This document shows, one piece after another, positions 1-32,953 of a stretch of 32,953 nt of DNA. The stretch is from Myxococcales bacterium (GTDB lineage Bacteria; Myxococcota_A; Polyangia; GCA-2747355). The translations under genes were made by a program, and so were the position numbers. Position 1 is the first letter of the stretch; the number at the start of each line of letters is the position of its first letter. The stretch is taken from assembly GCA_020431405.1 (NCBI GenBank), contig JAGQIK010000345.1, positions 1 through 32,953 on the forward strand. Direction: 5' to 3'. Under the pieces are notes generated by a model. It had not been told where the DNA came from and ran no database searches. It saw only the letters and a list, made by a program, of their open reading frames with translations.

Positions 1-894
1 CACCGTGCTGGCCCGCGCCGCGCCGAGGGCGCGCGCCAGACCGTAGTGCGCCTCGGCGAGGTTCCGATCGGCGCCTATCAGCTGGCGATACAGCTTGGCC
101 GCCTTGGCCGTCGAAGCCGGCTCGCCGGCGCCGAGCAGCGCGCTCTCGGCGCGCCCGAGCAGCTGCAGCAGCGCGGGCTTGCCCGCTGGCCACAGCGCCA
201 GCGCGCGACGCGCGGGCGGCGTGTCGATCTTGACTTGCAGCGTGCTCGCGAGGCGGCGCGCCAGCTCGTCCACAGCGCGACGCCTCGCCGACGCGGCCGA
301 CGCGACCTTGACGACCTTGCGCACCGTCGGCTTGTGGCTGTGCACGATCTGCGCTTCGATGCGCAGCTGCCCTGCGGCGACGCGTGCGGTGCCACCGATG
401 ACGATGTCGACGCCGGCGCGCGCAGCCTCGCGAGCGGCGCGCGCCACGTCGCGAGAGCGACTGGCGTGCTGCTCGTCGACGACGAGCGTGGCGAGCGCGT
501 CGAGCTTGCTGCGCAACAGCAGCGGCAACGCGCCACGCAGCCACCTCGGCTCGCTGCCCTTGGGCATCTCGAAGGGCAGAATCCACAGCCGGCGCGCGGC
601 GGTGTCGACCTTGGGCGGCAGGTGGTCGCTGCTGTGGTGCGCCGCCGCGCCCAGCACCGGCTGCAACACGCGCTTTTTCGGCCTGCGCGCGGGCACCACC
701 GCGGCGTCGCCATCGCCCCCGGGCGGCATCGTGACCGTGTTGCTGCGCCCGATGGCCAGCGCCGCGGCGCCCACCAGCAGAAGCCCGACCACCACGACGA
801 TGGTGGCGTGGCGGCGCTCGCGCCGCTTTAGCGCGGCGGCGTGCTGCTGCTGGGCCTCGACGATGGTGGGTGGAGGCTGGGGCCGCTCGTTCAC
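1..894 (-). CDS. Membrane-anchored TolB/FlgO-like protein with TPR-like C-terminus (partial)
   Basis: This reading frame stays open for 298 codons from a GTG at 894 to the left edge, so the C-terminus lies outside the window. The N-terminus is Pro/Gln-rich and cytoplasmic-looking, followed by a basic patch and one transmembrane helix (about residues 31-49, ATIVVVVGLLLVGAAALAIG). A linker leads to a domain starting near residue 90 with RRLWILPFEM, followed by a segment predicting strand-helix alternation (VVDEQHASRSRDV, then VDIVIGGTARV, then a strand LRIEAQIV). That pattern resembles the TolB-like/FlgO domain of periplasmic assembly or sensor proteins. The last visible segment (AKLYRQLIGADRNLAEAHYG) looks like the start of TPR repeats. 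The start is a judgement: it is the first plausible start before the TM, with no strong Shine-Dalgarno sequence. It is divergent from the gene at 1111. The family assignment is inference from fold pattern. Confidence 0.6.
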   Translation of the reverse strand, partial: MNERPQPPPTIVEAQQQHAAALKRRERRHATIVVVVGLLLVGAAALAIGRSNTVTMPPGGDGDAAVVPARRPKKRVLQPVLGAAAHHSSDHLPPKVDTAARRLWILPFEMPKGSEPRWLRGALPLLLRSKLDALATLVVDEQHASRSRDVARAAREAARAGVDIVIGGTARVAAGQLRIEAQIVHSHKPTVRKVVKVASAASARRRAVDELARRLASTLQVKIDTPPARRALALWPAGKPALLQLLGRAESALLGAGEPASTAKAAKLYRQLIGADRNLAEAHYGLARALGAARASTV

Positions 895-1110
895 GGGGCA
901 ACTATGCGAGCTGAAATCGCGGCTTGGCAACACTGGCGACCGCGGCTTCTCTTGCCCCGATGACAAGCCGGCGGCATCATTCGTGACAGGCTGTCATGCT
1001 GCGATGCGACTGCGGTGACCAAAATCCTTGAGTTTCTCGGGATTGTCCATGGCACGGGGGTTGCTCTAACGCGCGGCGATGCAGCAGCTTAGATCGAACC
1101 GAGGCACCAA

Positions 1111-3150
1111 ATGAATCCGCTCGGCCGCGCCGCCACGATCCTTGCCGCGACGATCCTCGCCGCCACGCTCGCCCTCGTCGGGGGCGTGCGATCCGCCCAC
1201 GCCCAAGGCTTCGCCGTCAAAGACATCATTTTCGCCGAGGTCGACGCCCAGGGAAACGAGACGCGCCGCCTCACCGAGAGCGAGCTCGTCGACTACTTCG
1301 GCCGCGCGCGCTGCGACTGTGACGCCGAGATCAAAGTCATCATCCGCATCACGCCCGATTCGAAACAGCTCGGCACGTTCAAAGTCGTCAGCGGCACCAC
1401 CGACTGCATCAACAACACGACCAACGAGATACTCGACAACTGCCAGATCCACAAAGAAGGGCGCATCCAGGACCAGCGCACCGACATCGAGTTCAACGTC
1501 AAGGCGTCGGCGCTGATGACGCTGCCCGGCGGCAACTGCGACTCGGTGGGCGAAAAGACGATCACGATCTCGGTCCTCACCGATCAGAACAACGACCAGT
1601 ACGCCGCGCAGGCCAAGAACCGCGTCATCACCGTCGACACCGCGCCGCCGCTGGCGCCCATCGCCCCTTCGGGCGACGCGACGCTGGCGGGCGAAGGTCT
1701 GGTCAAGGTCACCTTCGAGAAGCCCTCCACCGACGAGCAGAACGTCGAGTACCAGATCCTGTGCCGCATCAAGGACAACCCGACGGCCGACCCGCTGCCT
1801 AACACCAGCCACACGCCGCGCTTTCAGTCCGCCGCCAACATCTGCCCCACACGCACCCAGACCGCCGGTGACGCCGGCATGCGCGCCACCGATCAGGGCG
1901 TCTCCGACACCACGGAAGACTTCTTCGTCGATTTCGGCAACGAGGACTTCAGCGTCGACGGCGACGCCTCGCCGGTCTCCGACGCGGGCGTCGACGACGC
2001 CGCGGCGACGGGCAGCGACGAGCTGCTCTCGGCGCAGTTCGTCTGCTCCGATCACCTCACCTCGGCAGGCTCGGTCTCGGTGAGCGGCCTGACCAACGGC
2101 GTGACCTACGAGTTCTACGTCGTCGCCATCGACAAGCGCCGCAACGCCAGCACCATCACCTACCTCGGCGAGGAGACGCCCGCCGCCGAGGAGGACCTCT
2201 GGGAGCGCTACAAGCGCGCCGGCGGCGGCGCCAGCGGCGGCTGCGCGCTCGGCAACGACCCGCTCGATGGCGGCACCATCGGCCTGCTCGCGCTGCTCGG
2301 CGCGCTGCTCGGCACGATGCGCCGGCGACGCCGCAAGCGCCTCGCGCGCGGCGCGCGCGCAGCCGGCAAGGGCAAAGGCAAGAGCAAGGCGCTGCTGCTG
2401 GCCCTCATCGTCGGCGTCGGCGCCACCGCCACGGTGCGCGTCGCCCACGCGCAGGGGCGCATCGACCCACAGATCGTCGACGACAGCGAGTATCACTCGC
2501 CGCAGTGGTTCGCCGCCGAGTTCAAGCTCGGCCCCTACAAGCCGAGCATCGATAGCGAGTTCTCGGGCGACGGCCCCTACGCGCGCATCTTCGACGGCGG
2601 CGGCCTGATGCTGCGCTGGGAGTTCGACGTCCAGGTCTGGCACGGCTTCGGCAGCCTCGGCATCGGCGTCGTCGGCGGCTACTTTCGCCGCTCGGCGCAG
2701 GCCTTCATCGACGATGGTGGCGGCGGCACATCGAGCGGCACCGAGCGCTCGGGCGGCGAGACGTCGATCATGCTGGTGCCGATCTCGGTGCTCGCCGTCT
2801 ATCGATTCGACGTGCTGGCCAACCGCTGGCACATCCCCGTGGTGCCGTTCGTCAAGTTCGGCGTCAACTACACGCTGTGGTGGATCTTCAACGGCTCGGG
2901 CGACGTGGCCAGCGTCGACGGCGACAAGGCGCGCGGCGGCAGCTGGGGCCTCGCTTTCAACGCCGGCCTGGCGCTGCAGCTCGACTTTCTCGAACCCGGC
3001 GCGGCCAAGACGCTCGACGCCGAGGTCGGCATCAACCACACCTACCTGTTCTTCGAGTTCGCCTATACCGGCGCTGACGGCTTTGGCGCGGCAGGCAAGC
3101 TCGATGTCGGCGACGCCACCTGGCAGGCCGGCCTCGCCTTCGAGTTCTGA
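1111..3150 (+). CDS. Fusion of a MYXO-CTERM-anchored protein with an outer-membrane beta-barrel protein
   Basis: The 679-residue product starts at ATG 1111, with GAGG about 8 nt upstream. Residues 1-31 form a signal peptide ending AHA. Residues 32-370 are a Cys-containing extracellular region with a fibronectin-III-like part near 175-365. Residues 371-420 look like a complete MYXO-CTERM signal: GGCALG with Cys378, a hydrophobic helix (about 388-402) and a basic run from 404. A second signal-peptide-like segment (about 424-447, again ending AHA) follows without a stop, then a 230-residue beta-barrel-like domain ending in Phe, as outer-membrane proteins do. From memory, myxobacteria encode such parts as separate adjacent genes (MXAN_2561-type anchored protein and MXAN_2562-type barrel). 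Here they share one frame. ATG 2317 (Met403) could start the barrel independently, but it lacks a clear ribosome-binding site. truA follows 3 nt downstream. Confidence 0.75.
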   Translation: MNPLGRAATILAATILAATLALVGGVRSAHAQGFAVKDIIFAEVDAQGNETRRLTESELVDYFGRARCDCDAEIKVIIRITPDSKQLGTFKVVSGTTDCINNTTNEILDNCQIHKEGRIQDQRTDIEFNVKASALMTLPGGNCDSVGEKTITISVLTDQNNDQYAAQAKNRVITVDTAPPLAPIAPSGDATLAGEGLVKVTFEKPSTDEQNVEYQILCRIKDNPTADPLPNTSHTPRFQSAANICPTRTQTAGDAGMRATDQGVSDTTEDFFVDFGNEDFSVDGDASPVSDAGVDDAAATGSDELLSAQFVCSDHLTSAGSVSVSGLTNGVTYEFYVVAIDKRRNASTITYLGEETPAAEEDLWERYKRAGGGASGGCALGNDPLDGGTIGLLALLGALLGTMRRRRRKRLARGARAAGKGKGKSKALLLALIVGVGATATVRVAHAQGRIDPQIVDDSEYHSPQWFAAEFKLGPYKPSIDSEFSGDGPYARIFDGGGLMLRWEFDVQVWHGFGSLGIGVVGGYFRRSAQAFIDDGGGGTSSGTERSGGETSIMLVPISVLAVYRFDVLANRWHIPVVPFVKFGVNYTLWWIFNGSGDVASVDGDKARGGSWGLAFNAGLALQLDFLEPGAAKTLDAEVGINHTYLFFEFAYTGADGFGAAGKLDVGDATWQAGLAFEF

Positions 3151-3153
3151 GCG

Positions 3154-3900
3154 GTGCGCAACCTGCTGCTGACCATCGCCTACGACGGGGCGGACTTCTC
3201 CGGTTGGCAGCGCAACCCCGGCGCGCGCACGGTGCAGGCGACCATCGAGGCCGTGCTGCGCGAGATGACACAGGACGAGACCGTCACCTTGCGCGTCACC
3301 GGACGCACCGACGCCGGCGTGCACGCGCTCGGGCAGCTCGCCGCCTTCAAGACCGAGTCCGCGATCGCCGAGCAGCGCTTCTTGCGCGGGCTCAACTCGC
3401 TTCTGCCCGACAGCGTCAGCATCCTCGCGGTCGAGAGCGTCCCGCTCGACTACAACCCGCGCCACAAAAACGCGGGCAAGCACTACCGCTACACGATCTG
3501 GAATCACCGCGAGATCGCGCCGGCAGACAAGCGGCGCGCCTGGCACATCTACGGTGCCGTCGACCGCATGCAGATGGCGCGCGCTGCGCGCTTGCTGGTC
3601 GGCACGCACGACTTCGCCGCCTTTCGCGCTGCCGACTGCGAGCGCCCCAGCACCACGCGCACGCTCTATCGCGTCACCGTCAGCGAGCTGCAAGCGAGGC
3701 GCGAGCTGCGCATCGACGTCGAGGGCACGGCGTTTCTCAAGAACATGGTGCGCATCATCGCGGGCACGCTGCTCGACATCGGCCGCGGCAAGCTGCCGCT
3801 CGAGCTGGTGCACGAGCTGCTCGAAAGCGGCGACCGCACCCGCGCCGGCATCACCGCCCCCCCGCACGGCCTTTGCCTCGTGCGCGTGCTGCGTCCCTGA
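3154..3900 (+). CDS. truA: tRNA pseudouridine synthase A (tRNA U38-40)
   Basis: The 248-residue protein converts uridines 38-40 of tRNA anticodon arms to pseudouridine in the cytoplasm. The N-terminal LTIAYDGADFSGWQRNP block is typical of TruA. The catalytic motif RTDAGVHA places the nucleophilic Asp at residue 53. The conserved HYRYTIWN, FAAFRA and FLKNMVRI blocks are all present, and the length matches the family. It uses a GTG start 3 nt after the stop of the fused barrel gene, which suggests translational coupling. There is no obvious ribosome-binding site of its own apart from the upstream coding tail. Confidence 0.96.
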   Translation: MRNLLLTIAYDGADFSGWQRNPGARTVQATIEAVLREMTQDETVTLRVTGRTDAGVHALGQLAAFKTESAIAEQRFLRGLNSLLPDSVSILAVESVPLDYNPRHKNAGKHYRYTIWNHREIAPADKRRAWHIYGAVDRMQMARAARLLVGTHDFAAFRAADCERPSTTRTLYRVTVSELQARRELRIDVEGTAFLKNMVRIIAGTLLDIGRGKLPLELVHELLESGDRTRAGITAPPHGLCLVRVLRP

Positions 3901-4012
3901 GACGGTCGCACTGCGACGCGCGCGCGACGCACAGCCGCAAGCGCTCGACATCAATAGCCGCACCGATGGTCCGTCACTTGCACTCGAGAGCTACCCAAAG
4001 GAGGTATCTCAG

Positions 4013-5005
4013 ATGCCTAGCAAGCCGGTCTCCATCATCCTCGCGCTCGTCTTGTTCGCCGCCGCCGCGGTTGCCTGCGGTCCGCTGCCCGACGACGAGC
4101 GCGACGGTCCACAGTCGACGCGCTCCGCGCAGTCGCTCACTTCGATCTCGATCAACCCGATAAACCCGAATCTGCCGAAGCTGTCGCTGCCGACCACCGA
4201 CGTCATGACATGGAACGCGTGGGGCACTGGCCGCGGCGCGCACTGGCGGCTGAGCGACTACGGCGTCGTGCGCGTCAGGACAGCGCTGACACACCCTCGC
4301 GGCTGGAACCTCGTGGGCGTCGCGGGTGACCGTGTGCTGTGGGCGAGCGGCAGCGGCGGCGCCGAGCTGTGGACCATCGACAGCAACAACCAACGGGTCG
4401 CCACGCACACGCTGCCCTCGCCCGGGTCGGGCTACAGCGCTGTCGGCCTCGCGCAGGCGTCGCCCCTGGCGTGGAACTGCTACCGCACGGGCGCCGAGCA
4501 GAACTACTACGTCGCATGGGACGCGATCCCTGACGCAGAGAGCCGCGAGGGCCGCTGGGCCGTGCAGCTCGTCGCGGGTGACGGCTACGTCAGACGCACC
4601 AACTTCCAGAACAAGCCCTTCGGCGGCCTCACGGCGCTGTGGTTCGGCTACGCCGCCGACGGCTACGAGGCGATGCTCTTTCGCAACAACACCGGCGCGG
4701 CTTATCTGTACCGGGCGGTGTTTTCGGGCACGACGTACACGCTGCAGAACCTCAAGACGTTCCAGCGCAGCGGGTATCAGGTGGTGGGTATGACGGCCAA
4801 GAAGCGTCCCACCAGCCTGACCTTCAATCCGCTGGGCGGCACGCCGTTCAACAACCACCTGCTGTTCAGCAGCTACAGCCAGAGCAGCGGCGCCGCGATC
4901 CTCGCTGCCTACGACGCTGGCGGCATCCACCTCGCCGACTGGAGCTACAGCTCGCCGACCTACAGCGCCACCGGCTACGCGTACGTGCCGCCGGTCTGCC
5001 GCTAG
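4013..5005 (+). CDS. Orphan secreted lipoprotein, Trp/Tyr-rich
   Basis: The 330-residue product starts at ATG 4013 after a near-perfect AAAGGAGG, so the start is firm even though the frame stays open further upstream. It has a lipoprotein signal peptide with lipobox AVAC (Cys22), followed by a short acidic and polar linker. The rest is rich in Trp, Tyr, Gly and Asn in alternating strand-like segments (HWRLSDYGVVRV, DRVLWASGSGGAELWTID, GYEAMLFRNNTGAAYLYR, NNHLLFSSYSQSSGAAIL). These look like irregular blades of a beta-propeller or a carbohydrate-binding beta repeat. I do not recognise the family. The 112-nt gap after truA suggests its own promoter, though none can be named confidently. Confidence 0.8.
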   Translation: MPSKPVSIILALVLFAAAAVACGPLPDDERDGPQSTRSAQSLTSISINPINPNLPKLSLPTTDVMTWNAWGTGRGAHWRLSDYGVVRVRTALTHPRGWNLVGVAGDRVLWASGSGGAELWTIDSNNQRVATHTLPSPGSGYSAVGLAQASPLAWNCYRTGAEQNYYVAWDAIPDAESREGRWAVQLVAGDGYVRRTNFQNKPFGGLTALWFGYAADGYEAMLFRNNTGAAYLYRAVFSGTTYTLQNLKTFQRSGYQVVGMTAKKRPTSLTFNPLGGTPFNNHLLFSSYSQSSGAAILAAYDAGGIHLADWSYSSPTYSATGYAYVPPVCR

Positions 5006-5060
5006 CGCGCCGGCCCGCATCCGAGGCCATAGCGGCTTGGCTTCGCGCTATGCTGCGCGC

Positions 5061-6005
5061 ATGGCCAAATATCGCATCCTCAGCCTCGATGGCGGCGGCG
5101 TGCGCGGCGTCTACACCGCCGTGCTGCTCAAGCGCCTCGAAGCGCGCGCGCCCGGTTTTCTCGCCAGCATCGATCTGTTCGCCGGCACGTCCACAGGCGG
5201 CATCATCGCGCTCGCGCTGGCCTTCGGCCTCACGCCTGACGATCTGATCGAGCTCTACCACGACAACGCCGAGGCGATCTTCGCTGACTCCATCGCCGAC
5301 GACATGCGCGACCTCGGCAAGCTGCTCGGCGCCGACTACGACCAGGGCCCGCTGCGCAAGCTGCTCGAGGAGCGCTTCGGCGACAAGGTGCTCGGCGATC
5401 TGGTCAAGCGCGTGCTGATCTCGGCGTTCGACCTCGATCCTGGCGAGGATCAGCCCGAGCGCGTCTGGCAGCCGCGCTTCTTTCACAACTACCCGCCGGC
5501 GCCCGGCAAGCCCGACGACCGCACCGCGCGCATCGTCGACGTAGCCCTCGCCACCAGCGCGGCGCCGACGTTCTTCCCGAGCTACCGCGGCTATGTCGAC
5601 GGCGGCGTGGCCGCCAACAACCCGAGCATGTGCGCGCTGGCCCAGGCGCTCGACAAGCACACCGGCAAGCAGAAGCTCGAGGACATTCGGCTGCTCTCGC
5701 TGAGCACCGGCGTCGATCCGCGCGTCGTCACCGGCGACACGCTCGACTGGGGCTACGTGCAGTGGGCGCCGGTGCTGGTGCACATGATGATCGAAGGGCC
5801 GATGCAGACAGCGCACTACCAGTGCAAACGCCTGCTCGGCGAGACCGGCTATCGCCGCGTGGCGCCGCTGTTGCCGCGCGCCATCGGCCTCGACGGCGCC
5901 AAGCACGTGGCCGATCTCATCGAATACGCCAACGACGTCGACCTCGACGCCCCCGCGCCGCTCGGTGTCGCCGAGTGGGTCAAGGCCGAGCTGGCGCCCG
6001 AATAG
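5061..6005 (+). CDS. Patatin-like phospholipase
   Basis: The 314-residue protein has the full patatin signature. The oxyanion-hole motif DGGGVRG is at residues 10-16. The nucleophile elbow GTSTG has Ser44. The catalytic-dyad Asp180 sits in the DGG motif within YVDGGVAANNP. Patatins are Ser-Asp lipid acyl hydrolases. No signal peptide is visible, so it is probably cytoplasmic. ATG 5061 gives MAKYRILSLDGGG, the usual short lead into the motif. A TTG 24 nt upstream is a weaker alternative. No strong Shine-Dalgarno is seen. It converges on an SRPBCC protein and lies near an acyl-CoA synthetase, so a role in lipid turnover is plausible. A phage-defence (CapV-like) role is not supported, because no cyclase or partner gene is adjacent. 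Confidence 0.92.
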   Translation: MAKYRILSLDGGGVRGVYTAVLLKRLEARAPGFLASIDLFAGTSTGGIIALALAFGLTPDDLIELYHDNAEAIFADSIADDMRDLGKLLGADYDQGPLRKLLEERFGDKVLGDLVKRVLISAFDLDPGEDQPERVWQPRFFHNYPPAPGKPDDRTARIVDVALATSAAPTFFPSYRGYVDGGVAANNPSMCALAQALDKHTGKQKLEDIRLLSLSTGVDPRVVTGDTLDWGYVQWAPVLVHMMIEGPMQTAHYQCKRLLGETGYRRVAPLLPRAIGLDGAKHVADLIEYANDVDLDAPAPLGVAEWVKAELAPE

Positions 6006-6021
6006 GCATCAGGCGTAGACC

Positions 6022-6480
6022 TCACCTCGGGTTTCCGTGCAGCGACTCGGCGCGCGCTTTGAGGTCGCGGTCCATCTTGCGAAAGCCCGGCTCGGCGACG
6101 CGCCGGATCAGCGCGAACGTCGGCGCGACCAGCGGCCCGCGATACTCCTCGCGGTGGGTCACGTGCGTGGCGCCAGCGCCGATGTCGTCGAGCGCGAACG
6201 AGTGGGTCCCGTGGCCCAACGGTCGAAGCGCGTGCACGAAGCTGCCTTGCCAGCTGAAGAACGTCTCGGCGTCGATGCGCTGGATAAATGACTTGCCCAG
6301 CACGCGAAACGGCAAGAAGTCGAAGTAGATGTGCTCGGTGATCTCGGCGCCAACCCGTGCTGCCCCGTCGATGCGGTGGATGAAGCTGTTCCACAGCGGG
6401 TAGCGCGGGAAGTCGAGCAGCACCTGCCACACCAGGCTGCGGGGCGCGTCGATGGTGATCTCGGTCTGCACGAATCGCAT
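6022..6480 (-). CDS. SRPBCC (START/Bet v1-like) family protein
   Basis: The product is 152 residues. It opens with MRFVQTEITIDAPRSLVWQV, a classic SRPBCC first strand and helix (I-x-APxxxVWxVL), and continues with FPRYPLWNSFIHRIDG, as in polyketide cyclase/dehydrase-like members. A central beta-sheet region and a long C-terminal helix (RKMDRDLKARAESLH) complete the fold. Such proteins bind hydrophobic ligands in a helix-grip cavity, and no specific substrate can be read from the sequence. Starts at 6480 or at 6501 (seven residues longer) are both possible, and neither has a clear ribosome-binding site. It lies 121 nt downstream of the acyl-CoA synthetase on the same strand and may be co-transcribed with it. 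Confidence 0.8.
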   Translation of the reverse strand: MRFVQTEITIDAPRSLVWQVLLDFPRYPLWNSFIHRIDGAARVGAEITEHIYFDFLPFRVLGKSFIQRIDAETFFSWQGSFVHALRPLGHGTHSFALDDIGAGATHVTHREEYRGPLVAPTFALIRRVAEPGFRKMDRDLKARAESLHGNPR

Positions 6481-6601
6481 CGCCGTCGATAATAGCGCCA
6501 TGCGGCCGTGGCCGTGGAGGCCGTGTCGTGGGTACTGCGTCTCGACGAGCTGCGCCGCCCGTGTCGCCGTGCTCTCGCGCAGCGGCCGACAACGCTCGAG
6601 C

Positions 6602-8410
6602 TCAGACGAGCACGGTCTCGCCTGCCTCGGCGCGAGCCGCCCACGCCTCCACGCGCTCGGCGTATGCATCTTCGATGGCTTGGCGCTTGAGCTTGAGCGT
6701 CGGCGTCAGCATGCCGTTATCGATGCGCCACTCGTCGGCGGCGACCACGACGAAGGCGAGCTGTTCGTGGTGCTCGAGCTTGGCGTTGACCCGCTGGCGC
6801 AGCTTCTCCGCCGCCCGCACCAACAAAGCGCGCTCCGCTGGTCGCGCCAGTCGTCGCCGCGCGGCGTCGGTGAGCATCAGCACCGCGAACGGCTGCGGCA
6901 TCCCGCTGCCCATCACGCACGACTGCTCCACCACATCGTCGACGTTGAGCAGGTTCTCGATGGGTGCCGGCGAGACGTACTTGGCCTTGCTCGTCTTGAA
7001 CAGCTCCTTCACACGTCCCGTGATGATCAACCGCCCCTCGTCGTCGATCACGCCGCGGTCACCGGTGCGCAGATAGCCATCCTCGGTGAAGGCCTGCGCC
7101 GTCAGCTCGGGCGCCTTGTAGTAGCCCTTCATCAGCGCCGGGCACTTCATCAGGATCTCGCCCTGCTCGGAGATGCGCAGCTTCACACCGACGTGCGGCT
7201 CGCCGACGGTCCCGAGGCGCACGCGGCCCGGCCTGGTGGCGGTGCAGTAGGCGAAGTTTTCGCTCATGCCGTAGCCCTCGAGCAGCTCGAGGCCGAGGTC
7301 GCGATACCAGGCCATCAGCTCGGCGGGCATCGGCGCCGACCCAGTGCCGGCGTAACGCACCTCGCCGAGTCCGAGCTCGCCGAGGATCTTCTTTCGCACC
7401 AGGCGGCCCACCAGCGGCAGCGCCAGCAACAGTCGCAGCCGGCGCGCCGGGATCTTCTCCTCGACGGCCGCACGAAACTTGAGCCACAGGCGCGGCACCG
7501 AGAGGAAGAAGGTCGGTCGGGCCCGTTTGAGGTCGTCGCGAAAGGTCTCGAGCGACTCGACGAAGCTGACACGGCAGCCGTAGTAGATCGAGCACAGCTC
7601 GACGACGCAGCGCTCGGCGGTGTGCGCCAGCGGCAGGTACGAGAACATGCGGTCGTCGGCGCTCATCTCGATGGTGGCGCCGACGTTCTTGGCGAACGCC
7701 ACGATCGCGGCAAAGCTCACCTCGACGGCCTTGGGCACGCCGGTGCTGCCCGAGGTGTAGATCAGCATCGACGTGTCCTCAGCAGCGCGCGTTGGCGAGT
7801 CGGCGATGGGCTCGTGCGTCGCGACGATGTCGTTCCAGCTGTCCATCGGCGCATCCGCGTTGCGCGGGCTGCGCGCGCAGCCGAGCAGACGCACAGCACC
7901 CGAGACGGCGCCGCGCAGCTCGGCCCAGCCGTCGAGCGGACCGACGAACATCAGCGGACATTCGGCGTGCTCGAGCACGTAGCGCAAGGTCTTGCTGCTG
8001 ACCGTCGGGTAGATCGCCACCGACACGTGACCGGCCATCCAGATCGCCAGCTCGAAGATGAAGAACTCGGCGCAGTTCTTCGAGAGCAGCGCGATGTTGC
8101 TGCGCGCCGGCAACGAGCACCCGCGCAAATAGGCGGCGACGCGGCGCGCTTCGTCCATCGTCTCGCGCCAGCTGCGCTCGAAGACGCGCCCTTCGTAGGG
8201 CTGGACGAGATAGGTCTGCGACGCCCGCTGTCGCTCCCAGTGGTAGGCGCGCTGCAGCGGCAGGTCGGCGTCGAGTATCGGCGCTGCCTCGGCGGCCTCG
8301 AGCTCGACCACTGCCGAGTCGCGCGGCACGCCCGTCGACGATGGGTCGGCATGTCGGGCGACGCTGGGCGCGCGGCGCGGACGGTCTTGTTGCGGCTGGA
8401 CGAGGGTCAT
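6602..8410 (-). CDS. AMP-dependent long-chain acyl-CoA synthetase (FadD/FAA1-like)
   Basis: The 602-residue protein is expected to activate fatty acids to acyl-AMP and then acyl-CoA. The adenylation signature YTSGSTGVPK is at about residues 218-227. The A5-type motif GYGMSE is at 379-384 and LRTGD at 446-450. The C-terminal hinge GRVKELFKTSKAKYVSPAPI and the late Lys in LTPTLKLKR, the usual catalytic lysine position, are present. ATG 8410 is preceded by GGAG at proper spacing. A TTG at 8443 would add 11 residues. The first 45 residues are a polar, low-complexity extension. Length and motifs fit the long-chain (about 600 aa) subfamily. It is divergent from the STAND NTPase, with 137 nt between them. 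Confidence 0.93.
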   Translation of the reverse strand: MTLVQPQQDRPRRAPSVARHADPSSTGVPRDSAVVELEAAEAAPILDADLPLQRAYHWERQRASQTYLVQPYEGRVFERSWRETMDEARRVAAYLRGCSLPARSNIALLSKNCAEFFIFELAIWMAGHVSVAIYPTVSSKTLRYVLEHAECPLMFVGPLDGWAELRGAVSGAVRLLGCARSPRNADAPMDSWNDIVATHEPIADSPTRAAEDTSMLIYTSGSTGVPKAVEVSFAAIVAFAKNVGATIEMSADDRMFSYLPLAHTAERCVVELCSIYYGCRVSFVESLETFRDDLKRARPTFFLSVPRLWLKFRAAVEEKIPARRLRLLLALPLVGRLVRKKILGELGLGEVRYAGTGSAPMPAELMAWYRDLGLELLEGYGMSENFAYCTATRPGRVRLGTVGEPHVGVKLRISEQGEILMKCPALMKGYYKAPELTAQAFTEDGYLRTGDRGVIDDEGRLIITGRVKELFKTSKAKYVSPAPIENLLNVDDVVEQSCVMGSGMPQPFAVLMLTDAARRRLARPAERALLVRAAEKLRQRVNAKLEHHEQLAFVVVAADEWRIDNGMLTPTLKLKRQAIEDAYAERVEAWAARAEAGETVLV

Positions 8411-8526
8411 CGCGGTCTCCGTTGCTCTGTGGTGCACCAGCAATGGCTCGCTTCGGTGCTCAGCTGCCAGACCATCTGCTGCTCACTTTGTGCTCATTCG
8501 ATGATGCGTACGGCCAAGTTGCGGAG

Positions 8527-8536
8527 ATCAGCTGAT
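8527..8536. promoter_or_regulatory. 10-bp perfect palindrome beside a ribosome-binding site (possible operator)
   Basis: ATCAGCTGAT reads the same on both strands. It ends immediately before the AGGA (8537-8540) that serves the GTG at 8548. Its place in the short divergent intergenic region suggests an operator, but a chance palindrome of this length is quite possible. Confidence 0.3.
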
Positions 8537-8547
8537 AGGATGAGCAG

Positions 8548-10704
8548 GTGGGCGAGCGCGGGCCCGACAAGAACGCGGCGAAGCAGCCCCTCATCGGCGG
8601 CGGCGGCGGCGGCGGTCTGGCGGCGCATCTCGAACGCGCGCGACGCGATGCGTTTGTCGGTCGCAGCGACGAACAGCGCTGGTTCGAGACGCTGCTCGCG
8701 TCCGAGCAGCCCGTGGTCGGCTGGCTCTATGGCCCTGGCGGCATCGGCAAGAGCTCGCTGCTGCGCCGCTGGGCCGACCTGGCGCGCGAGCGTGGCTGCA
8801 CCGCCGTAACGCTCGACCTGCAACAGGTGCGCGCGTCCCCGAGCGAGATCATCGCGTGGCTCTGCACCGCCCTCGAGTCGATCGACGAAGAGGCGCTGGC
8901 CCGCCGTCTGGCCGCCGGGCCTCGCGTGGTGTTGCTCGTCGACACCTGGGAGCTCGGCGGCGCCTGCGAGGGTTGGATGCGGCAAGCGCTCCTGCCCTCG
9001 CTGCCGCCGCAGACTTTGGTGCTGTTCGCCGGTCGCCACGCGCCCTCTGGCGCCTGGCGCGACGACGACGGCTGGCGCGCGCTGCTGCGCGTGCTGCCGC
9101 TGCGCAACCTGACGCGCTCGGAGAGCAGCGAGCTGCTCGCGCGCGCCGGCGTCCCCGAAGCGCTGCACGAGATGCTGTGCGCGCTGACGCATGGCCACCC
9201 TTTCGCGCTAACGCTCACCGCCGAGCTGGCACGCGGTCGCGCGCAGTCGAGCGAGCCGCTGCGCTTCGATCAGGCGCCCGACGTGCTGCGCACACTGATG
9301 GACCGCTTCGTCACCAGCGTCCCCAGCGAGCAGCACCGGCGCGCGCTGCGTATCGCGGCGGTCGCACGCCACAGCACCGAAGCGCTGCTGCGCGCGATGA
9401 CCGCGCCGTCCGCCGAAGCCGCGGCGAGCGAGACACCCCGCGAGTGCTTCGAGTGGCTGCGCAGGCTGCCCTTCGTCTTGGAGGGACCGCGCGGGCTCTA
9501 CCCGCACGATCTGGCACGCGACGTCATCGGCGCCGAGTTCCGCTGGCGCGACCCCGAGGGCTTTCGCAAGCTGATCCACCAGCTCACCTTCTGCCTGCTC
9601 GATCTGATGCGGGACCTGGAAGGCACGGCGCAGGAAGAGGCCTTCCTCGAGCTGCTCTACCTCAACCGCATCAACCCGAAGCTCCACGACTTCTTCGACT
9701 TCGAGGGCCTCGGCAGCGGCTGGGCCGACCGCCCTCGCCCCGATGGCGCCGACCGCGATGCCGTGCACGCGCTGGTCAGCGAGGCCTTCGGGGCGGCAGC
9801 GCGACCCGCGCTGGACTACTGGCTCGAGCGCCAGCGCGGCAGCTTCAGCGTGCTGCGCTCGCCGCTGGGCGAGCCGGTGGCGCTCTCGGGGCACCTGGTG
9901 CTCGCTGGTATCAGCGCCGAGGACCGCCGCGCCGATCCCGTGATGTGCGCGCTCGCCGACGACATCGAAGCCCGCGGCGGGCTGCTCGCCGACCAGCACA
10001 TCGTCGTCACGCGCTATCTCGTCGGCCAGGGCGCCGACGGCGACAAGCGACTACGCCACAATCGCCAGCAGATGCGGTACCTCAGCGTGCCCAACCTGGC
10101 CTTCGCCTACGTGCTTCACCCACACGCCGAGCCGTGGCTCGCAGCGCACGCCCACGCCGACTTCACGCGCGCGAGCGCGCTCGAAGCGCACCTCGCGGTC
10201 CTCGAGGCCGCGCCGCGCGGCGCCTTCGCGCGCGACTTTCGCACGAGCTCGGCAGAGGCCTGGCTCGAGCTGCTGGTCGAGCGCAGCCTGATGAGCGCGA
10301 GCGACGACTACGGCGCGAGCAGCTCGGCGTCGGCCGTGCTAGCGCTGTCGCGCGAGGAGTTCGCCGGCGCCGTCCACCAGGCGCTGCGCGACTACAGCCG
10401 GCCCACCGAGCTGGCGAAGAACGCGCTGCTCGCTGCTCGTTGCGTGGTGCTCGCGGCGGGCGGCGCCCAACGCGCAGACACCCTGCGCGAGCTGATCGAC
10501 AGCGCGCTGCAGTCGTTTGGCGATCACCCGCGCGACCATGGCTATGCTCGGGCCGTGCGCGCGACATACATCGATGGCGCCCGCACGCAGGAGGCGGCCG
10601 CGGAGCGCCTCTCGATGGCGTTCAGCACCTACCGCCGCCACCTGGCGCGCGGCGTCGAGCGCGTCACAGAGTGGCTGTGGCAACGCGAGCTCGGCGCGAC
10701 CTGA
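8548..10704 (+). CDS. STAND-type P-loop NTPase, possible regulator
   Basis: The 718-residue protein starts at GTG 8548 with AGGA 7 nt upstream. The N-terminus carries a poly-Gly tract (residues 17-23). Then comes an ATPase module: FVGRSDE preamble, Walker A GPGGIGKSS (about 62-70), Walker B VVLLVDTWE with Asp132, and a sensor-like VLFAGRH. The order and the arm-like helices afterwards fit STAND/AP-ATPase signalling NTPases. The middle holds no recognisable repeats. The C-terminal 45 residues (ARTQEAAAERLSMAFSTYRR and onward) resemble a helix-turn-helix module found at the end of some STAND regulators, with the STYRRHL and RVTEWLW elements. No signal peptide is present. Function is unproven: it may act as a transcriptional regulator or as a signalling switch. 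It faces away from the acyl-CoA synthetase gene. Confidence 0.8.
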   Translation: MGERGPDKNAAKQPLIGGGGGGGLAAHLERARRDAFVGRSDEQRWFETLLASEQPVVGWLYGPGGIGKSSLLRRWADLARERGCTAVTLDLQQVRASPSEIIAWLCTALESIDEEALARRLAAGPRVVLLVDTWELGGACEGWMRQALLPSLPPQTLVLFAGRHAPSGAWRDDDGWRALLRVLPLRNLTRSESSELLARAGVPEALHEMLCALTHGHPFALTLTAELARGRAQSSEPLRFDQAPDVLRTLMDRFVTSVPSEQHRRALRIAAVARHSTEALLRAMTAPSAEAAASETPRECFEWLRRLPFVLEGPRGLYPHDLARDVIGAEFRWRDPEGFRKLIHQLTFCLLDLMRDLEGTAQEEAFLELLYLNRINPKLHDFFDFEGLGSGWADRPRPDGADRDAVHALVSEAFGAAARPALDYWLERQRGSFSVLRSPLGEPVALSGHLVLAGISAEDRRADPVMCALADDIEARGGLLADQHIVVTRYLVGQGADGDKRLRHNRQQMRYLSVPNLAFAYVLHPHAEPWLAAHAHADFTRASALEAHLAVLEAAPRGAFARDFRTSSAEAWLELLVERSLMSASDDYGASSSASAVLALSREEFAGAVHQALRDYSRPTELAKNALLAARCVVLAAGGAQRADTLRELIDSALQSFGDHPRDHGYARAVRATYIDGARTQEAAAERLSMAFSTYRRHLARGVERVTEWLWQRELGAT

Positions 10705-10753
10705 CGCGGGCCGGCCGCCGGCCGAGAGCGAGACGACGGGCGCGACCGGCGGA

Positions 10754-10790
10754 GGAGGTTGCCGCCGCCGCCCACACGCGAGACACTTGG
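10754..10790 (+). repeat. 37-nt interspersed repeat, copy 1
   Basis: The segment starting GGAGGTTGCCGC and ending GACACTTGG matches 14351-14387 at 32 of 37 positions with no gaps. It ends 6 nt before the ATG at 10797 and does not lie in a convincing gene. No third copy was seen in this window. Confidence 0.6.
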
Positions 10791-10796
10791 CGGCGC

Positions 10797-12515
10797 ATGA
10801 GCAGCGACCACGAGGTTCGAACACGTCGCCGCGAGTTCATCGGCGCGCTGGCCGGCGGCGGCCTGGCGCTGTCGGCGTGCGAGCGGCGACCGGCGACGCC
10901 GAGCTTCGACGAGATCGCCGACGTCATCGTCGTCGGCGCCGGCGCGGCAGGGCTCAGTTGTGCCTGCACCGCCAAGAGCAGCGGCGCCACGGTGATCGTG
11001 CTCGAGAAGGGGCCAGTGGCCGGCGGCACCACCTCCAAGTCGGGCGGCTTCTACTGGATCTTCAACAACGCGTTCATGCGCGCCAAAGGCATCGCCGATC
11101 CCAAGCCCGCGGCGCTGCGCTTCATGGCGGCCCTCGCAGCGCCGCATCGCTACGATCCGGCGTCGCCGACGCTCGGTCTGACGGCGCGCGAGCACAGCTG
11201 CATCGAGGCCTACTTCGACCACGGCAGCAAAGCGATCGAGCACCTCGAGCGCATCGGCGCGCTCAAGTCGAAGTGGTGGCCTCGCATCCTCGACTACTTC
11301 GCTCACCATCCCGACAACAAGGCGCCGCGCGGTCGAAGCCTCACGCCCAGCTCGCGCACGCAGCCGCGGCCGCCGCTCGGCCACGAGCTGGTGCGACAGC
11401 TGCAGGCGTACCTTCTCGGCAAGGGCGTCAAGATCAGGACCCGGCATCGCGCCTCGGCGCTGATCAGAGACGACAAGGGGCGCGTGACCGGCCTCGAGGT
11501 CGCGGCGCGCGGCGGGAAGTCGCTGCGCCTCGGCGCGCGCAAAGGCGTGGTCTTCGCCAGCGGCGGTTTCCCTCACGACGTCAGTCTTTGCGAGGCCTAC
11601 CTCGAGGGGCCGATCTTCGGCTCGTGCGCCGTGCCGAGCTGCGAGGGCGACTTCATGCGCATCGCCGCCACCGCCAACGCGTCGATGGGCAACGTCAAGA
11701 ACGCCTGGTGGTCGCAGGTGGTGCTCGAGGAAGCGCTCGCGATGCGAAGCGTGGCCAACAACCTCGCCTTCCTGCGCAACGACATGATCCTCGTCGACCG
11801 TACGGGCAAACGCGTGGTCAACGAGTCGTCTTTCTACCACGAGCGCACGCAGGTGCACTTTCGCCAGGATCCGCGCACTGGCGGCTACTCCGAGCTGTTG
11901 CTGTTCCTGGTATGGAGCAGCCACGGAAAGAAGAAGGCCGACTTTCACGGCGACGAGTACGCGCTCAACGTCAAGACCGTCGCCGCGCTGCGCGAGCAGC
12001 TGAGCGCGCGGCTCGCTAAGGTCGCTCGCCGGACGGGCGGCTTCACCCTCGACGCGTCATTCGAAGCGGGCCTGGCGCAGACCATCGAGCGCTACAACGG
12101 CTTCGCCAAAACTGGCAAAGACGAAGACTTTCGGCGCGGCGAGACGCCGTGCGAGCGCGCGATCGCCCTGCAGATGGGCGGCGCCAGCGCACGCGCGGCA
12201 AAGAACCCGGCGCTGCGCGCGCTCGACCTCGAAGGCGGCCTTTTCGCCATGATCGTCGCGCCAGGCGTGCTCGACAGCAAGGGCGGCCCCGCGGTCAACG
12301 CCAACGCCCAGCTGCTCGATCTTGCCGAAAAGCCGATCATTGGCCTCTACGGCGCGGGCAACTGCGTCGCCTCGCCAGCGCTCGGCGGCTATCCGGCGGG
12401 CGGCATCACCATCGGTCCAGCGCTGACGTTCGGCTACCTCGCCGCCAAGCACGCGTCAGCGCAGAAGGCGCGCGACATCGGCGAGGTGCGCGCGCGGCAG
12501 GCTAGGAAGGCCTGA
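10797..12515 (+). CDS. Tat-exported FAD-dependent dehydrogenase (FAD_binding_2 family)
   Basis: The 572-residue protein begins with a twin-arginine signal, TRRREFIGAL, whose hydrophobic stretch ends in LSAC (Cys28). It is thus probably a Tat-exported lipoprotein. The dinucleotide-binding motif VIVVGAGAAGLS spans about residues 43-54, followed by VLEKGPVAGGTTSKSGG, which is diagnostic of the fumarate reductase/3-ketosteroid dehydrogenase flavoprotein class. The C-terminal FAD motif LYGAGNCVASPALGGYPAGG closes the flavin site. The substrate cannot be read from sequence: steroid, alpha/beta-hydroxy acid or sugar-derived keto compounds are possible. Its stop overlaps the start of the cytochrome gene (TGATG), strong evidence of an operon. 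The cytochrome is a natural electron acceptor. Confidence 0.9.
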   Translation: MSSDHEVRTRRREFIGALAGGGLALSACERRPATPSFDEIADVIVVGAGAAGLSCACTAKSSGATVIVLEKGPVAGGTTSKSGGFYWIFNNAFMRAKGIADPKPAALRFMAALAAPHRYDPASPTLGLTAREHSCIEAYFDHGSKAIEHLERIGALKSKWWPRILDYFAHHPDNKAPRGRSLTPSSRTQPRPPLGHELVRQLQAYLLGKGVKIRTRHRASALIRDDKGRVTGLEVAARGGKSLRLGARKGVVFASGGFPHDVSLCEAYLEGPIFGSCAVPSCEGDFMRIAATANASMGNVKNAWWSQVVLEEALAMRSVANNLAFLRNDMILVDRTGKRVVNESSFYHERTQVHFRQDPRTGGYSELLLFLVWSSHGKKKADFHGDEYALNVKTVAALREQLSARLAKVARRTGGFTLDASFEAGLAQTIERYNGFAKTGKDEDFRRGETPCERAIALQMGGASARAAKNPALRALDLEGGLFAMIVAPGVLDSKGGPAVNANAQLLDLAEKPIIGLYGAGNCVASPALGGYPAGGITIGPALTFGYLAAKHASAQKARDIGEVRARQARKA

Positions 12516-12964
12516 TGCGTCTCGCGGCCGTGTGCCGCTCGCTGCTGCTCGTCGGCCTGGCGCTCGTCGGATGCAGCGACGCGAAGAAGCCCCGTCGCCG
12601 CAGCGCGCGCCTGACGCCCTTTCATCGCGAGATCCAGCCGATCCTCGATCAGCGTTGCGTGGTCTGCCACCTGGTGAAGGCGCCGCAGGAGAAGCTCGTG
12701 CTCGAGGACTCGCACACCCCTGCGAGCCTCGTCGGCGTGCCCAGCAAGCAGTCGCCGCTGCGTCTGGTGGAGCCCGGGAAGCCCGACAAGAGCTATCTTC
12801 TACTGAAGCTGCGCGGCGAGCATCTCGCGCGCGGCGGCAAGGGCAAGCGCATGCCGCTCGACGCGAAGCTGCCCGCCGAGCAACTCGAACGCATCGCGCG
12901 TTGGATCCGAAGTCTGGGCAGCAAGGGTCTGGGCAGCAAGAGCTTGGGGAGCAAGAGGCGCTAG
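12515..12964 (+). CDS. Mono-heme c-type cytochrome lipoprotein
   Basis: The 149-residue lipoprotein has lipobox LVGC (Cys20) and a single heme site CVVCH at residues 48-52 within IQPILDQRCVVCH, the form common in exported cytochromes of planctomycetes and myxobacteria. Met113 in KGKRMPLD is the likely distal heme ligand. A helix (AEQLERIARWIRSL) completes the small cytochrome fold. The tail holds three LGSK units in tandem. It overlaps the flavoenzyme gene by one base and is followed by an exported isomerase-like gene, so a role in taking electrons from the flavoenzyme is likely but inferred. Confidence 0.9.
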   Translation: MRLAAVCRSLLLVGLALVGCSDAKKPRRRSARLTPFHREIQPILDQRCVVCHLVKAPQEKLVLEDSHTPASLVGVPSKQSPLRLVEPGKPDKSYLLLKLRGEHLARGGKGKRMPLDAKLPAEQLERIARWIRSLGSKGLGSKSLGSKRR

Positions 12965-12980
12965 ACACGGGAGGTGGCAG

Positions 12981-13910
12981 GTGAAACAGCCGTTGATGGA
13001 ACGTCGCGAAGCGCTGCTGCTGCTGGCTGGCGGCGCCGCCATCGCCGAAGGCTGCGCAGCTGAGGCCAAGACGACGCCACGTCAGCCACGTTCTCGGCGG
13101 GGCGGCTCGGATGGGCGCGTGGTCCGCAACGGACGCGTCAAGCAAGGCGTTGCGCTGTGGCCGTGGACCTTCAAGCGCAAAGTGCCCCTCGAGAATCTGC
13201 TCGCGCAGGCGGCAGCGATGGGCCTCTCTTCGGCCGACATGGTTCCGCCACAGCTGTGGCAGCGCGTGCGCGCGGCGGGGCTCCAGGTCTCGGTGGGCCT
13301 GCCGCTGCACGGCGGTGCGATGAGCATCAGCAAAGGCATCAACGTGCGCGCTAACCACGACGGCATCGTGCGCGCATTCGAGGTGATGGTGCCGCGCGCC
13401 GCCGCCGCGAAGGTGCCCAACCTCGTCTGCTCCTTCGGCAACCGGCAGCCCAAGATGTCGCGCGACGAGGCGATCAGCAACTCGGTGGCGTGCCTCAACC
13501 GCTGCAAGGGCAGCGCCGAGAAGCACGGCGTCACGCTGGTGCTCGAGATCCTCAACAGCAAGCGCGACCACGTCGGCTACATCGGCGACTCCAGCGCTTA
13601 CGCGCTCGAGATCATCAAGGCGGTGGCTTCATCGCACGTCAAGCTGCTCTTCGACATCTATCACGCGCAGGTCAGCGAAGGCGACGTGACGCAGACGATC
13701 AAAGAGCAGCACGCGTGGATCGCGCACTACCAGATCGCCGGCAACCCGGGCCGCCACGAGATCGACGACAGTCAGGAGCTCAACTACCCCTCGATCCTGA
13801 GGGCGATCCTTGCCACCGGCTACAAGGGATATGTCGTGCACGAGTTCGTGCCGACCAAGCCCGACCCCATCGCTTCGCTGCGCGAAGCCGCGCGCATCTG
13901 TGATGTCTGA
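12981..13910 (+). CDS. Exported TIM-barrel sugar isomerase/epimerase, hydroxypyruvate-isomerase-like
   Basis: The 309-residue protein starts at GTG 12981 with GGGAGG 6 nt upstream. An ATG 15 nt downstream is less well placed. The N-terminus has ERREALLLLAGGA, a Tat-like signal, with Cys25 shortly after. The rest is a xylose-isomerase-like TIM barrel. The metal-site residues appear as Glu189 (LVLEILNSK), Asp225 and His228 (LLFDIYHAQ), Gln251 and Glu288 (VVHEFVP). Their spacing matches that of E. coli hydroxypyruvate isomerase as I recall it. Hyi enzymes are normally cytoplasmic, so an exported form is notable. It lies 16 nt after the cytochrome gene in the same apparent operon and may act on the substrate or product of the flavoenzyme. 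Confidence 0.88.
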   Translation: MKQPLMERREALLLLAGGAAIAEGCAAEAKTTPRQPRSRRGGSDGRVVRNGRVKQGVALWPWTFKRKVPLENLLAQAAAMGLSSADMVPPQLWQRVRAAGLQVSVGLPLHGGAMSISKGINVRANHDGIVRAFEVMVPRAAAAKVPNLVCSFGNRQPKMSRDEAISNSVACLNRCKGSAEKHGVTLVLEILNSKRDHVGYIGDSSAYALEIIKAVASSHVKLLFDIYHAQVSEGDVTQTIKEQHAWIAHYQIAGNPGRHEIDDSQELNYPSILRAILATGYKGYVVHEFVPTKPDPIASLREAARICDV

Positions 13911-13949
13911 CGACGAGCCCCTCGCCGCGCAGGGTCGCGGCGAGCGCTG

Positions 13950-14417
13950 ATGCGCCAGCTGGCCCGCAACGCCGCGCTGATCCTCTTCGCGGCCCTCGGC
14001 GCGTACCTGCTGTCGCTGCCGCTCTCGGCGCGCCTGGCGCTGCTGTTCGCCAAGTCGGCACTGAGCTCGCCGCTCGGCGCGGTGCTGCTGGCGTTGCTGG
14101 CGCTCGACCTGAGCAAGCTGCCAACCCTGCTGCTGATGGGCTGGCTCTTCGGGCGCGGCGTGACGCTCTCACCGGCGAGCACGGCCGCGGCGCTGGTGGC
14201 GACAACCTACGCGCTCGAGGTGGGCGTCTCGCTGCTGCTCGACGAGACGCGCTGGATGAAGAGCGCCAGCGTGCTGCTCGCGCGCGCCGCCGCGATGTTC
14301 GTGCTGATCTTCGTCACCCGCCTGGTGATCAAACGCGCGGCGCCCGCGAGGGAAGTTGCCGCGGCCGCCGACACGCGGGACACTTCGAATGAACCTGGGG
14401 ATTCCGACGCGCGATGA
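13950..14417 (+). CDS. Small four-helix membrane protein of unknown function
   Basis: The 155-residue protein has about four hydrophobic segments: residues 8-24, 39-66, 77-98 and 107-128. A hydrophilic, charged C-terminal tail follows. I do not recognise a family. Its last four bases overlap the pssA start (ATGA), so the two are translationally coupled and probably act in the same membrane context. Part of the tail (EVAAAADTRDTS) is encoded by the second copy of a 37-nt repeat, so the gene end may have been captured from the repeat. Confidence 0.75.
   Translation: MRQLARNAALILFAALGAYLLSLPLSARLALLFAKSALSSPLGAVLLALLALDLSKLPTLLLMGWLFGRGVTLSPASTAAALVATTYALEVGVSLLLDETRWMKSASVLLARAAAMFVLIFVTRLVIKRAAPAREVAAAADTRDTSNEPGDSDAR
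14351..14387 (+). repeat. 37-nt interspersed repeat, copy 2
   Basis: This segment, starting GGAAGTTGCCGC and ending GACACTTCG, matches 10754-10790 at 32 of 37 positions. It lies inside the 3' end of the small membrane protein gene and ends 26 nt before the pssA start. In this copy GAAGT...ACTTC and CCGCG...CGCGG can pair as an imperfect hairpin. Copy 1 cannot do so as well, so the shared feature is the sequence rather than the fold. Confidence 0.6.
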
Positions 14418-15373
14418 ACGTCCGCAAGACATTCTTCATCCTCCCCAACCTCTTCACGCTCACCAACATCCTGTGCGGCTTCTTCGCGATCACGCTCTGC
14501 GCCGGCGGCCGCGATGAAGACCTCTACCAGGCCGCGCTGGCGATCTGTTTCGGCTTCTTCTTTGACCTATTCGACGGCCGCGTAGCGCGGCTGACGCGCA
14601 CGCAGAGCGAGCTCGGCGAGCAGCTCGACTCGCTGGCCGACGTGGTGACCTTCGGCGCGGCGCCGGCGATGCTGGTCTATCGTTGGGGGCTGACGCAGTT
14701 CGGCCTCTGGGGCGTGTTCATCGCGTTTCTTTTTCTCGGCGCGGGCGCCATGCGCCTGGCGCGCTTCAACGTGCTCGCCGCGCGCGAGCGCGAGGCGAAG
14801 AAACAAGCCGAAGAGCAAAAGGCCGCCGAGGCAGAGCTCGAAGGCCCGCCCGAGCGCGCCGTGGTGGAGGGCGAGCACGAGGCCGAGGAGCCGGGGTCCG
14901 GCGGCAAACGCCGCCAGCCGGCCTACTTTCTCGGCCTCTCGATCCCGGCGGCCGCCGCCACCATCGTCTCGCTCGTCGTGGTGCACCATCACGTCGGCGG
15001 CCAGTACGTCGCCTACAGCCAAAGCGCCATCGCCGTGCTGGTGGTGGTGCTGTCCTACCTGATGGTCAGCCGCGTGCGCTTCCGCTCGTTCAAGGACCTG
15101 CGCGTGTCGCGCCGCTCGCTGGCGGTGACGTTTCTGCTGCTCATCGCCAGCATCCTCATCATCACGCGCCTGCGCGCCTCGTTCGTGTTCCTGTTTCTGA
15201 TCTCGGCGTATATCGCGCTCGGCCTCACCGAAGAGGTCTACCGCTTCGCCGCCGAGCGGCGCCGCGCGCGACGCGCCGCCAAGCTCGCCGCCGGCACGCC
15301 CCTCGATCAGGACGACGAAGAGCCGGAAGACGACGAAGACGAGGTGTTGCGCGAGCTGGGCGCGGACCCGTAG
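14414..15373 (+). CDS. pssA: CDP-diacylglycerol-serine O-phosphatidyltransferase
   Basis: The 319-residue integral membrane enzyme makes phosphatidylserine from CDP-diacylglycerol and serine. The N-terminus FFILPNLFTLTNILCGFFAI is typical of PssA. The CDP-alcohol phosphotransferase motif is intact: Asp51-x2-Asp54-Gly-x2-Ala-Arg59-x8-Gly68-x3-Asp72-x3-Asp76. RLARFNV follows, as in the PssA II subclass. A charged, Glu/Ala-rich insertion (about residues 121-168) sits between the RFNV block and FLGLSIPAAA, where most homologues have a short loop. An acidic tail (DDEEPEDDEDEV) ends the protein. It overlaps the preceding gene by 4 nt. A phosphatidylglycerol-type relative is less likely given the N-terminal block. 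Confidence 0.9.
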   Translation: MNVRKTFFILPNLFTLTNILCGFFAITLCAGGRDEDLYQAALAICFGFFFDLFDGRVARLTRTQSELGEQLDSLADVVTFGAAPAMLVYRWGLTQFGLWGVFIAFLFLGAGAMRLARFNVLAAREREAKKQAEEQKAAEAELEGPPERAVVEGEHEAEEPGSGGKRRQPAYFLGLSIPAAAATIVSLVVVHHHVGGQYVAYSQSAIAVLVVVLSYLMVSRVRFRSFKDLRVSRRSLAVTFLLLIASILIITRLRASFVFLFLISAYIALGLTEEVYRFAAERRRARRAAKLAAGTPLDQDDEEPEDDEDEVLRELGADP

Positions 15374-15381
15374 AGCCGAGC

Positions 15382-15416
15382 TCAGGCCTCAGGCCTCGGG
15401 CCTCGGGCCTCGGGCC
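15382..15416. repeat. Five tandem 7-bp units across a stop codon
   Basis: Five consecutive units of TC(A/G)GGCC occupy the short gap and the 3' end of the minus-strand gene whose stop is at 15389. On that strand the units read GGCC(T/C)GA, and one of them supplies the TGA. Seven is not a multiple of three, so gain or loss of a unit would change the C-terminus. Confidence 0.75.
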
Positions 15417-16672
15417 GCAGTGGCCCAGCGCCGCAGCGTCTCGTCGATGCGCTCCAGATAGCCCCCATCGCGCACGATCTCGACGTAGCCCGGCACGGCG
15501 CCGACCCACTGGCGCATGCGCACGTTGGGCTCGTCGGTGAGATAGAGCGTCTCGAGGCCGAGCAGCGCCGGTCCGTCCATGCCCGCCGTCGTCACGCCGA
15601 TCTGGCCGACCAGGCGCTGCTCGCGCCGCATGTGCTCGAACAGCGCGAGCTGCGCGCGGCGCATGTCGATGCCCTGAAAGAGCGGCCGCCGCCAGCACAG
15701 CGTGAGGTCGACGGTGCCGGGCGGCAGCTCGCCGCGCGGCGTGTCGCCGAAGAGCACCGGCTGAAGCCCCGTGGCGCGTGCGCGGCGCGCGATCTCGCAC
15801 AGCTCGCCGTGGTCGGTGTTGCGCGTGGGGTGATGCACAGCATAGCGGACCCACAGCATCACCCTGCCGCCCTGCTCCGGTGTGCCCGCGAGCGCGGCGT
15901 CGGCGAGCTCGGCGATGGCCGCCGAGGTCGGCTCGTCACCAAGAAACGCCGCCCGCAAGCTGCGCTGCGCAGCGAGCGGGTCGCGCCGAAAGGCGCGCGC
16001 CACGATCTCGGTGAGGTGCTTGTTGCTGCGCGGGCGCGGGCGGTACGGCCCGAGCCTCGCGCCGAGGCCCGCGTCGCGCAGGAAGCGCTCGGCCTGCGCG
16101 CTCTGCGGCTGCTCGGGCTCGATCTGGATCGCCACGCCGGCCAGCACCGAGGCCGCCGCTAGATACCAGCCCTCGCCGAAGGAAAACCCCGGGTCGGCGT
16201 GGAACGTGTAGGCGTGGTTGCGCTCGTCGATGATACGGCGTGCCTCGGCCGCCGCGATCCGCCCCGCCTCGCCCGCCTTCGCCGCGGCGCGCGTGTCGAG
16301 CCTCCTCGCCACCCGCGCCGCCTCGCGCGCGAAGCGCTCCGCGTCGTCGACGATGGAAGCCACGCGCTGCCAGCCATCGTCGCACGCCTCGACTGTCGGC
16401 GCGCGCTGGCTGCCGCGCGACAGCTGCCCCGCCCCGTAGCACGCGTCGCGCGCGCGCGCGGCGTAGGCTCTGACCAGCGTCAGACGCGCGACGGCCACCG
16501 TGTGCGGAGAGACCGTCGCATCCTCGCTGTGCTCGGCGACCGCGAGCACGCGCTTCGCACGCTTGATCACGCGCTCGAGCTGGCGCCGGTGATGCTCGCG
16601 CCCACGCCACCGGCGCAGCGCGTCGGCGAGCAGCGCCGCGGCCTCGTGCGCGAGGGTGTCCGCATCGAGCAT
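15389..16672 (-). CDS. Conserved-looking protein of unknown function, helical N-half and Rossmann-like C-half
   Basis: The 427-residue product starts at ATG 16672, with an in-frame TAG 30 nt upstream. The N-terminal 240 residues are Ala/Arg-rich helices with no signal peptide or TM. The C-terminal part alternates strands and helices (RVMLWVRYAVHHPTRNTDHG, LQPVLFGDTPRGELP, LVGQIGVTTAGMDGPALLGL, ETLYLTDEPNVRMRQWVGA), resembling the nucleotide-sugar-binding half of a GT-B glycosyltransferase-like fold. I cannot name the family. A 51-nt gap separates it from the divergent GH31 gene. The extreme C-terminus is encoded by 7-bp tandem repeats. It converges on pssA. Confidence 0.75.
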   Translation of the reverse strand: MLDADTLAHEAAALLADALRRWRGREHHRRQLERVIKRAKRVLAVAEHSEDATVSPHTVAVARLTLVRAYAARARDACYGAGQLSRGSQRAPTVEACDDGWQRVASIVDDAERFAREAARVARRLDTRAAAKAGEAGRIAAAEARRIIDERNHAYTFHADPGFSFGEGWYLAAASVLAGVAIQIEPEQPQSAQAERFLRDAGLGARLGPYRPRPRSNKHLTEIVARAFRRDPLAAQRSLRAAFLGDEPTSAAIAELADAALAGTPEQGGRVMLWVRYAVHHPTRNTDHGELCEIARRARATGLQPVLFGDTPRGELPPGTVDLTLCWRRPLFQGIDMRRAQLALFEHMRREQRLVGQIGVTTAGMDGPALLGLETLYLTDEPNVRMRQWVGAVPGYVEIVRDGGYLERIDETLRRWATAARGPRPEA

Positions 16673-16723
16673 GACGAACTGTAGCGCATTCAGCTCCTAG
16701 CAGAGGTTTGTCAACGGGCTGCT

Positions 16724-18154
16724 ATGATGCGCCTCATGCGTATCTCCCGAGCTGTCGTGATGGCGTTGCTCTGCTGCGCCGCCTGTTCGAGCAACACACC
16801 GGCAAACGACGCGGCGGACGGCGGCGTGGTCGACAGCACGCCAGCGGATCTCGGTCCCGCACCCGCCGCGCCGTGGCCGGAGTGGGTCTTTCATCACTGG
16901 GTCTGGGAAGACGAGAGCACGCAGCAGTCGGCGACGGCGCTGGTAGAAGGATACCGACAGCGCGATATCCCGGTAGGCGCGATCATCATCGATAGCCCCT
17001 GGGAGACGGCCTACAACACGTTCGACTGGGACACGACGCTCTTCGCCGAGCCGCAGAAGATGATCGACGACTTTCACAGCAAGGGCGTTCGCGTCCTGCT
17101 GTGGATCGTGCCGGCGATCAACATCGACGCGCTGCCGCTCTACACCGAGGCCAAGGACAAAAACTACTTCATGCACTCCAACTCGGGCGAGGCGGCCGTG
17201 GTCAAGTGGTGGAAAGGCGACGGCAGCCTGCTCGACTACTTCCAGCCGGCCGCGGTCTCGTGGTGGCACGGGATGATGGACAAGGCGCTGGCCTACGGCA
17301 TCGACGGTTGGAAGTGCGACGGCCTCGACTTCTCGGCGTGGCTCGCGCCCGTCTCGCCAGGCAAAGGCGGCGCGCGCGTCACGCGCATCGAATACTCCAC
17401 GGCCTACTATCGCGACTTCTTCGAGTACACGCGATCCAAGCTGGGCAACGATCGCGTCATCAGCGCCCGCCCGGTGGACACCTACGGCGCCGACGTCGGG
17501 CGCATCAACCCCAAGGCGGTGCCCGAGGCTGCCTTCGCGCCGCGCGAGATCAACTGGGCTGGCTGGGTCGGCGACCAGGACGCCACCTTCGCCGGCCTCA
17601 AGGCCGCCCTGCTCAACATGTACTACTCCGCTCAGCTCGGCTACGTGATCTTCGGCTCGGACATCGGCGGCTACCGCAACGATCAGAAGACCTACCCGAC
17701 AAAAGGTCGCAGCAAGGAGCTCTTGATCCGCTGGGCACAGCTCGGCGCGCTCTGTCCGCTGATGGAAAACGGCGGCAGCGGCGAGCACCGGCCGTGGCAG
17801 TTCGACGAGGAGACGACGGACATCTACCGCCGCTTCGTCAAGCTGCACTACGCGCTGATCCCCTACCTCAACGAGCACGCCGCGCGCGCCTTCGCCAAGG
17901 GCACGTCGCTGATGACCTTCACCGCCAAGCCCGACTACGCCTACCTGCTCGGCCCCGACATCTTCGTCGCGCCGATGACCGAGTCAGGCACCTCCAAGGA
18001 CGTCACGTTCCCCGAAGGGCGCTGGCTCTACCTATTCGACAAGACCAAGGCCTACGACGGCAAGACCACCGCCAAGCTCGACGTTCCGCTGGGCGAGTTC
18101 CCCGTGTTCGTGCGCGAAGGCAGCAGCATCGCCAAGGACCTCAGCGTGCCCTGA
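16724..18154 (+). CDS. Compact GH31-family glycoside hydrolase lipoprotein
   Basis: The 476-residue protein has a lipoprotein signal (CAAC, Cys21) and a Thr/Asp/Pro-rich linker. The GH31 catalytic barrel then begins at about residue 50 (WVFHHWVWEDEST). The nucleophile is Asp199 in GWKCDGLD and the acid/base Asp284 in WVGDQDATF. GSDIGGY near 311-317 and the RWAQLGALCPLMENGG block are also family hallmarks. A short beta domain (LLGPDIFVAPM onward) follows. GH31 enzymes act on alpha-glucosidic, alpha-xylosidic or related linkages, and the substrate is not determinable here. The usual N-terminal beta-sandwich of over 100 residues is missing. Starts at 16724, 16727 and 16736 are all possible. Confidence 0.9.
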   Translation: MMRLMRISRAVVMALLCCAACSSNTPANDAADGGVVDSTPADLGPAPAAPWPEWVFHHWVWEDESTQQSATALVEGYRQRDIPVGAIIIDSPWETAYNTFDWDTTLFAEPQKMIDDFHSKGVRVLLWIVPAINIDALPLYTEAKDKNYFMHSNSGEAAVVKWWKGDGSLLDYFQPAAVSWWHGMMDKALAYGIDGWKCDGLDFSAWLAPVSPGKGGARVTRIEYSTAYYRDFFEYTRSKLGNDRVISARPVDTYGADVGRINPKAVPEAAFAPREINWAGWVGDQDATFAGLKAALLNMYYSAQLGYVIFGSDIGGYRNDQKTYPTKGRSKELLIRWAQLGALCPLMENGGSGEHRPWQFDEETTDIYRRFVKLHYALIPYLNEHAARAFAKGTSLMTFTAKPDYAYLLGPDIFVAPMTESGTSKDVTFPEGRWLYLFDKTKAYDGKTTAKLDVPLGEFPVFVREGSSIAKDLSVP

Positions 18155-18167
18155 CGGTCGCGGATTC

Positions 18168-19325
18168 TCAGGGCGCGGGACAGCCTTCGAGGCTGTTGAT
18201 CCACTGCGCGACGAGATCGGCGGCGCCCTGGTCGACGCGCTCCGTGCCCGCCGGCGGCATCCCTACCAGAAAGTCGCGCGAGACCATGCGCAGCCACAGC
18301 ACCGAGCTCTTGGCGTCGCCTGGCACGAGCAAGATCGAGCCGATGTCGGAGCGATAGGACGGCGCGTTGCAGGCCGCCATCTGAGAGAGCGGCACGCCGA
18401 AGCCGAGGTCCATCGACGGAAACAGCTTGCCGTAGTGGCAGAACGAGCAGTTGGCGTCGAGATACGAGCGCGCGCGCTGCTCGACGCTGGCGCCGCTGTC
18501 GGCGGCCATCGGCGTCGCCATCGCCGCCAGCTTGTCGGGCTGCGCGAGCGCATCGCTCGGCGCCACGAGCCCGGCGCGCACCAGCAGCGCGAGCTGGTTT
18601 TCCTGCGCGTCGCCGCAGACGGCGCCCACCGAACGCGTGATCGAGTCGCCCAGCGCGCGGTTGAGCTGCGCCGTGCGAATACCGAGCGGCACCGGGCGTT
18701 CGCTGCGGTGACACCAGAAGCAGTCCTTGCGCGACGGGAAGATGTGCTTGTGGCTGGCGCTGCCGCCCTCGCGCGTCACCGCGTAGACCTTGGCGTCGCC
18801 CTCCTCCGACAGCAGGCGCGCGTCGCTCTGGTCCTCGTTCCACTGATAGGAGTAGCCGCCCCAGGCGTCGTCGTCCTGCTTGACGAGAAAGCGCGTCTCG
18901 ACGAGGCGCGCCTGGGAGAAACGCGCGTCATCGTCGCGCGCCGGCACCCAGAACTCCTTGACCAGCACGGTGCCAGCGGGAAACGTCCACGCGCCGCCGC
19001 TCGAGCCTGCCGAGAGCTGCGCGCCGTCGGGCAGCGCGATGAAGCGCCGCTTGAGCGCGCCGTCGGTCCACAGCGGCGAAGCCACCTCGTAGGGGAAGAG
19101 CGTGTCGTCGACACGATGTTTCGCCACGTCGGCGTAGCAGCCGCTGCTGCTGATCATCTCGGGTGCGCCCGCCGCGCCGGCGCGCGCCGTCTGCATGCAG
19201 CGCGTCGTCGCGCTCCACGTCTGCACCGGGCAGGGCACCGCCTCGTCGCCGCCGCAGCCGAGCAGCGGCAGCGCTGCAAACACGAACGCTATGACGCGAG
19301 AGAGCACCGCTCGCGATCGTAGCAC
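18168..19325 (-). CDS. Di-heme c-type cytochrome lipoprotein (SO2930-like)
   Basis: The 385-residue product has lipobox LLGC (Cys24) and two heme-binding motifs, CFWCH (202-206) and CSFCH (293-297). The intervening blocks (LFPYEVASPLWTDGALKRRF, WTFPAGTVLVKEFWVP, HIFPSRKDCFWCH) resemble the family I know as SO2930-type di-heme cytochromes with an N-terminal beta domain. A GMPPAGTERVDQGAADLVAQ block near the end is a typical cytochrome C-terminal element and may supply a Met ligand. It is expected at the periplasmic or outer-membrane face as an electron carrier or oxidase. The GTG start at 19325 is uncertain; GTG 19307 is possible. It is 19 nt downstream of the Trm112-like gene and convergent with the GH31 gene. 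Confidence 0.85.
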   Translation of the reverse strand: MLRSRAVLSRVIAFVFAALPLLGCGGDEAVPCPVQTWSATTRCMQTARAGAAGAPEMISSSGCYADVAKHRVDDTLFPYEVASPLWTDGALKRRFIALPDGAQLSAGSSGGAWTFPAGTVLVKEFWVPARDDDARFSQARLVETRFLVKQDDDAWGGYSYQWNEDQSDARLLSEEGDAKVYAVTREGGSASHKHIFPSRKDCFWCHRSERPVPLGIRTAQLNRALGDSITRSVGAVCGDAQENQLALLVRAGLVAPSDALAQPDKLAAMATPMAADSGASVEQRARSYLDANCSFCHYGKLFPSMDLGFGVPLSQMAACNAPSYRSDIGSILLVPGDAKSSVLWLRMVSRDFLVGMPPAGTERVDQGAADLVAQWINSLEGCPAP

Positions 19326-19344
19326 CGTAGGGCGCTGACGGCGC

Positions 19345-19590
19345 TCAGGTGGGCGGAACGGGCAGCGCGTCCTCGGCGGTGCCCTTCCACTTCTCGCCCT
19401 CGTCCACCAGCAGCACCGGGATGCCGTCGCGGATCGGGTACTTCATGCCCGAGTCGTCGCAGACCAGCCAGCAGCCCTTGACCAGCCGCAGCTGCCCAGG
19501 ATCGTCGCCCTTGTCCTTGTAGTGTACGGCGATGGGACAGCGCAGGATCTCGAGCAGCTTCTCGTCCACAGCGGGGATCTCGTCGCTCAT
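19345..19590 (-). CDS. Trm112/UPF0434-like small protein with reduced cysteine set
   Basis: The 81-residue protein starts at ATG 19590 with GAGGCG upstream. The core matches the family (LLEILRCP, then YPIRDGIPVLLVDEGE). Trm112-type proteins usually hold zinc with two Cys pairs. Here only Cys18, Cys40 and Cys44 remain, and the CPxC and second CxxC patterns are broken, so the zinc site may be lost. Trm112 is an activator of methyltransferases in eukaryotes and archaea, but the bacterial role is less clear. It is 9 nt downstream of ileS on the same strand, hence probably co-transcribed. Confidence 0.85.
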   Translation of the reverse strand: MSDEIPAVDEKLLEILRCPIAVHYKDKGDDPGQLRLVKGCWLVCDDSGMKYPIRDGIPVLLVDEGEKWKGTAEDALPVPPT

Positions 19591-19599
19591 GTAACGCCT

Positions 19600-22500
19600 C
19601 TAGGCTTTCGTGATCTCGACGCTGATGACCTCACCGCCGACCTTGACCGTCGGCGATTCGGGCAACGCGTCCGCTTGCTCGAGCGAACGGCACAGAAGCT
19701 CGCCCGCCAGATAGTCGCCCCACTGGGCGAAGACCTTGCGCGTCATCTCGCCCTCGCTGGCCCAGCGAAGCGTGATGCGGTCCTCGATCTCGAGCCCCGC
19801 GTCCTTGCGCTGCACCTGAAGCCGACGCAGAAGGTCGCGCATGCGGCCCTCGACCTCGAGCGCCTCGGTGAGCGTCGTCTCGAGCGCGACCCAGCTGCCG
19901 CGATCCTCGCTGACCGTCAGCTCGTCGGGCGCCGTCGCCTCGAGCAGCAGGTCGTCGCGCGAGAGCGCCACCGTCTCGCCGTCGAGCGCGAGCTCGAAGC
20001 TCTGCGCGCCGTCGTTGTACGCCGCCACGAGCTCGTCGGCGCGCGCCGTGATCGCCGCCGCCGCCGCCTTCATCTGCTTGCCCAGCCGCGCGCCGAGCGC
20101 CTTGAAGTTGGGCTTGATGCTGTAGCTCAGCGGGCTCTTGGCGCCCGGCTCGAGCACCTCGACCGCCTTGACGTTGAGGTCCTCGGCGAGCATCTCGCGA
20201 AAGCGCTCGCAGGCGTGTTTTTCGACGTTGTCGCGCGGACCGACGCGCAGCAGCGACAGCGGCTGGCGCACCTTGATCTTCTTGGCCTCGCGCGCCGCGA
20301 GCGCCATCGAGGTCAGCCGCTTGACGGCGCGCATCTCCTCGGTGAGCGGCGCGTCGAAAAGCGCCTCGTCGGCCTCGGGGTAGCTGGCGTGGTGCACGCT
20401 GGCCGGCGCGTCGCTGTCGAGCCCGCGCACCAGGTTCTGATAGATCGCCTCGGTGACGAACGGGATCATCGGCGCTGCCAGCAGCGTCAGCGCCTCGACG
20501 CAGTCGTAGAGCGTCTGCAGCGCGGCGCGCGTGTCGGCCTCGTCGTCGGACTTCCAGAAGCGGCGCCGGTTGTGGCGGATGTACCAGGTCGAGACGTCCT
20601 GGGTGAACGACTCGATGGCGCGCGCGGCGCCGCGCATGTCCCACGCCTCGATGCTCGCGCGACAGCTGCTGATCGTCTGCTGCAGCTCGCTGAGGATCCA
20701 GCGATCGAAGCTCGACAGCTTGTCGAACGGCACGCGCTCGCCCTTGCGGTCGTACTCGGCGAGCCGCGCGTAGTTGGCGAGGAAGCCGTAGGTGTTCCAC
20801 AGCATGTTGAGGAACTTGCCGCGCACCTCGCGCAGCACGCCCCAACCGAAGTTGAGGTTTGTTGTCGTCTCGTGCGAGCAATAGAGCCAGCGCATCACGT
20901 CGGCGCCGGCCTTTTCGGCCGCGTCGTCGAACCAGATCGCGTTGCCCGTCGACTTGTGCATCTCCTTGCCGGTCTCGTCGCGCACCAGCGCGTAGCCGAG
21001 CAGCGTCTTGAAGGGCGCGATCTGCTCCATCATCGTGCTCATGGAGAGCAGCGCGTAGAACCAGTTGCGGAACTGCCCCGGGAAACACTCGAGCACCAGG
21101 TCCGCCGGCACCCACTTCTGCCAGTAGTCGCGGTCGCTGTTGTAGCCCACCGTCGAGTACGGGACGATGCCGGCGTCGAGCCACGGGTTGCCCACGTCCT
21201 CGATGCGCTTGGTCTCGGCGCCGCAGTGCGAGCACTTGATGACGATCTCGTCGACCCACGGCCGGTGCGGCGTGTTGCCGTCGAAGGCGTCCCAGCCGCG
21301 CACGGCGCGCGCCTCGAGCTCTTCGCGGCTGCCGATCACGTCGAAGTGATCGCACTCGCCGCAGAGCCAGATCGGCAGCGCGAGGCCCCAGAAGCGCTTC
21401 TTGGAGATCATCCAGTCGCGCATGTTGGTCAGCCACTCGAGCTCGCGGTCGCGGCCCCAGCCCGGGATCCATTGGATGTCGTCGACGATCTTTTTGATCT
21501 CCTCGCGCCAATCCATCTGGATGTACCACTCGTCAACCAGCCGGAAGACCAGCTCGTCGCCGGTACGCCAGCAGTGCGGGTAGACGTGCGGGTACTGCTC
21601 GGTGGCGACGAGCAGACCCTTGTCCTTGAGGTTGGCGATGATCTGCTCGACGGTCTCGGGCGCCACGGCGTGCTTTCCGACGAGATCGCCGAAGCCCTCG
21701 CCGAACAGCGCGTTGCCGTCGAGCGGCGCGATGGAGGGCAAGCCGAGGCGCGCCCCCATCACGTGGTCGATGTCGCCGCAGCCGGGCGCGCTGTGCACGA
21801 TGCCCGTACCCTCGCCGGCGACGACCACGTCCGCGCCGCGATCATCCTTGCCGCCATCGATCACGCGGTGCGCCTCGATGCCCGAAAGCTCGCCGAAGCG
21901 CCCTTCGGTGATCTCGCCCCGCTCGCCCACGACGTAGCCGCCCTTGACGCTCTGCGCGTGAAGCTCGTCGAACGGGCCGCGATAGCTCAGCCCGACCAGC
22001 TCGGCGCCTTTGACGGTGCCCTCGATCTCGTAGCCGCCGCGCTCGTTGAAGATCTGCGCGATGGTCTTGAGCTTCGGCACGCCCGCGACCCACTCTTTCT
22101 TCTCTTTGAACTGCCGCTCGAGGCGCTGGTACTCGAGGTTGTCCTTGGCGAAGTAGAAGAGCTCGCCGCTGCGCTTGTCGCGCAGCTTGACGTAGTCGAG
22201 GTCGACGTTGACGGCCGCCGCCACGTTGGACGTCAGCGTCCACGGCGTGGTCGTCCAGATGAGCAGGTTCTCGCCCTCGCGCTCGACCAGCGGGAAGCGC
22301 AAGAAGATCGCCGTGTGCGCCACCAGCCGGCGCCCTTCGATGACCTCCATCTGCGAGTAGGCCGAGCCCGAGCGCCCCGACCACGGCATCACGTCGGTGC
22401 CGCGATAGATCTTGCCGCGCTCGTGGCACTTCTTGAGGAACGACCAGATCGTGTAGTTGTTCTCCTCGGCCATGGTGAAGTAGGAGTTGTCCCACTGCAT

Positions 22501-23001
22501 CCACATGCCGAGTCGCTTCGACTGCTCGGTCTGGATGCCCGAGTACTTGAGCACGCGCGCCTTGCAGTCGTTGACGAAGTTGGCGATGCCGTAGGTCTCG
22601 ACGTCGCGCTTGGAGGAGAAGCCCTTCTCCTTTTCCACCTCGACCTCGACCCACAGCCCCTGGCAGTCGAAGCCGTTCTGGTAGCGCTGGTCGCGCCCGA
22701 GCATGGCGTAGTAGCGCTGGAAGGCGTCCTTGAGGGTGCGCCCCCAGGCGTGATGCACGCCCATCGGGTTGTTGGCGGTGATCGGCCCGTCGAGAAACGA
22801 GAAGCGCTCGTTGCCGCGGTTCTTCTCGACCAGCGTCTCGAAGGCGCGCGTCTCGTGCCAGAACGCCAGCACCTCGTTTTCCAGCGGCGCGATGTCGAAC
22901 CACGGCTCGACCTTGGCGAGGCCTTTGCCGGGCGCGATCGTCATCTGCGGGCCTTCGGGGCGTTCGTTGCTCTGCTTGGTGTCGTCGGCGCTCGTGCTCA
23001 T
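19600..23001 (-). CDS. ileS: Isoleucyl-tRNA synthetase, type with rearranged HIGH motif (G-V-H-H)
   Basis: The 1133-residue class I synthetase charges tRNA-Ile. ATG 23001 is preceded by GGAG. In the HIGH region the sequence is NNPMGVHHAWGRT (G81-V-H-H84), so the first and third residues of the usual HxGH are swapped. The KMSKS-equivalent is EMHKS at 680-684. The CP1 editing domain shows TTTPWTLTSN and GIVHSAPGCGDIDH (about 400-413, Asp412 the likely editing residue). Two Cys-x2-Cys pairs (547/550 and 590/593) suggest a zinc site in the insertion. Anticodon-binding and C-terminal regions follow. The overall layout fits the IleRS2-like (eukaryote-like) group. A short MYXO-CTERM gene is 65 nt upstream and may share the transcript. 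Confidence 0.95.
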   Translation of the reverse strand: MSTSADDTKQSNERPEGPQMTIAPGKGLAKVEPWFDIAPLENEVLAFWHETRAFETLVEKNRGNERFSFLDGPITANNPMGVHHAWGRTLKDAFQRYYAMLGRDQRYQNGFDCQGLWVEVEVEKEKGFSSKRDVETYGIANFVNDCKARVLKYSGIQTEQSKRLGMWMQWDNSYFTMAEENNYTIWSFLKKCHERGKIYRGTDVMPWSGRSGSAYSQMEVIEGRRLVAHTAIFLRFPLVEREGENLLIWTTTPWTLTSNVAAAVNVDLDYVKLRDKRSGELFYFAKDNLEYQRLERQFKEKKEWVAGVPKLKTIAQIFNERGGYEIEGTVKGAELVGLSYRGPFDELHAQSVKGGYVVGERGEITEGRFGELSGIEAHRVIDGGKDDRGADVVVAGEGTGIVHSAPGCGDIDHVMGARLGLPSIAPLDGNALFGEGFGDLVGKHAVAPETVEQIIANLKDKGLLVATEQYPHVYPHCWRTGDELVFRLVDEWYIQMDWREEIKKIVDDIQWIPGWGRDRELEWLTNMRDWMISKKRFWGLALPIWLCGECDHFDVIGSREELEARAVRGWDAFDGNTPHRPWVDEIVIKCSHCGAETKRIEDVGNPWLDAGIVPYSTVGYNSDRDYWQKWVPADLVLECFPGQFRNWFYALLSMSTMMEQIAPFKTLLGYALVRDETGKEMHKSTGNAIWFDDAAEKAGADVMRWLYCSHETTTNLNFGWGVLREVRGKFLNMLWNTYGFLANYARLAEYDRKGERVPFDKLSSFDRWILSELQQTISSCRASIEAWDMRGAARAIESFTQDVSTWYIRHNRRRFWKSDDEADTRAALQTLYDCVEALTLLAAPMIPFVTEAIYQNLVRGLDSDAPASVHHASYPEADEALFDAPLTEEMRAVKRLTSMALAAREAKKIKVRQPLSLLRVGPRDNVEKHACERFREMLAEDLNVKAVEVLEPGAKSPLSYSIKPNFKALGARLGKQMKAAAAAITARADELVAAYNDGAQSFELALDGETVALSRDDLLLEATAPDELTVSEDRGSWVALETTLTEALEVEGRMRDLLRRLQVQRKDAGLEIEDRITLRWASEGEMTRKVFAQWGDYLAGELLCRSLEQADALPESPTVKVGGEVISVEITKA

Positions 23002-23066
23002 CTGCTCCGTCCGGGCGAAGCAGCCTTTTAGCGCGCGCCGAGGAGCCTTTCAATGGCGGCGCGAGC

Positions 23067-23537
23067 TTAGCGATGGCGAGGCGCGCGGCGGCGGCGGCGG
23101 CGGGCCAGCGCCAGCGCGGCGCCGAACAGAAGCGAGAGCAGCGCGCTCGCGCCGAAACCCTCGGACGAGGGTGCGACGTTACAGCCGCCGCCGTCGTCCT
23201 TCTTGGTCGAGCCGGCGTCCTTGGTCGCCCCGCCGTCGGACGCTGCTGGCGCGTCGGGGCCGGGCAGGTTGTCGAGGCCCGGAGGCACCGCGTCGTAGTC
23301 GCCGATAGGCTCGCCGCTGGCGTCGGGCACCGTGCCGTCGGTGCATGCCGTGCCCGTGCCGCCGACGGTGCAGACGTTGTTGTTGCAGCGGTAGGCCGAG
23401 CCGAAGACGGCGCAGTCGCGATCACAGCCGCACGACGACGAGAAGTCCGGGAAGATCACGTCCGCGAAAGCCACGCTCGGCGCGACGAGCGTGAAGGTGA
23501 TGGCGATGATGGTGAGCGTGCGACCCTTGCTGAGCAT
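23067..23537 (-). CDS. Secreted MYXO-CTERM-anchored Cys-rich protein
   Basis: The 156-residue protein starts at ATG 23537 after GGAGG. Residues 1-25 form a signal peptide ending AFA. Residues 35-65 hold six Cys in a short disulphide-rich segment (CGC, DC, RC, VC, AC). A Pro/Asp/Gly-rich spacer follows, then the MYXO-CTERM tail: GGGCN with Cys119, hydrophobic helix about 128-145, and a run of six Arg. Such tails are thought to be processed by a rhombosortase-like system and to tether the protein to the cell surface. Function is unknown. It is 65 nt upstream of ileS on the same strand. Confidence 0.9.
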   Translation of the reverse strand: MLSKGRTLTIIAITFTLVAPSVAFADVIFPDFSSSCGCDRDCAVFGSAYRCNNNVCTVGGTGTACTDGTVPDASGEPIGDYDAVPPGLDNLPGPDAPAASDGGATKDAGSTKKDDGGGCNVAPSSEGFGASALLSLLFGAALALARRRRRRAPRHR

Positions 23538-23628
23538 TGCGTAACCTCCGCGCCTCGACACAGCAAGGAAGGCGCCAGACTACCCGCTAGCGATTTCCGT
23601 GTGTTAGACGCGCAGCGGTGTGCCAGCC

Positions 23629-23648
23629 GCTGTGCCCTATGGCACAGC
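23629..23648. promoter_or_regulatory. 8-bp inverted repeat with 4-nt loop between two minus-strand genes
   Basis: GCTGTGCC and GGCACAGC flank CTAT. A nearby direct TGTGCC unit precedes the left arm. The repeat lies 21 nt past the stop of the Cys-rich lipoprotein gene and about 90 nt before the next minus-strand start. It could be an operator, or a terminator stem without a U-tract. Confidence 0.4.
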
Positions 23649-23669
23649 CGTCAGCGCCGCGTCACACCC

Positions 23670-24188
23670 TCAGCACTGCGTGACGCGCTTGGCCTGCTTG
23701 CAGTCGCCCCGCGCACGCTTGCAGCGATCGCGCGAGTCGTCGTCGCCGATGTAGTCGGCGAGCTTGCAGATGTGTCGCGCTGCGCGGCAGATCGCGCGCG
23801 TGTGGCGGCAGCGATCGACGCGCGGGCTGTCGCTGCCGCTGCTGTCGGCGGCGCCGCCCGAGGCGGCGGAGATGCGGTTTTCAGCCCTCGCGGGTGGCGG
23901 CGCTGGCGAGGGCGCGGTGGGCCTGACCGTGACGTGCTCGGGCACGCCGGGCTTGAGCTTGCGCGACGGGTCCTGCGCTGCAGCCGTGCTGGTCCCCGGC
24001 TCGCGCAGACCGAGGCGGCGCCGATCGCGCGCGATGTCGCCCTCGAGCAGCGCGATCTGCTGGCGGGCCTCGGAGGGGCTCTGTGGCGCTCGCATCACGC
24101 GCGCCGGCGCCCGGCCAGCGGAGGCGCAGGCGGCGAGCAAGACCGCGAGCGCGATGGTCGCCGCCCACCTCGAAGCTCGATCCGTCAT
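23670..24188 (-). CDS. Lipoprotein with Cys/Arg-rich C-terminal helix bundle
   Basis: The 172-residue protein starts at ATG 24188 with GGGAGG upstream and overlaps the stop of the previous gene (ATGA). Its lipobox is LAAC. A short helical segment (SEARQQIALLEGDIARDRRR) and a Pro-rich linker precede a C-terminal domain with six Cys among Arg/Lys-rich helices (VDRCRHTRAICRAARHICK, then DRCKRARGDCKQ, ending TQC). The even Cys spacing suggests disulphide-linked helices in the periplasm. I do not recognise the family. It is the last gene of the sigma-factor operon. Confidence 0.85.
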   Translation of the reverse strand: MTDRASRWAATIALAVLLAACASAGRAPARVMRAPQSPSEARQQIALLEGDIARDRRRLGLREPGTSTAAAQDPSRKLKPGVPEHVTVRPTAPSPAPPPARAENRISAASGGAADSSGSDSPRVDRCRHTRAICRAARHICKLADYIGDDDSRDRCKRARGDCKQAKRVTQC

Positions 24189-24933
24189 GGCGTACCTCCC
24201 GTCGTCCCGCTGCCAGTGCCTGTGCCTGTAGCGCTCGCAGAACCGCTCGTCGAACCGCTGCCGCTGCCGCTGCTGCTGCCGTCGCCGCTGCCGCTGCCGC
24301 TGCCGCTGCCGTTGCCGCCAACGCCGAGACGCCGCTGCAGCTGCTTGTTGATCGCGATCGAACGCTCGAAGGCGGCGATGGCGTCACGGGCGATGGTCTT
24401 TCCTTCGTCCTTCTTGCCGGCGTTGTCCAGCGCTTTGGCGCGGGCCTCGAGCAGCTCGCCGCGCACGGCGTGCAGGTTGGCGAGATAGAAGCTCGGTCGC
24501 GTGGTCTCGGCTAGCTCGGCGTCGACCAGCACCAGCGCCTGGTCGGCCTTGCCGTCGGCGAGCAGCAGCTTGGCCAGCCGCGCCTTGGCGTCGAGCCGCA
24601 CCTCTTCGGCCTCCGGCCAGCGCGAGTCGAGCCCCAGCGCGAGCAGCGCGCGCATGCTCGCGATGGCGCCCGCGCGATCGTCGCCGCGCAGCTGCAGGTT
24701 GGCTTTGTGGTGGTAGGCGCGCGCCGATGCCAAGAGCGACATCAGCTTGGCGTCGAGCGTGCGCTGGCCCGCCGTGGTGCAGGGACAGCAGTTCTTGGCG
24801 TTGCTGTTATTGCTCGCGGTGTTGCCGCTGCTGCCCGTGTCGCGCCGCCTCGCGCAGCCCGCTGCCAACAGCAGCAGCGTCACGCCCAGCGCGCTCGCGA
24901 CGAGCACCCGATACGTCCTTTGTCGGCGGGCCG

Positions 24934-24937
<4 letters not shown>
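24185..24937 (-). CDS. TPR-like helical lipoprotein with Gly/Ser-rich tail
   Basis: The 250-residue product starts at GTG 24937, overlapping the previous stop by 4 nt. The signal peptide ends at LAAGC (Cys28). An Asn/Ser-rich linker with CCPC follows, then about 150 residues of amphipathic helices (AYHHKANLQLRGDDRAGAIA, ARLAKLLLADGKADQALVLV, LHAVRGELLEARAKALDNAG) that look like TPR-type repeats. The last 45 residues are an almost pure Gly/Ser/Thr tail built by hexanucleotide repeats. TPR lipoproteins act as scaffolds for envelope complexes. Its specific role is unknown. Confidence 0.85.
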
Positions 24938-25602
<665 letters not shown>

Positions 25603-25615
25603 GGCTTACCTCGAG

Positions 25616-26230
25616 CTAACGCTCGCCGAAGCTCTTACGAAACGCGCGCACGGCGCGAAAGAGTAGGACGTCGAAGGTTCCAACGCTCACCTCGAGCGCG
25701 TCAGCGCACTCCTCGCGGCTGCGCTCCTCGACGAGCCGCATCTCGATCGCGCGCCGATAGCGCGGGTTGATCTTGGCCATGGTCTGCGCGATGCGCTCGC
25801 CATTGAGGCGCCGCTCTTCGGCGGCGATGAGGCTCGCCTCGGGGCCGGGGCCGGGCGGTGCCTGCACCTCGGCCTCGTTCTTCAGCGCGTCGGCGAGCCG
25901 GCGCCCGCGCTGGTTTTTGCGATGGTGGTCGATGACCTTGTTGGCGGCGATCTGACGCAGCCAAAAGTAGATGCTGCGGCCCTGCCAGCTGAAGGTGTCG
26001 AGCTTTTCGATCGCTGTGACCATCGTCGCCTTGAGGATGTCTTCCGCCGTGGCCCGCTCCCCCACGCGCGGCAGGATTACCTGCGCGAAGAGCGCGTCCG
26101 CGTGGCGGCCCAGAAGCTCCCGCAACGCCGCACGATCGCCGGCTTGCGCGCGCTCGACGAGCGGTCGCTCTATCTGGGCTGCCTCTGCCGCGGCAGCTTC
26201 GGCCCTCGCCTTGTGCTCGGCCTTGCTCAC
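25616..26230 (-). CDS. ECF-type RNA polymerase sigma factor
   Basis: The product is about 204 residues. Region 2 is recognisable (ATAEDILKATMVTAIEKLDTF, then WLRQIAANKVIDHHRKNQR). Region 4 lies in the final 55 residues (MAKINPRYRRAIEMRLVEER, then ECADALEVSVGTFDVLLFRA, a helix-turn-helix). GTG 26230 has AGGTG about 9 nt upstream, and GTG 26242 would add four residues. It heads a four-gene operon with the putative membrane anti-sigma factor and two lipoproteins. It is divergent from the FadL-like gene, with only about 50 nt between the starts, so the two promoters must overlap. The sigma factor may control its own operon, but no GGAAC-type -35 box is obvious. Confidence 0.92.
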   Translation of the reverse strand: MSKAEHKARAEAAAAEAAQIERPLVERAQAGDRAALRELLGRHADALFAQVILPRVGERATAEDILKATMVTAIEKLDTFSWQGRSIYFWLRQIAANKVIDHHRKNQRGRRLADALKNEAEVQAPPGPGPEASLIAAEERRLNGERIAQTMAKINPRYRRAIEMRLVEERSREECADALEVSVGTFDVLLFRAVRAFRKSFGER

Positions 26231-26280
26231 CGCTCGTAGCACCTAACGGACGCCATCGAGGGGACCTTACACCACAGCTG

Positions 26281-27684
26281 ATGTATCCTGCGGCCATCCG
26301 ACGACGCGCACACCAGCTGCCGCCGGTGCTGCTCGGCGCCGCCGCGCTCGTCCTCGGCACCCTTTGCGGCGGTGGCGCGCAGGCTGGCGGCTTCACCGCT
26401 GCCCCCGCCAGCGCCCTCGACCTGAGCCTGGGCGGCGCGGGCATCGCCATGGCCGAAGGGGCCGCGGCGCTGTGGCTCAACCCCGCTGCGCTCGACGAGC
26501 GCCGCTTTGGGGCGGCGCTGACGCTCTCCATCTCGAGCGACGACAGCACCCTCGTGCGCGACGGTCCGGTGGTCAACCAGTCGCTGCCCGAGGCGCGCGA
26601 CGGCGAGGGGCCGCGCCTGGCGCCCACCATCGCCATCGCGGCGGCCATCGTTCGCAATCGCCTGTGGGTCGGCCTCGGCTACCACCAGGCGCTGCGTCAC
26701 GAGAGCCGCTTCTTGCCGCCCGACAGCGACCGCCTCGAAGAGTCCGCGCGCTACCTCGGCCGCTCGCTCTCGCTCGTCGATCACCGCGTGGCGCTCGGTG
26801 CTGCCCTGGCGCTGGGGTTCGTGCGCATCGGCGTCGCGCTCGAGATCGGCTACGCCAAGCTCGACCACGCGCGCGCGCTGTGGGCCGGATTCGACGCCGA
26901 CGCGACGCAGCTCGAGCAGAGCCGCTACGACAGCGACGCCGAGCTGTCGCTGGGCGGCGCCAGCTTTGCCGCGCGACTTGGCGTGGCGCTGCGGCCCTGG
27001 CGCTGGTTGCGCCTCGGCGCCGTCTTCTCGCCGCCCGGAGTGCGCCGACTGAGCGGCGCGCTGCGCTTGCAGCCGCCGGCGCAAGCCCCTTCGGGCTTCA
27101 CCAGCATCAGCGCCCGCAACGGCGACGCCGACCTCGACCTCGACCCGCCGTTGGGGCTCGACGTGGGTGCCGCGCTCGAGGCAGGACGCCGCCTGACCTT
27201 CGTCGCCGCGCTGCGCTGGCGGCGCTGGTCGTCGATCGGCACCCCGCGCGCGCGGCTCTCCGGCGCCGGCTACGACCTCTCTGGGGCCGCGCCACAGGCT
27301 GTCGACGCCGCGTCGCTGGGGCTCGGCTTCACGCTGCGCGATGCGCTGTCGCTGCACGCCGGCGCCGAGCTGCGGCTGCTCGACGGCTTCATGCGCCTGC
27401 GTGTGGGCTACGCCTACCAACGCGGCACGACGCCCGCGCAGAGCCCGTCTTCGGTGCTGCTCGATCCGCCGCGTCACACCGTCGCCGGCGGCGCCGAAGT
27501 GCGCGCCGGCGCGCTGGCGATCGCGGCCAGCGTCGCGCACAGCTTCGGCGTTCAGCTTCGCAGCGAGGGGGGCGGCACGGCGTTGGAGAATCCGCTCGCG
27601 CCGGAGGTCACGCGCGACATCGGCGCGGGGCGCTACGAAGCGTCGAGCACGCGGGTGGTGTTGGAGCTGCGACTAGCCCTGTAG
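26281..27684 (+). CDS. FadL/OmpP1-like outer membrane transport protein
   Basis: The 467-residue protein has a signal peptide ending AQA near residue 35. It then has the FadL-type start (APASALDLSLGGAGIAMAEG, ALWLNPAALDE), in which the N-terminal hatch segment and the NPA motif are conserved. Numerous amphipathic strands end in VVLELRLAL. FadL proteins move long-chain fatty acids or other hydrophobic compounds across the outer membrane. The transported compound cannot be told here. No strong ribosome-binding site precedes ATG 26281. Its 5' end faces the sigma-factor operon, and a regulatory link is possible but not shown. Confidence 0.87.
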   Translation: MYPAAIRRRAHQLPPVLLGAAALVLGTLCGGGAQAGGFTAAPASALDLSLGGAGIAMAEGAAALWLNPAALDERRFGAALTLSISSDDSTLVRDGPVVNQSLPEARDGEGPRLAPTIAIAAAIVRNRLWVGLGYHQALRHESRFLPPDSDRLEESARYLGRSLSLVDHRVALGAALALGFVRIGVALEIGYAKLDHARALWAGFDADATQLEQSRYDSDAELSLGGASFAARLGVALRPWRWLRLGAVFSPPGVRRLSGALRLQPPAQAPSGFTSISARNGDADLDLDPPLGLDVGAALEAGRRLTFVAALRWRRWSSIGTPRARLSGAGYDLSGAAPQAVDAASLGLGFTLRDALSLHAGAELRLLDGFMRLRVGYAYQRGTTPAQSPSSVLLDPPRHTVAGGAEVRAGALAIAASVAHSFGVQLRSEGGGTALENPLAPEVTRDIGAGRYEASSTRVVLELRLAL

Positions 27685-27698
27685 CGTGCGCGAGTGCG

Positions 27699-28112
27699 CT
27701 AGTCCTTCTTCTTCGCCTCGGCCTTGCCCTTGTCGGCCTCTTTCTTACCGCCGTCGTCCACCTCGACGAAGATGCCGTAGACGATGCCGACCGCGGCGCC
27801 GAGGGCGTAGGGAACCTTGCTGACGGTCACGCCGGGGCCGATGAAGGCGAGCTGCGGATCGCCGAACGCCTTGACCACCAGCGCGTAGAGTCCGAGACAG
27901 ATGCCGAAGCCGACGATGGCCTTGACCACCGGCGTCCAGATCGTCTCGTGACGCCAGAAGGGCTTGCCGGCGACGAAGCCGACCAGCGCGCCGATGATGC
28001 CGTAGAACAGGTAGTGCACGAAGCTCGGCATCGCGCCCAGCTGCATGAAGCCAAAGCCTAGGCCACCGCCGATGATGCCGCCCTTGAGCAGCCCTAGTAA
28101 CACGCGCAGCAT
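27699..28112 (-). CDS. Small membrane protein of unknown function
   Basis: The 137-residue protein starts at ATG 28112 with GGAG about 8 nt upstream. It has three or four Gly-rich TM helices (about residues 4-25, 33-49, 63-83 and 100-116) and a Lys/Glu/Asp-rich C-terminal tail (EADKGKAEAKKKD). Glycine-zipper-like spacing (GGIIGGGLGFGF) is seen in the first helix. I do not recognise a family. It converges on the FadL-like gene, with stops 14 nt apart. Confidence 0.78.
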   Translation of the reverse strand: MLRVLLGLLKGGIIGGGLGFGFMQLGAMPSFVHYLFYGIIGALVGFVAGKPFWRHETIWTPVVKAIVGFGICLGLYALVVKAFGDPQLAFIGPGVTVSKVPYALGAAVGIVYGIFVEVDDGGKKEADKGKAEAKKKD

Positions 28113-28337
28113 AGGCTTTCTCCGTGTAGCCGCACTCCCTAGTGGGACTTCGCGGCAAAAGTGGACGTGTCCTCTATCAAGTATACGCCACCTGAGCGAC
28201 GGCGCTTTCCCAACCCGGACGTTTGCTGCCGGTTTCCGCGGTTGCGTCGTCTATAGGCGCGGTGTAAGTATGAATTGTGTAAGGCTCCGCCTGGCCTCGG
28301 AAGGCAATGGGCGCGCAGCCGCGCACATTCCCCTCCG

Positions 28338-30119
28338 ATGACATCCTTTTGGCAATTCCTCAACCGGGACAAGACGGTCGAGCTCAAGGGGCTGACCGAA
28401 GATCTCGGCGACCGCTTCGCTGAGCTGATCGGTCGCGGCCACTCGGTCGCGGATCTCATCGGGCACTATGGCGACGATTTCGGGCATCTGACCTCGCAGC
28501 GCCTGACCGCCATGCATCGCGCCCACCGGCGCTATCAGACCACGCGCAAGCGCGCGCGCCAGCTGCAGAAGGCTCGCAAGGACGCCAAGCTCCCCGAGCT
28601 GCCGAGCAAGGCTGTGGCCGAAGTCACATCGCCACACGAGCTCGACGCGCTCTTTCGCACGGCGCGTATGTGTCCGCGCAAGGACTGCCGCGACACGGCG
28701 AGCTGGGCGCGCGTGCTGGCCAGCGGCGCCGACCTGTGGCGCCGCTGCGTGCTCGAAGCCCAGAAGAGCGGTCGCGCGAAAACGCGCATCACCGACGCAG
28801 GCCACCCCGAGGCCGATCGCTACGACGACCTCGCGCGCACTGACGACATGCTCGCCGACATCGCGCCGCACCGCTGGCTGGCGATGCGCCGCGGCCAGCG
28901 CGCCGGCGTGCTCGAGCTCGAGCTCGAGCTGCCGCGCGAGCCGCTGCTCGCGCAGGTCGAGGTGCTGCGCTCGGAGCTGGGGCCGACGGCGGCCGACCGC
29001 GACGTCAACTCGCTGCTCGACGAGCTCGTCTACGACGACCTCTCCTCGTGGCTGCTCCAGATCCTCGATCAGAACGCCGAGATGAAGGCCATCGACGGCG
29101 CCGCGATGGCCCTCGCGGGGCTGCTCAAGAGCACGCCGGTGCAGACGCGGCGGCTCGCGGCGGTGCAGCTCGGCAGCGCCAAGGCCCCGGTAGGCATCAT
29201 CATCGCCGACCGTGAAGGCGAGCTGCTCGAGCAGGTGGTGCTCAAGCGCGAGGGCAACTGGGTGCAGAAGGTGGTCGACTTCGTCGAGCGCGGCGGCGCC
29301 CAGCACGTCGCGCTGCCCACCAGCGCGCCGGACAACCAAGGCCTCTCCGAGCTCGAGCGCGCGCTCGGCGAGACCCAAGGCGACCGCGCGATCAACGTCA
29401 TCAAGGTCCGCTCCGCGGCGCTCGCCGAAGCACGTCAGCCGCTCACCGATCCACCGCACCGGCTGCGCCCGTCGGTGGCGTCAGCGCTGGTGCTGGCGCG
29501 GCGCGCCCTCGATCCGCTCAAGGAGTGGTCCAACGTCGATCCGGTCTCCATCGGCGTGGCGGAGTACCAGAACGACCTCGACAGCGAGCGGCTGCGCGCC
29601 GCGCTCAAGCAGACGGTCGCGCTTTGCCGCTACGAGCGCCGACGCGGTGGCAAGTCCTCGGGCGGCGGCGGCGGCGGCGGTGGCGGAGCGCCGGTGGCGC
29701 GCGGCGCCTCGGCGATGTCGCGACTCAACCCGCTCGTCAAGACCATCGCCGATCTGCGCCCCGGCATGACGGTCAACGGCGTCATCACCAACATCTCGCA
29801 CTTCGGCGCCTTCGTGAACATCGGCCTCGCTCAAGAAGGGCTGGTGCACATCTCGGAGCTCTCTGACGAGTACGTCAACGACCCCAACGAGGTGGTGCGC
29901 ATCGGCCAGCAGGTCAACGCCAGCGTGCTGGGCATGGATCCCGGCCGCGGGCGCATCTCGCTGAGCCTCAAGGTCAGCCGCGCGATGGCGGGCGCACGGC
30001 CCGGCGGCGCTGCGGCGAGCAGCGGCGCGCCGAAGCCAGGGCGCGGTCCGGGCGGCGGCGGCAAACCCAAGAGCAAGGCCGAGGCCCTCGCGAGCCTCGA
30101 GCGTCTGTTCAAGAAATGA
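28338..30119 (+). CDS. Tex-like S1 RNA-binding protein lacking the helix-hairpin-helix region
   Basis: The 593-residue product starts at ATG 28338; the frame stays open upstream but those starts look weak. YDDLARTDDMLADIAPHRWL and AMRRGQRAGVLEL match the Tex core (D-Y-x-D...PSHR-x-LA...RG). A YqgF/RuvC-like fold lies at about 280-345. DPVSIGVAEYQNDL at about 400 aligns with the Tex DPLSIGVGQYQHDV block. The helix-hairpin-helix segment should come next. Instead a poly-Gly linker (about 443-451) leads straight to an S1 domain (about 473-547, ending ISLSLKVS). A Gly/Lys-rich tail ends the protein. Tex proteins are about 770 residues and bind RNA and polymerase. The Nudix gene follows 13 nt downstream. 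Confidence 0.85.
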   Translation: MTSFWQFLNRDKTVELKGLTEDLGDRFAELIGRGHSVADLIGHYGDDFGHLTSQRLTAMHRAHRRYQTTRKRARQLQKARKDAKLPELPSKAVAEVTSPHELDALFRTARMCPRKDCRDTASWARVLASGADLWRRCVLEAQKSGRAKTRITDAGHPEADRYDDLARTDDMLADIAPHRWLAMRRGQRAGVLELELELPREPLLAQVEVLRSELGPTAADRDVNSLLDELVYDDLSSWLLQILDQNAEMKAIDGAAMALAGLLKSTPVQTRRLAAVQLGSAKAPVGIIIADREGELLEQVVLKREGNWVQKVVDFVERGGAQHVALPTSAPDNQGLSELERALGETQGDRAINVIKVRSAALAEARQPLTDPPHRLRPSVASALVLARRALDPLKEWSNVDPVSIGVAEYQNDLDSERLRAALKQTVALCRYERRRGGKSSGGGGGGGGGAPVARGASAMSRLNPLVKTIADLRPGMTVNGVITNISHFGAFVNIGLAQEGLVHISELSDEYVNDPNEVVRIGQQVNASVLGMDPGRGRISLSLKVSRAMAGARPGGAAASSGAPKPGRGPGGGGKPKSKAEALASLERLFKK

Positions 30120-30132
30120 CGGACGCCGTCAG

Positions 30133-30897
30133 ATGACAGGCGACAGGCCCGACAAACCGCGCCGCCCGCTGCGCAGCACGCCCACCAACGACGTGCTGAG
30201 CGTCTCCGGCAAGCGCGCCGGCGCCGATGAAGCGCGCGCCTGCGAGCCCGACGAAGGCGAGGATCCTGGCGGTAGCGCCGAGGCCGACAGCCTCGACGAG
30301 AGCGAGATATCCGAGCGCATCACGCTGCCGCTGCCCGGCGGCGAGATCGAGCCGCGCATCGTACGCCCCTTGGCAATGGGCAGCGGACCGTCGGAGTGGA
30401 TGGCCGAGCTGCCGCCGCTGTCCTACGGCTCGATGTTCGACGGCCGCGCGGGCGAGGTCGCGATGCTGGTGATGCGCGAGCCGGGCTGGATGCTGCTGCA
30501 GAGCAAGCGCAGCTACCCCACCGGGCTCTTTCGCGTGCCCACCGGCACCATCGAGGCGGCCGAGAGCGCCGAGCACACCATGCGGCGCGAGCTGCACGAG
30601 GAAGCCAACCTCACGCCGCAGTCAGCGCGGCGGCTCTTCCGGCTGCGCTACACGCTCGGCGGTCACGCCACGCCGTTCTACAGCGAGGGCTGGGTCATCG
30701 AAGGCTGCTCGGGACAGCTGCGGCCCAACGATCCGAGCGAAGCGATCAGCGCCTGGCGCGAGGGACAGCTCACCGAGCTGGCGACGATCTGCGCCGAGCT
30801 GCGCGCGCTCGACGGGCGCTGGAAGCCGTGGGGCTGGTTCCGCTCGGCGGTACACGAGCTCTACTACCAGCTGCTCGTGGTCGCCGCGCAGCGCTAA
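30133..30897 (+). CDS. Nudix hydrolase with long acidic N-terminal extension
   Basis: The 254-residue protein has a Nudix box from Gly138 to Leu160: G-x5-E-x7-RELHEEANL. The catalytic Glu residues are present, and the Gly of the canonical EExG is replaced by Asn. Nudix enzymes hydrolyse nucleoside diphosphates linked to another moiety. The substrate is not defined here. The first 85 residues are acidic and low-complexity, absent from typical members. It is 13 nt downstream of the Tex-like gene, and a small inverted repeat (GACGG/CCGTC) overlaps that gap. RNA- or nucleotide-related function in the same operon is a reasonable guess. Confidence 0.9.
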   Translation: MTGDRPDKPRRPLRSTPTNDVLSVSGKRAGADEARACEPDEGEDPGGSAEADSLDESEISERITLPLPGGEIEPRIVRPLAMGSGPSEWMAELPPLSYGSMFDGRAGEVAMLVMREPGWMLLQSKRSYPTGLFRVPTGTIEAAESAEHTMRRELHEEANLTPQSARRLFRLRYTLGGHATPFYSEGWVIEGCSGQLRPNDPSEAISAWREGQLTELATICAELRALDGRWKPWGWFRSAVHELYYQLLVVAAQR

Positions 30898-30929
30898 GCC
30901 TTCGACGCGGACGACCGCTCCGCGCCCAC

Positions 30930-31958
30930 TCAGAACGACTTCGAGATGAACGGCGCCAGCACCGGCCCGCCGCTCTGCCGCTTGACGGCGATCAGCCCGC
31001 CCTCGAGCACCATGCCTACCAGCCAGCCTTTGCCGAAGCCGTAGCCCGCCTCGAGCGCGAAGCCGGCGTAGCTCGTGCCGTTGCCGATGCCGCTGGGCGA
31101 CGGCGGATAGGCGTCGGGCACACTGCCCACCGGATGCCGACCCTGAAAGCGCGCGGCCACCAGCAGGTGGCGCGAGAAGAACCAGCCGCCGCCCTCGACG
31201 CTCCAGGTGAAGTCGTCGGCGAAGCCGCCGGTGCGGATGATGCCGCCCACCGAGAGCGCCACCCACCAGTTGCTGCCGCCGTAGCCAGCGTGCACCGCGA
31301 GCGGGATGTCGACGACGCGCGTGCCGATGCGCAGCTCGCCTTGTGCATCGCCGCTGCCGTCGACCTTGAAGACGGTCTGCACCGGATCGCCGGTGGCGAA
31401 GGGGATCTTCACTCCCCCCGAGCCGGCGAAGGCGAAGCCGGCGATTTTGTAGAAGCACCAGCGAAAGCCGATCAACGGATCGGGCGGCGCGATATGCGCC
31501 TTTGCCGACTCGCCGGGGCGCGGATCGCCGAGCGTGAAGAGGCGCAGCGGCGCCATGTTGAGCGTGAGCGCGAGGCCGCGCCAGATGCCGAGCTCGCCGT
31601 AGAGGTTGAGCGAAAGCTCGTGGTAGGAGGGAAAGTCGCTGCGCGTGTTGTTGCCGTCGTAGAGCCCGAAGCCTGGCAGCCAGCGAATCCAGCCTTTGAC
31701 GTAAGCGTGCAGCGGGTCGGGCGTCCACGGCCCGGCCTCGGCGCGCTGCGGGGCACCGAGGACGATGGCCGCGGCGATAGCGAAGGCGACGGCGTGGGCG
31801 AGGCTAGCGCTTCTTCGCGCCGGCGCCGCACGCGGGGTGCGTCGAGCCGAGCTGCACAGCGGAAGGGGGCACGAGCTTGATCGAGGCGAGCTTGTAGCTG
31901 GTGTTGCCGATGCGCCAGGCGCTGGGAACGAGCACGCCGGCGCGACGCGACCAGCCAT
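30930..31958 (-). CDS. Outer-membrane beta-barrel protein with uncertain start
   Basis: The mature part begins after a clear signal peptide (SASLAHAVAFAIAAAIVLGA, ending AEA). It continues as about 270 residues of amphipathic strands rich in aromatic and Gly residues (YHELSLNLYGELGIWRGLAL, SYAGFALEAGYGFGKGWLVG) and ends in Phe, as barrel proteins do. No ATG, GTG or TTG precedes the signal peptide at a sensible distance. The nearest in-frame ATG is 31958, deep inside the upstream PDZ gene, giving an implausible 155-nt overlap and a 45-residue Pro/Ser/Arg lead. The true start may be a rare codon, or the sequence may hold an error. The coordinates use the ATG. Exact family not recognised. Confidence 0.7.
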   Translation of the reverse strand: MAGRVAPACSFPAPGASATPATSSPRSSSCPLPLCSSARRTPRAAPARRSASLAHAVAFAIAAAIVLGAPQRAEAGPWTPDPLHAYVKGWIRWLPGFGLYDGNNTRSDFPSYHELSLNLYGELGIWRGLALTLNMAPLRLFTLGDPRPGESAKAHIAPPDPLIGFRWCFYKIAGFAFAGSGGVKIPFATGDPVQTVFKVDGSGDAQGELRIGTRVVDIPLAVHAGYGGSNWWVALSVGGIIRTGGFADDFTWSVEGGGWFFSRHLLVAARFQGRHPVGSVPDAYPPSPSGIGNGTSYAGFALEAGYGFGKGWLVGMVLEGGLIAVKRQSGGPVLAPFISKSF

Positions 31959-32823
31959 CGAAGTAGAACACGCGTTTGTCTTCACGCTGGTAGCGTACCA
32001 AGCGCAGGCGCTTGACGGAGAAGTCGTAGACCTCGTTTTCGACGACGAAGCGCTGCACCTCGAGCGGGCGCGAGAGGTGCGGCGGGTAGAGCCGCGTGCG
32101 CCCGACGAACTTGACCGTGTAGTTCGGGTCGGTGAAGTCGGCGATGGCCAGGTTGGGCAGAAGCCCGTGCGGCCGCGCCATCAGGTCCTCGGCGCGATGG
32201 CGCGTGGGCGCCTCCGCCGGCATGCTGCCCCAGCGCCGGCCGTCGTCGCCGCCGGCGATGTGCCCGAACGCCGAGCACAGCTCGAAGCGATAGCCCTGCT
32301 TGCCGGCCATCATGCGCAGCCGACGGCGGCCCTTGGGTTTTGTCGCGAGCTCGAGCGTCACGCCCTTGACCGCGGCGATCTTGCCCTGCGCGCGTCGGAT
32401 ACGGCGCACCAGACGCTTGACCTTGCGCGAGCGCAGCGCGTCGTTGAGCGCGCCCTTGAGCGAGGTGCGCATCAGCGTGAGCAGCAGGTAGCGGTTGCCG
32501 CGCTCGACGCCGAGCGTGACCTGCGTGCCCGGCGGGCCGGTGATGCGCGCGACGATCTGGTGGATCGAGAGCTTGGCCAGCGGCTGTCCGTCGACCTTGA
32601 TGATGCGATCGAAAGGCCGCAGCCCGGCGCGGTGGGCGGGCGAGTTGGGCACCACGTGCCTGACCTCGGCACCGCGTGTGATCGCGCTGATGACCATCCC
32701 GACCTTGCCGCGCCCTTTGCGCGGCGACGCCACGGGCACAGCGCCGCTCGCCGACCCGCGCGCGGCGCTCGGCAGCAGCGCCAGCAGCGCACACACGGCG
32801 AGGCCTGGAACGATGCGGGTCAC
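31804..32823 (-). CDS. Secreted PDZ-domain protein
   Basis: The 339-residue product starts at GTG 32823. The signal peptide (VPGLAVCALLALLPSAARG) leads to a PDZ domain at about residues 37-112, with the ligand-loop segment and the AGLRPFDRIIKVDGQPL block diagnostic of the fold. A basic helical stretch (SRKVKRLVRRIRRAQ) follows, and the C-terminal half is a beta-rich region without a recognised motif. No protease active site is visible, so it is a PDZ adapter rather than an HtrA enzyme. Its 3' end is followed on the same strand by the outer-membrane barrel gene, which suggests a shared function in envelope biogenesis. A TATACC box 8 nt before the start hints at a nearly leaderless mRNA. Confidence 0.82.
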   Translation of the reverse strand: MTRIVPGLAVCALLALLPSAARGSASGAVPVASPRKGRGKVGMVISAITRGAEVRHVVPNSPAHRAGLRPFDRIIKVDGQPLAKLSIHQIVARITGPPGTQVTLGVERGNRYLLLTLMRTSLKGALNDALRSRKVKRLVRRIRRAQGKIAAVKGVTLELATKPKGRRRLRMMAGKQGYRFELCSAFGHIAGGDDGRRWGSMPAEAPTRHRAEDLMARPHGLLPNLAIADFTDPNYTVKFVGRTRLYPPHLSRPLEVQRFVVENEVYDFSVKRLRLVRYQREDKRVFYFDGWSRRAGVLVPSAWRIGNTSYKLASIKLVPPSAVQLGSTHPACGAGAKKR

Positions 32824-32830
32824 CTTATTG

Positions 32831-32836
32831 GGTATA
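32831..32836 (-). promoter_or_regulatory. Candidate -10 box for the PDZ gene
   Basis: TATACC on the minus strand is AT-rich against a GC-rich background and lies 7-8 nt upstream of the GTG at 32823. No convincing -35 box is seen at standard spacing, apart from a T-rich run belonging to the adjacent terminator. Confidence 0.25.
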
Positions 32837-32854
32837 GCGCATTCGGCGCGCCGG

Positions 32855-32897
32855 AAAAAAGAACGCCCCGGCCGCGTGCGTGAGCGCGGCCGGGGCG
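32855..32897 (-). terminator. Strong intrinsic terminator for leftward transcription
   Basis: A perfect 13-bp GC-rich stem (32864-32876 pairing with 32885-32897) closes an 8-nt loop. On the minus strand the stem is followed by TTCTTTTTT (32863-32855). This is the best intrinsic terminator in the window. It would stop transcripts arriving from beyond the right edge, just before the PDZ gene promoter region. Confidence 0.85.
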
Positions 32898-32953
32898 TCG
32901 GTCGAAACCCAAGCGCCTCCGGATAAGGAGGATTCAGGAGGAGGAGACCTACC
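32898..32953 (+). promoter_or_regulatory. Purine-rich ribosome-binding-like cluster at the right edge
   Basis: AAGGAGG (32925-32931) and AGGAGGAGGAGA (32936-32947) lie on the plus strand. The first pairs with CCTCC at 32916-32920 around GGATAA. The second is close enough to the edge to serve a gene starting just outside. No coding region can be confirmed here. Confidence 0.3.

Follow-up and report, generated by a model that had tools for sequence, protein, structure and literature searches.

A single open reading frame at positions 1111–3150 of the forward strand most likely encodes two partner envelope proteins as one fused precursor, in which both processing signals are intact. The frame lies in the window analyzed here, a contig stretch of 32,953 nucleotides (GenBank assembly GCA_020431405.1, contig JAGQIK010000345.1) from an uncultured myxobacterial relative; it stays open for 679 codons, encodes 679 amino acids, and occurs once in the host genome. 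Given that both cutting signals are kept at the join, one long precursor is most likely cut into two partners. The best explanation of the locus, and one that we consider fairly probable, is that the fused precursor is read through and cut twice, yielding 1:1 partners that probably act in a complex.

The frame begins with a signal peptide (1111–1203, residues 1–31, ending AHA31), which is followed by an N-terminal surface domain (1204–2190) composed of two FN3-like β-sandwiches at about residues 34–355, as supported by an AlphaFold2 model, by a fold comparison that matches FN3 tandems, and by weak Pfam fn3 similarity; within this domain, an Asp/Ala-rich stretch (residues 253–299) is modeled with low confidence. 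An internal MYXO-CTERM-like sorting tag (2221–2334) comes next and contains Cys378 (codon 2242–2244), a hydrophobic stretch at residues 388–403 that the model extends to a helix at 388–415, and the run RRRRRKR. A basic linker (2320–2394), predicted to form a cytoplasmic loop and devoid of a Shine–Dalgarno core, separates this helix from a second signal peptide (2395–2451), whose hydrophobic core starts at residue 429 and whose predicted cut follows Ala447 (AHA447). The original prediction of one open frame carrying an internal MYXO-CTERM signal and a second signal peptide thus describes the sequence correctly, as does its placement of a β-barrel domain after the latter: positions 2497–3147 encode an eight-stranded outer-membrane β-barrel of the MXAN_2562 family (NF040596, residues 467–679, E 3.9e-68, 229 bits, above the curated NCBIfam cut-off of 100 bits), and the modeled barrel (strands within 467–678) matches OmpA, NspA, and OmpW at Z 13–15. 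The full model has a mean pLDDT of 76, with low confidence at residues 413–452. The MXAN_2561 family of MYXO-CTERM proteins (NF045522) is matched at residues 313–408, which cover the region ahead of the tag plus the tag itself, with 72 bits, below the curated NCBIfam cut-off of 150 bits, and the N-terminal half is a distant relative of the MXAN_2561 family proper. Both NCBIfam families match within this one frame, so the earlier naming of the halves as MXAN_2561/2562 types is correct. The next gene, truA (3154–3900, forward strand), starts 3 nucleotides past the barrel stop and lies outside the precursor; truA is a frequent neighbor, found after the barrel in 40 of 112 loci that span distant families. 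Farther along the window (5037–6005, forward strand) is a gene for a patatin-like phospholipase that reaches 197.7 bits in the model for CBASS cGAMP-activated phospholipases, whose cut-off is 200, and that is a possible anti-phage effector.

The two halves had been proposed to occur as separate neighboring genes in other myxobacteria, with a comparison of fusion state across Myxococcota genomes as a check. Across the phylum and a set of named genome contigs, with genome groups given as codes and many assemblies being drafts, 237 distinct related loci were identified; the genome scan used a closer set of six barrels, the broad barrel alignment being too poorly conserved. The halves are indeed separate genes in 186 of these loci and fused in 47, the remaining 4 having no detected first half, so that an MXAN_2561-type half directly precedes the MXAN_2562 barrel, as a pair or as a fusion, in 233 of 237. 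Fusions are present in 15 coded family groups, and some of the assemblies that carry them are single contigs (G065, G135, and G192). A tree of 236 barrels implies 16 changes of state between fused and separate (shuffled labels require 43), with lower bounds of 13 when branches below 80 are collapsed and 6 when those below 95 are collapsed; this tree was built by a quick method from about 210 columns of a short domain and has many weak branches. The fused state therefore recurs across the phylum. Three fused clades of 13, 10, and 8 loci, in which barrel identity falls to 44, 56, and 34%, respectively, are old, and no stop or frameshift was found in them. The linker diverges faster than the barrel, and the tag cysteine is retained in 47 of 47 fused loci. 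The A-x-A site is retained in 46 of 47, a count that is weak by itself given a shuffled expectation of 36. Many relatives, both fused and separate (L010, L012, L068, L168, and others), have in place of the short MYXO-CTERM a longer tail before the arginine run, often with CFxATxxYG; the type of tag thus seems to have been exchanged within this family.

The elements noted by eye at residues 371–420, namely Cys378, a hydrophobic helix, and an Arg/Lys run, correspond to the tripartite MYXO-CTERM pattern (a GGCALG Cys motif, a transmembrane helix, and RRRRRKR), and the TIGR03901 score is 14.5 bits, below the cut-off of 20. The tag is not C-terminal, as about 270 residues follow it; when the other tags in the genome are ranked by score, 27 of the top 30 are clearly C-terminal and the remaining 3 did not parse. 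The MYXO-CTERM of TraA is cut by myxosortase in a Cys-dependent manner, with lipidation forming part of the authors' model, and the same study describes internal MYXO-CTERM tags as rare, discussing one example, MXAN_5598 (PMC11980579). We infer that myxosortase would cut the internal tag at Cys378. Alternatively, the full chain could be made and cut by signal peptidase I only, in which case a two-helix anchor would hold the N-terminal half in the inner membrane. The score of the tag below the MYXO-CTERM cut-off is in keeping with this reading, as is the fact that cutting of an internal tag is a proposal even for MXAN_5598; however, the cysteine is invariant among fused homologs, the host genome encodes a myxosortase-family protease (NF040914, 137.6 bits, cut-off 100; among specific models MrtP fits best, though under its own cut-off), and LPXTG and an archaeal tag show that sorting tags can work inside proteins (PMC11980579), and we regard a single cut as improbable. 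The host genome (G000) has about 85 MYXO-CTERM matches above the cut-off, counted in six frames and not from gene calls, which is at the high end for the phylum; up to 73 MYXO-CTERM proteins are reported for Chondromyces crocatus (PMC11980579). Within the window, another MYXO-CTERM tag (23088–23195, reverse strand; 24 bits, above the cut-off) lies in a short frame without a Pfam domain.

The separate state is a tightly coupled four-base overlap. In 168 of 186 separate pairs, a start codon in frame with the barrel shares exactly 4 nucleotides with the end of the tagged gene, stop codon included, compared with 11 of 110 for the control, the junction after the barrel stop, and a start chosen by Shine–Dalgarno strength falls at −4 in 127 of 162 separate pairs. 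Overlaps of this kind are known to link the translation of the two genes and are overrepresented among genes whose products are subunits of complexes (PMC6728339, PMC10666635). The Shine–Dalgarno sequence of the barrel gene is written in the arginine codons of the tag; in a Myxococcus example, aggaggaagcagtcATGA encodes RRKQS and the stop codon while carrying this signal. AGG and AGA account for 28% of arginine codons in the tag tails of separate genes, 6.6% in fused arginine runs, and 5.3% in barrels, and the drop in fused runs relative to separate tails has a Fisher p of 7e-13, calculated on rows that are not independent. A Shine–Dalgarno core is found in 166 of 185 separate and 9 of 47 fused loci. 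By clades, 8 fused clades lack the core where the nearest separate relative has one, 0 show the reverse, and 8 are equal (p 0.008 for 8 to 0), a comparison that rests on weaker branches; limited to well-supported branches, a test on independent pairs has too few pairs for significance. Two loci in the window's own genome (L193 and L206) contain MYXO-CTERM genes that overlap by four bases with long lipoprotein-like genes (MSR...GC) and are perhaps further coupled pairs.

The loss of these signals bears on the earlier suggestion that the barrel may start separately at an in-frame ATG at 2317 (2317–2319, forward strand). In this reading, the open frame between the halves would be incidental. The ATG exists and is in frame at the join, with a basic stretch and then the second signal peptide downstream of it, which favors this reading. 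However, its Shine–Dalgarno energy is −1.7, whereas the barrel starts of separate genes have a median of −8.8; it has no Shine–Dalgarno core; and it lies off the ancestral start position, with 24 residues between it and the hydrophobic core instead of the about 6 seen in separate genes. Moreover, 17 of 35 fused frames examined, in which second signal peptides were called with strict rules plus inspection by eye, offer none of the codons ATG, GTG, and TTG in the interval from the tag helix to the core of the second signal peptide. Barring a non-standard start, the full-length chain is therefore the only possible source of the barrel in about half of the fused homologs. The absence of a stop or frameshift in the three old fused clades likewise argues against an incidental open frame. 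The use of ATG 2317 as the barrel start is unlikely, and we give separate synthesis of the barrel from it little credence.

A sequencing or assembly error, or a recent nonfunctional fusion confined to this genome, must also be considered, since the exact fusion of the window is a singleton known from one genome in a draft assembly and in its three nearest relatives the two genes are separate and overlap by four bases. One other fused locus (L061) does look accidental: it keeps a start with a Shine–Dalgarno-like signal, and a close sister is separate. A stop codon masked by an error near 2330–2400 had been named as a possible refutation; however, positions 2102–2553 contain no stop codon in any of the forward frames, none of the single insertions or deletions tested across the join restores the usual four-base overlap, and codon use in the linker is coding-like in the frame of the gene only. 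These observations make a hidden error unlikely and, for single changes, reject it. In addition, the ancestral start and its Shine–Dalgarno sequence are gone, which is beyond a mere bypass, and 46 further loci have the same type of fusion, exceeding chance by far, so that the fusion is not an isolated error. We therefore consider an error or a nonfunctional fusion very unlikely. Given that the three nearest relatives are separate, the fusion in the window is probably young and independent.

Returning to the precursor cut twice, we hypothesize that the ribosome would read through both halves, that export would be begun by the first signal peptide and halted by the MYXO-CTERM helix, and that the Arg/Lys linker would be kept in the cytoplasm until the second signal peptide restarts export, the outcome being an inner-membrane hairpin of two helices. 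A cut by signal peptidase I after AHA447 would then release the barrel, which would insert into the outer membrane, and the myxosortase-family protease would cut beside Cys378, thought to be lipidated first, releasing the FN3-like protein for surface anchoring. Since both halves are in one read-through chain, the two products would be made one to one, and they probably act as a complex; the fusion would take the place of the four-base stop/start overlap that couples both genes elsewhere. With somewhat less confidence, although we lean toward it, we propose that the locus encodes an envelope polyprotein that passes through an inner-membrane hairpin, is cut by two unrelated membrane proteases into equal amounts of an anchored protein and a barrel, and has switched many times in evolution with a four-base overlap whose ribosome-binding site is carried in the arginine codons of the tag.

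Internal MYXO-CTERM tags have a published precedent. Like the window gene, MXAN_5598 of Myxococcus xanthus (Guo, Haft and Wall 2025, PMC11980579) is one open reading frame with an internal MYXO-CTERM followed by an outer-membrane barrel, for which the authors suggest an origin by gene fusion and a processed N-terminal part; unlike the window gene, and as compared by published description only, it has a large adhesin region and a barrel plus an OmpA cell-wall domain. The MXAN_2561/MXAN_2562 pair (NF045522, NF040596) comprises the same two families in the same order, but as two genes that in most relatives overlap by four bases. In TraA/TraB of M. xanthus (PMC3325183), analogously, the gene for a MYXO-CTERM surface protein overlaps by four bases with that of the outer-membrane partner behind it, and the two proteins work together, but they come from separate genes with unrelated domains (PA14 and Cys repeats; an OmpA domain). 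Sorting tags away from the C terminus are also known as internal LPXTG tags and from an archaeosortase substrate whose tripartite tag is internal (PMC11980579), but these involve other enzymes, another envelope, and no outer-membrane barrel. In the literature, covered in part, we found no description of a recurrent MXAN_2561/2562 fusion, of the conserved four-base overlap, or of a Shine–Dalgarno sequence inside the tag, and nothing relevant on internal sorting signals or internal signal peptides in bacterial precursors.

These results mark MXAN_2561 and MXAN_2562, two functionally uncharacterized families, as likely partners of one complex, and the fused loci are natural substrates for testing whether myxosortase cuts an internal tag. 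Dozens of matched fused and separate pairs can be used to test why some envelope proteins need one-to-one synthesis. The comparison also reveals a constraint on coding, in that the sorting tag conceals a Shine–Dalgarno sequence; gene fusion relaxes this constraint.
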